Origin: Falsiroseomonas oleicola
GTDB lineage: Bacteria > Pseudomonadota > Alphaproteobacteria > Acetobacterales > Acetobacteraceae
Direction: 5' to 3'
Assembly: GCF_019029495.1 (NCBI RefSeq)
Contig: NZ_JAERQM010000001.1
Span: 744,001 to 808,000 of the forward strand
Length of the DNA: 64,000 nucleotides
Below the pieces are notes generated by a model. The model saw nothing but the letters and a program-made list of their open reading frames with translations, was not told the DNA's origin and searched no databases. A program made the translations under genes and the position numbers. Each line of letters starts with the position of its first letter. The first letter of the stretch is position 1. Below, piece after piece: positions 1 through 64,000 of this stretch.

Positions 1-1
1 C

Positions 2-682
2 TGCCTCGCCGCCTATCTGACCCGCGCGACGGAGCGCGGCTTCATGATGGTGCTGTCCTCCTCCGCCTCCGCCGCCTCCGCCGTCGCGCCCTTCGGCGGC
101 ATCACCGGCGTGCTGGCGCCGGACCCGGTGGCGGCGGGCATCCCGACCGATGGCGACCCGATCCTGATGGATGTCAGCGCCTCCATCACCACCATCAACA
201 TGGCCGGCACCCTGCAGAAGCAGGGCGCGCAATACCCGCACCCTTGGGTGCAGGACGCGGAGGGCCATCCCAGCACGGATCCGAAGGTGCTGGGCCAGGG
301 CGGCACGCTGCTGCCGGCGGGCGGGCTGGATCATGGGCAGAAGGGCTATGCCTGGGCGCTGATGAACGAGGCGATGACCCAGGGCCTGTCCGGCTATGGC
401 CGCGCCGACAAGCCGACCGGCTGGACCGCCAGCGTGTTCCTGCAGCTTTTTGACCCGGAGGCCTTCGCCGGCCTGCCCGCCTTCCTGCGCCAGACCAGCC
501 ACACCGCCGCCGCCTGCCGCGCCGCGACGCCGCGGCCAGGGGTGGAACGGGTGCGGCTGCCGGGCGAATCCGGCCTGGCGCGTCGCCGCACGGCCCTGCG
601 GGATGGGGTGGCGCTGGCGCCCGGCATCTGGGACGGGCTGCGCGGCGCGGCGACGAAGCTGGGCGTGGCGCTGCCTGGGTAA
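2..682 (+). CDS. Malate/L-lactate dehydrogenase family (Ldh_2) oxidoreductase, 3' part
   Basis: The frame is already open at base 2, so the start lies outside the window and only about 226 C-terminal residues are present. The sequence resembles the Ldh_2 family of NAD(P)-dependent 2-hydroxyacid or 2-imino-acid oxidoreductases (malate, sulfolactate, ureidoglycolate and piperideine-2-carboxylate reductases). Two stretches are typical: IPTDGDPI in the nucleotide-binding part and HGQKGYAWALMNEAMTQGL, which matches the family's 'HKGYGLALM.E' helix. The C-terminal 80 residues are rich in Arg and Ala and less conserved. Family membership is fairly secure. The substrate cannot be told from this fragment. 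The gene is followed by GC-rich hairpin DNA and a converging gene. Confidence 0.8.
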   Translation, partial: CLAAYLTRATERGFMMVLSSSASAASAVAPFGGITGVLAPDPVAAGIPTDGDPILMDVSASITTINMAGTLQKQGAQYPHPWVQDAEGHPSTDPKVLGQGGTLLPAGGLDHGQKGYAWALMNEAMTQGLSGYGRADKPTGWTASVFLQLFDPEAFAGLPAFLRQTSHTAAACRAATPRPGVERVRLPGESGLARRRTALRDGVALAPGIWDGLRGAATKLGVALPG

Positions 683-787
683 ACTGGCGCCAGGAATGGC
701 CGACCGGCGGCCGGTGAAGCCGGCCGAGGCCGCGAATGCGGCGAGTCAAGCGGCCGGAGGCCGCGCCCGGCGCCTGAGGGCCCGAAA

Positions 788-828
788 AATCATACCAACG
801 GTCGATGAAATCGACCGTTGGTATGATT
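788..828. repeat. Perfect 19-bp-arm palindrome ending in the ATACCAACGG motif
   Basis: Two 19-bp arms (788-806 and 810-828) are exact reverse complements around a GAA loop. The last base of the right arm is the first base of the stop codon (TCA on the plus strand, 828-830) of the minus-strand gene that follows. The arm contains ATACCAACGG, the same terminal motif that ends the larger repeats at 10544 and 27727, so this may be a minimal member of that family. Placed at the convergent ends of two genes, it would form a strong hairpin in either transcript and could act as a bidirectional terminator. It lacks a clear U-tract. Confidence 0.75.
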
Positions 829-1436
829 CAGCGCCGCGGGGCGCCGGGCATGCCCGGCATGCCTTGCGGCATTCCCTGGGGCATCTGCATGGTCTGGTAG
901 CCCTGCGGCCGGCGGAAGCGGGCCGGGTCCTGCGCGCCATAGGCGACGCGGGTCGCCTCCATGCTGCCGGATTCGCCACCGGAATTGCCCTGCGCCCGCA
1001 GCATCACGCCATCGGCGGTGACGCAGGCGGTGCCGCGGTCGTTGCCATCCTGGAAATTCCAGACATTGCAGGCATGGCCCGCCACCGTGTCGCTGCCCGT
1101 GCGGCTGAACTGGCCCCGGCTGGGCAGGCCGGTATTGGCCTGCTCCATCGGGATGTCCATCAGCATGCGCATCTGCTCCATCACCATGAAGCCGCGCTGC
1201 GCCCGGTGATCGGCGACCATGTAGCCCATGCCGCCCATATCCATCCGCATGGTCTGCTGCGCGGCGAGCCAGGAGATGGTCATGGAGGGCAGCCCGGCCT
1301 GCGCCCGGGCGCCGGTGACGCGATAGGTGACGGCGACATCGCGCGTCGGGAACAATTGCGGCCGCTCCTGCGCCAGGGCGGGCAGGGCCGGCAGGGCGGC
1401 GGCCAAGGCGAGGGCGGCAAGGCGGGTGGCGCGCAT
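828..1436 (-). CDS. Exported protein of unknown function, DUF4412-like
   Basis: This encodes 202 residues with a clear Sec signal peptide (MRATRLAALALAAALPALPALAQ). I chose the ATG at 1436 because the signal peptide begins there and AAGGAAAGG lies just upstream. A longer open frame upstream has no such support. The mature part is rich in Met and Gly, with a segment on oxidised or stored small molecules unclear, then a pair of cysteines (HACNVWNF and TACVTADG), and a C-terminal tail of Met-Pro-Gln-Gly repeats. The Cys pair and 'VAGHACNVW' resemble periplasmic DUF4412-type proteins, where the cysteines could form a disulfide. I cannot assign a function. It is divergent from the chemotaxis receptor. 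Confidence 0.7.
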   Translation of the reverse strand: MRATRLAALALAAALPALPALAQERPQLFPTRDVAVTYRVTGARAQAGLPSMTISWLAAQQTMRMDMGGMGYMVADHRAQRGFMVMEQMRMLMDIPMEQANTGLPSRGQFSRTGSDTVAGHACNVWNFQDGNDRGTACVTADGVMLRAQGNSGGESGSMEATRVAYGAQDPARFRRPQGYQTMQMPQGMPQGMPGMPGAPRR

Positions 1437-1534
1437 GGTCGGGACCTTTCCTTCGACGGTGCCGGACGCTCCCCCAGGGGTGCCCGCCGCGTCAAGCAAA
1501 GGCCGGCCCGACCGAAACGCGGCGAAACGTCGAT

Positions 1535-1546
1535 CACAAATTTGTG
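1535..1546. promoter_or_regulatory. 12-bp palindrome CACAAATTTGTG in a divergent promoter region
   Basis: A perfect 12-bp palindrome lies between the divergent starts at 1436 (minus) and 1610 (plus), in an AT-richer patch of this spacer. Its position would suit an operator acting on one or both genes. No repressor is known to me for this exact site, and a 12-mer palindrome can occur by chance. Confidence 0.25.
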
Positions 1547-1609
1547 TCTTCACGAAGTTTTTAGCGCGCACGGCGATACTGCGGCCGCATCCAGCCGGAG
1601 CTTGCCACG

Positions 1610-3292
1610 ATGTTGTCACGCCTATCGATCCGGGAGCGGCTGATCGCCGCCTTCGCCTTCCTGCTTCTGTGCATCGCCGGGCTCGGCGGCTTCGGCATCT
1701 TCAAGATGCAGGCGGTGAATCACGCCTCGGTGGAGATCAACGAGAACTGGCTGCCCAGCATTCAAGCCCTCGCCCGTCTACGGAACGCGATGAACGCCAT
1801 TCGTATCGACATCCGGAATCACACCTCGACACAGGAACCTAGCCAGCTTCAGGCCGTCGAAGCCCGGTTGTCCGCCACAGGCGGCGATCTCAACATGGCG
1901 CTGCGCGCTTACGAGGCGCTGGTCAGCAGCCCGGAGGAACGGCGCCTGTTCGACCAAACAGCCGCTGCCATCGAGAGCTACCTGCGCGAGATGCCGGCCA
2001 TGCTGGCAATCTCGCGCACGGAGAACCCGATCGCCGCGACCATGGCCGTCAACCGCGTGCTTTCGCCGATCGCCAGTGTCGTGACGCAGCGGCTGGAAGA
2101 GCTGACGGAGCTGAACCGGGCCGGCGCCTACGACAGCACCAAGGCCGCCGATGCCACCTTCCACAATGCCCGCACGCTGATGCTGGCCGGCGGGGGCGCC
2201 GCCATGCTGATCGGCATTCTCGTCGCCGTGATGCTGCTGCGCGCCATCAACCGCGGCATTTCCGACGTCGTCGCACCGATGCAGCGCCTGTCCCAGGGCG
2301 ACCTGACGGCGGAGGTCCCGGCCATCGCCGAACGCACCGAAATGGGCCGCATCGCCGCGGCGCTGCGCGTCTTCAAGACGGCGCTGGAGGAGAAGCAGCG
2401 CGCCGACGCCGCCATCCGCCAGGAGGAACAGGCCAAGGCCCGCCGCGCCGAGACCGTCGCCAAGCTCGTCGCCGGCTTCGAGGCGGAGGCCGAACAGGCC
2501 CTGACCGGCGTCGCCGCCGCCACCAGCCAGCTCGACACCATGGCCGGCAGCATGACCAAGACGGCCCGCGATGGCGAAAGCCGCGCCGCCTCCGTCGCCG
2601 CCGCCGCCGAACAGGCCTCCGCCAGCGTGCAGAACGTGGCCGCGGCGGCCGAGGAACTCGGCGCCTCCATCGCCGAGATCGCCCGCCGGGTGACCGACAG
2701 CGCCACGGCGGCGCGCAATGCGGCGGAGGGTGCACGCGCCAGCGACGCCGCCATCACCAGCCTGTCCGAGGCCGCGCAGCGGATCGGCGATGTGGTGCGG
2801 CTGATCGCCAATATCGCCGGCCAGACCAACCTGCTCGCCCTGAACGCCACCATCGAGGCGGCGCGCGCCGGCGAACACGGCAAGGGCTTCGCGGTGGTCG
2901 CCAGCGAGGTGAAGGCCCTGGCTGCACAGACCGCCAGCGCCACGGAACAGATCAGCACGCAGATCGCCGCCATGCAGGCGGAGACGCGCGGCGCGGTGGA
3001 CGCCATCCGTGGCATCGCCGCGACCATCGACCAGGTGGACCAGATCACCGTGCAGGTGGCCGCCGCGGCCGAGGAACAGGCCAGCGCGACGCAGGAAATC
3101 GTCCGCGCGGTGGCGGAGGCCGCGACCGGCACCCGCGAAGTCTCCCGCTTCACCGGCGAATTGTCGCAGGGCGCGGTGGCGACCGGGGAAGCCGCCTCGC
3201 AGGTCGGCGCCTCCTCCGGCGAATTGACCCAGCGTTCGCAGCGGCTGCGCCAGCAGGTGGATGGCTTCCTCTCCGGCATCCGCGCTGCCTGA
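1610..3292 (+). CDS. Methyl-accepting chemotaxis protein
   Basis: This 560-residue transmembrane chemoreceptor senses a periplasmic signal and controls CheA. Layout: TM1 about residues 9-30, a four-helix-bundle-type sensor to about 190, TM2 about 192-212, a HAMP domain ([15 protein letters not shown]) to about 265, then a long coiled-coil signalling domain. The conserved hairpin tip is visible near residues 403-435 ([18 protein letters not shown], then [15 protein letters not shown]). The start ATG has GGAG nine bases upstream. The sensor domain is not close to one I can tie to a ligand. It ends [12 protein letters not shown], typical of alphaproteobacterial receptors, and shows no CheB/CheR-tethering pentapeptide. 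No other che genes are nearby, so it is an orphan receptor. Confidence 0.95.
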
Positions 3293-3357
3293 TTGCAGAG
3301 CGCGATGACCGGAGGTGCGCAGGCACCGAAGGTCTGAATCGCGCGATCTACCCGCCG

Positions 3358-3384
3358 GCGGCGATCCTGTGCCAGGATCGCCGC
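3358..3384 (+). promoter_or_regulatory. Perfect 12-bp hairpin abutting the next start codon
   Basis: Arms 3358-3369 and 3373-3384 are exact reverse complements around a TGC loop, and the ATG at 3385 follows immediately. The only Shine-Dalgarno-like bases (AGGAT) lie inside the right arm, so a transcript reading through would have its ribosome site locked in a stem. It may also simply end the upstream chemoreceptor transcript. Confidence 0.55.
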
Positions 3385-3738
3385 ATGTCTCCGTCCCCCG
3401 CCGAGCGGCTGCGCCGCATCTGTCTTGCCCTGCCGGAATCGGTGGAGGTCGAGGCATGGGAACAGCCGACCTTCCGGGTGCGCGGGAAGATCTTCGCCAT
3501 GCTGCAGGGGTCGGAAGACGGGCTGGCGGTGTGGTTCAAGGCGCCGTCCGGCAGCCAGGAGGTGCTGGTGGAAGCCGCGCCCTACCGCTTCTTCCGCCCA
3601 CCCTATCTCGGCCATAAGGGCTGGGTCGCGCTGCGGCTGGCGGACGGGGTGGACTGGGCGGAGGTGGAGGCGCTGGTGCGCCGCAGTTTTTCGCTGATCG
3701 CGCCGAAGCGGCTGGCGGCGCAGTTGGCCGCCACCTGA
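3385..3738 (+). CDS. MmcQ/YjbR family protein
   Basis: This 117-residue protein matches the MmcQ/YjbR (DUF419) family, small cytoplasmic alpha/beta proteins with a double-wing DNA-binding-like fold and no settled role. Seen here: the N-terminal LALPESVEVEAWEQPTFRV motif, the central GLAVWFKAP strand, and C-terminal GHKGWVALRL followed by a helix (EVEALVRRSFSLIAPKRL), all in the usual order and at full family length. The start is fixed by the lack of other upstream starts in frame, although it directly abuts a hairpin that could hide its ribosome site. It converges on ftsK with only a one-base gap between the stop codons. Confidence 0.85.
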   Translation: MSPSPAERLRRICLALPESVEVEAWEQPTFRVRGKIFAMLQGSEDGLAVWFKAPSGSQEVLVEAAPYRFFRPPYLGHKGWVALRLADGVDWAEVEALVRRSFSLIAPKRLAAQLAAT

Positions 3739-3739
3739 G

Positions 3740-6301
3740 TCAGTCCCGCGGCCCCGGCGCCAGCACTTCCCGCTTGCCGACATGGTTGGCCGCGCCGACC
3801 ACGCCGTTCTTCTCCATCTGCTCGATCAGCTTGGCGGCGCGGTTGTAGCCGATGTTCAGGTGGCGCTGGACGAAGCTGGTGCTGGCCTTGCCCTCCCGCG
3901 TCACCAGCTCCACCGCCTGATCATACAGCGAGGCCTCGCCATCGGTATTGCCGCCGAGCATACCGGAGAGGTCGGGGCCACCGCCCTCCTCATCCACCTC
4001 GGTGACTTCCTCGATATAGGACGGCTCGGCCTGTTCGCGCAGGAAGGCGACGATCGCCTCCACCTCCTCATCGGTGACGAAGGGGCCGTGCACGCGGCTG
4101 ACGCGGCCGCCGCCGGCCATGTGCAGCATGTCGCCCTGGCCCAGCAACTGCTCGGCGCCCATCTCGCCGAGGATGGTGCGGCTGTCGATCTTGGACGTCA
4201 CCTGGAAGCTGATGCGGGTCGGGAAGTTCGCCTTGATGGTGCCGGTGATCACATCCACCGACGGCCGCTGCGTCGCCATGATCACATGGATGCCGGCGGC
4301 GCGCGCCATCTGCGCCAGGCGCTGCACCGCGGCCTCGATGTCCTTGCCGGCGACGATCATCAGGTCGGCCATTTCGTCGATGACCACGACGATCATCGGC
4401 AGCGGCTCCAGCGCCAGGGGCTGGTCCTCGAAGAGCGGCTTGTTGGTCTCCGGGTCGAAGCCGACCTGCACGCGGCGCGTCAGCACCTCGCCCCGGGCGC
4501 GGGCGGCGCTCACCTTCTCGTTGTAGCCGCCGATATTGCGGACACCGAGCTGGGACATGGCGCGGTAGCGCTTTTCCATTTCCCGGACGGTCCACTTCAA
4601 GGCGCCGATCGCCTTGGCGGGTTCCGTCACCACCGGGGCCAGCAGATGCGGGATGCGGTCGTAGACCGACAATTCCAGCATCTTCGGGTCGATCATGATG
4701 AAGCGGCACTCATCCGGGGTGAAGCGGTAGAGCAGCGACAGGATCATGGTGTTGATGCCGACCGACTTGCCCGAGCCGGTGGTGCCCGCGATCAGCAGAT
4801 GCGGCATGCGGGCGAGGTCGGCGATCACCGGCGCGCCGCCGATATCTTTCCCCAATGCCAGCGGCAGCTTCGCCTGGTGGCGGTGCCAGTCCTCCGCCAT
4901 CATCATCTCGGAGAAATAGACCATCTCCCGCTTGGCATTCGGCAGTTCGATGCCGATCACGTTGCGGCCGGGCACGGTGGCGATGCGGACGGCGGTGACG
5001 GACATGGAGCGGGCGATGTCGTCGGCCAGGCCGATGACGCGGGCGGATTTGGTGCCCGGGGCGGGTTCCAGCTCATACAGCGTGACCACGGGGCCGGGGC
5101 GGATCTCGGCGATGCGGCCGCGCACGCCGTAATCCTCCAGCACCGTCTCCAGCATCCGCGCATTGCCCTGAAGCGCCTCCTCCGACGGGCCGGTGTTGCG
5201 GCGGGCGGGCGGGGCGGCGAGCAGCGACAGCGGCGGGAAGCGCCACTGGCCATCCGGCAGGTCGAGATGGCCCTGGCGCGCATTGGCCACCGGCTTCGGC
5301 GGCGCGGCGCGTTCCGCCACGCGCGGCGCGACGGGCTTGCCCCGGGGGGGTGCCCCGGCCGGCGCGGCCGCGGGGGTCGCGGCGCGCTCCTCCTGCGCGC
5401 CGAAGGAGGGTTCGCGCCGCGCGACGGCCGGGCCGGCTGGCGGCGCATCCTCCACCAGGGCCTCGGCATTGCGCAGCAATTCGGACAGCGGCATCTCCCG
5501 CTCCCGCCGCCGGCGCATGACGCCGCCGACGGCGCCGCCGACAGCGCCACCGATCGCGCGGAAGGGCCAGGTCACGGCACGGGTGAACAGGCCGGGCGGC
5601 ACATGCTCCCCCACCTGCCGGGCGCGGGAGGCGGTGAGGCGCGCCGCGCCGCTGGCGGCACTGCCGGCCACCGCGCCGGCGGCGGAACCGGCCCGCCGCC
5701 ATTCGCCGAGCGTCAGGCCGAGCGCAACAAAGCCCAGCAGCGCCATCAGCACCGCCAGCACCAGATGCGCGATGCCGGCACCGACCGGGCCGAGCAGGTC
5801 GCGCATCAGGCCGAGCAACGCCTGCGCCGTCACCGGCCCCGCCGCGCCGCCCGGGCCGGCGGCGGCGGGCACATCGGCGGGCAGCGGCAGCAGCATCAGG
5901 GTGGCGGCCAGCAGCGGCATGGCCGCCAGCAGGCAGGCCAGCCGCAGCGGAAAGGGGGCGAGGCCGCGATGCGTCGCCAGCCGCCAGGCCCAGGTCATCA
6001 GGCAGGCCACCGGCAGGAAGGCGGCGTAGCCGACGCCCTGGAGCATGAGGTCCGCGACATGCGCCCCCAGCGACCCGGCCAGGTTGGCGGTGGGCTGGGC
6101 CGTGGCGGTGGAGAAGGAGGGGTCGCCCGGATCGTAGCTGGCCAGCGCCAGCCCCAGCACCAGCCCCGTCACCACCAGGATCAGCGCCAGCAGCTCCGCC
6201 AGCCGCCGCCGGACGGCGGCCATGACGGCAGGTGAGGCGAAGCGGCGCCCGGCTGCGGCGAGCCGGTCGCCCACGGCCGGGGTGCTGGCGGTGCGGGCCA
6301 T
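3740..6301 (-). CDS. ftsK: DNA translocase FtsK
   Basis: This 853-residue septal DNA pump moves chromosome termini towards dif during division. The N-terminus has several hydrophobic segments (about residues 35-200, consistent with four TM helices). A proline/alanine-rich linker of modest length follows. The motor domain contains Walker [11 protein letters not shown] (about 505-514) and Walker [14 protein letters not shown]. The C-terminal winged-helix gamma domain, which reads KOPS polarity sites, is present ([19 protein letters not shown] to GKREVL). The size is typical for alphaproteobacteria, which have shorter linkers than E. coli. The single ATG start at 6301 begins MARTAST. It appears monocistronic, divided from arfB by a spacer of about 157 bp. 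Confidence 0.97.
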
Positions 6302-6406
6302 CGAGGGTGGTTCCTGAAGCTTTGCGGGAACTCTACACCGGAAGCCGTTCGGATTGAACGGTGTTTGGTGGCCGCTCGGTTGCCGGGCTGCCTACAGCGC
6401 GACCTG

Positions 6407-6442
6407 CGCCCGCCACAGGCGGGCGAGCGGCCGAACGGCCGC
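6407..6442 (-). repeat. Two adjacent hairpins 3' of arfB
   Basis: Arms 6407-6414/6418-6425 (loop ACA) and 6427-6433/6436-6442 (loop AA) are perfect. The second hairpin and its flank, GAGCGGCCGAACGGCCGCCG, closely match the GCGGCC-CGGCCGC hairpin in the repeat at 10544-10709 when that is read on the opposite strand. This may be a degraded copy of that family. It lies just downstream of the arfB stop and could end its transcript. Confidence 0.4.
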
Positions 6443-6458
6443 CGCCCCTGCGGCGTCG

Positions 6459-6884
6459 TTAATCCGCCGGCGGCCGGGTGTTGCGCAGCTTCTTCACCCC
6501 GCTGCGCAGCTTCTTCCCCTCCAGCCGCCGCATCTGCGCGCCATAGCTGGGCTTGGTGGCGCGGCGGGTCGGCGGTGGCGGCTCGGCGGCCTTGGCCAGC
6601 AGCTCGTCCAGCCTTTCGCGCGCATCGGTGCGGTTGCGGTCCTGGGTGCGGAAGCGCTGCGCCTGGATCACCAGCACCCCATCCTGGGTGATGCGCCGCC
6701 CCGCCAGCGTCGCCAGCCGCCGCGCCATGTATTCGCCGAGGTCGAGCCGCTTCAGGTCGAGCCGCAGCTCCACCGCCGTCTCCACCTTGTTGACGTTCTG
6801 GCCGCCGGGGCCGGAGGAGCGCACGAAGCGTTCCTCCAGCGCGTCATCGGGGATGGGGGGGATGCGGGCCATGCGGCGCCTCAT
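6459..6884 (-). CDS. arfB: Alternative ribosome-rescue factor ArfB (peptidyl-tRNA hydrolase YaeJ)
   Basis: This 141-residue stand-alone release-factor-like protein frees ribosomes stalled at mRNA ends. The catalytic GGQ loop is present (SSGPGGQNVNKVETAVELR, GGQ at 27-29), followed by the class I release-factor core and the Lys/Arg-rich C-terminal tail (RRLEGKKLRSGVKKLRN) that family members insert into the empty mRNA channel. The length agrees with ArfB and is far too short for PrfA or PrfB. Two start codons are possible: 6884, with GAGGGGGC just upstream, or the internal ATG at 6872, giving MARIPPIPDD. The second agrees a little better with homologue length. Confidence 0.92.
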   Translation of the reverse strand: MRRRMARIPPIPDDALEERFVRSSGPGGQNVNKVETAVELRLDLKRLDLGEYMARRLATLAGRRITQDGVLVIQAQRFRTQDRNRTDARERLDELLAKAAEPPPPTRRATKPSYGAQMRRLEGKKLRSGVKKLRNTRPPAD

Positions 6885-6914
6885 GCCCCCTCACGCAAGG
6901 CTGCGCAAATGAAA

Positions 6915-6944
6915 AGGGCGCCGGGGGTTGCCCCCCGACGCCCT
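6915..6944 (-). terminator. Intrinsic terminator of glnK-amtB
   Basis: A GC-rich stem-loop (AGGGCG-CCGGGGG pairing with CCCCC-CGACGCCCT, one mismatch) lies 22 bp past the amtB stop. On the minus strand it is followed by CCCTTTTC, a short U-tract. This is the best-formed intrinsic terminator in the window. Confidence 0.75.
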
Positions 6945-6965
6945 GTTTCGTTGATCGCCGAAGCT

Positions 6966-8294
6966 TCAGCCGAGACGCTCGCCGTGCAGGGAGACGTCGA
7001 GACCCTCGCGCTCCTCATCCTCGGTCACGCGGAGGCCGACGATGGCATCCACGATCTTGAGCAGGATGAAGGTGGCGACCGCGGTGAAGATGAACACCGC
7101 GACCACGGCATAGACCTGGGTCAGGAACTGCGACATGGAGCCGCTGATCCCGGCCGGGTCCGCCGCCGTGCCCGACAGCGGGCCATAGGCCAGGAAGCCC
7201 ACCATCAAGGCGCCGACGATGCCGCAGACGCCATGCACGCCGAAGGCGTCCAGGCTGTCGTCATAGCCGCACATGTGCTTCAGCGCCGTGGCGCCCCAGA
7301 AGCCGGCGAGGCCAGCGACCAGACCGATGACCAGCGCGGAGCCCGGCAGCACGAAGCCCGCCGCCGGGGTGATGGCCACCAGGCCCGCCACGGCGCCGGA
7401 GATGGCGCCGAGCACGGAGGGCTTGCCCTTCGTGGCCCATTCCGCCGCCAGCCAGGCCAGCACCGCACCGGCGGCTGCCACCTGCGTCACCAGCATCGCC
7501 ATGCCGGCGCGCGCATTGGCGCCGACGGCGGAGCCGGCATTGAAGCCGAACCAGCCCACCCACAGCATGCTCGCGCCGATCACGGCGAAAGCGAGGTTGT
7601 AGGGGGACATGTTCTCCGTCCCGTAGCCGGTGCGCTTGCCCAGCACGATCGCCGCCACCAGGCCGGCCACGCCGGCATTGATGTGCACCACCGTGCCGCC
7701 CGCGAAGTCCAGCGCGCCGAGGGCGAAGATCCAGCCATTCGGATGCCAGACCCAGTGCGCCACCGGGGAGTAGACCAGCAGGGTCCAGAGCGTGATGAAG
7801 ACCAGCAGCGCGGAGAACTTCATGCGGTCGGCCACGGCGCCGGTGATCAGCGCCGCGGTGATGATCGCGAAGGTCATCTGGAAGGTCACGAAGACGCTCT
7901 CCGGGATCGTCGTCGCCACCGCGCCGTCGCCGGAGCCGAGCACGAAGGGACGGTCCCAGCCTTCCCCCATGCCGGAGAGGAACAGCTTCGAGACGTCGCC
8001 GATATAGGCATTGCCGTCGCCGAAGGCGAGGCTGTAGCCCAGCACCATCCACAGCACGCCAACCAGGCCGCAGACCGCGAAGGACTGCATCATTGTGGCC
8101 AGCACGTTCTTCTTGCGGACCATGCCCGCATAGAAAAGCGCCAGGCCCGGCACGGTCATCATCAGCACGATGGCCGTGCTGGTCAGCATCCAGGCGGTGT
8201 CGCCGGTGTCGATGGTCGCGTCCTGCGCGAAGGCCGCGCCGGATACGAGCAGCGCCGGCAGCGCCATGGCAGCGGCGCGCGCAATCCTCGTCAT
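6966..8294 (-). CDS. amtB: Ammonium transporter AmtB
   Basis: This 442-residue inner-membrane protein conducts NH4+/NH3. It has a signal-peptide-like first helix (ARAAAMALPALLVSGAAFAQ), as many Amt proteins do, then about eleven TM segments. The two pore histidines are visible in SPVAHWVWHPNGW and GVHGVCGIVGALMVG. The ATG at 8294 is preferred because it starts the signal peptide and has AGGA upstream. Longer in-frame options run into glnK. It lies 61 bp after glnK in the same orientation, the classic glnK-amtB operon, in which GlnK blocks the pore when nitrogen is plentiful. A sigma-54 site upstream of glnK fits this control. Confidence 0.96.
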   Translation of the reverse strand: MTRIARAAAMALPALLVSGAAFAQDATIDTGDTAWMLTSTAIVLMMTVPGLALFYAGMVRKKNVLATMMQSFAVCGLVGVLWMVLGYSLAFGDGNAYIGDVSKLFLSGMGEGWDRPFVLGSGDGAVATTIPESVFVTFQMTFAIITAALITGAVADRMKFSALLVFITLWTLLVYSPVAHWVWHPNGWIFALGALDFAGGTVVHINAGVAGLVAAIVLGKRTGYGTENMSPYNLAFAVIGASMLWVGWFGFNAGSAVGANARAGMAMLVTQVAAAGAVLAWLAAEWATKGKPSVLGAISGAVAGLVAITPAAGFVLPGSALVIGLVAGLAGFWGATALKHMCGYDDSLDAFGVHGVCGIVGALMVGFLAYGPLSGTAADPAGISGSMSQFLTQVYAVVAVFIFTAVATFILLKIVDAIVGLRVTEDEEREGLDVSLHGERLG

Positions 8295-8355
8295 TCCCCC
8301 GTTCCTCATCATGCCCCCGGTCTTCACCTTGGGTGTGTTGTCGCCCGACATGCGG

Positions 8356-8838
<483 letters not shown>

Positions 8839-8892
8839 TTAGGCAATTGCCTCGCCCTTGCCGAAGCGCCGCTTCGGGGCGACTTTCAGCGT

Positions 8893-10167
8893 ATGAGCGA
8901 TCTCGAAACCACCGTCTGCATCGTCGGCGCCGGCCCGGTCGGCGCCACCCTGGCCGCCACCCTGGCCACGGCCGGCATCCCCACCGCGGTGCTGGACCGC
9001 GCGCCGCTGCCGCCGATGGAACTGCCGGATTTCGACGGCCGCGCCTTCGCCATCGCCCTGACCAGCCAACGACTGCTCGCGGCATCCGGCATCTGGGACC
9101 GGCTGCCGGAGCCGCCGCAGCCGATCCATCGCATCCGCGTGGCGGATGGCAGGCCGGGCCATGCCCCCTCCCCGCTCAAGCTGGATTTCGACAGCGCCGA
9201 GGTCGGCCCCGACCCCTTCGGCTGGATGGTGGAGGCCCGGGCGCTGCGGGTGGCACTGAATGCCGGCCTGCCGCGCCTGCCCAACCTCCGCGTCTTCGCC
9301 CCCGCCGAGGCATCGGTGGAACGCGCGCCGGAGGGCGCCCGCATCCGCATCACCTCCGGCCCCGATTCCGGCACCCTCATCGCCGCCCGTCTGGTGGTGG
9401 CGGCGGAAGGGCGCGAAAGCCCGCTGCGGCAGCAGGCCGGCATCGCGGTGACGCGGCACGATTACGGCCAGACCGGCATGGTCGGCGCCTTCGCGCATGA
9501 ACGCCCGCATAACGGCACGGCGCTGGAGATGTTCCTGCCGAATGGCCCCTTCGCGCAATTGCCGCTGGCCGGACCGGGCGGCTTCGGCACGGCGGAACTG
9601 CCGCATGCCTCCGCCTTCGTCTGGTCCGACCGCCGCGACCTGGCCAGCCGCTTCCTGGCGATGGATGACGCCGCCTTCGGGCGCGAACTGAGGCGCCGGC
9701 TCGGCGACCATCTCGGAAAAATCCGGCCGATCGGGCGGCGCTGGTCCTATCCGCTGACCGCGCTCTGGGCGCAGCGGCAGACCGATACGCGGCTCGCCTT
9801 GGTGGGGGATGCCGCGCATGGCATCCACCCGATCGCCGGCCAGGGCCTCAACCTCGGCTTCCGGGACGTGGCCGCGCTGGCGGAGGCGGTGATGGAGGCG
9901 GTGACCCTGGGCGAGGACCCCGGCGGCCAGGCAACGCTGCGCCGCTACGAACAGCGCGCCCGGCCGGATGCGGCGCTGATGCTGGGCGCGACGCATGTGC
10001 TGGAAAAGCTGTTCGGCAATGATTTCGGACCGATCCGCATCGCCCGGCGGCTCGGCATCGCGGCGGTGGACCGCATGCCCCGGCTGAAGCGCGCCTTCGC
10101 GGAGCGCGCCATGGGCATGGCCGGGGCCAGTGGCTTGCTGGGTGGCCAGGGGCTGATGCGGGGCTGA
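8893..10167 (+). CDS. UbiH/COQ6-family FAD monooxygenase (ubiquinone biosynthesis)
   Basis: This 424-residue aromatic hydroxylase shows the FAD-binding GxGxxG fold at the N-terminus (VCIVGAGPVGATLAATLA), a second FAD/NADPH region (ARLVVAAEGRESPLRQQAGI), and the family signature GDAAHGIHPIAGQGLNLGFRD. These place it in the UbiH/UbiF/VisC/COQ6 group, which hydroxylates the ring of ubiquinone precursors. The ATG at 8893 starts exactly before the FAD fold (MSDLETTVCIVGAG), and upstream in-frame codons are antisense to glnK. It is divergent from glnK. Which ring position it acts on is not decided by the sequence. Confidence 0.9.
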   Translation: MSDLETTVCIVGAGPVGATLAATLATAGIPTAVLDRAPLPPMELPDFDGRAFAIALTSQRLLAASGIWDRLPEPPQPIHRIRVADGRPGHAPSPLKLDFDSAEVGPDPFGWMVEARALRVALNAGLPRLPNLRVFAPAEASVERAPEGARIRITSGPDSGTLIAARLVVAAEGRESPLRQQAGIAVTRHDYGQTGMVGAFAHERPHNGTALEMFLPNGPFAQLPLAGPGGFGTAELPHASAFVWSDRRDLASRFLAMDDAAFGRELRRRLGDHLGKIRPIGRRWSYPLTALWAQRQTDTRLALVGDAAHGIHPIAGQGLNLGFRDVAALAEAVMEAVTLGEDPGGQATLRRYEQRARPDAALMLGATHVLEKLFGNDFGPIRIARRLGIAAVDRMPRLKRAFAERAMGMAGASGLLGGQGLMRG

Positions 10168-10545
10168 ATGGCCGCCGCGCTCATCCTGCTGTTCCTGGCG
10201 CTCGGCGCCGCCACGGTGGTGCAGGCGGCCTCCGATTCGCGCGTCACCCGCGCCTTTGCCGGGCGCACGCTGCGCGCCATCGGCCTGTACCTCGCCTTCC
10301 TGGCGGTGCCGCTGCTGGTGCTGCTGTTCGCCGATGCGCTGCTGCCGCCGGTGCCGCGCCAGCAGGCCGCCACGGGCACCTTGATGGCCGTGCTGGGCTG
10401 GTTCGGACTGGCCCTGCTGCTGCTGATCCGCACCGCGCCGCGGCTGCGCGCGGTGCCGGACTTCTGGCTGCGCTTCGGCGTGGCGGATGTGCTGCTGCTG
10501 GCGCTGCTGGGCCTTGGGATCGGGCGGATCGCCGGGCTGGTGTGA
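10168..10545 (+). CDS. Small integral membrane protein of unknown function
   Basis: The ATG immediately follows the TGA of the monooxygenase gene, so the two are very likely cotranscribed and translationally coupled. The 125 residues hold three or four hydrophobic helices (about 2-21, 38-58, 70-90, 103-122) with short Arg-rich connectors. No domain is recognised. Its stop codon TGA (10543-10545) overlaps the first bases of a dispersed hairpin repeat. Confidence 0.75.
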   Translation: MAAALILLFLALGAATVVQAASDSRVTRAFAGRTLRAIGLYLAFLAVPLLVLLFADALLPPVPRQQAATGTLMAVLGWFGLALLLLIRTAPRLRAVPDFWLRFGVADVLLLALLGLGIGRIAGLV

Positions 10546-10709
10546 TACCAACGGCCCTTTCGCGTGACCGCTCCAGGGCCCCTCAATCGGTGGTGCCGGA
10601 GGCACGCCTGCGGCGTGACGCGGAAACCTCCGGTTTCCTTGGCTTCGCCGCACTTGCGGCGGCGGCCATTCGGCCGCTCGGACCGGTCAAGAGACCGGTC
10701 CGCTGGTAC
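10544..10709. repeat. Dispersed multi-hairpin repeat, copy A (ATACCAACGG family)
   Basis: This non-coding element begins with GATACCAACGG, overlapping the preceding stop codon, and ends with CCGCTGGTAC, so its ends are imperfect inverted repeats. Inside are several hairpins: GTGCC-GGA-GGCAC, CACGCC-TGC-GGCGTG, GGAAACC-TCC-GGTTTCC, and GACCGGTC-AAGA-GACCGGTC. The copy at 27537-27727 matches it on the opposite strand, with 31 identical bases at the ATACCAACGG end and strong similarity throughout. It separates the membrane protein gene from the convergent PfkB gene. No coding capacity is evident. Confidence 0.85.
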
Positions 10710-10722
10710 CCCCGAGCAAATC

Positions 10723-11628
10723 CTATCCGCGCAGCAATTCCTCGACCATCGCGCGGCTCGGCGTCGCGCCATCCCGCGCCCGCAGGCCGCCGGCGGCGGA
10801 GGCGAAGCGCATGGCGCGGTCCACCTTCTGGCGCTCCGCGATCGCCAACGCATAGGCGCCGTGGAACACATCCCCCGCCCCGGTGGTATTGGTGGCCATC
10901 ACACGGAAGGCGGGGGTGATGCGCGGTTCCGGGTCCTGCGCCGTCAGCCACAGCGTGCCCTTCTCCCCCCGCGTCACCGCGGCGACCTGGCAGCCCTCCG
11001 CGATCGCCTTGCGCAGCCCCTCCACCGGCCGGGCGCCCGGCGCGTAATTGGCCAGGCCGGGCTCGGAGAACACCGCGTGGTCGCTGCGCGGAATCAGGTC
11101 GAGCAGAAGGCGCGTCTCGCTTTTCTCGCCATCGATCACGGTGGGGATGCCGCGTTCGCGGGCGTAGTCCAGGGCGCGGGCGCTGCCCTCCGCCCAGCGC
11201 GGGTCACACAGGAAGGCCTGGGCGCCGTCGAGGATATGCAGCGGCAGCCAGGCCGGATCGGTGCCGAGGTTGTCGCCGCGATAGGCGTAGATGCTGCGTT
11301 CCCCCACCGGGTCCACCAGCACGGCGGAAACCGGGGTGCGCCCACCCGTGGCCTTGTGGCAGTGGGAGACATCGACGCCCTGCTCCGCCAGCGCCTCCAG
11401 CAAAGGTGGCCCGTTGAGGTCATCCCCCACCCGCCCCCAGAAGACGCAGCGCCCGCCCAGCCGGGCGACGGCGACCGAGGCATTGGCCGCCAGCCCGCCC
11501 GCGCCGAGGCTGTAGCCGGTGGCGCGGTTCTTCGAGGGGGGTTGGACGATATCCTGCACGAGGAAAGTGTGGTCCATGACGACGCTGCCCAGGCAGACGA
11601 CGATCGGGGGGAGGTCAGGCTCGGTCAT
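10723..11628 (-). CDS. PfkB/ribokinase-family carbohydrate kinase
   Basis: This 301-residue kinase phosphorylates a sugar or nucleoside with ATP. The two family signatures are present: the N-terminal glycine pair region (GYSLGAGGLAANASVAVARLGG) and the C-terminal NTTGAGDVFHGAYALAIAE, holding the anion hole and catalytic Asp. The start at 11628 gives MTEPDLPPIVVCLGSVVMD, beginning directly on the first beta strand. Longer frames upstream overlap the divergent pseudouridine synthase. The substrate is not evident. Similar proteins are usually called sulfofructose kinase-like or ribokinase-like. Confidence 0.88.
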   Translation of the reverse strand: MTEPDLPPIVVCLGSVVMDHTFLVQDIVQPPSKNRATGYSLGAGGLAANASVAVARLGGRCVFWGRVGDDLNGPPLLEALAEQGVDVSHCHKATGGRTPVSAVLVDPVGERSIYAYRGDNLGTDPAWLPLHILDGAQAFLCDPRWAEGSARALDYARERGIPTVIDGEKSETRLLLDLIPRSDHAVFSEPGLANYAPGARPVEGLRKAIAEGCQVAAVTRGEKGTLWLTAQDPEPRITPAFRVMATNTTGAGDVFHGAYALAIAERQKVDRAMRFASAAGGLRARDGATPSRAMVEELLRG

Positions 11629-11707
11629 GCGACCCAGGGTTCCATCACGCGGAGGGTTTCGCCAAGCGGAGATTGCGGCGGTGCCGCATGGAAGAGAGAT
11701 TGCGGCG

Positions 11708-12367
11708 GTGCCGGCTTTGCCCGACTGGCTGCGCGCGCGCATCCTGCACCTGGATCCTGAACTGATGGTGTTGGACAAGCCCGCCGGCATGCCGGTTTCG
11801 GCCCGCCAGGGGGAAAGCCTGGAGGCTTGGTTGCCGGCCCTGCGCCTGGGCAAGAAGCGGCTGCCGCAGCCGGCGCACCGGCTGGATGCCGATACCGCGG
11901 GTTGCCTGGCGCTCGGCCGCACCGCGCCGATGCTGGCGCGGATCAACGCACTGTTCGCGGCGCGACGGGTGCAGAAGACCTACTGGGCCGTGGTGCGCGG
12001 CGATCCCGGCGGGGAATCGGGCGTGGTGGAGGCGCCGTTGAAAAAGATCAGCAGCGCGGCGCAGGGCTGGCGGATGCAGGTGGATGCGAAGGGCGATCCC
12101 GCGCGCAGCCCCTGGCGGGTGCTGGGACGCGGGGCGGGGCTCACCTGGCTGGAACTGGCGCCGGAGACCGGGCGGACGCACCAATTGCGGGTGCATTGCG
12201 CGCATCTCGGCTGCCCGATCCTGGGCGATGCGATGTATGGCGGCGGCCAGGCCGGTGGCCTGCACCTTCTGGCCCGCGCCTTGACCCTGCCGCTGGAGCC
12301 CGAGTTGCGGTTCGAAGCCCCGGTGCCCGCGCATATGCAGGCGGCGATCCGCGCCTGCGGGGGGTAG
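11708..12367 (+). CDS. RluA-family pseudouridine synthase
   Basis: This 219-residue enzyme isomerises uridine in rRNA or tRNA. The catalytic motif is PAHRLDADTAGCLALG with Asp60, and the later family blocks are LELAPETGRTHQLRVHCAHLG and GDAMYGGG. There is no S4 domain, as in the RluA/TruC group. The start is uncertain. An 18-bp sequence carrying a GTG is tandemly repeated with a 27-bp period, so two in-frame GTG codons (11681 and 11708) lie in nearly identical surroundings, and an ATG at 11627 would overlap the divergent kinase start. The 11708 GTG gives the length nearest the family. Its TAG stop is overlapped by a terminal inverted repeat. Confidence 0.88.
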   Translation: MPALPDWLRARILHLDPELMVLDKPAGMPVSARQGESLEAWLPALRLGKKRLPQPAHRLDADTAGCLALGRTAPMLARINALFAARRVQKTYWAVVRGDPGGESGVVEAPLKKISSAAQGWRMQVDAKGDPARSPWRVLGRGAGLTWLELAPETGRTHQLRVHCAHLGCPILGDAMYGGGQAGGLHLLARALTLPLEPELRFEAPVPAHMQAAIRACGG

Positions 12368-12529
12368 GGCATGTGGACAGTTGGGACCGGGATGCGGCCG
12401 GCGAGGGATTTTTCGTGCTGGGAAGGAAGACAGCGGAGCCGATGGCTTTCCATCGGCGAGCATGGCTGACGCAGCCAGCGCGGAAAAGTACCGCCGGACG
12501 CGCCCGCAGCCCAACTGTCCACATGCCCT
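12366..12529. mobile_element. MITE-like element with 20-bp perfect terminal inverted repeats
   Basis: AGGGCATGTGGACAGTTGGG (12366-12385) is repeated exactly in reverse complement at 12510-12529, enclosing 124 bp with an inner hairpin (CCGATGG-CTTT-CCATCGG). The whole unit is 164 bp, has no plausible protein, and fills the gap between two convergent genes. Its left end overlaps the stop codon of the pseudouridine synthase and its right end stops four bases from the DUF29 stop codon. The shape is that of a miniature inverted-repeat transposable element or a mobile bidirectional terminator. I see no clear target-site duplication, and no transposase in the window would mobilise it. Confidence 0.65.
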
Positions 12530-12533
12530 GATA

Positions 12534-13004
12534 TCAAGCCGGCGGGAACAGCGCGGCTTCGAGGTCTTCGAGAGTGAAGGCCGGGTCGGCCAATGCCGCG
12601 AGCGGGATCGCGCCCAGCGGCGGCAGGTCCTGGGCCGGCGTGGTGAAGCGCTGCACCGGCAGGCGCCGCCGCGCATAGCCCACCGCCCCCGCCAGATCGA
12701 GGCTGCGGGCCATGGAGGGCCGATAGCCATCCTGCGCCTGGATCAGGAAATCCGCCGCATCCACCCGCCATTTCCGCGCCGCCGGATGCCCTGGCCAGGC
12801 GTGCAGCTTCATCAGATGCAGCACCGCCTGGACCAGCAGCGACCGCACCGCCTCGATCTCGCGGCGCCCCAAGCTCTCGATCTCCTCGATGATATGGTCC
12901 CAGTCGAGATCGTTCACCCGCTCCCCGGCCCGCAGCCGGCGCAGCCGGTCCGATTGCTGTTCGGACCAGGTGACGATGTCGTCGCGCCAGAGATCATCGG
13001 GCAT
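12534..13004 (-). CDS. DUF29 family protein
   Basis: The 156 residues show the DUF29 pattern well: N-terminal WRDDIVTWSEQQSDRLRRL, then DWDHIIEEIESLGRREIEAVRSLL, HLMKLHAWPG, and a C-terminal tail. DUF29 proteins are small helical cytoplasmic proteins common in cyanobacteria and alphaproteobacteria and lack an established role. The length is normal. The gene converges on the pseudouridine synthase, with a MITE-like element between them. Confidence 0.9.
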   Translation of the reverse strand: MPDDLWRDDIVTWSEQQSDRLRRLRAGERVNDLDWDHIIEEIESLGRREIEAVRSLLVQAVLHLMKLHAWPGHPAARKWRVDAADFLIQAQDGYRPSMARSLDLAGAVGYARRRLPVQRFTTPAQDLPPLGAIPLAALADPAFTLEDLEAALFPPA

Positions 13005-13045
13005 CGCAGGCTCCTTCCAGGCCTGAAGCTAGGGCTTCGCCGCGC

Positions 13046-15160
13046 TCACCGCACGCGCAATTCGGCTGCCGCCGCCACGCCATCCGCATCCAGCACCGTC
13101 ACCCGGTAGAAGCCTGGGCCGGGCGGGGTCCAGGCGGCCTCGCGCCTTGCACGGTGATGATCGAGCGGGGCGCCATCGACCAAAAAAGTCAGCGGGCGGC
13201 GGCCGCCGGCGGCGCGGAGCGTGACATGGCCGGCGCCCTCCGACAGTTCGGCGCCCGGCATGGGGAACAGCAGGCGCAGCCGGTCCGCGGCCTCGGCGAA
13301 GGGGCGCGGCGTGGCGCGGATGCGCAGCGGTTGGCGCGGCGCGGCGGGCAGGCGGGCGAAGATCGCGGCCAGCACCGGCAAAGCGGTGGCCCGCCCGGTG
13401 AGGCCCGGAATCGGCGTGCCATCCGGCCGACCGACCCAGACGCCGGCCACATGCCGCGCATCCAGCCCCAGCGCCCAGCCGTCCCGTCCGCCCCAGGACG
13501 TGCCGGTCTTCCAGGCCACCCCCTCCGGCCCGCCCCCCGGAAAGGGATTTACGAGTATGCCTGCCACTTCGGACGCGATGCGCGGGCGCAGGACCTGCAC
13601 AGGCGCGGCCGCGGCCCCGGGCAGCGCCACCAATGGCGCGGCGCGGCCGGCATCGCCGAGCAGGGCATACAGCGCCACCAGCTCCCGCAAGGTCGTCCCC
13701 GCCCCGCCGAGCGCCAGCGGCAGGGAGGGTTCGGCCCCCGGCGCCATCCGTGGCGGGCTGCCGGCCAGCTTCAGCGCGGTGGCATAGCGCAGCACGCCCA
13801 GCTCGCTGAGCAGCGCCACCGCCGGCAGGTTCAGCGATTGCCGCAGGGCGTCGGCGGCGGTGATGCGGCCCATGAAGTCGCGGGAGAAATTCTCGGGCGC
13901 ATAGCTGCCGAAGCGGAAGGGCAGGTCCGCCACCAGCGTGTCCGGCCGCGCCAACCCCGCCTCGAAGGCCATCGCATAGAGGAACGGCTTCTGGGCCGAG
14001 CCGGGGGAGCGGATGGCGCGGGTCAGGTCCAGCATGCCGGCGCGGGTCTCGACGCCGAAACTGCCGCCGACCAAGGCGCGGATTTCCCGGCTCTCGATCT
14101 CCGCCACCACCATGGCCAGGGCGGCGTGGTCCGACAGGGGCAGCAGCCGGTCCTCCGCCAGCGCCTCCGCCGCGCGTTGCAGGTCGCGGTCGAGGGTGGT
14201 GCGGATGCGCGCGCCCGGTTCCGCGCCCTGGGCCAGTTGGCGGGCGAGGTGTGGCGCGAGGCGGGGCATGGGCTGGCGGACGGCGGGCACCGGGCTGGCC
14301 AGGGCAAGCTCCCGCTCCGCCGGGCTCACCTGCCCGGCGCCGGGGGCGCGCTCGCGCAGCAGGGCGTCTCGGGCATGGCGGGCGGCTGCTGGATGGCGAT
14401 CCGGCCGCAGCGCCTCGGGCCGCCGGGCCAAAGCAACCAGCAGGGCCGATTCGGCGGCGTCGAGCTGGCCCGGCGGGCGGCCGAACCAGGCGAGCGAGCC
14501 GGCGCGCAGCCCCTCCAGATTGCCGCCCTGGGGGGCCAGGGTCAGCCAGATGCCCAGGATCTCGTCCTTGCTGAATCGCGCTTCCAATTGCAGGGCGCGC
14601 AGCATTTCCACGAATTTGCTGCGCAGCGTGCGCGGCCGAGGTTCCAGCAGGCGGGCGGCCTGCATGGTGAGCGTCGAGCCGCCGGAGACGATCCGCCCGG
14701 CGCGAACCCATTGGAAGGCGGCGCGGGTCAGCGCCAGCGGGTCGAAGCCCGGATGCCAGCGGAAGCGCGCATCCTCGGCGGCGATGAGCATGGCGAGAAG
14801 GTGGGGCGGCACATCGGCCGGCGCCGTGGGCAGCCGCCAGATGCCGCCGGGGCCCGGCAGGGTGGAGAGCGTGCGGCCCTGGCGGTCCAGGATTTCGACG
14901 CCGGCGTGGAGCCGGGCGAGGTTGGGGGGGAAGAAGCGGTCGAGGGTGAAGAGGGTCGCGAGGGCCGTGACGGCGAGACAACCAGCGAAAACCAGGCGCC
15001 TCCCTCTCCGCCTGACGGGTTGGGGTGAGGGCGATCGAGGATTGGAAGGCGCGCCCTCGCCATCCAAAGCCCCCCTCACCCAACCAGCCTTCGGCGTTGC
15101 GGCAGTGCCGCAACCTCCCCCTGTCAGGGGGAGAGGGCTTTTGCGGTCTCCCTCCGGCAT
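13046..15160 (-). CDS. pbpC: Penicillin-binding protein 1C
   Basis: This is a bifunctional peptidoglycan synthase of 704 residues. Domains in order: cytoplasmic tail (1 to about 55), TM anchor ([17 protein letters not shown]), transglycosylase domain with the catalytic Glu in [16 protein letters not shown], transpeptidase domain with SPGSAQKPF (SxxK), RQSLNLPA (SxN) and AWKTGTSWG (KTG), and a C-terminal PbpC domain. The ATG at 15160 shares one base with the TGA of the alpha-2-macroglobulin gene, the usual yfhM-pbpC coupling. Oddly, the first 45 or so residues are read from a REP-like hairpin repeat (15005-15146), and no in-frame ATG exists between it and the TM helix. A GTG within the repeat is the only realistic later start. 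Confidence 0.93.
15005..15146. repeat. REP-like hairpin element inside the 5' end of pbpC
   Basis: This segment holds CCCCCTCACCCAACC, which also occurs in reverse at 56498-56512, and two perfect hairpins: GTTGCGGCA-G-TGCCGCAAC and CTCCCCCTG-T-CAGGGGGAG. Such CCCTCACCC/CCCTCTCCC elements are common intergenic repeats in proteobacteria. Here the element is open in the pbpC frame and would encode a Gly/Pro/Arg-rich tail. Confidence 0.65.
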
Positions 15161-18100
15161 CACTCGCTCGGCAGCACCGTGATCCGCGCCGCGTTCTGCC
15201 GTGCAAAAACGCCGGGGCGGTACATGTCCTGCGCCTCCATCCCCGGCAGTTCGAAGCGCCCGGCGGTCACCGCGCGCACCCGCACGGCAAAGCGCGCCAG
15301 GGGCTCGCGCGCCGTCAGGGTCACGGCGGCGGCGTAGCGGTCGTCGCGGGCGGGCTGAGCCTCCGGCTCGGTCAGCGTGCCGAGCCAGGCCATGCCCTGG
15401 ACCTCGCCCGGATCAAGCCGCCCGGCGATCTCCCAGCCGGCCGGCAGGCCCTGGATCAGCATGGCCTGGTGCTGCTCATTGGTGGTGGCGCGCACCTCCA
15501 TCAGCAGCACGAAGCCGGTGCCGGCGCGCAGCGTGTCGAGGTTCAGCGGCTGGCCATCCAGCGCGAGGAAGCGCCGCGCCACCCGCATCCCCTGCGAGGC
15601 CGCCGGCAAGGGCGAGGTCGGCACGCCGGTCAGCGACACCGCCTGCACCACCGGCGCATCGCCCCGGTTGCGCACCTCACCCGCCGCCGTCAGCGGCGCG
15701 GTCACCACGCCGGCCACCGGCAGGTCGCGGCCATCCAGCGTGATGCGCGCCGGGCGGCCATCCCGGCCCAGCACGAAGGCGGCGGCGACGGCCCAGGCCT
15801 GTTCCTGGGTGTTGCTGACCGCCGGGGTGAACTCCGCCCCCGGCAGGCGGCCGAGCAGCGCCGGCAACCGGTCCTGTGCCACGCCGCTTTCGCGCAGCAG
15901 CAGGGCGGTGGCCAGCGCGTCGCGGGAGGCGCTGCCGAAATCGCTGTGCCAGACCTGCCGCGCCGGGGCGGCCAGGCTATCGGCGAAGATCGCCTCCGCC
16001 CGCCCACGATCACCGGCACGGGCGAAGGCGGCGGCGAGCTGCGCCTTGGCGAGCGGCGTCGGCAGCCGGTCGAGCTGTTCCGCCAGCCGCCGCGCCGCGC
16101 CCAGCCGGTTGCGCCCGGCCAGCGCCAGGACATGGACGCGATAGGCCTGCACGACCAGCACCTCCGCCGTCTCGCCGCCGCCTTCCAGATCGTCCTCGAT
16201 GGATTGGAGCGCGGTGTTCAGCGCCGCCTCCGGCACCGTGGCGCCATTGGCCCGCGCCCGCAGCAGGGCCTCCGTCGCATAGAGGCTGGCCCATTCCTGC
16301 ACCTGGCCCTCCGCGCTCCAATAGCCGAAGCGGCCGGAATAGGTCTGGCGATCGAGCACGGAGGCGATGGCCCGGCCGAGCAGCGCCGCATCCTCCTGCG
16401 CCGTGTCCGGATTGGCCGGGGCGTAGGACAGCGCCATCACGCGGGACGCCGCCTGTTCCACGCAATCCAGCGGGAAGCGTTTCAACGCGGAAAGAAGGGC
16501 CTGCGGGTCGTAGCGCACCGGCGCACCCCAGCTTGCCGTGGCCCGCCAGGTGCCCGGCAGGAAGCGGGAGGATGGCAGGGCCAGCGGCGCGGTGGCACCG
16601 GGGGCCAGCGTGCTCACCGCCACTTCCGTGACGGGGGGGCGGGAGGAGCGGATGGTGATCTCCGCCTCGCGCTCCGTGCGGAACCCATCCGGGCCGGTGA
16701 CGGCGAGCCGCACTGTCCCCTGCCCCACCATGGTCGCGCGCAGGGTGGTCGCCGGCAGGGCGCGGGCGCCGCTGGCCAGGGACTGGTCGAAGCTGGCCGG
16801 GCCGGCGAGTTCGATGGCGCCGGTCGCGGTCAGGGCCATGCGGAAATCGCCCGCCGGCAGTTCCACATTGTGCAGCAGCAGCGGCAGCCGCGCCTCGTCA
16901 CCCGGGGCCAGGAAGCGCGGCAGCAGCATCTCGGCCACGGCCTGTTCCCGCACCGTCATCGGCCTGGCCGCCGCGCCGATGCGGCTGCCATCCCAGGCCA
17001 CCGCCATCAGCCGCAACTCGCCCGCGAAATCCGGCAGGTCGAGCGGAATGGTCGCGGTGCCATCGGCGGCGAGCTGTACCGGCCCCTCGAACAGCGCCAC
17101 CAGACGCTGCGGAACCTGCAGCCCGGCGCCACCCTCGCTGCCATCGCCACCCTGGCGCAGCAGCGCCGCCTCACCCTCGGCCGGCGCGATCAGGCGCCCG
17201 TAATCGTCCCGGATATCGAGCCCGAGCCGACGCCGCGCCAGGAAATGCGCGACGGGGTCGGGGGAGGCGAAATTGGTGATCCGCAGAATGCCCTCATCCA
17301 CCGCCGCCAACGTCACCATGGCGGTGCCGCTGGCGCCGGCCAGCCGGATCGGCACGTCCACGCGCGTGCGCGGGCGGGCCAGGGCGGGCGAGTCGATCAC
17401 CAGATCCATCCGCCGCGCCGCCGGGTCCAGCCCGATCCAGGCGAGGCCCAGCGCCCGGGCGGGCCGCCCCGCCGGGGCACTGCCGGGCCGGAAGACGGTG
17501 ACGGCGACATGTGCGCCGGGACCCCATTCGGCGGCCACCGGCACCTCCACCTCGACGCCCGCCTCCGGCACCTCGACCTCCCGCAGGGAGACCAGGCGGT
17601 CGGTCAGCACGGCGATGCTGGCGCGGCCGGCGAAGGGCGGGGTGATGCGCAGCCGCGCAGTATCGCCGGCCGCATAGGCGCGGCGGTCGGCGGCGACATC
17701 GACGCGGTCCGGCACCTCGGCCGATTCCGCCTGCGCCCAGCCGGCGCGGAAGCGGTAGCTGGCGATGCCGAGGCCGCTCGGCTCCGTCACCTCCAGCCGG
17801 TAGCGGCCGAAGGGCAGATTGCGGGCGAAGCGCGCCGGACGGCCGGGGGCGACCTGGACATCGGTGGAATCCACCGGCTCGTCGCGCCACACCGTCTCGT
17901 ACCGGGCGAGGCGCTCGCGGGTGACGATGCGCCAATCCGGCCTTTCCCGCACCAGCCGCACCCGCAGCGTGCCGCTGGTGGCGACGCCATCCGGGTTCAC
18001 CGCGGCGATATCGAAGGCGGCTTCCGCCCCGTCATTCACCGCCCCGCCCTCGAAGGCCGGGCGGATCGCCAGCAGCGTGCCGCGGGCGCGCACCGGCAGG

Positions 18101-20271
18101 GACAGGCGCGTGCCGCTGGTGCGCCCACCGGGTTCCGACATCAGCACCGACACATCGGCGCGCAGCGGCCGGGTGGTGTCCGGCGCCTGGGGCAGCAGCA
18201 GGGAGAGGGTCGCCTTGCCCTCCGCATCGGTCTCCGGCACGTCGAAGGCCTGCATGTCCGGCGTGAAGCTTTCGTCCATCAGGCCGAAGCGCCAGCCGCG
18301 CCAGGCCTCGAAGGGCTGTGGATCGACAGACAGGCGCAGCTCCGCCGAGCCGGTCAGGCCGGCGCCGGGCGCGCCATAGAGGAAGCGCGCCGTGACCGGC
18401 ACATCCAGCGCCTGTCCGGCCACCAGCGGGCCGGGGGTGGGGCCAGCCGTCACTTCCAACCGTTCCGGCACGAAGGCGTCCACCCGAAAGGTGGTGGTGC
18501 CGATCGGCGGGGCGTTGGGATCGGCCAGCACCTCCACCGTCCAGGCGCCCGCGGGCGCGCTGGCCGAGAGCGTCACCGGCGCCACGAAGGCCGCGCCCGC
18601 CACCCGGTCCGGCACGCTCTCGAAAAACACCTGGCCATTGGGGCGCTTGATGCGCAGCCGCGCCGGCAGGTCCACCGGCTGGCCGCCGCCATCGCGCAGC
18701 AGCGCGCCCACGCGCACCACCTCACCCGGGCGATAGATGCCGCGGTCGAGCCAGAGGAAGGCGTCCAGCGGCCCCGGATGTGGCCGACCCTCCGCCCCGC
18801 GATCGGTCAAGTCGAAGGCGGCGCTTTCCAGGTTGAGCGTGGCGAAATCCTCGCCCGAGAAGGCCTGCACCGCCAGCGGGGCCAATTGCCCGGCGCCACG
18901 CAGCGCCGCCGCGCCGAAGCGCGCCAGGCCATCGGCGCCGGTCTCGGCTTCCGCCAGCACGTCGTTGTTGCGTGCCAGCAGCGCCACCCGCACGCCGGCA
19001 CGCGGCGCGGCATCCGAGAATCCACGAAGCTGCACGGCCAGCCCCTGCGGCCCGCGCCAGGCGGTGATGCCGAGATCAGTCGCCAGCACGGCGAGGGAGG
19101 CGCTGCCGCGCCCGCGTGTGCCATCCCCCGGCCGCGCCACCAGCACATACATCCCCGGGCCGGCGCTGCGCAGCGCCTCCGGCAGCGGCAGGGCGTTGCG
19201 GGTCATGCGGTTGGGCTCGGCGGGCGACAGTTCGGCGCGGCCCTCCCAGACGACGCGGCCGAGATCCTCCGACAGGTTCTCCGCCACCCATTCATCCATC
19301 ACCTGGCCCGGCCGCCAGTCCCGCATCAGCGGCACGGTGTTGCGCTCGGTGACCCGCACCAGACGCAGATGCAGCGCGGCGACATTCACCGTGGCCACCG
19401 TCACCCGCGGGTCCTGGCCCTGGGGCAGCAGGAAGGCGCGGCTGTCGAAGGCGATGCGGGCCGGGCGGTTCGGCATGGCGATGCGCAGCGTGGTGTCGCG
19501 CAGCATGCGCAGCCCATCCTCACCCGGCAGGCCGGCGCGCAGCGTCAGCCGCGTGGTCTGGCCCCAGGGCAGGCCGGCAGCGCAGATCACGTCACCCTCC
19601 CGAGTCACGGCCATCTCCGGCAGCGGCGGATCGGCGGTCAGCCAGTCCTGCGGCTGCCAATCGGTGCGGCGGGCGGGGGCGGAGGTGAAGGTCAGGCAGG
19701 CGCGCGCCGGCTCGGCATCCGGCTCCGTCTGGATGCGGCGCACCAGCAGGCCGGCGGCGCGGCGGGCGGCGCTGAGCAGTTCGCGCTGCTTCACATCCTC
19801 CGGCGCCCGTTCCACCACGGCCTCCAGCGCCTCGATCTGCCACATCGGCTGGTTCAGCCGCCGCAGTGCCTCCGCCATCACGGTCAGGGAGGGAATTTCG
19901 GGCGCGCCGCCGGGCACCATCATATAGGCGCGCCAGCCGGCCTGGAGCGCGCGCAGCGCCTCCGGCGGGTTGCGGCCGAGCTGGGCGCGGGCGAGGGCCA
20001 TCCAATGATCGGCGGTGGCCTGGCCCGCGCCGGCCCGCTCCTCCCAGGCCGCTGCCGCCGCCGCCCAGTCGTTGCGGGCCTCCGCTGCACGGGCGCGGGC
20101 CTCGGCCTGGCTGCGCTGCTGCGGAGTGCCGCCGGCGGGGAAGCGGCGGGACAGGCTGTTCTCATAGACCGCCGCGTCATTCGTCAGGCCCGGCGGGTCG
20201 AAGGCCTGGGCGGCCCCCGGCAGCAGCCAGCCCAGCAGCATAAGGACAGGCAGCAACAAGCGTGGCGACAT
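15160..20271 (-). CDS. yfhM: Bacterial alpha-2-macroglobulin
   Basis: This 1703-residue periplasmic protease trap is partnered with PbpC. It has a Sec signal peptide ([19 protein letters not shown]), then macroglobulin-like domains, a bait-region-like central part, and the reactive thioester motif CVEQ (Cys1270, within [13 protein letters not shown]), followed by the alpha-alpha thioester domain and receptor-binding-like end. Unlike E. coli YfhM there is no lipobox cysteine after the signal peptide, so it looks soluble or peripherally held. I chose the ATG at 20271 because it begins the signal peptide and has GGGAG eight bases upstream. It is the first gene of the pair with pbpC, and the model is that it guards the envelope where PbpC repairs peptidoglycan. 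Confidence 0.93.
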
Positions 20272-20454
20272 TGGGCGGCTCCCGCGCGGCGTTTTGGGGA
20301 ACATGGCATGCCGGGGCGGCGGCCGGCAGCGGGCCGGGGCCATCGCCCGACAAAAATCCCCGGCATCGCCCCGCCGGATTCACACTTTCGCAAACCCCCT
20401 GGGCGCAGGCTGCCTGGGCCGGGGCAAAGCCCCACCCTTTCTGGGAGCCATCGC

Positions 20455-21453
20455 ATGAAGCGCGCCCGCAAACGCGTCCTGGTCACCGGCGGCGCCGGCT
20501 TCCTCGGCTCCCACCTGTGCGAGCGCCTGCTCGCGGAGGGGGAGGAGGTGATCTGCCTCGACAACTTCTTCACCGGGTCGCGCGACAATATCCGCCACCT
20601 GCTGCCGCATCCGCATTTCGAGGTGATCCGCCACGACGTCACCCAGCCGATCCAGGTCGAGGTGGACGAGATCTACAACCTGGCCTGCCCGGCCTCCCCG
20701 GTGCATTACCAGCACAATCCGGTGCAGACGGTGCGCACCTCCGTCCATGGCGCGATCAACCTGCTGGACCTGGCGAAACGGCTCGGCGCGCGGATCTTCC
20801 AGGCCTCGACGTCGGAGGTCTATGGCGACCCGGCGGTGCATCCGCAGCGCGAAAGCTACCGCGGCAACGTCAATCCCATCGGCATCCGCGCCTGCTACGA
20901 CGAGGGCAAGCGCTGCGCGGAAACGCTGTTCTTCGACTATCACCGCCAGGACGGGGTGGAGATCCGCGTCGCGCGCATCTTCAACACCTATGGCCCGCGC
21001 ATGCATCCGCAGGATGGGCGCGTAGTGTCCAACTTCATCGTGCAGGCGCTGCGGGGGGAGCCGATCACGCTCTATGGCGATGGGCGGCAGACGCGGTCCT
21101 TCTGCTACGTGGACGACCTGGTGGACGCCATCATCCGGCTGATGCGCGCGCCGGATGGCGTGACCGGGCCAGTGAACATCGGCAACCCCTCCGAATTCAC
21201 CATCCGCGAACTGGCGGAGGAGGTGGCGCGGCAGACCGGGTCGCGCGCCGGCTTCGTGCTGCGCCCGCTGCCGCAGGACGACCCGATGCAGCGCTGCCCG
21301 GACATCACCTTGGCGCGCAGCCTGCTGGGCTGGCAGCCGGAAGTGCCTTTGCAGGAAGGGCTGCGCCGGACCATCGCCTACTTTTCCGATCTGTTGGAAC
21401 TGCGGCAGCCGGTTCATCTGGCGGGCGGCACCACGCGAATGGCGGCGCGCTGA
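20455..21453 (+). CDS. uxs: UDP-glucuronate decarboxylase (UDP-xylose synthase)
   Basis: This 332-residue extended short-chain dehydrogenase converts UDP-glucuronate to UDP-xylose. NAD site: [19 protein letters not shown]. Active site: the Tyr-x3-Lys motif in [14 protein letters not shown]. The stretch [19 protein letters not shown] and [12 protein letters not shown] are closely characteristic of UXS rather than other sugar epimerases. GGGAG eight bases before the ATG fixes the start. It is divergent from the alpha-2-macroglobulin gene and stands alone, with the type I secretion genes 50 bp downstream. The product probably feeds polysaccharide or lipopolysaccharide synthesis. Confidence 0.92.
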
Positions 21454-21503
21454 TCCGCTTCCGGTTTACCGGCGGGCAACCCCGGCGAGGTTAGGCTACC
21501 CGC

Positions 21504-23660
21504 ATGACAGTCGCCGACAGAAGGTTGGCACCGGAGCTCACGGCCCTGCGCTGCGTGTTCCTGGTGGCCATGCATCACGGCCTCCAGCTCGCGCCGGATG
21601 AGCTGCCGCAGCCGGGCCATGGCGACATGGTGCCGGAGGTGCTGCGCGCCTTGCAGGGGACGGGGCTGAAGGCCCAGGCGCTGCGCCGCGCGGGCTGGGA
21701 CAAGGCCGCCGGGCTCGGCACCGCCTATCCGGCACTGGTGCTGCGCAGTGACGGAAGCTGGGTCATCCTGATCCATATCCTGGACGACGCCGATGGCCAG
21801 CCAGTCGCCGCCGTGCTCGACCCGGTGCGGGAGGCGGAGGGTGTGCGGCTGATGCCGCGCGCGGAATTCCTGGCCGAGTGGTCGGGCACGCTGGTGCTGG
21901 TGAAGCGCGTTCATGCCCTGACCGATGAGGAACAGCCCTTCGGCCTGCGCTGGTTCCTGCCGGAGATCATCCGCCACCGCCGCTGCTTCGCCGGAGTCGC
22001 CATCGCCGCGCTGGTGGCGAACCTCATCGGCTTCGCGATTCCGCTGCTGTTCCAGGTGCTGATCGACAAGGTCATCACCCACCAGGCCTGGCGGACGCTG
22101 TATGTGGTGGTCGGCGCCTTCGTGCTGCTGACGGTGTTCGACGCGCTGTTCGGCTATATGCGGCAGCAATTGATGCTGCTGGCCAGCAACAAGATCGACG
22201 CGCGGCTCGGCGCGCGCACCTTCCGCCATCTACTGTCGCTGCCGCTGAGCTTCTTCGAGAGCCATGCCGCCGGCGTGCTGGTGCGACACATGCAGCAGAC
22301 GGAAAAGCTGCGCCACTTCCTGACCGGGCGGCTGTTCCAGACGCTGCTGGATGCGGCGCTGCTGCCGATCCTGCTGCTGTTCCTGGCGATGTATTCCGGC
22401 GTGCTGACGGCGGTGGTGCTGGGCTTCTCGCTGGCCATCGCGCTGGTCATTGGCGCCATGGTGCCAAGCTTCCGGGCGCGGCTGAACCGGCTGTATGAGA
22501 CCGAGGGCGCGCGCCAGGCACATCTGGTGGAGACGCTGCACAATATGCGCGCGGTGAAATCCCTGGTGCTGGAAGGCGCGCGCCAGGCGGATTGGGACCG
22601 CAAGCTGGCCGCCGCGGTGCGCCAGCATGCCGCCGTCGGGCGCATCGGTGCGGCCGGCAGCGTCGCCACCGGGGCGCTGGAGAAGCTGATGCAGATCGCG
22701 GTGCTCGCCACCGGCGCCACGCTGGTCTTCGACGGGCAACTGACCATGGGCGCGCTGGTCGCCTTCACCATGCTCTCGGGGCGCGTCAGCGGGCCGCTGG
22801 TGCAGATCGTGGCCCTCATCAACGAATACCAGGAAGCGGCGCTGTCCGTGCGCATGCTCGGCACGGTGATGAACACCACGCCGGAGCGCACCGGCACCAC
22901 CCGCATGGCCCGCCCGGCCATCAGCGGCCGCCTGGCCTTCGAGGATGTCACCTTCCGCTATCCCGGCGCGGCGACGCCGGCGCTGGACCGCGTGTCCTTC
23001 CAGGTCGAGGAAGGCCAGGTGATCGGCGTGGTCGGCCGCTCCGGCTCCGGCAAGACCACCATCACCCGGCTGATCCAGGCGATCCACGCGCCGCAATCCG
23101 GGCTGATCCACCTGGATGGCGTCGACCTGCGGCATATCGACCTGAACCATCTGCGCCGGTCGATCGGCGTGGTGCTTCAGGACAACCTGCTGTTCCGCGG
23201 CAGCATCCGGGCGAATATCGCCGCCACCCGCCCGGATGCCGGACTGGACGAAATCATCGAGGTCGCGCGGCTGGCCGGCGCGCAGGAATTCATCGACCGG
23301 CTGCCGATGTCCTACGACACGCTGGTGGAGGAAGGTGCCAGCAACTTCTCCGGCGGCCAACGCCAGCGCATCGCCATCGCCCGCGCGCTGTTGACCAGGC
23401 CGCGCCTGCTGATCTTCGACGAAGCGACCAGCGCGCTGGACCCGGACAGCGAGGCGATCATCCAGCGCAACCTGGCGGAGATCGCCCGCGGGCGGACCAT
23501 GGTGATCGTCTCCCACCGCCTGTCCTCGCTGGTGAAGTCGGATGCGATCCTCGTCCTCGAACAGGGCAGGCTGCTGGATTGCGCGCCGCATGGCGTGCTG
23601 CTGGAGCGCTGCGAGATCTATCGGCACCTATGGCAGCAGCAGACGCAGTTCATCCATTGA
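21504..23660 (+). CDS. Type I secretion ABC transporter with C39-like domain
   Basis: This 718-residue HlyB-type inner-membrane exporter has three parts. The N-terminal C39-peptidase-like domain (1 to about 130) lacks the catalytic cysteine: the site reads LAPELTALRC, with Pro where Cys stands in true peptidases, so it is a substrate-docking CLD as in HlyB. Next come six TM helices (about 155-430), then the ATPase with Walker A GRSGSGKTT, signature SGGQRQR, and Walker B LLIFDEATSALD. The last codon overlaps the start of the HlyD gene (ATGA). No outer-membrane TolC gene is in the window. The likely cargo is an RTX protein, and one lies at 33902-36268. Confidence 0.94.
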   Translation: MTVADRRLAPELTALRCVFLVAMHHGLQLAPDELPQPGHGDMVPEVLRALQGTGLKAQALRRAGWDKAAGLGTAYPALVLRSDGSWVILIHILDDADGQPVAAVLDPVREAEGVRLMPRAEFLAEWSGTLVLVKRVHALTDEEQPFGLRWFLPEIIRHRRCFAGVAIAALVANLIGFAIPLLFQVLIDKVITHQAWRTLYVVVGAFVLLTVFDALFGYMRQQLMLLASNKIDARLGARTFRHLLSLPLSFFESHAAGVLVRHMQQTEKLRHFLTGRLFQTLLDAALLPILLLFLAMYSGVLTAVVLGFSLAIALVIGAMVPSFRARLNRLYETEGARQAHLVETLHNMRAVKSLVLEGARQADWDRKLAAAVRQHAAVGRIGAAGSVATGALEKLMQIAVLATGATLVFDGQLTMGALVAFTMLSGRVSGPLVQIVALINEYQEAALSVRMLGTVMNTTPERTGTTRMARPAISGRLAFEDVTFRYPGAATPALDRVSFQVEEGQVIGVVGRSGSGKTTITRLIQAIHAPQSGLIHLDGVDLRHIDLNHLRRSIGVVLQDNLLFRGSIRANIAATRPDAGLDEIIEVARLAGAQEFIDRLPMSYDTLVEEGASNFSGGQRQRIAIARALLTRPRLLIFDEATSALDPDSEAIIQRNLAEIARGRTMVIVSHRLSSLVKSDAILVLEQGRLLDCAPHGVLLERCEIYRHLWQQQTQFIH

Positions 23661-25036
23661 TGCGGCTCCGCCCTGCCCGCCGCCGCGCGAAACCCGCGCG
23701 GCCGCCGGTGGCGAAGGAGGCGATCGGATTCCAGGATGACCTGGAAGCGCTGATCGCCGAGCCGCCCTCACGCTTCCTCGGCGGCGGCCCCTGGCTGCTG
23801 GCGCTGCTGGTGGCCGCGCTGCTGGGCGGGGCAGCGCTGGCGCGGGTGGATGTGGTGGTGACCGGCAGCGGCCGGCTGGTGCCGGATGCGCCGCCCATCG
23901 TGCTGCAACCGATCGAACGCGCCGTGCTGCGCGAATGGCGCGTGCGCCCGGGCCAAGTGGTGCGACAGGGTGAAATTCTGGCGCTGCTCGACCCCACCTT
24001 CGCGGAGGCCGACCGCCAGGCCCTCGCGGCCCAGGCGCAATCCTTGCAGGCGCAGCTCACGCGGGTGGAGGCGGAGCTGGCGGGCACGCCGCCCGCCCCG
24101 GCCGGCAACCCCGATGCCGCGCTGCAGGCCGTGCTGCACAACCAGCGCCAGGCGCTGCGCGCCACACGCCTGCAGGCCCTGGATGCGGAGGCACGGGCGC
24201 TGGACCAGGCACTGCTGGCGCTGACCGCGCAGCAATCCAGCCTGGCCGAGCGTGCCGCCATCGCCCGCGACGTGGAAGCGATGCGCCTGCGCCTGACCGA
24301 GGGCCAGATCGGCTCCCGCCTCAACCTCCTCGCCGCCCGCAGCGCGCGGCTGGAGGCGGAGCAGGCGCTGGAGGCGGCACGCAGCCGGCAGCAGGAGTTG
24401 GCGCACAGCCTGGAGGCCCGCCGCGCCGAGCGCGAAGGCTTCCGGGACGACTGGACCCGGCAATTGCTGGAAGAAGCCGTGCGGCTGCGCGGCGAGCTGG
24501 TGCGCGTCTCCGAATCCCTCGGCAAGGCAACGCGGCTGGCGGCGATGAGCACCATCACCGCGCCAGCCGATGGCGTGGTGCTGGAAGTGGCGCGCCGTTC
24601 CGCCGGATCGGTGCTGCGGGAGGCGGAGCCGCTGGTGACCCTGGTGCCGGCCGATGCACCTCTGATCGCGGAGATCACGCTGCGCTCCGCCGATATAGGC
24701 CATCTGCGCATCGGCGATCCGGTGGTGCTGAAGGTGGATGCCTTCCCCTTCCAGCGCCACGGCCCGCTGCACGGCACGCTGCGCGCCGTCAGCCGCGAGA
24801 GCTTTGGCGCCAACCAGCCGGCCGGCACGGAACCGCTGCCGGGCATCGCCGGCGGCGCCGTGCATCGTGGCCAGGTGGAAATCGCCGAAGGCACGACGCT
24901 GCGCCTGGCGCCGGGGCTGGCGCTGATCCCGGGCATGACGCTGGCGGCGGAAGTGAAGGTCGGCGATCGCAGCGTGCTCGGCTACATCCTGAACCCGCTG
25001 CTGCGCGGGTTGCAGGAAAGCCTGCGGGAGCCGTAG
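23660..25036 (+). CDS. HlyD-family type I secretion periplasmic adaptor
   Basis: This 458-residue adaptor joins the ABC exporter to an outer-membrane TolC channel. A cytoplasmic tail is followed by one TM helix (PWLLALLVAALLGGAALARV, about 44-63), a lipoyl/barrel half (GRLVPDAPPIVLQPIERAVL), a long alpha-helical coiled coil (about 110-290), and the returning lipoyl/beta-barrel with the HlyD signature (APADGVVLEVARRSAGSVLR and LRIGDPVVLKVDAFPF). The ATG overlaps the stop of the ABC gene, so the two are coupled. It ends 20 bp before a convergent signalling gene. Confidence 0.94.
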   Translation: MRLRPARRRAKPARPPVAKEAIGFQDDLEALIAEPPSRFLGGGPWLLALLVAALLGGAALARVDVVVTGSGRLVPDAPPIVLQPIERAVLREWRVRPGQVVRQGEILALLDPTFAEADRQALAAQAQSLQAQLTRVEAELAGTPPAPAGNPDAALQAVLHNQRQALRATRLQALDAEARALDQALLALTAQQSSLAERAAIARDVEAMRLRLTEGQIGSRLNLLAARSARLEAEQALEAARSRQQELAHSLEARRAEREGFRDDWTRQLLEEAVRLRGELVRVSESLGKATRLAAMSTITAPADGVVLEVARRSAGSVLREAEPLVTLVPADAPLIAEITLRSADIGHLRIGDPVVLKVDAFPFQRHGPLHGTLRAVSRESFGANQPAGTEPLPGIAGGAVHRGQVEIAEGTTLRLAPGLALIPGMTLAAEVKVGDRSVLGYILNPLLRGLQESLREP

Positions 25037-25055
25037 CAGCGCGCCCGCCTGCCGG

Positions 25056-27146
25056 TCAGTGGCCCACGAACCATTCGCGCGGTTCCAACCGCCCTGGCCG
25101 GATGCCCTGCGGCAAGGCGGCCTGTCCGCGCATCAGGCACTCGGCCTCCATGGCGCTGACGGGACGGCTGTAGAAGTAGCCCTGCAATTCGTGGCAGCCA
25201 TGGCGTTGCGCCCATTCGGCCTCGGCCAGGGTCTCGATGCCTTCGGCGACGATGGTGACCTGCATGAAATTGCACATGGCGATCACCAGGCGCACGATTT
25301 CCTCGTTGCGCGGCAGGCCCTGGATCAGGCTGCGATCGATCTTGATGCAGTCGACGGACATCTCGTTCAGGCGGGCCAGGTTCGAATAGCCGGTGCCGAA
25401 ATCATCGATGGCGATGCGGATGCCGAGCCTTCGGACCTTCGCCAGGTTGGCGCTGAGCACGGGGTTGTCCTCGATCAGCAGCGTCTCCGTCACCTCCAGC
25501 TCCAGCCGCGAGGGATCGCAGCCATTGTCGTGCAGGATGCGCTGCACCATGGCGGCGAAGTCCGCCTCGCAGAGCTGGCGCTGGGAGACGTTGACGGAGA
25601 CGGAGACGTCCAGCCCCCGACGTTCCCATGCGCAACGCTGCCGCACCACCTGTTCCAGCATCGAGGCGCCGATCTGGTTGATGAGGCCCGACTTCTCCGC
25701 GATGGGGATGAAGTCGGAGGGCATGATCAACCCGCGTTCCGGATGGATCCAGCGCGCCAGCGCCTCCACCGCCACGGTGCGCTGCGCGGTCGCCGAGTAG
25801 CGCGGCTGGTAGTAGGGCACGATCTGGCCGTCCCGCAGCGCGTCCCGCAGGTCCGAGAGAAGTTGAAGCTCCTCCTCCCGCTGGTTGCGCATGCTTTCGT
25901 CGAACAGCCGGTACTGGTTCCGCCCGCCGGCCTTCGCCTCATACATCGCAAGGTCCGCGCGCTGCATCAGCAACTGCGCGTTGGTGCCGTGAATGGGGAA
26001 GCAGGCGATGCCGATGCTCGGCGTCACCATCAGCTTGCGGCGCTCGGCATGCACCGGCAGGGACAGGCGATCCAGGATCTGCTCCGCCAGCGCATTGATG
26101 CGCCCCGTCTCCCCCGGCCCTTCGGTGGCGAGGAACAGGAACTCGTCGCCGCCCAGACGGATCACCGTATCGTCGCCGACGCGCAGCTCCGACAGCCGGC
26201 GCGCCACTTCCATCAGCACGCCATCGCCGTGCAGATGGCCGAGCGTGTCGTTGATGGCCTTGAACTGGTCGAGATCGATGAACAGCACGCCGATCCGCGC
26301 GGCGCGCTGTTCCGCCTGGCTCAGCATGGCCTTGAACCGCGCGGGCATGGCCAGCCGGTTCGGCAGGCCGGTCAGGGGGTCGTGATGGGCGCGGTTCTGC
26401 GCCAGCGCCTCGGCCTCCTTCAACTCCGTCACATCCGTCTCGCTGACCAGGATGGAGGGACGCCCCGAGACCGGGTCGTGGCAGGAGCGGACGGTCAGCT
26501 CATGCCAGCGCTGGCCGGCGGCGCTGACGACCTCCGCGATCATGCTGAGCTCCGCCTCGCTGTGGAGCTGCGCCATCATGCGTTCGAAGTCCCGCCGGTG
26601 CAGGAAGCGCGACGGCAGGTCCTGATGCGGGGACTCGAAGCTGGCCCGTGCGGCGGGATTGCAATAGAGCGTGCGCCCGTCCAGATCGTGCAACGAGATC
26701 ATCAGCTTGGTATGCAGCAACGCATCCGCGCTGCGGATCGCTTCCGGCTGAAGTCGCGCCTGGTCCCGCCCCTCGCAGAGCATGCCCATGCGGCCGTCAT
26801 CGAGCCTGACGCCGCAGAGCCTGACCTCCATCGGGCGTGGCACGCCGCGGGGATAGAGGGTCCACATCTCGGTGAACCTTGCATCATGGCTCATGAAGTC
26901 GCCCTGGTACTGGCGCAGCCTGCGGGCCACCGCCGGCGACATATCCGCCTTCAGATCGCGCGATGCCAGTTCCGCCATCGATGCGGCGTTCCAGACCTCC
27001 AGCGCCGCGGCATTGGCCCAGACGACGTGGCCTTCGTCGACATCGAAGATCCAGATGGCGGCGATCAGCCGGTCCAGGATGCTGGCAGGGTCCCGGCCAT
27101 CCGCCTCCGAAGACGTGGCGGCGGATGCGTCGATGACGTCCGTCAT
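25056..27146 (-). CDS. PAS-GGDEF-EAL cyclic-di-GMP enzyme
   Basis: This 696-residue cytoplasmic protein has two PAS-like sensor domains (about 20-130 and 140-245), a diguanylate cyclase domain with an intact active site (VIRLGGDEFLFL), and a phosphodiesterase domain with intact EAL (VAVEALARWIHPERG) and loop-6 (IAIDDFGTGYSNLARL) motifs. Both catalytic domains keep their key residues, so it could make or break c-di-GMP. There are no membrane segments. The ATG at 27146 shares bases with the TGA of a possible small upstream frame. It is convergent with the type I secretion genes. Output may bear on motility and biofilm, as is general for the family. Confidence 0.95.
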   Translation of the reverse strand: MTDVIDASAATSSEADGRDPASILDRLIAAIWIFDVDEGHVVWANAAALEVWNAASMAELASRDLKADMSPAVARRLRQYQGDFMSHDARFTEMWTLYPRGVPRPMEVRLCGVRLDDGRMGMLCEGRDQARLQPEAIRSADALLHTKLMISLHDLDGRTLYCNPAARASFESPHQDLPSRFLHRRDFERMMAQLHSEAELSMIAEVVSAAGQRWHELTVRSCHDPVSGRPSILVSETDVTELKEAEALAQNRAHHDPLTGLPNRLAMPARFKAMLSQAEQRAARIGVLFIDLDQFKAINDTLGHLHGDGVLMEVARRLSELRVGDDTVIRLGGDEFLFLATEGPGETGRINALAEQILDRLSLPVHAERRKLMVTPSIGIACFPIHGTNAQLLMQRADLAMYEAKAGGRNQYRLFDESMRNQREEELQLLSDLRDALRDGQIVPYYQPRYSATAQRTVAVEALARWIHPERGLIMPSDFIPIAEKSGLINQIGASMLEQVVRQRCAWERRGLDVSVSVNVSQRQLCEADFAAMVQRILHDNGCDPSRLELEVTETLLIEDNPVLSANLAKVRRLGIRIAIDDFGTGYSNLARLNEMSVDCIKIDRSLIQGLPRNEEIVRLVIAMCNFMQVTIVAEGIETLAEAEWAQRHGCHELQGYFYSRPVSAMEAECLMRGQAALPQGIRPGRLEPREWFVGH

Positions 27147-27436
27147 CGATGGGCGCCCGCGTTCAGGCCATGGGCGACGCGCCGCGGACGCAGCAGCGGA
27201 AGGCGCGCCTGTGCACGCCGCCGCCAGAACGGGCGTTCCGCCTCACGCCCCACCTCATGCTCCCGGACCATATGGGGCAAGGAACATCCCTGCGAAATCA
27301 ATGGTTCCAGGCCGAAGCACGTTTCGCCGGTCAAGACAGCGACATCGACGAGCCGCAGCTTCGGGCCAGGCCGCAGCGGCGCCGGGAACAAGCCTTGGTC
27401 GTTCCCGAATCCGCGCACGGCAACTAAATGATACAA
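27143..27436 (-). CDS. Possible small gene upstream of the GGDEF-EAL gene
   Basis: A frame of up to 97 codons starts at TTG 27436 and ends with a TGA overlapping the ATG of the c-di-GMP gene (ATGA), a spacing typical of coupled genes. The product would have a mixed N-terminal half (LRLVDVAVLTGETCFGLEPL) and an Arg-rich C-terminal half. No domain is recognised, third-position GC is lower than in neighbours, and no ribosome site is clear. The rest of 27437-27536 is AT-richer promoter-like DNA with no gene. It could equally be a non-coding leader. Confidence 0.25.
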   Translation of the reverse strand: MYHLVAVRGFGNDQGLFPAPLRPGPKLRLVDVAVLTGETCFGLEPLISQGCSLPHMVREHEVGREAERPFWRRRAQARLPLLRPRRVAHGLNAGAHR

Positions 27437-27536
27437 GATCGTCTCGTTTTTTGTCCACGACCGTATTTATAGGAAGATGTTTGCGTATTCCTTGACGGAG
27501 GCCGCCACTGTCTCGCGTCCGGGGGCGCCCGGTCTC

Positions 27537-27727
27537 ATACCAGCGGACCGGTATCTTGACCGGTCCGGGCGCCCGAATGGGCGCCGCCGCAAGTGCGTCG
27601 CGCCGAAGGCGCGCCTTCGGCGCGACGAAGCCAAGGAAACCGGCGGTTTCCGCCCGTCACGCCTCTGGCGTGCCTGCGGCACGACTGAGTGGGCCCGGAG
27701 CGGTCACGCGAAAGGGCCGTTGGTATC
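27537..27727. repeat. Dispersed multi-hairpin repeat, copy B (ATACCAACGG family)
   Basis: Read on the minus strand, this begins GATACCAACGG and ends CCGCTGGTAT, and it aligns along its length with copy A at 10544-10709. Copy B carries about 28 extra bases forming a further hairpin (GCGCCGAAGG-CGCG-CCTTCGGCGC type). The ATACCAACGG end overlaps the stop codon of the methyltransferase gene at 27726-27728. As in copy A, the repeat lies directly 3' of a gene and holds no credible reading frame. Confidence 0.85.
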
Positions 27728-28454
27728 AGGCCGCGATCGGCAGGGCCTGCGGCACGGCAGCATGCGGCTTGCGCAGCACGCTGACGAAATAGCCGTTGTG
27801 CCAGTCGCTTTCCTTGAAGGCGATCTGCGGATGGGTGTTGTCCAGCGTAGTGCGGATTTCCGCGCCATACAGAAGCTGCAACCCGCCCTGCACGATGGCG
27901 CGATGCGTGCCGGCGCGCACCGGCCACCAGTTCCAGTCGTCGCAGATGAAGACGAATTCGTCGGCCAGCGCCGGCAGGGCGGCGATCAGCCCGTCATGCT
28001 GGTCCTGTTCCTCATGCGGGCCGTCGAACAGATAGACCTCGAAGGGCGCGTGGCGGGTGGCGAGCTCGGCAAAGGGCACGGCCCGAAAGTCCGCCTCGAT
28101 CACTTCCACCGCCGCCTGTTCGGTGCGGAACTGCGCCAGGTTGCCCATGAAGGCATCGCGCGGGCCGCCGAACTGGCTCCAATTGTCGATCGCCACCGCC
28201 TGCACCGCATTGCCATGGATGGCGCTGCACAGCGTCGATCCCATCCAGCTTCCCACTTCCAGATAGCCGGTGCGGCCCAGCTTGCGCAGCAGGCCGTTGA
28301 TGAAGTGGCGGTAGCGGGCGCCGGACATGCCGTCGATATTGTAGATGCCCTGGGCGCGGTCGATCGGCGCGGCCAGCGCCTCCGACAGCGCCTGGCGCAG
28401 GGGGGCGACGAGGCGCGCCTCCGGCGCGATCATGATCTCGGTCAGATGGGTCAT
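27726..28454 (-). CDS. Class I SAM-dependent methyltransferase
   Basis: The 242 residues fit the Methyltransf_24 type. The SAM-binding first motif is GYLEVGSWMGSTL, followed by an acidic second strand (AVAIDNWSQFGG) and a region YLFDGPHEEQDQHDGLIAALPAL that fits motif III. The ATG at 28454 gives MTHLTEIMIAPEARL. Upstream frame extension would run into the divergent gene's promoter. The acceptor substrate is unknown. Such proteins often modify sugars or surface glycans. It is divergent from another methyltransferase gene and ends within a hairpin repeat. Confidence 0.8.
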   Translation of the reverse strand: MTHLTEIMIAPEARLVAPLRQALSEALAAPIDRAQGIYNIDGMSGARYRHFINGLLRKLGRTGYLEVGSWMGSTLCSAIHGNAVQAVAIDNWSQFGGPRDAFMGNLAQFRTEQAAVEVIEADFRAVPFAELATRHAPFEVYLFDGPHEEQDQHDGLIAALPALADEFVFICDDWNWWPVRAGTHRAIVQGGLQLLYGAEIRTTLDNTHPQIAFKESDWHNGYFVSVLRKPHAAVPQALPIAA

Positions 28455-28594
28455 CGGGGGTTTTCTCCGCGCGGCAGCTCGCGCGGCATCTGACAGGATT
28501 TGCCTGAACGGAGCGTGAAGGATGGCGCGCATGCAGCATCCGTTCACCATTTCCCGGCAGAGTGGCGCCACACCCGTTTCGGAAAACCCGACGC

Positions 28595-29191
28595 ATGGAC
28601 ACGCTTCCGCCCCAAATCCAGACCCGCTGCGTGTTGCATGTCGGCTGTGGCGCCGCCTCGCCCGACAAGCTGCCGGGGCATTTCTTCCCGGCCGGGGAAT
28701 GGCGGGAGATCCGGCTGGATATCGACCCGGATGTGGCGCCCGACGTCGTCTCCAGCATCACCGACATGGCGGCGGTGCCGAATGGCTCGGTCGATGCCGT
28801 CTGGTCCTCGCACAATCTGGAACACCTCTTCCCGCATGAGGTGCCGCTGGCACTGCGCGAATTCCGCCGCGTGCTGAAGCCGGACGGCTTCGCGCTGATG
28901 ACCATGCCGGACCTGCAGCAGGTGGCGAAGCTGGTGGCGGAGGACCGGCTGACGGAGCCGGCCTATATGTCGCCGATGGGGCCGATCACGCCGCTCGACA
29001 TGCTGTATGGCCATGGCGGGTCGCTGGCGCAGGGCAATGCCTTCATGGGCCATCGCGGCGGCTTCACCGCGCGTTCGCTGGAGTCCTCGCTGCTCGCGGC
29101 CGGATTCCCCATCGTCCGCGTCGTGCGCGACCAGAGTTTTGCCCTTTGGGCCACCGCCTATATGGGCGGAGGCTCGGCCACCCGCCCGTAA
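28595..29191 (+). CDS. SAM-dependent methyltransferase (Methyltransf_11 type)
   Basis: This 198-residue protein has the glycine-rich SAM motif near the N-terminus (VLHVGCGAASPDKLPGHF), an Asp-containing second motif (IRLDIDPDVAPDVV), and SVDAVWSSHNLEHLFPHEVP, typical of methyltransferase domain 11, followed by FRRVLKPDGFALMTMPDL. The substrate is unknown. The ATG at 28595 is chosen since it starts just before the fold. Its last 34 bases overlap the end of the convergent D-aminopeptidase gene. Confidence 0.85.
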   Translation: MDTLPPQIQTRCVLHVGCGAASPDKLPGHFFPAGEWREIRLDIDPDVAPDVVSSITDMAAVPNGSVDAVWSSHNLEHLFPHEVPLALREFRRVLKPDGFALMTMPDLQQVAKLVAEDRLTEPAYMSPMGPITPLDMLYGHGGSLAQGNAFMGHRGGFTARSLESSLLAAGFPIVRVVRDQSFALWATAYMGGGSATRP

Positions 29192-30732
29192 TCCAGGCCG
29201 CGCGCCAGCCAGCAGCCCACCGTCGCACCGCTGACGCGGCCGCTGGCGTCGCGCCGGAAGGACAGGGTCCAGTCTCCCGGCGGCGTATGGTCCAGCGCCC
29301 GCCAGCAGGGCAGCGCCCAGAGGTCCGGGCCGATCGGCTCCAGCTGCTCCATCCGTCCCTGGCCGAGATGGCCGGAAAAGCCGCCATAGGGCACGCCACC
29401 GCCATCCGACACCAGTAGGTCCGCGCCCAGCTCGGCGCAGCGGTAGCGGCCGGCGATGTCGGCGGGTGCCACGCCCTGGCAGGGCCGCAGCAGGCTCGCC
29501 TGGTTCTCCTGGGGCCGGTCCATGCGAAGGCCTTCCGGCGTCGGCCGCAGCCGGGTGCGGCCATTGCCGGCGCTGCCATCCGCGAGCAGTTCCAGCCGTT
29601 CCGCGCCATGGCCGAAGCGCAGCCGCAGCATGCCGGGCGCCGCGCTGTCGATCCGCACGGCGAGGCCGGTCTCCGGCTCCACATAACCACCGAGCCAGTC
29701 GGGCGGCGGCAGCGTGGCATCCGGCTGCGGCGTGGCGGCGCCGAGCATCGCGGCGAGCGCCTCCGTCGCCGCTGCATTGGCGTCCGACAGGTGGTTGAAC
29801 ATCACCACGACCGAGATGCGCTCCGCCGGCGCGTAGAGGCGATGGCTGCGCCAGCCGCGCAGCGCGCCGCCATGGCCCAGGACCGGCGTGCCGAAGGCCT
29901 CCGCCCGGCCGAGGCCGAAGCCATAGGGCGCGACGGCGCCATCGGCGAAGGTGACCGGCGCGGCGAGGCGGGCATGCAGGCTTTCGGCATCGTCGCGCGT
30001 CGCGTCGATATGGCGTTCCCAGGCGATCATGTCGTCCAGGCTGGCGCCGAGGCCGGCATCGCCGGTCCAGATCACCCGGTTCACCGCGGGGCGGAAGCCG
30101 GTGGCCTGCATGCCCTCATAGCCTTCGGTGCCGTCCGGCATGGCGGCGGTCTCTGCGGCAAGGATGGCGCTGTCCATGCCGATGGGGCCGAAGATGTGGG
30201 ATCGCAGCAACTCGGCGAAGCTGCGGCCGGTGACGTCCTGCAGGGCATCGGAGATCAGGCGGAAATTCTGGTTGCAGTAGGCGTAGCGGGTGCCCGGCGT
30301 GAATTGCAGGGAGGCGGTCCCGGCGATGACGCGCGCGGCCTCCACATCGCCGAAGGCGGATTCGGCCGGCGCGCCGTGCAGCATGGCGACGGCCCAGTAA
30401 TCGCGCAGGCCGGACTGGTTATGCGCCAGGTGCCGCACGCCCGGCGTTGCATCGCCCAGCTCCGGCAGCCGCGCGCGGATCGCCCCATCCAGCGCCTCCG
30501 GTGCCGGCACCGCCTGCAGCATGGTGCCGCAGGTGAATTGCTTGGTGATGGAGCACATGCGGAACAGCGTGCGCGGGGTGAAGGCGATCCGCCGCTCGGC
30601 ATTCGCGAAACCCCAGGCGTGGCGGACCAGCACTTCGCCCTTTTGCAGCACCGCGATGGCGCCACCCGGGCCGGGATAGCGGCGCGGCAGGTCACGCAGC
30701 AGGCGGTCGAGACGCGTCGAAAGATCGGACAT
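29158..30732 (-). CDS. dap: D-aminopeptidase, serine hydrolase of the beta-lactamase fold
   Basis: This 524-residue enzyme resembles the Ochrobactrum D-aminopeptidase (family S12), which removes N-terminal D-residues from short peptides. SxxK is SITK with Ser61/Lys64, almost the same position as in the known enzyme (62/65). YxN is YCNQN and the HxG equivalent is GHGGALRGW. Two extra C-terminal beta-barrel domains (about 340-524) agree with DAP length and set it apart from plain class C enzymes. There is no signal peptide, so it acts in the cytoplasm. The ATG overlaps the EamA transporter stop (ATGA), so the two are cotranscribed. Confidence 0.85.
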   Translation of the reverse strand: MSDLSTRLDRLLRDLPRRYPGPGGAIAVLQKGEVLVRHAWGFANAERRIAFTPRTLFRMCSITKQFTCGTMLQAVPAPEALDGAIRARLPELGDATPGVRHLAHNQSGLRDYWAVAMLHGAPAESAFGDVEAARVIAGTASLQFTPGTRYAYCNQNFRLISDALQDVTGRSFAELLRSHIFGPIGMDSAILAAETAAMPDGTEGYEGMQATGFRPAVNRVIWTGDAGLGASLDDMIAWERHIDATRDDAESLHARLAAPVTFADGAVAPYGFGLGRAEAFGTPVLGHGGALRGWRSHRLYAPAERISVVVMFNHLSDANAAATEALAAMLGAATPQPDATLPPPDWLGGYVEPETGLAVRIDSAAPGMLRLRFGHGAERLELLADGSAGNGRTRLRPTPEGLRMDRPQENQASLLRPCQGVAPADIAGRYRCAELGADLLVSDGGGVPYGGFSGHLGQGRMEQLEPIGPDLWALPCWRALDHTPPGDWTLSFRRDASGRVSGATVGCWLARGLDYGRVAEPPPI

Positions 30733-31643
30733 CAGCGGCTTCCCCACAGCACCAGCACCACGCCTGCCACCACGATCAGCGCGCCGATGATGTCGGAACG
30801 CGTCGCCTTCTCCCGCAGGTAGAAGCGGCTGAAGGCCAAAGTGAACAGGATTTCCACCTGCCCCACCGCGCGCACCAGTGCCACGGGCGCCAGCGCGAAG
30901 GCGGAGAACCAGCAGGCGGAGCCCATGGCGGACAATGCGCCGACCTGCGCGCTGTCGCGCCAGGTGGCGAAGACGGCGCGGAACTGCGCGGGTTCCTTCC
31001 AGGCCAGCCAGGCGCCCTGCATCAGCGTCTGCATGGCATTGGTGATGACCAGGATCAGCAGCGCCTTGTAGATCACATCCGCGCCCGGCATCGTCTGGTT
31101 CGCCGCCTTGATGAGCACGCCGGTGAAGCCGAAGCAGAAGCCGGCGCCGATGCCGCAGAGCGCCGCCGGCTGCGTCACGCCGCGCAGCAGCTCACTGGGC
31201 TTGGTGCCGCGCCCGGCCAGCGACAGGTACAGCACGCCGCCGACGCCCACCGCGATGCCGATCCAGGCCAGCGGCGCCAGATGCTCCCCCAGCAGCACCG
31301 TGGCCACGATCGCGGCCTGCATCGCCTCGGTCTTGGAATAGGCGGTGCCGACGGCGAAGTTGCGGTGGCCGAAGGCCATGATGAGCAGGTTGGTGCCGAG
31401 GATCTGGCCGAAGCCCCCGATGGCGCATAGCGCCAGCACCGCGACGGAAAGCGGCGGCAGCACGCCGCCGATGATCGCGCTGTAGAGCCCGAAGATCAGC
31501 AGCCCCACCGGCACGCCATAGAGGTAGCGCACCACCCCCGCCGCATTGACCGAAAGCTGCCCGCGCAGCTTCTGCTGCTGCGCGGTCCGCCAGCACTGGA
31601 ACAGCGCGGCGGAGACGGTGAAGCCGATCCAGCCGGGTATCAT
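30732..31643 (-). CDS. EamA/DMT-family permease
   Basis: This 303-residue inner-membrane protein has about ten TM helices in two EamA repeats, for example LLIFGLYSAIIGGVLPPLSVAVLALCA and GIAVGVGGVLYLSLAG. It ends DIIGALIVVAGVVLVLWGSR. Family members move small metabolites in either direction. It is the first gene of a coupled pair with the D-aminopeptidase, suggesting import of peptides or export of amino acids released from them, but the cargo is not evident from sequence. Confidence 0.88.
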   Translation of the reverse strand: MIPGWIGFTVSAALFQCWRTAQQQKLRGQLSVNAAGVVRYLYGVPVGLLIFGLYSAIIGGVLPPLSVAVLALCAIGGFGQILGTNLLIMAFGHRNFAVGTAYSKTEAMQAAIVATVLLGEHLAPLAWIGIAVGVGGVLYLSLAGRGTKPSELLRGVTQPAALCGIGAGFCFGFTGVLIKAANQTMPGADVIYKALLILVITNAMQTLMQGAWLAWKEPAQFRAVFATWRDSAQVGALSAMGSACWFSAFALAPVALVRAVGQVEILFTLAFSRFYLREKATRSDIIGALIVVAGVVLVLWGSR

Positions 31644-31703
31644 GGCGCGCCGGACGGACGGCGCAGGTCAGAGCATTCTGCCGATATCATCATCCGGCAT
31701 TTA

Positions 31704-32849
31704 TCAGCCCAGGCGCGGGTCCAGCCAAGGGCGGTCCATGCGTTTCCATGCGGGAAAGGCGCCGGGGTTCAGCGTGATGCCGAGGCCCGGCACCTGGGGC
31801 AGCACCGCCGTGCCTTCGGCGAAGCGCAGGCTCGCGCCCTGGACGATGTCGAAGAAGGCCTCCGTCTCCCCATATTGCACCTCCAGCACCAGGAAGTTCG
31901 GGATGGTGGCGCAGAGATGCACGGAATGGGCGTGGCAGACCGGGCCGGTGGGGTTGTGCGGCGCGATCTCCACCCCCGCCGTCTGCGCCAAGGCGGCGAT
32001 GCGGCGGACTTCGTCGAGGCCCCCGGCGTGCTTCGCATCGGGCATCAGCACGTCGTAGCAGCCGGCCTCGACCAGCGGGCGATAGGCGGCGAGGCCCGAC
32101 AGGCTCTCGGCGCCTGCCAGCCGCATGCCGCGCGCATTGGCCAGGCCGCGCAGCCGCAGGATCTCCCGGTGATTGGCCTCCGCCACCGGACATTCCAGCC
32201 AGAACAGATTTTCGGCGGATACATCACGAATGAGCTGGGCGGCGCTGCCGGGGGAGAAGCGCCAATGCGCGTCGACCATCAGGTCGACATCCGGGCCGAT
32301 CGCCGCGCGCACGGCGGCGATGCGGGCGAGGCCCGCGGCATAGGCGGCGCGGTTGGCGGGGGTCGCGCCATCCTCCCAGACCAGGGGCTCGAATGGCGCC
32401 AGCTTCACGCCCGCGAAGCCGTCCGCCACCGCGCGCGTCGCGGCGGCGGCAAAGCCCTCCGGCGTGCGCGGATTGGCGCCCCGGTTGATATTGGCATAGA
32501 GCCGCACGCTGTCGGAAAATGCGCCGCCGAGCAGGCGGTGCAGCGGCTCCCCATTCCGCTGCGCCGCCAGGTCGCACAGCGCCTGGTCCAGCGCGGAGAT
32601 CGCGGTGGCGGTCACCAGCCCGCCGGGCGCATGCGGCAGGTAGCGGGCGAGGCGGTTGCGGTCCCGCGAATCGTCGCCTTGCAGATTGGCGGCGAGTCGC
32701 GAAACCTCCGCCGCCATCAGCGGTTCGTGGTTGGCCAGCGTGCATTCGCCGATGCCCACCCGCCCGTCCTCGGTGCGGACCTCCAGGAAGGACCAGTTGG
32801 TCTTCGGCGTGACATTGAAGCCCCGGAAGGCGATTCCGGCGATCTTCAT
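31704..32849 (-). CDS. Mandelate racemase/muconate-lactonizing enzyme family protein
   Basis: This 381-residue member of the enolase superfamily abstracts a proton alpha to a carboxylate. Metal ligands are Asp193 (LMVDAHWRFS), Glu219 (WLECPV) and Glu248 (LAGAESLSG). Likely acid/base residues include Lys149 (GVKLAPFE) and the DAKHAGG segment at 271-277. The pattern recalls sugar-acid dehydratases or racemases more than true muconate cycloisomerases. The ATG overlaps the stop of the Bug receptor gene (ATGA), so the pair is likely a transport-and-use unit for an organic acid. Substrate unknown. Confidence 0.88.
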   Translation of the reverse strand: MKIAGIAFRGFNVTPKTNWSFLEVRTEDGRVGIGECTLANHEPLMAAEVSRLAANLQGDDSRDRNRLARYLPHAPGGLVTATAISALDQALCDLAAQRNGEPLHRLLGGAFSDSVRLYANINRGANPRTPEGFAAAATRAVADGFAGVKLAPFEPLVWEDGATPANRAAYAAGLARIAAVRAAIGPDVDLMVDAHWRFSPGSAAQLIRDVSAENLFWLECPVAEANHREILRLRGLANARGMRLAGAESLSGLAAYRPLVEAGCYDVLMPDAKHAGGLDEVRRIAALAQTAGVEIAPHNPTGPVCHAHSVHLCATIPNFLVLEVQYGETEAFFDIVQGASLRFAEGTAVLPQVPGLGITLNPGAFPAWKRMDRPWLDPRLG

Positions 32850-33823
32850 GAGATGGTGATATTCGCGCTGGCGGCCAGCGCCTTCCACTTCGCGATGTCG
32901 CTGCGCACGCGCTGGATCAGCACATCCGGCGTGCTGGTGACGATGCGCCCGCCCAGCAGCTTGATGCGGTCGATCACCTCCGGCAGCCGGCCGATGCGCT
33001 GCAACTCCGGCACCAGACGGGCCACCACCTCATTCGGAAGGCCGGGCGGTCCGAACAGCCCGTTCCAGGCGATGGTCTCGAAGCCCGGCAGGCCGGATTC
33101 GTGCAGCGTGGGAATATCCGGCGCATCCGGCCAGCGTTCCAGGCTGGTCACCGCCAGCATCTTCACCTCGCCGCGCCGGGCGAAGGGCATGACATTGACC
33201 ATATTGGCGATCAGGAAGGGCGCATCGCCGGAGACCACGGCCTGAACCATCCCCGCCGCGCCGCGATAGGGCACATGGATCATGTCCGTGCGCGTCATGG
33301 ACTTGAACAGCTCGGTGGAGAAATGCGCCGAGGACCCCGCGCCGGCGGTGGCGTAGTTGTAGTGGCCGGCGGGCTTGGCGCGGATCATCGCCAGCAGCTC
33401 CGCCAGGCTGTCCACCGGGAAGACCCGCTGGTTCACCACCAGGGCATTCGGGCCGGTCACCAGCAGCGAGATCGGGACGAAGCTGGTCTCCAGGTCATAG
33501 GGCAGGTCGCGATAGAGCGCCGCATTGATGCCGTTGGACCCGGCATTGCCGAGCAGCAGCGTGGTGCCATCGCCCGGGGAGCGAAAGGCGTTCTCCACGC
33601 CGATCCGCCCGCCGGCACCGGCCCGGTTTTCCACCGGCACCGGCTGGCCGAGCGCCTGTTCCATGTGATGCGCGAAGACCCGCGCGGTGCTGTCATTGCC
33701 GCCGCCCGGCGCATCCGGCACCACCAGCCGCACCGGGCGCGTGGGCCAGCTTTGCGCCAGGGCAAGATGCGGCGTGGCCAGGCCCGCCAGGGCACTGGCC
33801 AGCAAGGTACGACGTTGCGGCAT
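32846..33823 (-). CDS. Tripartite tricarboxylate transporter substrate-binding (Bug) protein
   Basis: This 325-residue periplasmic solute-binding protein has a signal peptide (RRTLLASALAGLATPHLALA) and the full Bug pattern: WPTRPVRLVVPDAPGGGND, PVPVENRAGAGGRIGVENA, HVPYRGAAGMVQAVVSGDA, DIPTLHESGLPGFE. Bug proteins bind organic anions for TctAB-type permeases, but no permease genes are near, so it is an orphan, as is usual in beta- and some alphaproteobacteria. The start is supported by GGAGAA eight bases before the ATG. It is coupled to the enolase-superfamily gene, which may act on the ligand. Confidence 0.93.
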   Translation of the reverse strand: MPQRRTLLASALAGLATPHLALAQSWPTRPVRLVVPDAPGGGNDSTARVFAHHMEQALGQPVPVENRAGAGGRIGVENAFRSPGDGTTLLLGNAGSNGINAALYRDLPYDLETSFVPISLLVTGPNALVVNQRVFPVDSLAELLAMIRAKPAGHYNYATAGAGSSAHFSTELFKSMTRTDMIHVPYRGAAGMVQAVVSGDAPFLIANMVNVMPFARRGEVKMLAVTSLERWPDAPDIPTLHESGLPGFETIAWNGLFGPPGLPNEVVARLVPELQRIGRLPEVIDRIKLLGGRIVTSTPDVLIQRVRSDIAKWKALAASANITIS

Positions 33824-33901
33824 GGGGCCGTTCTCCGTTGGGGCGTTTCCGGGCGCCATCATGGCGCGGCCGCCCGCCGTCGAACAGCCATTTGGCGCGC
33901 G

Positions 33902-36268
33902 CTACGCCATCCAGACATCCTGCGAGGCCGCGGCGGGCTCGTCGTCCTCGAAGACGAAGATCGCCTCCGTGATATCGGCCAGTTCGACATTGCGCAGCAG
34001 CACGGAACCACCCGTCCTGGCGAAGTCGAGCCGCGTATGGCTGCCCAGACCGACCAGCGCCGCCATGATCGCCGCCACATCCGTGAACAGGTCGCTGGCG
34101 TCGATCCGATCCATGGTCAGGTCGAAATCGGTGATCAGGTCGTGGCCGGTACTCTCCTTATTGAAGCCGAACAGATCGGCCCCGGCGCCGCCGATCAGCG
34201 TGTCGTTGCCGGCGCCTCCGCCCAGCGTGTCCGCGCCCTCCCCGCCCAGAAGCCGGTCGTCGCCGGCCTGGCCGAGCAGGATGTCGTCGCCCGCGCCGCC
34301 CGTCAGCGTGTCGCCACCGCCGCCGCCGTAGATGGTGTCGTTGCCATCATGCCCGGCCAGAAGGTTGGCCAGCGAATTGCCCGTCAATGTATTGCCGGCC
34401 GCATTGCCAAAGCCCTGAGTGGCGAAGCCGACCAGGGTCAGGCCCTCGAAATGCTGTTGCAGGCGGAAGTTGAAGCTGACGAGCACGGTGTCGAAGCCCT
34501 CATCCGCATATTCCCGGATGCGGTCGCCGGCATCATCCACCCGGTAGGTGTCATCGCCGAGCCCGCCGAACATGCTGTCATTCCCGGCGCCGCCCACCAG
34601 CAGGTCGTTGCCATCGCCGCCATAGAGCCGGTCATCGCCATCGCCGCCGTAGAGAAAGTCGTCACCCGCATTGCCATCCAGCCGGTCATTGCCGGCGAGA
34701 CCCGCCAGATTGTCGTTGCCGGCGCCGCCGGTCAGGAAGTTGTCGAAGCTGTTGCCCTCGATGCGGTTGGACAGGTCATTGCCATGACCATAGGCGGCGC
34801 CGGCGGCCTCGGTCAGGATCAGCACTTCCAGATTCTGGCCGAGGCGGTAGCCGGTGCTGGCGAGCACCGTGTCCAGGCCCTCCCCCGCCAGTTCCAGGAT
34901 ACGGTCCAGCCTGTCATCGACCAGATAGGTGTCGTTGCCGGTGCCGCCGATCATCAGGTCGATCCCGGCGCCGCCTTCCAGCGTGTCGGCGCCGGCCAGC
35001 CCCATCAGCGTGTCGGCACCGGCGCCGCCGGACAGCCAGTTGGCGGCCTGGTTGCCGCGCATCCAGTCATTGCCGCCGCCACCGATGACATTCTCGATCA
35101 GCGCGCGCGGGTCGTCCTCATGCAGAAAGGCATTGTACAGGTTGCGCTGCGCCATATGGGTTCCGGGCACCGCCCCGGTATTGGCCGGCGTCAGATCCAC
35201 CAACTGATCCGTCGAGAGGATGGAGCCCTCGCCCGGCGTCAGGTCGATGCGCAGGCCATTGGCATAGGCCGAGAGGTCATAGGTATCGATGCCGCCGCCA
35301 TCCCAGATGGTCAGCAGGATGCGGTTGGCCCCCGGCGCGCCCTGGCCGATGCCATCGACGAAGACCTCACCGGTCGCCGGGTCGAAGCGGTAGGTCGTGT
35401 TGCCGGAATTGGTCGCGTAATTCGCGCCATAGATGTGCTGCAGGGCGCGGATGTCATGCGTCATCCAGCTCTGCGGCGATTCGTAGCTGCCGGCGACGGG
35501 CTGGTCGTCGACATGGCCGCCGACCGGCATGCGGTAGGACATATTGGTGAATTCGATGCTGTGCCAAGCATCCGGCATCTGGAACACCTGCCCGCCGGGC
35601 CGTGCGTTGGCGGAATGCGGATGCGACAGGCCGAGGGCATGGCCAAGCTCGTGCATGATGACATGCCAGGAAACGCTGCCCACGACGGGATCCAGCAGCC
35701 CGCCCGGGCCGCTCACGAAGGCTTCGCTGGACAGCCAGGTATCCCCGCCGCGGTAGCCGGGGCCGAAGTCCGCGACCTGCACCGGGTCGAATTCCTCGAT
35801 CCCCGGGAAGCCGCCGATGCCGAACAGGCCAGGCAGGCTGGTGGCCGCGCCGAAGCGAAGTGTCGCGCCTTCCAGATCCTCGGTGCGGCTGAGTTCGAGG
35901 TTGGTGAAAGCCGCGAGCGAGGTCAGGCGCTGCTGCTGCCCACCCGGCAGGTCGGACTCACCTGTCAGGATCAGGTCGAGGGCGCGGGTCAGGGACGGGG
36001 TCGGCGTCTCCAGCGCATCGGCCGCACCGCTGATGAAGGCGTCGCCCCAGGCGGCGCGGTCGACCGGCAGTGCATAGGTCAGGCTGCCGCTGGTCCAGCG
36101 CGTGCCCGCGAGGAGCGAATCGATCGCTGCCTCGCCGGTGAAGAACACAGGCGCCCAGTCGCGCTCCGGCGCTGGGGCCGCAACGGCCGAGGCGGAAAAG
36201 CCCGCCGTCACGTGCTGCGAGGCGACTTCGAAAACGTTCAGGCCAGCAGCCCCGCATATCACGCACAT
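33902..36268 (-). CDS. Serralysin-like secreted RTX metalloprotease
   Basis: This 788-residue enzyme belongs to peptidase family M10B. The catalytic zinc motif is HELGHALGLSHP (His206, His210, His216), and the Met-turn follows (FTNMSYRMP). The C-terminal 400 residues are calcium-binding RTX nonapeptides (GGAGNDTLIGGAGADLFG type) in at least three blocks broken by short linkers. No Sec signal peptide is present, as expected for type I export, whose signal lies in the C-terminus. The start is supported by a GGAGGGGG ribosome site. Unlike many serralysins it begins with two Cys (MCVICG). The nearest ABC/HlyD exporter is at 21.5-25.0 kb, and no inhibitor gene is adjacent. Confidence 0.93.
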   Translation of the reverse strand: MCVICGAAGLNVFEVASQHVTAGFSASAVAAPAPERDWAPVFFTGEAAIDSLLAGTRWTSGSLTYALPVDRAAWGDAFISGAADALETPTPSLTRALDLILTGESDLPGGQQQRLTSLAAFTNLELSRTEDLEGATLRFGAATSLPGLFGIGGFPGIEEFDPVQVADFGPGYRGGDTWLSSEAFVSGPGGLLDPVVGSVSWHVIMHELGHALGLSHPHSANARPGGQVFQMPDAWHSIEFTNMSYRMPVGGHVDDQPVAGSYESPQSWMTHDIRALQHIYGANYATNSGNTTYRFDPATGEVFVDGIGQGAPGANRILLTIWDGGGIDTYDLSAYANGLRIDLTPGEGSILSTDQLVDLTPANTGAVPGTHMAQRNLYNAFLHEDDPRALIENVIGGGGNDWMRGNQAANWLSGGAGADTLMGLAGADTLEGGAGIDLMIGGTGNDTYLVDDRLDRILELAGEGLDTVLASTGYRLGQNLEVLILTEAAGAAYGHGNDLSNRIEGNSFDNFLTGGAGNDNLAGLAGNDRLDGNAGDDFLYGGDGDDRLYGGDGNDLLVGGAGNDSMFGGLGDDTYRVDDAGDRIREYADEGFDTVLVSFNFRLQQHFEGLTLVGFATQGFGNAAGNTLTGNSLANLLAGHDGNDTIYGGGGGDTLTGGAGDDILLGQAGDDRLLGGEGADTLGGGAGNDTLIGGAGADLFGFNKESTGHDLITDFDLTMDRIDASDLFTDVAAIMAALVGLGSHTRLDFARTGGSVLLRNVELADITEAIFVFEDDEPAAASQDVWMA

Positions 36269-36534
36269 ATCGACCGGCCCCCTCCAGGTGATGAGAGATT
36301 TTACGTGTTTCTGGATGGAGGTGATAGTTGTGATGAACCAACGGGAGGCCGGGAAATCCTGAAGAATCCGTATATCGCGCGCCGCAGGATCGAGGGTCGG
36401 ACATCAATTAATCGTGATATCGCGGCCAGATATGCCTCATTCTAGGATCAGCTGTCGCAAAAACAGGAACAAACGCGCCCCAAAGCCGCCCTGGTCGGGT
36501 GACGCTGGAGGCCGTCCATGCGCCACCCGCCGGC

Positions 36535-37935
36535 TCAGCCGAGGAAGGGGTCCACCGGGCTGGCCGGCACGCCGGCGGCCTCGATCACCTCGGCCGCCGC
36601 GAACAGCAGGTCCTCACGGTAGCGCCCGGCCAGAAGCTGCGTGCCGACCGGCACCCGCCCGACCAGGCCCGTGGTCACCACCAGCCCGGGCAGTCCCATC
36701 AGCGGCAGGCCGACCTGGGTGAGCTGGGCTTCCATGATCGCGCGGAACCGCGCCGGGCTGCTGACATCGTCCTGGTCCGGGAAGGGCAGCTCGGCGGAGA
36801 CCGGGGTGATCGCCACCGGATAGCGTTCGAAGAACTGCATCCAGGCGCGGACAAAGCCGGCGCGCTTCTGCAACCCGTCCATGAAGCTGTTCAGGTCGGG
36901 CTGGGCGCAGAGCGCCTCCATCTCGCCGAAGATGAAGGTGGCGTCGGGGTCGGCTTCCTGGTGCAGGCTGGCATTCAGCCCACGGCGGCTTTCCGCCAGC
37001 CAGAGCATGGCCTGGATCGCGGCGGGCTCCCGCAAGGGCGGGCATTCCACCTCCTCCACCACCCAGCCATCGGCCTCCAGCCGCTTCGCAGCGTCGCGCA
37101 GCGCGGCCTCCACCTCCGGCACCGTCGCCATGCCTTCCGGCCGGATGCAGAGCGCGGCGCGCTTCTCCACGGGCGGGCCGTCATGCGCGGCGTCGACCCA
37201 CCAGGGGTCGCGCAGGTCGCGGGCGCTCATTGCCGCGAAGGCCAGCCGCAGGTCGCCGATGGTCCGCGCGATGGGACCGGAGACGGCCATGATCTGCCCG
37301 CCGATCGCCCGCTCGGCGCCGGAGGCGTTCCACACCGGAATCCGCCCCAGTGTCGGCCGCAGCCCATGCACGCCGCAGGCATAGGCCGGATAGCGGATGG
37401 AGCCGCCGATATCCGTGCCATGCCCCACCGCACCGATGCCTGCCGCCACGGCCGCCGCCGCGCCGCCCGAGGACCCGCCCGGCGTGATCCCCGGATCGCG
37501 CGGATTCTTCGTATGCCCATGCAGGCTGTTGCGGCAGAACCAGCGCAGGCTGAAGGCCGGCGTATTGGTGCGCCCGAGCAGCACCGCGCCCGCCTTGCGG
37601 AAATTCGCCACCACCGGATTGTCCTGCGTCGCCACTAGGTCCTTCTGGATGCGCAGGCCATTCGTCGTCGCATGGCCGGTCTGGTCGACATTGACCTTGA
37701 TGGTCACTGGCACGCCGGCCATCGGGCCGGGGTCCTCGCCGCGCGCCAGCGCGGCGTCGATCACCGCGGCCTGGCCGAGCACATCCTCCGGCCGGTGATC
37801 CACCACGGCATTGATGGCGGGGTTCGCGGCATCCAGCCGGGCCAGGGCGTCGCGCGCCACCTCCGTCGCGCTCACCTGGCCGCCACGCACCAGGGCGGCA
37901 ATCTCGGTGGCTGGCAGGCGCCAATACTCGGTCAT
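36535..37935 (-). CDS. Amidase signature family hydrolase
   Basis: This 466-residue amidase hydrolyses C-N amide bonds. The Ser-cisSer-Lys triad is complete: Lys80 (PVTIKVN), Ser155 in GGSSGG and nucleophile Ser179 in GHGTDIGGSIRYPAY. The full length and the region PGLVVTTGLVGRVPVGTQLLAG are typical. There is no signal peptide. The spacer upstream to the protease (36269-36534) holds AT-richer promoter DNA and no gene. The gene is divergent from the SMP-30-like gene. It could act on a small amide nutrient, and GatA is unlikely as no gatB/C follow. Confidence 0.9.
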   Translation of the reverse strand: MTEYWRLPATEIAALVRGGQVSATEVARDALARLDAANPAINAVVDHRPEDVLGQAAVIDAALARGEDPGPMAGVPVTIKVNVDQTGHATTNGLRIQKDLVATQDNPVVANFRKAGAVLLGRTNTPAFSLRWFCRNSLHGHTKNPRDPGITPGGSSGGAAAAVAAGIGAVGHGTDIGGSIRYPAYACGVHGLRPTLGRIPVWNASGAERAIGGQIMAVSGPIARTIGDLRLAFAAMSARDLRDPWWVDAAHDGPPVEKRAALCIRPEGMATVPEVEAALRDAAKRLEADGWVVEEVECPPLREPAAIQAMLWLAESRRGLNASLHQEADPDATFIFGEMEALCAQPDLNSFMDGLQKRAGFVRAWMQFFERYPVAITPVSAELPFPDQDDVSSPARFRAIMEAQLTQVGLPLMGLPGLVVTTGLVGRVPVGTQLLAGRYREDLLFAAAEVIEAAGVPASPVDPFLG

Positions 37936-38157
37936 TGCGGGCTTCCCATCGGCATCCGGCTAGGCTGCGGTGCCGGCTGGCCGGCGTCAACGCCCCGGGG
38001 CATCGCGGGTCGATACGGGCTGTCGCGCCGGGACCATCCATCTCACGTTCCGGTGATGTTGCCCCGCCAAGGACCGGCGGGCTGTGGCCCGCCGGGGCGC
38101 CATGCGAGCCTTCCCCCGGCCCGTCAGAGGCCGGAATGAACAAGGGAAGGAATCGCC

Positions 38158-39168
38158 ATGTCCTCCAGCCGCCGTGCCCTGTTGGGCGCCGCCGGCGGGG
38201 TGGCCGCGCTCGCCGCCACGCCCGCCTTCGCCCAGCGCGAAGCCCCCGGCCGCTATCCGGACCCCTCCATCGAGGTGCTCGATCCCAGCTTCAACCGCTA
38301 CCGCCTGGTGCTGGCGGCGGTGGAACGCCTGGCCACCGGCTTCCGCTGGAGCGAGGGGCCGGTCTGGTTCGGCGACCAGCGCTGCCTGATCTGGTCCGAC
38401 ATCCCCTCCAACAAGATGATGCGCTGGAGCGAGACGACCGGCCGCGTCGACGTCTTCCGCGAACCCTCCAACAACAGCAACGGCAATACCCGCGACCGCC
38501 AGGGCCGCCTCATCACCTGCGAGCATCTGACGCGGCGCGTGACCCGGACGGAGCTGGATGGCCGCATCACCGTCATCGCCGACCGCTATGACGGCAAGCG
38601 GCTGAACAGCCCGAACGACGTGGTGGTGAAGTCGGATGGCAGCATCTGGTTCACCGACCCGCCCTTCGGCATCCTCGGCTTCTATGAGGGCGAGCGGGCG
38701 GAGCCGGAGCTGCCGACCAACCTTTACCGCGTGGCGCCCGATGGTCGGATCAGCGTGGCCACCGGCGATGTCGGCCGGCCCAACGGCCTCGCCTTCTCCC
38801 CGGATGAGCGGATTCTCTATGTGGTGGAGGCGGCGGCGACGCCGCGGGTGATCCGCGCCTTCGACGTCGGCGATGACGGCCGCCTCTCCAACAGCCGCGT
38901 CTTCCACCAGTGCAGGGAGGGTGAGACGCCGGACGGCTTCCGCGTCGATGTCGACGGCAACCTGTGGTGCGGCTGGGGCATGGGCACGCCGGAGCTGGAT
39001 GGCGTGCGGGTGCTGAACAAGGACGGCGCGCCGATCGGCCATATCCGCCTGCCGGAACGCTGCGCCAATGTGACCTTCGGCGGGCGCTTCCGGAACCGGC
39101 TGTTCATGCCGGCGAGCCGGTCGCTCTACAGCCTTTATGTGAATACGCAGGGCGTGGCCTACGGGTGA
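38158..39168 (+). CDS. SMP-30/gluconolactonase-like protein with Tat signal
   Basis: This 336-residue six-bladed propeller lactonase or esterase of the SMP-30/LRE family has a twin-arginine-like leader (SSRRALLGAAGGVAALAATPAFA), so it acts in the periplasm. Metal/substrate motifs: SEGPVWFGDQRCLIWSD, LNSPNDVVVKSDGSIWFTDP, GRPNGLAFSPDERILYVVE, and PDGFRVDVDGNLWC. Gluconolactonases open sugar lactones. This version may act on another lactone. It starts after a GGAA ribosome site. A hairpin lies 10 bp past the stop. Confidence 0.9.
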   Translation: MSSSRRALLGAAGGVAALAATPAFAQREAPGRYPDPSIEVLDPSFNRYRLVLAAVERLATGFRWSEGPVWFGDQRCLIWSDIPSNKMMRWSETTGRVDVFREPSNNSNGNTRDRQGRLITCEHLTRRVTRTELDGRITVIADRYDGKRLNSPNDVVVKSDGSIWFTDPPFGILGFYEGERAEPELPTNLYRVAPDGRISVATGDVGRPNGLAFSPDERILYVVEAAATPRVIRAFDVGDDGRLSNSRVFHQCREGETPDGFRVDVDGNLWCGWGMGTPELDGVRVLNKDGAPIGHIRLPERCANVTFGGRFRNRLFMPASRSLYSLYVNTQGVAYG

Positions 39169-39177
39169 GGGTCGGTT

Positions 39178-39201
39178 CCTCCCCCGCGCATGCGGGGGAG
39201 G
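39178..39201 (+). terminator. Hairpin after the SMP-30-like gene
   Basis: Perfect 10-bp arms CCTCCCCCGC/GCGGGGGAGG enclose a GCAT loop, 10 bp after the stop. There is no U-run. It also marks the boundary just before the duplicated aldolase fragment. Confidence 0.6.
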
Positions 39202-39213
39202 CCCTTGCCGGCA

Positions 39214-39326
39214 TCAGCCGCGGGCGATCGCGACCTGCGCCTTGGCGGCGGTCAGCATCAAGCCGCTGTCGTTCATGATGGTCGCCAAGTTAAAGCCCCG
39301 CCCGAACATCTCTTCGAATAGGCACC
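39214..39326 (-). pseudogene. Duplicated 3' end of the HpcH/HpaI aldolase gene
   Basis: This stretch matches 40388-40501, the last 37 or so codons of the aldolase gene, in the same orientation, with about eight differences, among them one missing C near 39311. It has the same TCA (stop) at its end and no start, so it is not expressed as an enzyme. It is one side of a direct repeat around an AT-richer segment, either the displaced original end of the aldolase gene or the rest of a second aldolase. Confidence 0.8.
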
Positions 39327-39543
39327 ACTTCAAGCGCATATCCCATAGTCACACTATCACGTGGCAAAATTTTCGTTACTTGTGTTATATTCGAAATATT
39401 GATGCCCGAGGCTTAGATTTATTCTCCGCCACTTTGATGGTTTGATCTATTAAGGTCGCAATATATGCTCCGAGATTAGAGCGGAAGCTCAATTTCGGGC
39501 AATTATCGCGCATCCACTTCGCGGAAAGGCGGAATATCCTTTG

Positions 39544-40203
39544 TCACTCCGGCTTCCGCAGCCTCGCCTGTTGTAGCATGCGCCTGCCGAACTCGCACAT
39601 TTTTTGCCTGGAAGCTCCAATCAAGGGAAATTTTTCGGCCGCTCGCATCCTGGCTTCGAAATCCGGCGCGTCTTTCCACCAATGAATACGCCAAGATTGA
39701 ATGATTCCATAAAATACCATCATCTCATCCGACAAATCACCAAATAACCGCCGATAGCTGTGAACCGCCGTATATATTGTTATCGTAATATATTCTATTG
39801 AGAAACTGTTCTCAATATTAATATCTGATGAGCTGTGTTTTAGAAAATTATATGGATGCAGCAGGGCTTCGAAGATTTCACCTTCCAATTCGGGCGAGAT
39901 GTCAGCTATTTTTAACAATCTACGCAAATCGTTCAGCCCAACCTCTGGCTTTCCACCCGAAAGTGTAGCCATGATCTCGGTCGCAGCGCTGGCGAGTAGA
40001 TGGGCTGGTATCGGGTCTTCGTCGACGAGGAAAAGCCGAATCGCCGCGTTAATCTCAGTCCGGCAGATTTCTCGTCGATTGAGCCGTAGGTATTCAAGGC
40101 TTGGGTTGTCATCAGCGATTGGCAGAGTCGCTCGCTGATCAAGCGACAGACGCCGCTTCTTTCCTTTCAAGGGCGCCCTCTCACCCACCATCACCCGCCA
40201 CAT
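39544..40203 (-). CDS. Protein of unknown function on a low-GC insert
   Basis: The 219 residues are all predicted soluble and mostly helical. Visible features: a basic N-terminus (LKGKKRRLSL), RTEINAAIRLFLVDEDPIPA, HLLASAATEIMATLSGG, and a central HPYNFLKHSSSD. From memory, a widespread unnamed bacterial family carries a similar 'A..LF....DPI..H.L..AA..I' plus 'NF.KH...D' pattern, but I cannot name it. Codon use is clearly AT-richer than in neighbours, indicating recent transfer. The ATG at 40203 has no strong ribosome site. Defence or toxin roles would be guesswork. Confidence 0.75.
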   Translation of the reverse strand: MWRVMVGERAPLKGKKRRLSLDQRATLPIADDNPSLEYLRLNRREICRTEINAAIRLFLVDEDPIPAHLLASAATEIMATLSGGKPEVGLNDLRRLLKIADISPELEGEIFEALLHPYNFLKHSSSDINIENSFSIEYITITIYTAVHSYRRLFGDLSDEMMVFYGIIQSWRIHWWKDAPDFEARMRAAEKFPLIGASRQKMCEFGRRMLQQARLRKPE

Positions 40204-40351
40204 GCTTCTGTGAAGGAAGTGCCCATACCAAAAATTGCAGTAAGGCTGCCAGCCATAGCAGCCTCGCAGTGGCAGTCATGGCAGGAATCGCCGTCATTCC
40301 GGCACGCCACTGAGCGACGCATCACGGTGATCCAGCATAGAGACTACCAGA

Positions 40352-40379
40352 GACAGGGGCCGAAGCCCCCGTCCCTGTC
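40352..40379 (-). terminator. Stem-loop after the aldolase gene
   Basis: Outer arms GACAGGG/CCCTGTC with an inner GGC-CGAA-GCC hairpin lie nine bases past the aldolase stop. It has the form of an intrinsic terminator without a long U-tract. It may belong to the incoming segment, as the displaced aldolase end lacks it. Confidence 0.55.
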
Positions 40380-40387
40380 GCGGAGAC

Positions 40388-41143
40388 TCAGCCGCGCGCG
40401 ATCGCGACCTGCGCCTTGGCGGCGGTCAGCATCAGACCGCTGTCGTTCATGATGGTCGCCAGGTTGAAGCCCCGCTCGAACATCTCCTTCGAATAGGCGC
40501 CGGTCATGGTGTGGATGCCCACCTTCACGCCATGCGCATGGGCGGTGGTGCGGATCTTGTCGAGCACCGCCAGGAACTCCGGCTCCCGCCGATCCTGCAA
40601 GGGCGCCATGCCGAGCGACAGACTGAGGTCGGACGGGCCGATATAGATGGCGTCGACGCCGGGGACGGAGACGATGGCTTCCAGATTGTCGAGCGCCGTC
40701 TTGGTCTCGATCATCGGGATGACCAGCACATCCTCATTCGCCGCATTGGTATCGGCCGCGGCGCCATACATGCCGGAGCGGATCGGGCCGAAGCTGCGCG
40801 TGCCCTTGTTGGGGTAGCGGCAATAGGACACCAGGGCGCGCGCCTCGGCTTCCGTGTTCACCATCGGGCAGATCACGCCCTTGGCCCCGCCATCCAGCAC
40901 CTTGCCGATGATGCCGGGCTCGTTCCACGGCACGCGCACCATGGGGGTGACGCCATGCGGCTGCATGCCCTGGAAGCAGGCGACCATGGACATGTAGTCC
41001 TGCACGCCATGCTGGATATCGACGGTCAGGCTGTCCCAGCCGGCCAGGGCCATGACTTCCGCGGTGAAGCCACTCGGGATGGCGAGCCACCCATTCACCA
41101 CCGGCTTGCCTGCTGCCCAGGCTGCCTTGACGCCATTTGCCAT
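40388..41143 (-). CDS. HpcH/HpaI-family 2-oxo-acid aldolase
   Basis: This 251-residue class II aldolase cleaves 2-keto-3-deoxy sugar acids or 4-hydroxy-2-oxo acids. The family pattern is intact: DSLTVDIQHGVQDY, TPMVRVPWNEPGIIGKVLDGGAKGVICPMVNT, the metal-binding Glu in IPMIETKTALDNL, and YIGPSDLSLSLGM with the catalytic Asp. A strong AGGGGGAA lies upstream of the ATG. The final 37 codons also occur as a separate fragment at 39214, so the end of this gene may have been supplied by an incoming element. The gene is divergent from an FAD-linked dehydrogenase. Confidence 0.92.
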   Translation of the reverse strand: MANGVKAAWAAGKPVVNGWLAIPSGFTAEVMALAGWDSLTVDIQHGVQDYMSMVACFQGMQPHGVTPMVRVPWNEPGIIGKVLDGGAKGVICPMVNTEAEARALVSYCRYPNKGTRSFGPIRSGMYGAAADTNAANEDVLVIPMIETKTALDNLEAIVSVPGVDAIYIGPSDLSLSLGMAPLQDRREPEFLAVLDKIRTTAHAHGVKVGIHTMTGAYSKEMFERGFNLATIMNDSGLMLTAAKAQVAIARG

Positions 41144-41297
41144 CTTATCCGTTCCCCCTTGGGTGGTTGTATGATGACTGGACGCTAGGCGCGCGCCGCC
41201 GGGGCGTCAACGCGCCGGGCGCCGCTTTGCGAGGCGGCTCCGCACATGGCAGGTTGGGGGCCAGGGCGCGGACCAGCCCGTGCCGCCGGAGCTTTGC

Positions 41298-42692
41298 ATG
41301 AACACCCTTTCCCCCCGCCCGGTGGATGCCGTGATCGCGGCCGCCAGTGCTTTCCTGGGCGAACGCATGACGATCAACGCCGCCATCCGCGAACAGCACA
41401 GCCATGGCGAGGACAGTTCCACGCCGACGATGCCGGATGCCGTCGCCTTCGTCGAAACCACGGAGGAGGTCAGCCGCCTGCTGGCGCTGTGCCACCAGCA
41501 TGGCGTGCCGGTGGTGCCCTTCGGCGCCGGCACCAGCCTGGAGGGCCATGTGAATCCGGTGCGCGCCGGCATCAGCCTCGACCTGTCGCGCATGACGGCG
41601 ATCCTGGAGGTGAACGAGCAGGACATGGATTGCCTGCTGGAACCCGGCGTCACCCGCCAGCAACTCAACGAGCATCTGCGGGACAAGGGCCTGTTCTTCC
41701 CGGTCGACCCCGGCAGCCACTGCACGCTGGGCGGCATGGTGGCCACGCGGGCCTCCGGCACCAATGCGGTCCGCTACGGCACGATCCGGGAAAATACGCT
41801 GGGGCTGGAGGTGGTGCTGGCGGATGGCCGGGTCATCACCACCGGTGGCCGCACCCGCAAGGCCGCCAATGGCTACGACCTGACCCGGCTGTTCATCGGC
41901 AGCGAGGGCACGCTCGGCGTCGTCACCAAGGTTCGCCTGCGCCTCACCGGCATTCCGGAGGCGATGAGCTCCGCCGTGGTGCAGTTCCCGACCCTGGCGG
42001 GCGCGGTGGAAAGCACCATCCAGGTCATGCAGCTCGGCATCCCGGTGGCGCGGATCGAGCTGCTGGACGACGACATGATGGCCGCCTCCATCGCCTTCTC
42101 GAAGCTCGAGGGTTTTGCCCCGCTCACCACCCTCTTCCTCGAATTCCACGGCACCGAGGCCGGGGTGAAGGAACAGGCGGAGCTGGTGGAGGCCATCACC
42201 ACCGAAAATGGCGGCAGCGGCTTCCGCTGGGAAACCGATCCGGCGGCCCGGGCCAAGCTGTGGAAGGCAAGGCATGACAGCTACTGGGCCGGCATCGCCT
42301 GGAAGCCGGGCTTCAAGGCGCTGACCACCGATGTCTGCGTGCCGATCTCCCGCCTGGCGGAGGCGCTGGTGGGCGCCAAGCAGGAAGCGACCGAGCTCGG
42401 CCACACCACCTGCATCGTCGGCCATGTCGGCGACGGCAATTTCCACCAGATGATCCTCTACAATCCGGAGGACCCGAAGGGGCTGGAAGGCGCCTGGGAC
42501 ATGGACCGGCGCGTGGTGGCGCGCGGCTTGTCGCTCGGCGGTACCTGTTCCGGCGAGCACGGCATCGGCCTCGGCAAGCGCGAATTCCTGGAGACGGAAC
42601 ATGGCGCGGAAGCGCTGGCCGTGATGCGCAGCCTGAAGGCGACGCTCGACCCCAAGGGCATCATGAATCCCGGCAAGATGTTCCGGAATTAG
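41298..42692 (+). CDS. FAD-linked oxidase, D-lactate dehydrogenase/glycolate oxidase GlcD type
   Basis: This 464-residue flavoprotein oxidises a 2-hydroxy acid to the 2-oxo acid. Its PCMH-type FAD domain shows VVPFGAGTSLEGHVNP, DPGSHCTLGGMVATRASGTN, GYDLTRLFIGSEGTLGVVT. The cap domain ends with a conserved metal/substrate block HVGDGNFHQMILYNPED and GTCSGEHGIGLGKREFL. This matches cytochrome-dependent D-lactate dehydrogenases (DLD) best. The ATG at 41298 is chosen with GGAG upstream. It heads a plus-strand run with an MFS transporter and a beta-lactamase gene, and is divergent from the aldolase, with which it may share a pathway. Confidence 0.9.
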   Translation: MNTLSPRPVDAVIAAASAFLGERMTINAAIREQHSHGEDSSTPTMPDAVAFVETTEEVSRLLALCHQHGVPVVPFGAGTSLEGHVNPVRAGISLDLSRMTAILEVNEQDMDCLLEPGVTRQQLNEHLRDKGLFFPVDPGSHCTLGGMVATRASGTNAVRYGTIRENTLGLEVVLADGRVITTGGRTRKAANGYDLTRLFIGSEGTLGVVTKVRLRLTGIPEAMSSAVVQFPTLAGAVESTIQVMQLGIPVARIELLDDDMMAASIAFSKLEGFAPLTTLFLEFHGTEAGVKEQAELVEAITTENGGSGFRWETDPAARAKLWKARHDSYWAGIAWKPGFKALTTDVCVPISRLAEALVGAKQEATELGHTTCIVGHVGDGNFHQMILYNPEDPKGLEGAWDMDRRVVARGLSLGGTCSGEHGIGLGKREFLETEHGAEALAVMRSLKATLDPKGIMNPGKMFRN

Positions 42693-42695
42693 GGG

Positions 42696-43913
42696 ATGAT
42701 CCGCGCGGCGACCGGGATCGCGGTGCCGATCCTGGTGCTCTGCCTCGGCCATGTCTTCTCCAATGCCGTGCGGACCATTCCCGCCATGGCGGCCGACGTG
42801 CTGATGCGCGACCTCGGCCTGACGGCGGAGGCGCTGGCCCAGATCACCGGCGCCTTCCCGCTGGCCTTCGCCGCGGTGATGATCCCGGTCGGCATCGCGC
42901 TCGACCGCTTTGGCGTGAAGCGCGTGGCGCTGGGCCTGCTGACGGTGGCGGGCTGTGGCGCGGTGCTGGGGGCCATGGCGACCGGGCCGTGGTCGATGCT
43001 GCTGGCCCAGGTGGTGCTGGGGGCCGGCTGTTCCGGGATGCTGATGTGCCCCATCACCTTCGCCGCGCGAGGCCTCTCCACCGCCCGCTTCGCCGTCTGG
43101 TCCGGCCTGATCCAGGCGCTGGGCAATACCGGCATGCTGCTCTCGGCCAGCCCGCTGGCCCTGTTGGTGGAGGCGCTGGACTGGCGCGCCGGCTTCCTGG
43201 CCTGCGCCGGCATCGCCGCGCTGGCCCTGCCCCTGGTGGCGCTGCTGGTGCCGGGCGACCGGCCGGCGGCGGTCCCCGCCCGCAGCCTCGGCGCGGATGT
43301 GCGGGAGGTGGCGCGGATGGCGGCCCAGCCGGCGCTGCGCGGCGTGATGGTCTTCGTCTTCGCCTCCTTCGCCGCGGTGCTCGGCCTGCGCGGGCTGTGG
43401 GGCGGCCCCTGGCTGATGGAAGGCAAGGGGCTGGACCGGGTGGCGGCGGGGAATGTGCTGCTGGCCTGCACCGTGGCGCTGACGGTGGGGCCATTGCTGG
43501 CGGGGCTGGTGCTGCGGCGCGTCGGCCATGCGCGGGCGCTGATGGCCGGCAGCCACCTGGCCTGCGCCGTCTTCATCCTGCTGATCGTGGGCGGGGGCCC
43601 TGGCGGCTGGCTGGCCGCGATGCTCGGCCTGCCGATGCTGCCGGTGGCCTGGGATGCGGTGCTGCTGGTGCTGTTCGGCGGCATCATCTCCTTCCAGGTG
43701 CTGGCCTTTTCCATCGTGCGATCGGCCGTGCCGCCGGAACAGGCGGGCCGCGCGCTGTCGGCCGCCAACCTGTTCTTCTTCTCCGGCGCGGCGGTGTTCC
43801 AGGCGCTGTCGGGGGCCATGGCCGGCTGGGGCGGACCCTCGGCGGCGCTGACCACCTTCGCGGTGGGGCTGCTGGTCTGCACCCTCGGCTTCCTGGCGCT
43901 GCGGCCGCGATGA
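42696..43913 (+). CDS. MFS transporter
   Basis: This 405-residue permease has about twelve TM segments. The N-terminal half carries the family motif region (GIALDRFGVKRVALGLLTVAGCG) and the loop before helix 7 is short. The ATG is three bases after the upstream stop. Its own stop overlaps the next ATG (ATGA), so the three genes are one unit. Export of a toxic compound or uptake of the lactate-type substrate are both possible. Confidence 0.88.
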   Translation: MIRAATGIAVPILVLCLGHVFSNAVRTIPAMAADVLMRDLGLTAEALAQITGAFPLAFAAVMIPVGIALDRFGVKRVALGLLTVAGCGAVLGAMATGPWSMLLAQVVLGAGCSGMLMCPITFAARGLSTARFAVWSGLIQALGNTGMLLSASPLALLVEALDWRAGFLACAGIAALALPLVALLVPGDRPAAVPARSLGADVREVARMAAQPALRGVMVFVFASFAAVLGLRGLWGGPWLMEGKGLDRVAAGNVLLACTVALTVGPLLAGLVLRRVGHARALMAGSHLACAVFILLIVGGGPGGWLAAMLGLPMLPVAWDAVLLVLFGGIISFQVLAFSIVRSAVPPEQAGRALSAANLFFFSGAAVFQALSGAMAGWGGPSAALTTFAVGLLVCTLGFLALRPR

Positions 43914-44743
43914 GGCGCCGGCTGCTCCTGGCCGGGGTCACCGCACTGGCAGCCCGCCCGGCGCTGGCGCAGGCACCGCGCATCCTGCCGCGTGCCGCCC
44001 TCGGCGCGGAGGCCGGGCGGCCGGTCAGCTTCCTGGCGCGGGAGGTGGGCGGCCCCGGCGCCTGGATGCTGGTGGATAGCGCGCTGGATGCGCTGCACAC
44101 CCCCTGGTCCAGCTTCAAGGTCCCCAACCTGCTGATCGCGCTGGAAAGCGGCATCGCCGCCGATCTCGCCGCCGCCCGGCGCTGGGACCCCGCCCGCCGC
44201 CCGGCCGCGCCGCACTGGCCGGCCATCTGGCGCCAGGACCAGACGCTGGGGGAGGCCTTTCGCAATTCCACCGTCTGGTATTTCCAGGACCTGGCGCGGC
44301 AGGTCGGCACGGCCCGCTACCGTGCCACCCTGGCACGCTGGGGCTATGGCAATGCCACGGTGTCGCAGGGATCGGACCGCTTCTGGCTGGATGGCACGCT
44401 GCGGATTTCGGTGCGGGAACAGGTGGCCTTCCTCGCCGCGCTGCTGGAGAGCCGCCTCGGCGTGGCGCCCGCCAGCCTGGCGGCGCTGGAGGCGGCGAGC
44501 CTGGCCGGCGCCGCGCCCGGCCTCACCCTGCATGGCAAGACCGGCGCCGGCCCGCGCCGCCCCGGACCGGGGGCGGAAGGCTGGTATGTCGGCTTCCTGC
44601 GCCGGGACGCCGCGCCGCCCGTGGCCTTCGCCCTGCACACCTATGCGCCGGATTTCGCCGCGCTGCGCGACTTCCGGCGCGACGCGGCGCTGCGGTTGCT
44701 GGCGGCCGCCGGGCTGCTGCCGGCGGGCTTCCCCCAGTCGTAA
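43910..44743 (+). CDS. Class D (OXA-type) beta-lactamase
   Basis: This 277-residue serine beta-lactamase has all class D marks in order: Ser67-x-x-Lys70 (PWSSFKVPNLLIAL), Ser120-x-Val122 followed by WYFQ (FRNSTVWYFQDLA), the Tyr146-Gly-Asn148 motif (RWGYGNATVS), Lys210-Thr-Gly212 (LHGKTGAG), and a WYVGFL strand. The N-terminus is a signal peptide (RRLLLAGVTALAARPALAQ), so it acts in the periplasm, hydrolysing penicillins or related amides. The ATG overlaps the MFS stop. It is divergent in sequence from the named OXA enzymes I recall. A physiological role other than resistance is possible. Confidence 0.88.
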   Translation: MRRRLLLAGVTALAARPALAQAPRILPRAALGAEAGRPVSFLAREVGGPGAWMLVDSALDALHTPWSSFKVPNLLIALESGIAADLAAARRWDPARRPAAPHWPAIWRQDQTLGEAFRNSTVWYFQDLARQVGTARYRATLARWGYGNATVSQGSDRFWLDGTLRISVREQVAFLAALLESRLGVAPASLAALEAASLAGAAPGLTLHGKTGAGPRRPGPGAEGWYVGFLRRDAAPPVAFALHTYAPDFAALRDFRRDAALRLLAAAGLLPAGFPQS

Positions 44744-44799
44744 CTGTCCACCCGGCCCGCCGGGCTGATAGCCTTCGGCCGACAGCGGAGGTCCTTCCC

Positions 44800-44934
44800 A
44801 TGCTGAGGCTGGTGGGTCTGGTGGTGGTTCTGGCGGGCGTCGCGCTGCTCGGCCATTGGCTGCTGGTGCAGGGGGTGCAGATGCCGGGGGAGGTCGGCCG
44901 CCTCGCCGCCGGCACCTGCGCCGCCTGCCATTGA
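44800..44934 (+). CDS. 44-residue membrane microprotein ending in CXXCH
   Basis: ATG at 44800 has GGAGG eight bases upstream, among the best ribosome sites in the window. The product is a basic N-terminus (MLRL), one hydrophobic helix (about 5-25, VGLVVVLAGVALLGHWLLVQ), a short linker (GVQMPGEVGRLAAG), and the last residues TCAACH, a covalent heme-attachment type motif at the very C-terminus. CXXCH with no cytochrome fold after it is unusual. It could bind heme c by the maturation system, metal, or a disulfide partner, or be a start-truncated relic. No downstream frame resumes a cytochrome, so I find no frameshift. It lies between a beta-lactamase and a stress protein. Confidence 0.6.
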   Translation: MLRLVGLVVVLAGVALLGHWLLVQGVQMPGEVGRLAAGTCAACH

Positions 44935-44993
44935 GGACGGGGTGCCGCCGCGCACGCTCCTGCACTAGGATCGCCGGGCAGGAGGAGCCCCGC

Positions 44994-45827
44994 ATGCTGC
45001 GCAGCCTATTGGTCGCTTTGGATGACACGCCCGGTGCCAAGGCGGCCCAGAACGCCGCCTTCGCCTTGTCCCGCCGCAGCGGCGCGGCGATGACCGCCGC
45101 CGTGGTGCTGGACCGGCCGCATACCGAGAGCGACCACGAATTCGTCCCCCTCGGCGGCGCCGCCTTCAAGGCCAGGCGCGACGCCGCCCTGGCGAAGCGG
45201 GCGCAGGAGGATGCGGCGCTGGCGCTGGCCGATTGCGCGGCCGCCGCCGCCGGCCATCCCTATGCCGAACTCCGGCTGGAGGACGCGCCGGAGGCCGCCC
45301 TGCTGCGCGCCAGCGCCACCCACGACCTGCTGATGATCGGCCGCGACAGCACCCTGGGCCTGGAGGCGACGGAAGACGGCGTCGCCCCGGTGATCGAGCG
45401 GCTGCTGATGGACGGCGCGCGCCCGCTGCTGGTGATTCCCCCCGAGTCGGCGCCGGCCGAAGGCCCGGTTCTGGTGGGCTACGACGCCTCCATCCCCGCC
45501 ATGGCGACGCTGCAGCTTTTCGCATTGCTGGGCCTGGCAGAGGGTGCGCCGGTGCGCGTCGCCTCCGCCGCCGGGAACCGGGCCACGGCGCTGGCGATGG
45601 CGGAGGAAGGCTGCGCCTATCTGCGCCAGCATGGGCTGGACGCGACGCCATTGGCCATGGTCGGCGACCGCCCTGCCGATCTGCTGCTGGCGGAGGCGGA
45701 GGGGCTGCGGGCGCGGCTGCTGGTGGTGGGATCCTTCGAGGAAAGCGGCCTGCGCCGCCTGTTCACCGGCAGCGCCACGCACACGCTGCTGCGCCATGCG
45801 CGCTGCCCGCTGTTCATCCATCACTGA
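44994..45827 (+). CDS. Universal stress protein, tandem domains
   Basis: This 277-residue cytoplasmic protein has two UspA-type domains, as judged by paired ALDDTPGAKAAQNAAFAL and VGYDASIPAMATLQLFALLG segments and a C-terminal ATP-binding motif (LLVVGSFEESGLRRLF, TGSATHTLLRHARCPLFI). The first domain's phosphate motif is weaker. It binds ATP and takes part in stress survival. The start has GGAGGAG six bases before ATG. It is monocistronic or follows the microprotein, and a stem-loop separates it from a converging gene. Confidence 0.9.
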   Translation: MLRSLLVALDDTPGAKAAQNAAFALSRRSGAAMTAAVVLDRPHTESDHEFVPLGGAAFKARRDAALAKRAQEDAALALADCAAAAAGHPYAELRLEDAPEAALLRASATHDLLMIGRDSTLGLEATEDGVAPVIERLLMDGARPLLVIPPESAPAEGPVLVGYDASIPAMATLQLFALLGLAEGAPVRVASAAGNRATALAMAEEGCAYLRQHGLDATPLAMVGDRPADLLLAEAEGLRARLLVVGSFEESGLRRLFTGSATHTLLRHARCPLFIHH

Positions 45828-45858
45828 GCGGGGACAGCGGGAACTGGCCGCTGTTCCG

Positions 45859-45875
45859 CCCCGCCCCCTGCGGGG
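45859..45875 (-). terminator. Hairpin between convergent genes
   Basis: CCCCGC-CCCCT-GCGGGG lies four bases beyond the amidohydrolase stop on the minus strand. A second partial stem (ACAGCGG/CCGCTGT, 45835-45854) sits beside it after the stress-protein gene. The pair may act as terminators in both directions. Confidence 0.4.
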
Positions 45876-45878
45876 CAA

Positions 45879-47123
45879 TCACCCCGGCCGGTGCAGCACC
45901 GCCGGGGTGCGCGTCACCGTCCGGCGGCCGCGCTTGAAGGCGTCCAGCACCGGCGCGAAGCTGCGCAGCGCATCCACCTCATCCGTCGCATCCACCACCA
46001 CCAGGTCGGCCGGCGCGCCTTCGCGGATGCCGTAGTCGTCCTGCCGCAACAACCGGGCGGAGCTGTCGGTAATCATCGACCATACCGCCCGCACATCCGC
46101 CGCATTGCCGCGCTGGATGATGTTGGCATAGGTGCTCGCCTGCCGGATCAACTGCCCGTCGCCAAATGGCGTAAAAGGGTTCTGGATGTTGTTGGAGGAG
46201 ATCGAGCAGACCACGCCCGATTCCACCAGCCGGTTCGCATCCACCACGCTGCGCGGCACATCGGCATCGCGGTGCCGCCCGCCGAGATAGAGGTCCGTCG
46301 CCGGCAGCACCGTCAGCGCCACGCCCGCATCCGCCATGCGCCTGGCCACCACATCCACATCCGCCGGCTTCATGGTGGACAGCTTGGTGACATGGCCGAT
46401 GGCGACACGGCCGCCCCAGCCATATTGCTCCGTCAGGTCGCAGACCAGATGCGTGTCGAGATCGTCGCCGCTGATGCCGCTGTCGAGATGCATGTCGATA
46501 TCGACGTCGAATTCACGCGCCATCTCGAACACCCGGCGGATCTGCGCGGCGCGGTCGCTGTCGTAGTTCGGCGCGGCGCCGACCACCCTGGCGCCATTGC
46601 GCAGCGCGGCGACCATCAGCTCATCCGTGCCGGGATTGTTGGTCAGACCCTCCTGCGGCATCACGCAGATCTCGACATCGACGGCCCAGGCGTAGCTGTC
46701 GATCAGCGCCTTCACGCCCTCGAAGAAGCGCAGGCCGATGCGCGGGTCGACCTCCACATGGGTGCGCATCCGCGTGCAGCCATGCAGCACGCATTTCTCC
46801 AGCGTCGCGGCGGCGCGTGCCGTCACATCCTCCACCGTGATCTGCGGCTTGATGGCGGAGACACGCTCCATCGCCAGATGCGGGAAGCGCGTGGTCTCGC
46901 AGTCGCAGCGGTTGAACAGGCAGGATTTGTCGAGGTGGATGTGGGTTTCCACGAAGCCGGCGCAGACCAGCCGGCCCTGGCCCTGCACCTGTTCCCGCGC
47001 CGAACCCTCCAGCCGCGGCGCCAAAGCGGCGATGCGCCCGCCCTGCACGCCGATGTCCATCAACGGGTCAGTTGCAGCCGAATGAGGCAGCCGGACCTGG
47101 CGGAGCAGAAGGTCGAATTCCAT
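45879..47123 (-). CDS. Amidohydrolase/cytosine-deaminase-type hydrolase
   Basis: This 414-residue metal-dependent hydrolase has the amidohydrolase HxH motif at His61/His63 in ETHIHLDKSCLFNR, the metal ligand His in IDMHLDSGISGDD, VAIGHVTKLSTM, and the NNIQNPFTPFGDGQLI block characteristic of the cytosine/isoguanine deaminase branch (CodA). It probably deaminates or hydrolyses a cyclic nitrogen compound. It has no signal peptide. It is divergent from the Bug gene at 47239, and such pairs often form ligand capture and degradation units. Confidence 0.88.
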   Translation of the reverse strand: MEFDLLLRQVRLPHSAATDPLMDIGVQGGRIAALAPRLEGSAREQVQGQGRLVCAGFVETHIHLDKSCLFNRCDCETTRFPHLAMERVSAIKPQITVEDVTARAAATLEKCVLHGCTRMRTHVEVDPRIGLRFFEGVKALIDSYAWAVDVEICVMPQEGLTNNPGTDELMVAALRNGARVVGAAPNYDSDRAAQIRRVFEMAREFDVDIDMHLDSGISGDDLDTHLVCDLTEQYGWGGRVAIGHVTKLSTMKPADVDVVARRMADAGVALTVLPATDLYLGGRHRDADVPRSVVDANRLVESGVVCSISSNNIQNPFTPFGDGQLIRQASTYANIIQRGNAADVRAVWSMITDSSARLLRQDDYGIREGAPADLVVVDATDEVDALRSFAPVLDAFKRGRRTVTRTPAVLHRPG

Positions 47124-47238
47124 GCGGGGTCTCCGTAAGCGAGCGGAGGCGGCGAATCAGGCGCCCTCATCCTCTACGGCACCGGGTTTGCTTTGCCGAC
47201 CCCCGACGGATCACGGGATCCAGAATCGGGAGATGACC

Positions 47239-48224
47239 ATGCCGCACCAACCCATCCTCGGCCGGCGCCTGTTGTTCGGCGGCGCCCTCGGCCTCGCCGC
47301 GCCGTCGCTCGCCGGCGCCCAGTCCAACTGGCCGGAGCGGCCGATCCGCTGGATCGTGAATTTCCCGCCGGGCGGCGCGGCCGACATCCTGTCCCGCATC
47401 CTGGCGGAGTGGTTCGGCACCAGGCTCGGCCAGCCCATCGTGGTGGAGAACCGCCCCGGCGCCGGCGGCATGGTCGGCAGCGACCTGCTGGCCAAGGCGC
47501 GTGGCGACCAGCACATGGTCATGATCTCCAACGCCGCCTCGCACGGCATCGGGCCGGTGCTCTATGCCAATGTGCCCTATGATCCGCTGGCCGATTTTTC
47601 CCATATCCACCTGGTCGGCACTTTCCGAGTGTGCTGGCGGTGGGGCCCGGTGTGACGGCGCCGGACCTCGCGGGCTTCCTGGCGCAGGCGCGGGCGAAGC
47701 CGGGGGAGATGAACTACGGCTCCGGCGGCAATGGCACGATGAACCACCTGATCGGGCAGTTGCTGGCCCGCGCGGCGGGGGTGGAGCTGACCCATGTGCC
47801 CTATCGCGGATCGGCGCCGGCGATGACCGATGTGATGGGCGGGCAGATTCCGGCGCTGATGGAAAGCCTGCCCACCGCTTTGCCCAACCTCCGCGCCGGC
47901 CGCATGCGGCCGATCGCGACCAGCGAGGCCGAACGCTCCCCGGCTTTGCCGGATGTGCCGACTTTTTCCGAGATCGGCTTCCCGAGTGTGACCTCGACCA
48001 ACTGGTTCGGCTTCTCCGCCGCCGCCGGCATTCCGGCCGCGGTGAAGGCGCGGTGGGAGGAGGAGATGGCGAAGGCCATGGCCTCCCCCGAGATCGCCGA
48101 GAAGTTCGGCCGCATCGGCGTGCGCCCCGGCACGCTGGGGGCGGAGGCCTATACCGCGATGATCCGCGCCGAGTTGGACAAGTGGCGGGAGGTGATTCGC
48201 GTCGGCAATATCAAGGTGGACTGA
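47239..48224 (+). pseudogene. Frameshifted Bug-type solute-binding protein
   Basis: Two frames add up to one full-length Bug receptor. The first (signal peptide RRLLFGGALGLAAPSLAGA, then WPERPIRWIVNFPPGGAADI to FSHIHLVGTF) loses frame near 47624, where CTTTCCGAGT probably stands for CTTTCCCGAGT; a single missing C restores VGTFPSVLAVGPGV. The second frame continues through HVPYRGSAPAMTDVMGGQIPA to IKVD. Nothing else is broken, so either a recent mutation or a sequencing error is likely. The intact version would be about 328 residues. The ATG at 47239 has GGGAG upstream at good spacing. Confidence 0.85.
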
Positions 48225-48329
48225 TGGCGCCTGGGCGGTGTTCACAGCATCCTTGACCGCCGCGCGCCCCGCTCGTAAGCCATGGGTCAGGCGCCCCAGG
48301 CGCCCCTCGCGATTTGTCCGGCCTGATTG

Positions 48330-48415
48330 CGGCGAGGTCCCGGTGTACCGGGCGGTGGTTGCGGGTCCGGCACGGACCCGAAATCTCCGAAAACAAACGC
48401 GCTAAAGGGTCGCGG
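48330..48415 (+). promoter_or_regulatory. Candidate SAM-II riboswitch in the metZ leader
   Basis: The 275-bp leader before metZ contains GGCGGTGGTT, a perfect 8-bp hairpin (CGGGTCCG-GCA-CGGACCCG region, 48362-48380), AAAACAAA, and then GCGCTAAAGGG at 48399-48409. SAM-II riboswitches of alphaproteobacteria sit before metA, metZ and related genes and carry a conserved GGUGrUU segment and a CGCUAAA strand that close a pseudoknot. The inserted hairpin would fit the long-loop variant. I could not fully pair the P1 stem by eye, and the aptamer lies about 85 bp from the ATG, so this is a reasoned candidate. Confidence 0.5.
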
Positions 48416-48499
48416 GGTCCGCCTCATGCGGTCCTGTTGCCCCGGAAGGGGGCCGGACGTCCTGTGGTCGCAGCCCAGCTGCAGCTTTTAGGTGTCCCG

Positions 48500-49873
48500 A
48501 TGGCCAGAACCCTGCCCGACCGCCCCCTCCGCCCCGCCACGCTGCTGGTCCGCGGCGGGCAGATGCGGTCCAACCAAGATGAGACGTCGGAGGCGCTCTA
48601 CCTCACCTCCGGCTTCGTCTATGAAAGCGCGGGCCAGGCCGAGGACACCTTCCTCGGCACCACCCAGCACTACCAGTATTCCCGCTTCGGCAATCCCACC
48701 ACCACCATGCTGGAAGACCGGCTGGCAGCGCTGGAAGGGGCGGAGGCCTGCCGGCTGACCGCGACCGGCATGGCCGCCGTGCATGCCGCGATGCTGAGCC
48801 ATCTGAAGACTGGCGATCGCGTCGTCGCCTCCCGCGCTTTGTTCGGCTCCTGCCACTGGATCGTCTCCACTTTGCTGCCGCGCTACGGCATCGTCTCCGA
48901 ATTCGTGGATGGCGGGGATCTGGAGCAGTGGAAGGCGGCGCTGGCCAAGCCGGCGGCGCTGGTGCTGCTGGAGACGCCGTCAAACCCGATGCTGGATATC
49001 CTCGACCTCGCCGCGGTCTGCGACCTGGCGCATCAGGCCGGGGCGATCGTTGTGGCCGACAATGTCTTCGCCACGCCGCTGCTGCAGAAGCCGTTGGATT
49101 TCGGCGCGGATGTCGTCGTCTATTCGCTGACCAAGCATATGGACGGCCAGGGCCGCGTGCTCGGCGGCGCCGTGCTGGGCAGGAAGAAGTGGGTGGATGA
49201 GGTGCTGCAGCCCTTCATCCGCAACACCGGCCCGGCGCTCAGCCCGTTCAATGCCTGGGTGATCCTGAAGGGGCTGGAGACGCTGCATCTCCGCCTGCCC
49301 GCCATGTGCCATTCCGCCGCCGCCATCGCCGATTTCCTGGCGGAGCGGGTGGAGGTGTCGCGCGTGCTGTATCCCTTCCGCGTCGACCATCCGCAGCAGG
49401 CCTTGGCCAAGGCGCAGATGACGGCCGGCGGCAGCCTGGTGACCTTCGACATCAAGGGCGGGAAGGAGGCGGCCTTCCGCTTCCTCGATGCGCTGAAGCT
49501 GGTCGATGTCTCCAACAACCTGGGCGATGCCAAGTCCCTGGTGACGCATCCGGCGACGACGACGCATATGCGCGTCGGCGCGGAGGAACGCGCGCGCCTC
49601 GGCATCACCGACGGCACCATCCGCCTGTCGGTGGGGCTGGAGGATGTGGCCGATCTGATCGTCGATCTGTCGGAAGCGCTGGACGCCGTCGCGCCCCCGC
49701 CGAAGCCGACGAAGCGGGCCAAGGTGGTGATCGACGCACCGGCACCGGCGGCCGAGCCCGCCCCGGCACCGGCCCCGGCGGCGAAGAAGCCCGCCAAGGC
49801 CAAGCCGGCCGCCGACGCCACGCTGTTCGAGCTGGCGAGCGACCTGCCGGAAGCCTCCCGCCGCAAGGAGTAG
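48500..49873 (+). CDS. metZ: O-succinylhomoserine sulfhydrylase
   Basis: This 457-residue PLP enzyme joins sulfide to activated homoserine, giving homocysteine for methionine synthesis. PLP lysine is Lys212 in YSLTKHMDGQGR. Other markers are the N-terminal QYSRFGNPTTTMLEDRLA and the C-terminal SVGLEDVADLIVDLSEALD. The GQG pattern after the lysine is typical of MetZ rather than cystathionine synthases. The frame goes on about 55 residues past the normal end in an Ala/Pro/Lys-rich tail ([20 protein letters not shown]), then TLFELASDLPEASRRKE, which is uncommon. The leader likely holds a SAM-II switch. The LysE gene starts five bases after its stop. Confidence 0.93.
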   Translation: MARTLPDRPLRPATLLVRGGQMRSNQDETSEALYLTSGFVYESAGQAEDTFLGTTQHYQYSRFGNPTTTMLEDRLAALEGAEACRLTATGMAAVHAAMLSHLKTGDRVVASRALFGSCHWIVSTLLPRYGIVSEFVDGGDLEQWKAALAKPAALVLLETPSNPMLDILDLAAVCDLAHQAGAIVVADNVFATPLLQKPLDFGADVVVYSLTKHMDGQGRVLGGAVLGRKKWVDEVLQPFIRNTGPALSPFNAWVILKGLETLHLRLPAMCHSAAAIADFLAERVEVSRVLYPFRVDHPQQALAKAQMTAGGSLVTFDIKGGKEAAFRFLDALKLVDVSNNLGDAKSLVTHPATTTHMRVGAEERARLGITDGTIRLSVGLEDVADLIVDLSEALDAVAPPPKPTKRAKVVIDAPAPAAEPAPAPAPAAKKPAKAKPAADATLFELASDLPEASRRKE

Positions 49874-49877
49874 TCCC

Positions 49878-50486
49878 GTGGACCTCGCCATCTGGCTCGC
49901 CTTCTGCGCGGCGGCCGTTGCCATGCTCATCATCCCGGGGCCGACCATCCTGCTGGTGATCGGCCAGAGCCTCGGCGGCGGCGCGCGCAATGCGCTGCCG
50001 CTGGTGGCCGGCGTGGCGCTGGGCGACCTGACGGCGATGACGCTTTCCCTGGCCGGGCTGGGGGCGATCCTGGCGACCTCCGCCACGCTGTTCACCGCGC
50101 TGAAATGGACGGGGGCGGCCTATCTGATCTGGCTCGGGGTGAAGATGTGGCGCGCGCCGGTGGAGGCGACCGCGGCGCCACCGCTGGCGGGCGGCAAGGC
50201 GCTGCGCCAGGCCTGGCTGGTCACGGCGCTGAACCCGAAGGGCATCGTGTTCTTCGTCGCCTTCGTGCCGCAGTTCATCGACCCGGCGCGGCCCTTTGTG
50301 GCGCAGGCAGCACTGCTGACCGCCACCTTCGTGACGCTGGCGGCGGCCAATGCCGCGATCTATGCTGCGCTGGCCGGGCGGCTTTCCGGCGCGGTGCGCC
50401 GGCCCGGGCTGCGCCGCGCGCTGAACCGGGGCGGCGGCGCCATCCTGATGGGCGCGGGCCTCGCGGTGGCGCTGCGGCGGGGCTGA
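49878..50486 (+). CDS. LysE/RhtB-family amino-acid exporter
   Basis: This 202-residue inner-membrane exporter has six TM helices. The first, IWLAFCAAAVAMLIIPGPTILLVIGQ, carries the family's PGP motif, and GGGARNALPLVAGVALGDL and VTALNPKGIVFFVAFVPQFI are signatures. The start is a GTG with AAGGAG at 49864-49869, inside the end of metZ, so both are one transcript. The context suggests export of homoserine, homocysteine-pathway intermediates or methionine when they accumulate; this is inference. Confidence 0.9.
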   Translation: MDLAIWLAFCAAAVAMLIIPGPTILLVIGQSLGGGARNALPLVAGVALGDLTAMTLSLAGLGAILATSATLFTALKWTGAAYLIWLGVKMWRAPVEATAAPPLAGGKALRQAWLVTALNPKGIVFFVAFVPQFIDPARPFVAQAALLTATFVTLAAANAAIYAALAGRLSGAVRRPGLRRALNRGGGAILMGAGLAVALRRG

Positions 50487-50567
50487 TCTGCTGCGTTGCA
50501 ACATCGGGGTTTACACTGCGGAAACCCTGTTCCTACACTCGCGGCATCCCTGATCCGAGGTGCCGCG

Positions 50568-52136
50568 ATGCCGCTCCCGCTTCCCCGATGGCTCCGCCTG
50601 CTGCCGCTTCTGGCGCTTCCTTTGCTGCCGGCGGCGGCGCCTCGCGCGCAGACCCTGACGGCGGTGCTGGAAGCCGAGATCGTCACCCTCGATCCGCATT
50701 TCACCCCGGCCTATATCACCCGCACCTTCGGCTACATGGTCTTCGACACCCTGTTCGCGGCCGACGGCCAGGGCCGCATCCAGCCGCAGATGGTGCAGGA
50801 CTGGACCCGCTCCGAGGACGGCCTCACCTGGTCCTTCACGTTGCGCGACGGGTTGCTGTGGCATGATGGCGCGCCGGTCACCGCCGCCGATGCCGTCGCC
50901 TCGCTGCGCCGCTGGGGCACGCGCAGCGCGCTGGGCAGCCGGCTGATGGCGGCCACGGCCTCGCTGGAAGCCAATGACGCGAAGCGCTTCACTTTGGTGC
51001 TGAAGGAGCCCTTCGGCCTGGTGCTGGATGCGCTGGGCACCACCTCCTCCCCCGTGCCCTTCATGCTGCCGGAGCGTCTGGCCCGCACCCCGGGGACGGA
51101 GCGTATCGCGGAGATCATCGGCTCCGGCCCCTTCACCTATGCCCGCGCCGACCACCGCACCGGCGACCGCATGCTGCTGCGCCGCAATGCCCGCTACGTG
51201 CCGCGCGCGGAGCCGGCGGACCATCTGGCCGGCGGCAAGCAGGTGCGGATCGAGGCGCTGGACATCCGCGTGATCCCGGATGGCCAGACCGCCGTCGCCG
51301 CCATGCGCGCCGGCGAGGTCGATTTCATCCAATACGCCCCCTTCGACATGCTGGCGCTGCTGGAGCGCGATCGCGGCGTGCGGGTGCAGAGCTTTACGGG
51401 TCTCGACCAGTTCACGGGCCATTACCGCACCAATGCCGCCTCCGGCCCCTTCGCCGATCCGGCCATTCGTCGCGTGCTGCTGCATCTGGTCGATCAGGCG
51501 GAGGTGATGGCGGGTTTTGGCCTGTCCGACCGCTATGCCCGGACCTGCAACGCCTTCTTCATCTGCGGCTCGCCCTATGAGTCCGATGTCGGCACGGAGC
51601 CGATGCGCAGCCCCTCCATCGAGGCGGCGCGCGCCGCCCTGGCGCAGACGCGCTATGCGGGCGAGCCCGTCGTGGTGCTGGTCGCCAACGACCTGGAAGC
51701 CGCAAAAATTTCGTCGGAAATCCTGGCGGACCGGCTGCGCCGCGCGGGCTTCACCGTGGACATGCAGGTGATGGACTGGGCCTCCGTCCTTGCCCGCCGC
51801 ACGCGGCGCGATGGTTGGAGCGTGTTCGGCGTCCACGCGCTGGGCGTCGACCTGCACAACCCGCTGACCAACTCCGTCATCGGCTTCAACTGCACCAATG
51901 CGACCACCGGCGGCTTCCATTGCGAACAGCGCCTGACGCCGCTGTTTGCTGCCTTCGCCGCGGCGCCGACGCTGGAGGCGCGGCAGGCGATCGTGGCGCA
52001 GATGCAGGCGATCATCTACGAGCAGGGCATGGCCGTGCCCTGGGGCCAGTTCGCCCAGCCCGCCGCCTCGCGCGCGCAGTTGGAGAACCTGATCCCCTCC
52101 GCCATCCCCCTGTTCTGGAATGTCGGGAAGCGATAG
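50568..52136 (+). CDS. ABC transporter substrate-binding protein, family 5
   Basis: This 522-residue periplasmic binding protein (SBP_bac_5) for peptides, nickel or similar cargo has an N-terminal signal peptide (LRLLPLLALPLLPAAAPRAQ), then the family start LEAEIVTLDPHFTPAYITR, RIQPQMVQDWTRSEDGLTWSFTLRDGLLWHDGAPVTAADAV, and later a domain with a dipeptide-binding-like groove. The start ATG follows CCGAGG. No permease or ATPase genes lie next to it, so it is an orphan. It is followed six bases later by a GMC oxidoreductase gene, possibly acting on the same compound. Confidence 0.9.
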   Translation: MPLPLPRWLRLLPLLALPLLPAAAPRAQTLTAVLEAEIVTLDPHFTPAYITRTFGYMVFDTLFAADGQGRIQPQMVQDWTRSEDGLTWSFTLRDGLLWHDGAPVTAADAVASLRRWGTRSALGSRLMAATASLEANDAKRFTLVLKEPFGLVLDALGTTSSPVPFMLPERLARTPGTERIAEIIGSGPFTYARADHRTGDRMLLRRNARYVPRAEPADHLAGGKQVRIEALDIRVIPDGQTAVAAMRAGEVDFIQYAPFDMLALLERDRGVRVQSFTGLDQFTGHYRTNAASGPFADPAIRRVLLHLVDQAEVMAGFGLSDRYARTCNAFFICGSPYESDVGTEPMRSPSIEAARAALAQTRYAGEPVVVLVANDLEAAKISSEILADRLRRAGFTVDMQVMDWASVLARRTRRDGWSVFGVHALGVDLHNPLTNSVIGFNCTNATTGGFHCEQRLTPLFAAFAAAPTLEARQAIVAQMQAIIYEQGMAVPWGQFAQPAASRAQLENLIPSAIPLFWNVGKR

Positions 52137-52141
52137 ACGCC

Positions 52142-53707
52142 ATGTATGACGTGATTGTTGTCGGCGCCGGTTCGGCCGGCGCCCCGCTGGCGGCGCGGCT
52201 GTCGGAGGACGGGCACCGCAAGGTCCTGCTGCTGGAAGCCGGGCGCGACTGGCGCGCGGCGGAGGCGCCGGCGGCGCTGCGCAGCGCCAATATCATCCCC
52301 TTCATGCATGACCCGGCGCATCAGGCCGCTTGGCAATGGCCCGGCCTGATGACGCGGCGGACCAAGGCGCAGCAGCCAAAGTTCTACTGGCGCGGCAAGG
52401 CCATGGGCGGGTCCTCCACGGTCAATGCGCAGATCGCCATCCGCGGCGTGCCGGCGGCCTTCGATGCCTGGGCGGAAGCGGGCTGCGAGGGCTGGTCGGC
52501 CGCCGATGTGCTGCCGATCTTCGATGCCATCGAGGATGACGCGGATACCGGCACCGCCCCCGGCATCCGCCAGGGCGGCCCGCTGCCGGTGTTCCGCATG
52601 CCGTTGGAGCAATGGGGCGCCGTCGATCTCGGCCTGCGCGATGCCGCGCTGGCGGGCGGCTACCGCTGGAAGCCGGACCTGAACGCGCCGGAAGGGGAGG
52701 GCATTTCCTGCAACCCCATCAACCTGCGCAACGGGCTGCGCGTGACGACCAATGACGGCTATCTGGAGCCGGCGCGCAGCCGCGCGAACCTGACCATCCG
52801 GGGCGAGGCGCTGGTCGATCGCGTGCTGGTCGCGAACGGCCGCGCCACCGGCGTGCGCGTGCGCTTCGGTGGCGGCGCATGGGAGGAGATCGCGGGGCGG
52901 GAGGTGGTGCTCTGCGCCGGCGCCATCCACAGCCCGGCCATCCTCATGCGCTCCGGCATCGGGCCGGCGGCAGCGCTGTCGGGCCTCGGCATCGCGGTGG
53001 TGCGGGACCTGCCCTGGGTCGGCCAGAACCTGATGGACCACCCGATCCTGCGCGCCACCCTGGCGCTGAAGCCGGAACATCGTGCCCAGGGCGCCGATGC
53101 CCGTCACACCAATTGCTGCCTGACCTATAGCAGCGGCATGGGCGGCGAGCGCGACATGATCATGATCGCCTACAACCATCGCGGCCTGACCACCGATGGC
53201 GGCCCGGCGGAGGGCGGCGCGGTGGGCCTCGCGCTGTATGATGCCTGGTCGCGCGGCACCCTGGCGCTGACCTCCGCCGATCCCGAGGCGCAGCCGGTTG
53301 TCGAGGAGAACATGCTGGACGATCCGCGCGACCGCGCGCGGATGCGGGATGGCGTGCGGCGCCTGGCCCGCCTGACCGCGCTCGCACCACTCAGCGACAT
53401 TTCGCAGCAGATCACCTTCGGCGAGACCGGCCTGAGCATGGATCAGGCCGCAGCGCTGCCGGATGATGCGCTGGACGCGATCATGCTGGCCGAGGCCGCC
53501 GACATCCAGCACGCCGCCGGCACCTGCCGCATGACGGCGCATGAGGAACCGCGCGGCGTGGTGGATCCGGACCTCCGCGTGCGCGGCATCAAGGGGCTGC
53601 GCGTGGCGGATGCCTCCATCATGCCGAGCGATTGCCGCGCCAACCTGCACTTCACCTGCGTGATGATCGGGGAGGCCCTGGCGCGCCGCATGCGCGCGGC
53701 AGGTTGA
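52142..53707 (+). CDS. GMC-family FAD oxidoreductase
   Basis: This 521-residue flavoenzyme oxidises an alcohol (choline-, glucose- or alcohol-dehydrogenase-like). The FAD fold is at the start (MYDVIVVGAGSAGAPLAARLS), GMC signature 1 is KAMGGSSTVNAQIAIRG and signature 2 is GAIHSPAILMRSGIGPA. The C-terminal part has HAAGTCRM and CRANLHFTCVMIGEALA, with the conserved catalytic His pair region. It begins six bases after the binding-protein stop. There is no signal peptide. The natural substrate is unknown. Confidence 0.92.
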   Translation: MYDVIVVGAGSAGAPLAARLSEDGHRKVLLLEAGRDWRAAEAPAALRSANIIPFMHDPAHQAAWQWPGLMTRRTKAQQPKFYWRGKAMGGSSTVNAQIAIRGVPAAFDAWAEAGCEGWSAADVLPIFDAIEDDADTGTAPGIRQGGPLPVFRMPLEQWGAVDLGLRDAALAGGYRWKPDLNAPEGEGISCNPINLRNGLRVTTNDGYLEPARSRANLTIRGEALVDRVLVANGRATGVRVRFGGGAWEEIAGREVVLCAGAIHSPAILMRSGIGPAAALSGLGIAVVRDLPWVGQNLMDHPILRATLALKPEHRAQGADARHTNCCLTYSSGMGGERDMIMIAYNHRGLTTDGGPAEGGAVGLALYDAWSRGTLALTSADPEAQPVVEENMLDDPRDRARMRDGVRRLARLTALAPLSDISQQITFGETGLSMDQAAALPDDALDAIMLAEAADIQHAAGTCRMTAHEEPRGVVDPDLRVRGIKGLRVADASIMPSDCRANLHFTCVMIGEALARRMRAAG

Positions 53708-53753
53708 CGCCCGCCCCCATGGGCCGAGAATGGGCGGCCAGGGGAGACAGGCA

Positions 53754-54167
53754 ATGGCCCAGGCCGATGCGTTCAGCGAGATCACCCGTGGCGTCCGCGT
53801 CACGGTGCGCAGCTTCTACCTGGAGGATCAGTCGGAGCCGGAGCGCGGCCTTTTCGTCTGGGCCTATCGCATCGCCATCGCCAATGAGGGGGCGCAGACG
53901 GTGCAGCTTCTGAAGCGAAGCTGGCGCATCACCGATGCGCAGGGCCGGGTGCAACAGGTGCATGGCGAAGGCGTGGTCGGCGAACAGCCCGTGCTCGCGC
54001 CGGGGGAGCAGTTCGAATACACCTCCGGCACCCCGCTTCCGACGCCTTCCGGCTTCATGGCCGGCGCCTACCATATGGTGGTGACGGAAACCGGCGAGAA
54101 CTTCGACGTCGCCGTGCCCGCCTTCAGCCTGGACAGCCCGCACCAGCCGGCCAGCCGGCTGCATTGA
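53754..54167 (+). CDS. apaG: Co2+/Mg2+ efflux protein ApaG
   Basis: The 137 residues are a full-length ApaG beta-sandwich: ITRGVRVTVRSFYLEDQS, YRIAIANEGAQTVQLLKRSWRITDAQG, EGVVGEQPVLAPGEQFEYTSGTPL, and MVVTETGENFDVAVPAFSL. ApaG proteins are tied to metal and nucleotide (Ap4A) homeostasis, but their exact role is unsettled. GGGGAGA ten bases upstream supports the ATG. Its stop overlaps the start of the next gene (TGATG). Confidence 0.95.
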   Translation: MAQADAFSEITRGVRVTVRSFYLEDQSEPERGLFVWAYRIAIANEGAQTVQLLKRSWRITDAQGRVQQVHGEGVVGEQPVLAPGEQFEYTSGTPLPTPSGFMAGAYHMVVTETGENFDVAVPAFSLDSPHQPASRLH

Positions 54168-54673
54168 TGGAGACTCCGGAGGGGCTTTTGGCACGGCTCA
54201 GCGCGCTCGGCATCGACGCGCATACGGTCAGCCACGCGCCGGTCTTCACCGTCGCCGAAAGCAAGGCGTTGCGGCCCAGCCTGCCCGGCGGCCATGTCAA
54301 GAACCTGTTCCTGCGGCCGGAGAAGGCCGCCGGCCCCTTCCTGCTGGCGGTGCTGGAGGAGGACCGGCAGGTGAAGGTCAATGCCCTGATCCGCGCCCTG
54401 GGCCAGCCGCGCAGCGTCTTTGCGGAGGCCGAGGCCTTGTGGGCCACGCTCGGCGTGGAACCGGGCTCCGTCACGCCCCTGGGCCTGGTCAATGCTGCCC
54501 CCGGCACGGTGCGGATCGTGATCGACCGACTGCTGGTGGAAGGTTTTGAGTGGATCCATGTCCATCCTTTGACCAACCGCATGACCACGGCCATCCGCCC
54601 GGCCGATCTGCTGCGTTTCCTGCACCATCTGGGCCATGCGCCCGAGGTGCTGGACCCCCCGAATCCGGTCTGA
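54167..54673 (+). CDS. proX: Prolyl-tRNA editing protein (ProXp-ala/PrdX-like)
   Basis: The 168-residue YbaK/ProRS-editing-type domain removes alanine wrongly attached to tRNA-Pro. It shows SHAPVFTVAESKALRPSLPGGHVKNLFLRP with the conserved Lys, VLEEDRQVKVNALIRALG, and VTPLGLVNAAPGTVRIVID, all of which fit ProXp-ala better than YbaK-Cys. The start overlaps the apaG stop. Trans-editing proteins of this kind are common in alphaproteobacteria, whose ProRS lacks the editing insert. Confidence 0.9.
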   Translation: METPEGLLARLSALGIDAHTVSHAPVFTVAESKALRPSLPGGHVKNLFLRPEKAAGPFLLAVLEEDRQVKVNALIRALGQPRSVFAEAEALWATLGVEPGSVTPLGLVNAAPGTVRIVIDRLLVEGFEWIHVHPLTNRMTTAIRPADLLRFLHHLGHAPEVLDPPNPV

Positions 54674-54754
54674 GCCGCCCGGAAACGCCCGGACCCGCTT
54701 GCTTCGGAACGCGCATGGCGCATCTATGCGCCCAAGCGAGAGGAATTTGCCGCC

Positions 54755-55708
54755 ATGGATCTCATCTTCGACCCCAGCCGCCAGCCCGCCCCGGGCGGCG
54801 CCAGCCCCGCCGGCACGCCTGATCCGGTGAAGGATGGTGACCAGCGCACCTTCATGGCCGATGTCATCGAGGCCAGCCGCGAAACCCCCGTCCTGGTCGA
54901 CTTCTGGGCCACCTGGTGCGGCCCCTGCAAGACGCTGACGCCGACGCTGGAAAAGGTGGTGCGCGCCGCCGGCGGCCGCGTGAAGCTGGTGAAGATCGAC
55001 ATCGACAAGAACCGCCAGCTTGTCCAGCAGCTCGCCCAGATGGGCCTGCCGCTGCAATCGGTGCCGACCGTCGTCGGCTTCGTCCAGGGCCAGATCGCCG
55101 ACCTGTTCCAGGGCGCCCTGCCGGAGGGTGAGGTGAAGAAATTCATCGAGACCCTGCTGAAGGCGGCCGGCGGCCAATTGCCCAGCGCCGACCTGCTGGC
55201 CGAGGCCAAGGCCCTGGTGGAAGCCGGCGACCATGCCGGCGCGGTGGAGCTCTTCGCCGCCCTGGCCCAGGCCGAGCCGGAGAACCCCGATGCCATGGCC
55301 GGCCTCGCCCGCTGCCTGATGGCGCTGGGCGAGGAGGAACAGGCGCAGGAGGTGCTGGACCAGGTGCCGGAAAAGATCGCCGGCCATGCCGAGATCGCCT
55401 CCGTCCGCTCCCAGCTCCAGCTCGCCCGGGAAGGCCGCGAGGCGCGGGAAAAGCTGGGCGAGTTCGAGCGCCGGCTGGAAGCCGACCCGGATGACCACGC
55501 CGCCCGCATCGACCTGGCCGTGGCCCTGAACGCCATGGACAAGCGGGCGGAGGCGGTGGACGCGCTGATGGTCGCCATCAAGCGCGACCGCGCCTGGAAC
55601 GAGGAAGCGGCGCGCAAGCAGCTTCTGAAGTTCTTCGAGGCCTGGGGATTCGATGACCCCGCCACCCTTGCAGGACGCCGGAAGCTCTCCACCCTTCTGT
55701 TCCGATAA
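54755..55708 (+). CDS. Thioredoxin-TPR co-chaperone (YbbN/CnoX-like)
   Basis: This 317-residue protein has a thioredoxin domain with an intact active site WATWCGPCKT (Cys55, Cys58), then VPTVVGFVQGQIADLF, followed by a TPR-like helical C-terminal half (about 160-317). This is the CnoX/YbbN build, a redox-regulated holdase that passes clients to chaperonins. E. coli YbbN has SXXC, so this CXXC form is the alphaproteobacterial, redox-active kind. It is upstream of a Lon-N protein in the common order. Confidence 0.9.
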   Translation: MDLIFDPSRQPAPGGASPAGTPDPVKDGDQRTFMADVIEASRETPVLVDFWATWCGPCKTLTPTLEKVVRAAGGRVKLVKIDIDKNRQLVQQLAQMGLPLQSVPTVVGFVQGQIADLFQGALPEGEVKKFIETLLKAAGGQLPSADLLAEAKALVEAGDHAGAVELFAALAQAEPENPDAMAGLARCLMALGEEEQAQEVLDQVPEKIAGHAEIASVRSQLQLAREGREAREKLGEFERRLEADPDDHAARIDLAVALNAMDKRAEAVDALMVAIKRDRAWNEEAARKQLLKFFEAWGFDDPATLAGRRKLSTLLFR

Positions 55709-55797
55709 GCCGACCCGGCCTGGGCCAAACCGCGCGGCACCCGCCGCGCGGGGGGCAGCAGCGCCGCCGGCCAGCGCCAGTGGCTGAAACGGAGCCC

Positions 55798-56457
55798 ATG
55801 CCCGCCTTCCAGACCACCTTCGAGGCGCTGCCCTCGGAGGTTCCCATCTTCCCGCTCTCGGGCGCGCTGCTGCTGCCCGGCGGCCGGCTGCCGCTGAACA
55901 TCTTCGAGCCACGCTTCCTGGCGATGACCGAGGATGCGCTGGCAGCGGGCCGGTTGTTCGCCATGGTGCAGCCCGACCCGGCGCTGCCGCGCACCGAGAT
56001 CGGCAGCCAGATCTACCGCGTCGGCTGCCTCGGCCGCATCTCCTCCTTCGCCGAGACGGAGGATGGGCGCTACCTCATCACCCTGACCGGCGTGATCCGC
56101 TGCCGGGTGGTGGAGGAGGCGGAAATGCGCCGGGGCTATCGCCGCGCCAGCGTCGACTACGCCCCGTATGCCGCCGACCTGGCGCTGGACACGCCGGCCC
56201 CGCAGGTGGACCGCAACGCCATGCTCATCGCGCTGCGCCCCTATTTCAAGGCGCGCGGCATCGAGGCGAATTGGGAGGCGGTGGAGGCCACGCCGGACTC
56301 CCTGCTGGTCACCACGCTCTGCATGCTCTGCCCCTTCGAGGTGCGGGAGAAGCAGGCGCTGCTGGAGGCACCGACCGTCTCCGACCGCGCCGCCATGCTG
56401 GTGACCCTGCTGCAGATGGGCGGCCACGCCATGGCGCCCGAGGGCCGCCCCAGCTAA
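55798..56457 (+). CDS. LON peptidase substrate-binding domain protein
   Basis: The 219 residues match the N-terminal (PUA-like) domain of Lon without protease or ATPase parts: EVPIFPLSGALLLPGGRLPLNIFEPRF and YRVGCLGRISSFAETEDGRYLITLTG. The ATG at 55798 has GGAG three bases away; an earlier GTG at 55780 is weaker. Such proteins lie next to thioredoxin and Trm112 genes in alphaproteobacteria. Their role is not fixed. Confidence 0.9.
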   Translation: MPAFQTTFEALPSEVPIFPLSGALLLPGGRLPLNIFEPRFLAMTEDALAAGRLFAMVQPDPALPRTEIGSQIYRVGCLGRISSFAETEDGRYLITLTGVIRCRVVEEAEMRRGYRRASVDYAPYAADLALDTPAPQVDRNAMLIALRPYFKARGIEANWEAVEATPDSLLVTTLCMLCPFEVREKQALLEAPTVSDRAAMLVTLLQMGGHAMAPEGRPS

Positions 56458-56472
56458 ACGGAATCCACTTGG

Positions 56473-56499
56473 CCCTCTCCCCCCAACGGGGGGAGAGGG
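56473..56499. repeat. REP-like hairpin CCCTCTCCCCCC/GGGGGGAGAGGG
   Basis: Perfect 12-bp arms around AAC lie 15 bp past the LON-domain gene, followed by TTGGGTGAGGGGGG. The latter matches, in reverse, the element at the pbpC start (CCCCCTCACCCAACC). It sits between two same-strand genes of one run and may act as an mRNA-stabilising or terminating hairpin. Confidence 0.7.
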
Positions 56500-56562
56500 T
56501 TGGGTGAGGGGGGCCTTTCCAGTCGCCCCACCTCACGCATCCTGTTGGGGAGACATTTGGCG

Positions 56563-56760
56563 ATGACGGCATCCGAGCCGATGGCCGGGGCGGTGGACCC
56601 CCGGCTTCTGGAAATCCTGGTCTGCCCGGTGAGCAAGGGCCCGCTGCGCTACGACCGCGAAGCCGGCGAACTGGTCAGCGAAAAGGCCGGCCTCGCCTAT
56701 CCGGTGCGCGATGGCATCCCCATCATGCTGCCGGACGAGGCCCGCAAACTGCCGGCCTGA
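56563..56760 (+). CDS. Trm112 family protein
   Basis: The 65 residues are of the bacterial Trm112/YcaR type: [40 protein letters not shown]. The zinc Cys set of the archaeal/eukaryal form is reduced to one Cys, as in many proteobacteria. GGGGAG at a good distance precedes the ATG. Its TGA overlaps the ATG of the next gene. In E. coli the homologue lies near kdsB; function in bacteria is not clear. Confidence 0.92.
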
Positions 56761-57125
56761 TGCCGACACTGACCGAAATCCGCCTGTCCCGGGCGGAGCA
56801 GGTGCTGCACCTGGCCTGGGATGACGGCGTGCATTTCGCCCTGCCGGCGGAATATCTGCGCGTCGAAAGCCCCTCCGCCGAGGTGCAGGGGCATGGGCCG
56901 GGGCAGCGGGTGACGGTGCCCGGGCGGCGCCATGTCGGCATCATGCGGATCGAGCCGGTCGGCCATTACGCCGTGCGGCTGGTCTTCGACGACCTGCACG
57001 ACAGCGGCATCTACAGTTGGGACTTCTTCCGCACGCTCGGCGAGCAATACGCCGAACGCTGGGCCGCCTATGAGGCGGCGCTGGCCGCCAAGGGGCTGAG
57101 CCGGGACCCGCCGAAGCGGCGGTAG
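56760..57125 (+). CDS. DUF971 / gamma-butyrobetaine hydroxylase-like N-terminal domain protein
   Basis: This 121-residue protein is a DUF971-family domain: TEIRLSRAEQVLHLAWDDG, FALPAEYLRVESPSAEVQGHG, VGIMRIEPVGHYAVRLVFDDLHDSGIYSW, and FFRTLGEQYAERWAAYEAAL. It often occurs alone or fused to MRP/ApbC and is thought to be tied to iron-sulfur cluster handling. It overlaps the Trm112 gene by one base and converges on the enoyl-CoA hydratase gene. Confidence 0.92.
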   Translation: MPTLTEIRLSRAEQVLHLAWDDGVHFALPAEYLRVESPSAEVQGHGPGQRVTVPGRRHVGIMRIEPVGHYAVRLVFDDLHDSGIYSWDFFRTLGEQYAERWAAYEAALAAKGLSRDPPKRR

Positions 57126-57140
57126 AAGCGACCCTGGCGG

Positions 57141-57914
57141 TCAGCCGCCGAAGACCGGCTCCCGCTTCGCCATGAAGGCCTCGCGCCCCTCCGCGTGATC
57201 GGCGGAGAGGAAGCACATGGTCTGCCAGTCCCGCTCCCGCTCCAGCGCCGCGTCCAGCCCCTCGGCCAGCATGCGTTTTGTGAGTGCGATCGGCAGCGCC
57301 GCCTGGGCGGCCAATCCGCGCGCGACGTCCTGCGCAGCTTCCAGCGCCGTACCCTTCGGCACCACGCGGTCGACCAGCCCGATCCGCTCCGCCTCGGCAG
57401 CGCCCATCGGCTCCGCATAGAACAGAACCTGCCGCGCGCGCGCCACGCCGATGCGCGCCGGCAGGGTGAAAGGCAGGCCAAGATCGGCCATCAGCCCCAC
57501 CTTGTTGAAGCCCGCCATGAAGCGCGCCTCCGCCGAGGCAACGATGGTGTCGCTGGCACAGGCCACCGACAGCCCGGCACCCACGCACCAGCCCTCCACC
57601 GCGGCCACGATCGGCAGCCGCCCGCCGACCATCAGCCGGATGATGCGATGCGTGCGCCGCATCCTCTCCCGCCCCTGCTCGGCATCCCGCACATCCATGC
57701 CCGAAATGTCGCCGCCCGAGCAGAAGGTGCCGCCCGCGCCGGTGATGACCACCGCGCGCACGCCCGCATCGCCCTGCGCCGCCTCCAGCGCCTCGAACAA
57801 CTGCTCCCGCAATGCCACCGACAGCGCATTGCGCCGCGACGGATAGTCCAGCGTCAGCGTCAGCACCGCACCATCGCGCGCCTGCGCCACGCGCATCACC
57901 GGGGCGTCACTCAT
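57141..57914 (-). CDS. Enoyl-CoA hydratase/isomerase family protein
   Basis: This 257-residue crotonase-fold enzyme hydrates or isomerises acyl-CoA. Oxyanion-hole motifs are ITGAGGTFCSGGDISGMD and VAAVEGWCVGAGLSVACASD, with AEARFMAGFNKVGLMADLG. The Glu pair of true crotonase is only partly present, so the reaction may differ. The ATG overlaps the stop of the CoA-transferase B gene. It is the last gene of the minus-strand acyl-CoA operon. Confidence 0.9.
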   Translation of the reverse strand: MSDAPVMRVAQARDGAVLTLTLDYPSRRNALSVALREQLFEALEAAQGDAGVRAVVITGAGGTFCSGGDISGMDVRDAEQGRERMRRTHRIIRLMVGGRLPIVAAVEGWCVGAGLSVACASDTIVASAEARFMAGFNKVGLMADLGLPFTLPARIGVARARQVLFYAEPMGAAEAERIGLVDRVVPKGTALEAAQDVARGLAAQAALPIALTKRMLAEGLDAALERERDWQTMCFLSADHAEGREAFMAKREPVFGG

Positions 57915-58573
57915 GCGTCGGTGTGCAGCACGGCGCCGGTCTGCGCCTGCAGCTCCGCCAAGGACATGCCCTCCGCCAGGATCTCCCGCAGCACGAAGCC
58001 GCGCCCCTGCACCACATCCACCACCGCCAGGTTGGTATAGATGCGCTGCACCGCCCCCGGCGCCGTCAGCGGATAGCCACAGGCCTCCACCAGCTTCGGC
58101 CGCCCATCCTTGGTCGTGTGGTCCATCACCACCCACAGCCGCTTCGCCCCCGCGGCCAGATCCATCGCGCCACCCACCGCCGGCGCCGAGTCATTCTCGC
58201 TCGTCGCCCAATTCGCGATGTCGCCATTCTCCGCGACCTCGAACGCCCCCAGCACACACAAATCAATGTGCCCGCCGCGGATCATCCCAAAACTGTCCGC
58301 ATGGTGGAAAAAGCTCCCACCCGGCCGCAGGGTCACCTGCTGCTTGCCGGCATTCACCAGCCAGGCATTCCCCTTCCCCGCCTCCGGCGCCGGACCCATC
58401 CCCAGAATGCCATTCTCGGAATGCAGGATCACCTCCCGCTCCACCGGCACATGATCCGCCACCATCGTCGGAATCCCAATCCCGAGATTGACAAACCACC
58501 CCTCCGGAATGTCCCGCGCCACCCGCGCCGCCATCCCCTGCCGCGTCACACCCGCCATCAGCTTCAGCTCCAT
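57911..58573 (-). CDS. 3-oxoacid CoA-transferase subunit B
   Basis: This 220-residue CoA-transferase beta chain carries the catalytic glutamate in HSENGILGMGP (Glu53) and typical GWFVNLGIGIPTMVADHVP, GGHIDLCVLGAFEVAENGDIANW, and VVMDHTTKDGRPKLVE. Together with subunit A it moves CoA between an acyl-CoA and a free acid such as a 3-oxoacid. I chose the ATG at 58573; a GTG at 58645 would run into hairpin repeat DNA. Unusually, 270 bp of hairpins separate it from subunit A. No Shine-Dalgarno site is visible. Confidence 0.93.
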   Translation of the reverse strand: MELKLMAGVTRQGMAARVARDIPEGWFVNLGIGIPTMVADHVPVEREVILHSENGILGMGPAPEAGKGNAWLVNAGKQQVTLRPGGSFFHHADSFGMIRGGHIDLCVLGAFEVAENGDIANWATSENDSAPAVGGAMDLAAGAKRLWVVMDHTTKDGRPKLVEACGYPLTAPGAVQRIYTNLAVVDVVQGRGFVLREILAEGMSLAELQAQTGAVLHTDA

Positions 58574-58843
58574 CGGATCGCCCAGGGCACGGGTGTGCCT
58601 TGGGTTGCGCTGCGTGATTCGCAGGGGGACGCTGTCCCCCTGCACCCCCTGCCAAGGGGCAGTGGCCCCTTGGAACCCTTCGATTCATGAGGGGAGATGG
58701 AGAGGGGCCAGCGGGGCCTCTGGATCGGCGGGCGCTCCGGCCCCTCTCCATCTCCCCTCAAGGTCCCGTGGTCCAGGAGGCCACTGCCTCCTGGCGGGGA
58801 GGGTGCGGGAGGGGCAGAGCCCCTCCTGCAAAGCCACCCAGTG
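58574..58843 (-). repeat. Five-hairpin array between CoA-transferase subunit genes
   Basis: Five perfect inverted repeats stand in line: 58622-58642 (9-bp arms), 58652-58673 (9-bp), 58688-58760 (22-bp arms GAGGGGAGATGGAGAGGGGCC plus flank, loop 27 bp), 58773-58794 (9-bp), and 58808-58826 (8-bp). There is no reading frame. The array lies inside the operon, so subunit A and B are transcribed across it. It resembles composite intergenic repeats of this bacterial group. Confidence 0.8.
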
Positions 58844-59524
58844 CTACACCCACGGCGCCCCGCGTTCCACCTGGACGACCCGTTGGACGAAGATGCCGGG
58901 CGTGTGGACGTGGTCGGGGGCAATGTCGCCGAGGTCCACCACGTGGTGGGTTTGGGCGACGGTGAGGGTGGCGGCCATGGCCATGACCGGGTTGAAGTTC
59001 CGGCCGGACTCCCGATAGGTCAGATTGCCCCAGCGGTCGGCCTGCCAGGCTTCGATCAGGGCAACGTCGCCGGGCAGGGCCTGTTCCAGGATGTGTTCGC
59101 GGCCGTTGAAGACGCGGCTTTCCTTGCCCTGGGCGAGTTTGGTGCCGGCACCTGTGGGGGTGAAGAAGGCGGGGATGCCGGCGCCGGCGGCGCGCATGCG
59201 TTCGGCGAGGGTCCCCTGCGGGACGATTTCCAGTTCCAGCTTGCCGGCGCGGTAGAGTTCCTCGAACACCGTGGAGCCGGCGGAGCGGGGGAAGGAGCAG
59301 ATGATCTTCCGCACGCGGCCTTCCATCATCAGGCGGGCGAGGCCGACCTTGCCGGCGCCGGCGTTGTTGGCGACCACGGTCAGGTCGCGCGCGCCTTGTT
59401 CCAGCAGGCCTTCGATGAGTTCGTCGGGCTGGCCGACGGCGCCGAAGCCGCCCATCAGGATGGTGGCGCCGTGTGGCACGCCTTCCAGCGATTCGGCGAT
59501 CGATTGGACGATCTTGTTGATCAT
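58844..59524 (-). CDS. 3-oxoacid CoA-transferase subunit A
   Basis: This 226-residue alpha chain shows the family start (INKIVQSIAESLEGVPHGATILMGGFGAVGQPDEL), the glycine-rich region DLTVVANNAGAGKVGLARL, and GAGIPAFFTPTGAGT. It works with subunit B, whose gene is 270 bp downstream rather than overlapping as is usual. It lies in the minus-strand acyl-CoA operon after the MaoC gene, with a palindromic repeat between. Confidence 0.93.
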   Translation of the reverse strand: MINKIVQSIAESLEGVPHGATILMGGFGAVGQPDELIEGLLEQGARDLTVVANNAGAGKVGLARLMMEGRVRKIICSFPRSAGSTVFEELYRAGKLELEIVPQGTLAERMRAAGAGIPAFFTPTGAGTKLAQGKESRVFNGREHILEQALPGDVALIEAWQADRWGNLTYRESGRNFNPVMAMAATLTVAQTHHVVDLGDIAPDHVHTPGIFVQRVVQVERGAPWV

Positions 59525-59583
59525 GTCCGCCCTCTGGTTGCGGGTGTCAGGTAAACGTCTTGGCGCAGGGCGTCCAGATCAGA

Positions 59584-59627
59584 GCATTTTCAAGCCTCGC
59601 GGCTGCGCGAGGCGACTCGGAAAATGC
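59584..59627. repeat. Palindromic repeat with GCATTTTC/GAAAATGC ends
   Basis: Outer 8-bp arms enclose a second hairpin (GCCTCGCG-GCTG-CGCGAGGC). It is directly 3' of the MaoC gene and followed by GTTGAACTGGATC, a sequence I associate with widespread alphaproteobacterial palindromic repeats. It may weaken or stop transcription between maoC and the CoA-transferase genes. Confidence 0.6.
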
Positions 59628-59639
59628 GTTGAACTGGAT

Positions 59640-60500
59640 CTATCTTGTGCGGAAGGCGCCGTGGCTGATGACGGTCAGGTCGCGTTCCACGACCTTGGCG
59701 CGGAAGGCGGCGCCGTCCGGCTTGCGCCAGATTTCGGTGCGGATTGTCTCGCCCGGGAAGACGGGGGCGGAGAAGCGGCATTCCATGCGGCCGAAGCGGT
59801 CCGGGTCGTGGTCGCAGATGGTCGCCAGCAGCGCGCGGCCGACCACGCCGAAGGTGCCCAGGCCGTGCAGGATGGGGCGCGGGAAGCCGGCCTTGGCGGC
59901 GAGCGCCGGGTCGCTGTGCAGCGGGTTGTGGTCGCCGTTCAGACGGTAGATCAGCGCCATTTCGGGCCGCGTCGGCAGGTCGAGCGTAAGGTCGGGCGTG
60001 GTGTCAGGCTCCGCCGCCAGGCGCTTCACGGGGCCATCCGGCCCGCCGAAGCCGCCATCGCCACGGAGAAACGTGGTGTTCTCCACCGTGGCGAGTTTCG
60101 CGCCCGTGGCTTCGTCGATGATGTCGCGCGCGGTGTAGAGCAGCGCGCCCTTGCCGGCGCCGCGATCCACCAGGCCGGTGACGCGGGATTTGCCGACCAC
60201 CGTGCCGCTTGTCGGCAGCGGCGCAAAGAGTTCGACGGCCTGTTCGCCGGCGACCAGTTTCACCGCATCCACGCCAGTTGCCGGGTCCGCGAGCCAGAAG
60301 CCGGGATAGCCGAGCACCACCGCCATGGTCGGCAGCGCGCGCATGGCCGGGCCTTCGGTGACGTAGCGCAGCGCCTCGGTGTCCATCGGGTCCTGCCCGA
60401 GACCCAGCGACAGGGCGTAGAGTGAAGAATCCTGCCAGCGCAGCTCCTGGCGGATTTCCGGGATCGGGAAGTTCAGCAGCGCCTGATAGTCGATGGGCAT
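59640..60500 (-). CDS. MaoC/hydratase-2 type dehydratase
   Basis: The 286-residue double hot-dog enzyme adds water to 2-enoyl-CoA with R specificity. The catalytic motif is YRLNGDHNPLHSDPALAAKAGF, with Asp and His in place, followed by RPILHGL. The N-terminal non-catalytic hot-dog half (LGLGQDPMDTEALRYVTEG) matches peroxisomal MFE-2-like hydratases. It lies two bases after the acyl-CoA synthetase gene and is the second gene of the operon. Confidence 0.92.
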   Translation of the reverse strand: MPIDYQALLNFPIPEIRQELRWQDSSLYALSLGLGQDPMDTEALRYVTEGPAMRALPTMAVVLGYPGFWLADPATGVDAVKLVAGEQAVELFAPLPTSGTVVGKSRVTGLVDRGAGKGALLYTARDIIDEATGAKLATVENTTFLRGDGGFGGPDGPVKRLAAEPDTTPDLTLDLPTRPEMALIYRLNGDHNPLHSDPALAAKAGFPRPILHGLGTFGVVGRALLATICDHDPDRFGRMECRFSAPVFPGETIRTEIWRKPDGAAFRAKVVERDLTVISHGAFRTR

Positions 60501-60502
60501 GA

Positions 60503-62581
60503 TCAGTCCGTAAGTTCGAGGACGGCGTCCGCGGCGAAGGCGCCCTGGCCCGCGGGCAGCACCAGCAGCGGGTTGATTTCGGCCGAGGCCAGGCGCGGTC
60601 CCGCCGCCGCGCCGAAGCGGGACAGCGCCACCAGCGCCTGCGCGAGTGCGGGAAGATCCGCCTTGGGTTTGCCGCGTGCGCCATCCAGCAGCGGGAAGCC
60701 GCGCAGGGATCGGATCATGGCCTCCGCCTGCGCTGGATCGACGGGGCAGCGGCGGAAGGCGACATCGGCAAAAATCTCGATGAAGACGCCGCCGAGGCCC
60801 ACCATCGCCATCGGCCCGAAGACCGGGTCCCGCACCACGCCGAGCGCGATTTCAGTGCCGCCCACCACCTGCTTGGCGATCAGCACGCCGTCGATGCGGG
60901 CGCCGGGCGCATGGGCGCGGGCGCGCTGCTTCAGCAGCGCAAAACCCTCCCGCACCGCGCTGGCATGGGACAGGTTCAGCAGGACGCCGCCGATCTCGGA
61001 TTTGTGCAGGATATCGGGCGACAGGATTTTCGCCACCACCGGATAGCCGATGGCCTCGGCGGCGTTCACCGCGTCCTCGACGCTCTGGCAGGCGGCTTCC
61101 GGCACCATGGGGATGCCGGCCTCCTCCAGGATGCGCTTGGCCTCGGCCTCGTTCGGCGAAGCGTCAGGCAGCGTGACCGCCGGCGGTGCCGCGGCAGGCG
61201 CCGAAGCTTCCGCAAAGGCTTCGCCGAAGCGGCCCATGGCGGCGAGCGCGACCACAGCTCGTGAAGGGTCCTCCATGCACAGGAAGCCATCCGCCTCCCA
61301 TTCCCGCACCCGCTCGACCGGGGCGAGGATGGACAGGAGAAAAATGCGGTCGGGATGCGCGTCCAGCACCTTCTTCAACTCCGCCCGCAGGCGCGGCGCC
61401 ATGGAGGGGCTGGCCCCCCATTGGGTGAAGAAGGCGATGACGCTGGCATAGCCGCCATCGGTGACCATGCTTTCGGCAAAGGCGCCGATCACGCTCATGT
61501 CGTTGAAGGCCTGCGCCGTGCAGTCCACCGGGTTCAGCGGCGAGGAGAAGGGCACCAGCTTCTTCAGTTTTTGCTGCGCCGCCTCCGGCATCGGCGGCAT
61601 GGGCAGGCTCACGGCTTCCGCCGCGTCCGACATCAGCACGCCGGCGCCGCCCGAAATGGTCACCACGCCCAGCGAGTTGCGCTTCGGAAAAATACCGCGC
61701 TGGGCGACGTAGCAGACGTCCAGCAGTTCTTCCGTGGTCCGCGCGCGGTGCACACCGAATTCGGCCAGCACGGCATCCATCACCCGGTCGTCGCCGGCGA
61801 TGGAGGCGGTGTGGGACTGCGCCGCCGCCTGGCCCAGCTTGCTGCGCCCCACCTTCATCATCACCACCGGCTTCTTCGCGGCCCGTGCTGCTTCCAGCGC
61901 GGCGATGAAGCGCGGGCCGTTCTGGATGCCCTCGGCATAGGCGGCGATGACCTGCACCTCCTCGCTTTCCGCCATCCAGCCGATGATGTCGGACAGGCCG
62001 AGGTCGGCCTCATTGCCCGTGGTCACCAGGACGGGGGTGGCGATGCCGCGATCACGCGCGGCGGCGAACAGATGGCTGCCATAGGCGCCGGACTGGCTGG
62101 CGATGCCGACGCCGCCCATGCCGCGCATGGCCTGGCGGGGCCAGCCATTCTCGAAGCTGGCGGAGAAGATCGGATAGTAGCCCAAGGTGGCGTTGAACAT
62201 GCCGAGGCAGTTCGGCCCGAGCAGCCGCATGCCCGAAGGCCGCGCCGCCTCCAGCAGCCGCGCCTGCATGGCCGCACCCGCCTCTCCGGTCTCCGCGAAT
62301 CCGGCGGTGAAGACGATGGCCGCGCCGCAGCCGCGCGCACCGAGATCGGCCACCGCCTGGATCGCCGCCTCCCCGGGAATCGCCACGATCGCGGCGTCGG
62401 GCGCCTGTGGCAGGGAAGCGACGCTGGCGAAGGCCGGCACCCCCTGTACCGTCGCCCGGTTCGGGTTCACCGGCATCAGCGCCCCGGAAAATCCCTGGGA
62501 CAGCATATAGGCCAGTGGCCGCCCGCCGATGCGGGTGGCGTCGTCGGACGCACCGACCACGGCGACGGAACGCGGCCGCAA
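60503..62581 (-). CDS. Acetate/acyl-CoA ligase (ADP-forming) family protein
   Basis: This 692-residue NDP-forming acyl-CoA synthetase fuses alpha (CoA-binding, MRPRSVAVVGASDDATRIGG) and beta (ATP-grasp, AEAKRILEEAGIPMVPE to GVFIEIFADVAFRRCPVD) parts. Phospho-His is His257 in AAQSHTASIAGDD. The start is odd. No ATG or GTG exists in frame at the expected place. TTG at 62581 is the first standard codon, yet homologous coding (AFRDLDRLLRPRSVAVVG) continues up to a CTG at 62608, which has GGGGAGG five bases before it. So the true start may be CTG. It is the first gene of the operon. Confidence 0.9.
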   Translation of the reverse strand: MRPRSVAVVGASDDATRIGGRPLAYMLSQGFSGALMPVNPNRATVQGVPAFASVASLPQAPDAAIVAIPGEAAIQAVADLGARGCGAAIVFTAGFAETGEAGAAMQARLLEAARPSGMRLLGPNCLGMFNATLGYYPIFSASFENGWPRQAMRGMGGVGIASQSGAYGSHLFAAARDRGIATPVLVTTGNEADLGLSDIIGWMAESEEVQVIAAYAEGIQNGPRFIAALEAARAAKKPVVMMKVGRSKLGQAAAQSHTASIAGDDRVMDAVLAEFGVHRARTTEELLDVCYVAQRGIFPKRNSLGVVTISGGAGVLMSDAAEAVSLPMPPMPEAAQQKLKKLVPFSSPLNPVDCTAQAFNDMSVIGAFAESMVTDGGYASVIAFFTQWGASPSMAPRLRAELKKVLDAHPDRIFLLSILAPVERVREWEADGFLCMEDPSRAVVALAAMGRFGEAFAEASAPAAAPPAVTLPDASPNEAEAKRILEEAGIPMVPEAACQSVEDAVNAAEAIGYPVVAKILSPDILHKSEIGGVLLNLSHASAVREGFALLKQRARAHAPGARIDGVLIAKQVVGGTEIALGVVRDPVFGPMAMVGLGGVFIEIFADVAFRRCPVDPAQAEAMIRSLRGFPLLDGARGKPKADLPALAQALVALSRFGAAAGPRLASAEINPLLVLPAGQGAFAADAVLELTD

Positions 62582-62698
62582 CAGCCGATCGAGATCCCGG
62601 AATGCCAGTTCTGCCTCCCCTTTCGCGCCTGCACGCGGGGGGCCAAATTGCGGGAGGCGTCGAGCGGCGGCAAGCCCCGGCAGGCGCCGCCGGGCCGA

Positions 62699-62947
62699 TC
62701 AGCCGATCAGCAGGCCGATCCCCACCAGCGCCAGCAGCAGCATCACAGCCGCGCCCAGCGCCGTCAGCAGATTGCTGCGCTGGCTCTTGCTGCCGCCATC
62801 CTCACTGTCCCAGCCGGAGGATATCACCTGGTAGTCCGGCCGCTCGGGCGTCTGGCCGACCCGTGCGGGCGCGTCCGCGAGCATGGTCGGAGAACGCAGG
62901 CCGAGCAGGGCTCGGGGTTGATCGGATTGCGGGGTTTCGCTGGCCAT
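62699..62947 (-). CDS. Small single-pass membrane protein, unknown
   Basis: The 82 residues (from ATG 62947; an ATG at 62986 adds 13) are hydrophilic for 55 residues (MASETPQSDQPRALLGLRSP) and end in one hydrophobic helix (LLTALGAAVMLLLALVGIGLLIG), so it is tail-anchored. No domain is recognised. Codon use is normal. It is on the same strand as, and about 120 bp after, the synthetase operon start, and 100 bp from the PglD-like gene. Confidence 0.6.
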   Translation of the reverse strand: MASETPQSDQPRALLGLRSPTMLADAPARVGQTPERPDYQVISSGWDSEDGGSKSQRSNLLTALGAAVMLLLALVGIGLLIG

Positions 62948-63091
62948 GGCGAAAGTATTCGCCAATCGGGAGATATTTTCCACCATCCAGTGGTCATCGG
63001 TCCATTTTTTTGCGACGTCCGGACACGTGAAGCAGGCTGAAAAATACCACCGCCGGCTGTCGATCCGAGCCTCATTCTCTCGTCAGAATAT

Positions 63092-63724
63092 TCAGTCGCG
63101 CGATCGTTGCGCCAACGCACGCGCCGGGACGCCACCGTGGCGCGCACCATCCGGCACCGAATCGACCACCGCGGCGCCCAGCGCCACCACCGCCCCCACG
63201 CCCACCGCAACGCCCGGCTGCAGCACAGCACCGGCCGCGATCAGGGCGCGCGCACCGACGCGGGCCGCGCCGCAAAGGACGGCACCGGGGCCGATATGCG
63301 CCGCTTCCTCGACCACGCAGTCATGCTCGACGATGGCACCGGTGTTCACCAGGGCCAGCCGCGCCACCCGCGACTCGGGCCCCAGCACCGCGCGGGCCAT
63401 GATCTGCACCCCCTCCTCCAGGATGGCGCTGGGGGAGATCAGGGCGCTGGGATGCAGCAGCGGCGGCAGCACGAAGCCCGCCGCCTCCGCCATCAGGCCG
63501 AGTCGCGCACGAGCCGCATTGTCGCCGATCGCCACGGCCAGTTCGGTCAGCCCCTCCGCCCGCAAGGCCGCCAGCGCGTCGGTGCCGCCGAGAATCGGGT
63601 AGCCCAGCACGGGCGCGCGCCCCGGCGCGTCATCCAGCAGCCCGGCCACGCTGCGGCCATTGGCCTGCAGCAGTTCGATCACCACCCGCGCATGGCCGCC
63701 GGCGCCGATCACCAGCACCGGCAT
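63092..63724 (-). CDS. PglD/NeuD-type sugar O/N-acetyltransferase
   Basis: This 210-residue left-handed beta-helix acyltransferase has an N-terminal Rossmann-like part (MPVLVIGAGGHARVVIELLQ) that binds the sugar nucleotide and C-terminal hexapeptide repeats (LLHPSALISPSAILEEGVQI to IGPGAVLCGAARVGARALIAA). The His in VEHDCVVEEAAHIGPG is the catalytic base region. Family members acetylate UDP-4-amino sugars or sialic acids. The ATG is three bases after the preceding gene's stop. Confidence 0.9.
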   Translation of the reverse strand: MPVLVIGAGGHARVVIELLQANGRSVAGLLDDAPGRAPVLGYPILGGTDALAALRAEGLTELAVAIGDNAARARLGLMAEAAGFVLPPLLHPSALISPSAILEEGVQIMARAVLGPESRVARLALVNTGAIVEHDCVVEEAAHIGPGAVLCGAARVGARALIAAGAVLQPGVAVGVGAVVALGAAVVDSVPDGARHGGVPARALAQRSRD

Positions 63725-63727
63725 GGC

Positions 63728-64000
63728 TCAGGCGCCGGGCGCCACCACCATGCAGGCACTACGGCCGCGCATCCGCTCGCAGGCCGCCTCGGCCGCATCG
63801 CGATCGGCGAGGCCGAGCACCCGGGCGCGGTAGAGCGTGGTGCGCCCCTGCGGCGCGGGCTGCACCAGCAGGCGTGTGCCCGTAGTGCCGACGCGTTCCC
63901 GCGCCTGGCCGGCGGCGGCACGCGCCAGGTTCTCGGAGGCGAAGGCCCCAACCTGGATCGACCAGCCGCCGCCGGTGGCGGGCGCGCCCGCCGAGGGGCG
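63728..64000 (-). CDS. SPOR-domain protein, 3' end
   Basis: Ninety residues are visible, cut by the window edge. The sequence GGGWSIQVGAFASENLARA, then RTTLYRARVLGLADRDAAEAACERM and a final SACMVVAPGA, is a SPOR domain, which binds glycan strands freed of stem peptides at the division site. In this bacterial group such C-termini commonly follow a D-alanyl-D-alanine carboxypeptidase or lytic protein, but the catalytic part is outside the window. It is followed three bases later by the PglD-like gene. Confidence 0.85.
   Translation of the reverse strand, partial: RPSAGAPATGGGWSIQVGAFASENLARAAAGQARERVGTTGTRLLVQPAPQGRTTLYRARVLGLADRDAAEAACERMRGRSACMVVAPGA

What the first reader, a model, noticed from the sequence alone, without database searches (positions are those of the whole stretch)
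39214..40501. Low-GC insert bracketed by a 113-bp duplication of the aldolase gene end
The last 113-114 bp of the aldolase gene, stop included, occur twice in the same orientation (39214-39326 and 40388-40501, about eight differences). The 1.06 kb between them is strikingly AT-richer and holds one unknown gene. Insertion at the 3' end of a gene with the element carrying a replacement end is the mark of site-specific integration, yet no integrase is seen. The insert may be a very small passenger or a remnant.
Basis: partly seen in the sequence, partly recalled or inferred. Interest (0 to 1): 0.7.

Follow-up and report, generated by a model that had tools for sequence, protein, structure and literature searches.

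The report
Integration footprint at aldolase gene end
A short stretch of foreign DNA carrying one plasmid-type gene of unknown function lies at the end of a bacterial enzyme gene, between two copies of that gene's end, as expected if a small DNA circle had recombined in there and left a working replacement end and a broken old one.

Summary
Confirmed: the last 113/114 bp of the aldolase gene occur twice in direct orientation (39214-39326, 40388-40501; 7 substitutions and one 1-nt deletion). It is the only direct repeat of 45 nt or more found in the window and brackets the window's only patch under 58% GC. The 219-aa gene inside has no named family; close relatives (53-58% identity) are on Rhizobium/Agrobacterium plasmids, one gene away from a tyrosine integrase. 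New: six of seven substitutions are synonymous, so both ends diverged in working genes and copy A died recently, the e14/icd pattern. The nearest relative, G001, has the same neighbours and the same unique terminator, but a different single gene between them and 14 bp of the A-type end. Best reading: Campbell-type integration at the aldolase 3' end, now without integrase (CIME-like). Not shown: an empty site with these neighbours, an integrase, or recurrence (1 of 144 family genomes with a tail match). The terminator shared with G001 can equally mean that the intact end is native, so a decayed second aldolase gene is a live rival. The kind of event is known; the site and the different cargo in sister species are modest novelty.

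The parts
40388..41143 (-). HpcH/HpaI-type aldolase gene, intact, 251 aa
   Evidence: PF03328 E 1.6e-33; orthologues in all 14 genus relatives held
40388..40501 (-). Copy B: working 3' end of the aldolase gene (element-borne in the favoured model)
40352..40375 (-). T1: terminator-like hairpin core after the aldolase stop, one copy here and one in G001, none in 13 other genus genomes
39327..40346 (.). AT-rich insert
   Evidence: GC 0.43-0.56 in its parts against 0.70 for the window
39544..40203 (-). 219-aa cargo ORF; no named family; relatives on rhizobial plasmids
   Evidence: GC3 0.53 against 0.885-0.948 for five neighbouring genes
39214..39326 (-). Copy A: second, frameshifted aldolase 3' end (displaced original end in the favoured model)
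39178..39201 (.). Terminator-like hairpin of the convergent SMP-30 gene, 12 bp from copy A's stop codon
   Evidence: sequence; 22 of 24 nt alike in G001
38158..39168 (+). SMP-30/gluconolactonase gene, convergent neighbour
   Evidence: PF08450; beside the aldolase only in G000 and in G001, the latter 1 of 20 relatives' loci examined

Best explanation
A small circular DNA, or a larger element since reduced, carried its own copy of an aldolase 3' end and recombined once within that end (Campbell-type), most likely by a site-specific recombinase acting in trans or since lost. The aldolase kept its reading frame by taking the element's end (copy B, followed by terminator T1). The original end (copy A) was pushed about 1.06 kb away, to lie against the terminator of the convergent SMP-30 gene, where it is now frameshifted. 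What remains between is one plasmid-type gene and no mobility gene: a CIME-like remnant or passenger. Shown: the repeat, the foreign composition, the plasmid relatives, the synonymous bias and the recent death of A. Inferred: the crossover, its enzyme, and which end is foreign.
For: Only repeat of its size found and only AT-rich patch in the window, with matching borders. A against B: 6 synonymous and 1 nonsynonymous substitution, P 0.001-0.002 if neutral; dS 0.28, dN 0.012, so A worked until recently. This is the e14/icd pattern (165 bp, 12 exchanges, intact frame; passage in PMC11148124). A ends 12 bp before the SMP-30 terminator, a normal convergent layout. The cargo's relatives stand one gene from a tyrosine integrase on plasmids. 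G001 has 14 bp identical to the A-type end at the corresponding place. No aldolase body sequence was detected in either interval.
Against: T1 is shared with G001 right after the aldolase stop; if it is vertical there, B and T1 are native and a Campbell crossover cannot be right. Nothing marks B as foreign: B is 0.939 identical to G001's tail, the gene body 0.927. No integrase match within about 430 kb on the contig; the rhizobial integrase had no match in this genome (no positive control). No empty site with these neighbours. One second tail among 144 family genomes with a tail match. Core site not defined.
Confidence: 0.48

Rival explanations
1. Decayed second aldolase gene: the ancestor of G000 and G001 had two aldolase genes in tandem before SMP-30. 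The second (A-type) was recently overrun in G000 by foreign DNA that removed its first 640 bp or so, and was lost earlier in G001, with another gene in its place.
For: Explains T1 as vertical, the long functional life of A and the A-type scrap in G001.
Against: One aldolase hit in each of the 20 relatives' loci examined, at E 1e-20 (two of the loci are under 4.3 kb). No body remnant found: insert of G000, 28 of 300 shuffles reach its score on the same strand and 72 of 300 on the other (best sub-part 17 of 300); G001 interval, 141 of 300 control windows reach it. Needs two independent losses of the body, each with a foreign gene in its place.
Confidence: 0.22
2. Same topology through ordinary homologous recombination: a plasmid or circle that happened to carry the last 113 bp of an aldolase gene integrated by one RecA-type crossover.
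For: Gives the same product and needs no integrase; none is near.
Against: The tail pattern was not found in viral contigs; the plasmid aldolase hits listed are diverged homologues at 66-70% identity (20 of 48 records listed, 5 unlisted ones are at 80-90%). A carried fragment that is just a gene end is typical of att sites.
Confidence: 0.15
3. One-sided import: foreign DNA already holding the insert and a sister species' aldolase end joined downstream of a native B-T1 through illegitimate recombination.
For: Agrees with T1 being vertical in G000 and G001; A belongs with B and G001 by identity but is about 6% different from B.
Against: Needs illegitimate joints and a chimeric donor; does not explain the A-type scrap in G001 or the close fit of A to the SMP-30 terminator.
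Confidence: 0.1

Closest known systems
Cryptic prophage e14 in the E. coli icd gene
   Same: A gene's 3' end is duplicated (165 bp, 12 exchanges, two conservative replacements); the upstream copy keeps the frame and the far copy is a dead fragment (passages of PMC11148124 and PMC6379469).
   Different: e14 is 15 kb and has an integrase gene (same passages); here about 1 kb, one gene, no integrase, and the target is an aldolase gene.
CIME (cis-mobilizable element)
   Same: Insert between two att-like repeats without integration or transfer genes; definition read in a passage of PMC5704250.
   Different: No ICE or IME parent, no tandem partner and no mobility shown; only about 1 kb.
Integrase - 291-aa ORF - 209-aa ORF trio on rhizobial repABC plasmids
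   Same: Its 209-aa ORF is 53-58% identical to the cargo gene.
   Different: Neither the integrase nor the 291-aa neighbour is in the insert; here chromosomal; gene GC 0.49 against 0.55 in Rhizobium sp. CG5.

Membership tests
CIME (cis-mobilizable element) | Retained attL and attR | tested here: inconclusive
   113/114-bp direct repeats at both ends; that they are att sites is not shown
CIME (cis-mobilizable element) | No integration or transfer genes left | tested here: met
   Only ORF of note has no such family
CIME (cis-mobilizable element) | Derived from an ICE or IME | not tested
   No parent element identified; plasmid relatives of the cargo only
CIME (cis-mobilizable element) | Can be moved in cis or in trans | not testable with these tools
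   Needs an excision or circle assay
e14/icd-type gene-end replacement | Target gene keeps its frame and length beside the insert | tested here: met
   251-aa ORF intact, C-terminus like the orthologues
e14/icd-type gene-end replacement | Displaced gene end at the far side, differing mostly by silent changes | tested here: met
   6 of 7 substitutions synonymous
e14/icd-type gene-end replacement | Integrase gene in the element | tested here: not met
   None in the insert; nearest PF00589 match on the contig about 430 kb away
e14/icd-type gene-end replacement | Empty site in relatives | tested here: inconclusive
   13 genus relatives have a single end but other downstream neighbours; the one with the same neighbours (G001) is also occupied

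The most novel reading that the evidence does not exclude
A family of very small passengers without integrase uses the aldolase 3' end as its site: members share one end module (aldolase tail plus terminator T1) but carry different single genes in sister species (a plasmid-type gene in G000, a methyltransferase in G001), moved by a recombinase encoded elsewhere.
Probability: 0.15. Interest if true: 0.6.

Novelty: new member of a known kind. Interest (0 to 1): 0.35.

Why it matters
It is a clean small case in which the age of an integration can be read from silent and non-silent changes in the displaced gene end. It also marks a chromosomal spot where two sister species hold different single genes between the same two neighbours. 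If both are real integrations, an unknown recombinase uses the end of a metabolic gene. As an isolated remnant it is of ordinary interest.

Tried and rejected
Tandem duplication followed by neutral decay: not favoured, since 6 of 7 substitutions are synonymous. My first run of that test counted 7 of 8 by mistake; one search has the corrected figure.

tRNA or tmRNA target: none in the window. RNA family at the locus: none at gathering score. Promoter and terminator scan: counts near those of shuffles.

Cargo function: nothing in Pfam (E up to 0.1) or PADLOC (E up to 1); NCBIfam E 0.05, below its cut-off, and PHROGs E 0.19, both taken as chance. No solved relative by sequence at E 1. The structure model from two sequences has mean pLDDT 53.8 and Foldseek gave no PDB match at E 0.001 or better, so no fold is claimed.

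Sources of the insert: no DNA match in PLSDB plasmids; cargo protein not found in phages or viral contigs; aldolase tail pattern not found in viral contigs.

A weak whole-length likeness of the aldolase body to the G001 interval (2 of 300 shuffles reach it) looked like a decayed gene, but 141 of 300 genomic control windows reach it too (those controls were not cleaned of real aldolase windows, the median is 32 against 33 observed).

Methyltransferase relatives in the family (16 of 299 genomes at E 1e-40): the 14-mer is absent from the three such loci examined (3 of 16).

Full report
Observation. The aldolase gene (PF03328, minus strand 41143-40388) ends in a 114-bp stretch that recurs as 113 bp at 39214-39326 in the same orientation. 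The repeat search reported no other direct repeat of 45 nt or more in the 64-kb window, and the genome has no third strong match (next E 0.014). Between the copies the GC falls to 0.43-0.56 by part, against 0.70 for the window; 400-bp windows under 0.58 occur only here. One ORF of 219 aa lies inside (GC3 0.53; five neighbouring genes 0.885-0.948).

What the insert carries. The 219-aa protein has no Pfam or PADLOC family and only chance-level matches in NCBIfam and PHROGs. Of 52 pattern-matched stretches in the genome collection two encode a relative: Rhizobium sp. CG5 (58%) and a 40-residue match in a Flavobacteria MAG. Of 72,556 plasmid records 6 match, all Agrobacterium, Rhizobium or Neorhizobium, at 53-58%. 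In the five contexts that I read the gene stands divergently beside an ORF of about 291-308 aa, with a tyrosine integrase beyond it; four are annotated repABC plasmids, and the fifth (L031) has the same ORF order, its rep genes being named by eye. The integrase of L031 matches PF00589. In the window's own family 6 of 397 genomes match, this one included, the other five weakly (24-40% identity); in the class 2 of 385 at E 1e-6, this one included. So it is a patchily distributed, plasmid-associated accessory gene. Its function is open; the structure model is too poor to use. My guess, from its company alone, is a plasmid-maintenance or conflict role.

The two ends. A and B differ by seven substitutions, six of them synonymous, and by one deletion in A. 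Random change would make 24% of substitutions synonymous (28% with transitions weighted threefold), so P is 0.001 to 0.002. dS between A and B is 0.28, like that between this genome and G001 for the aldolase gene (0.29); SMP-30 gives 0.37 and GlcD 0.39. Had A been dead since the G000/G001 split, 12-16 nonsynonymous changes would be expected against 1 seen. So A and B are ends of two aldolase alleles that both worked for long, and A died recently. Integration of an element with its own gene end predicts this, as known for e14 in icd (passages). A decayed second gene predicts it too.

The nearest relative. G001 has the same convergent pair, aldolase and SMP-30; this adjacency is in none of the other 19 relatives' loci examined (loci of 3.7-17 kb). 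After its aldolase stop it has the same terminator T1, whose core (up to one mismatch) occurs once in each of these two genomes and in none of the 13 other genus members. Then comes a different single gene, a SAM methyltransferase (PF13649; its interval has host-like GC of 0.64). Then, before the SMP-30 terminator, come 14 bp identical to the A-type tail, not to the B-type or to G001's own, in the same orientation. Other off-tail 14-mer matches to A or B appeared twice in 696 kb (both strands counted), which gives a chance near 2e-4 for the 62-bp stretch and near 0.005 for the whole interval on both strands; the stretch was chosen after seeing the match. With strict gaps 0 of 2000 shuffles reach the score; with cheap long gaps 23 of 2000 do. 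A second, 24-nt partial likeness in the same stretch, out of order, was reached by 19 of 2000 shuffles for B and 12 of 2000 for G001's own tail. I take the scrap as suggestive, no more.

Models. In a Campbell-type event the native downstream DNA must follow the displaced end A, so T1 must be element-borne; T1 in G001 then means that a related element sat there too. If T1 is simply native, B is native, and A is the rest of a second aldolase gene or an import. For the Campbell model: the compact layout at A (12 bp to the SMP-30 terminator), no aldolase body remnant detected in either genome, and a single event needed here. Against it: the need for related elements in both genomes; no PF00589 match within about 430 kb on the contig (on the same contigs of the 14 relatives the nearest is about 92 kb from the aldolase, several of those contigs being short); no empty site; and one second tail among 144 family genomes with a tail match, 397 searched at E 1e-4 (strongly diverged tails would be missed). 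The gene gives no sign that B is foreign: B is 0.939 identical to G001's tail, the body 0.927. I hold the Campbell model with a recombinase in trans or lost at 0.48, the same topology by plain homologous recombination at 0.15, the decayed second gene at 0.22, and one-sided import at 0.10.

Known kinds. It works like e14 in icd but has no integrase, so it is not filed as a prophage or island. CIME is the nearest name (definition read in a passage of PMC5704250); its parent and its mobility are untested. A search for papers holding three of four terms (HpcH HpaI aldolase, genomic island, integrase, attachment site) found 331 and listed 10, none of these ten with the aldolase term; that is no proof that the site is undescribed. 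Islands in other protein genes such as dusA, yicC and trmE are well known (passages of PMC8409611; abstract of PMC4482086 in the listing).

Noticed in passing
[quoted passage not shown] its ORF looks like a methyltransferase or cephalosporin-hydroxylase type protein (recalled, not searched). The locus seems to take up single genes.
   Followed up: partly
L031:5793-8621; L047-L050: A conserved trio on rhizobial plasmids: tyrosine integrase, a divergent ORF of 291-308 aa and a 209-aa ORF, most often near repC, without known function.
   Followed up: partly
L042:1471-2049: A distant relative of the cargo protein (27% identity) in another genus of the family lies next to a small helix-turn-helix-like ORF that resembles an excisionase (recalled, not searched), as if the wider family also rides on integrative elements.
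   Followed up: no
window 33902-36268 (-): 788-aa protein with RTX calcium-binding repeats and a serralysin C-terminal domain match (PF00353, PF08548).
   Followed up: no
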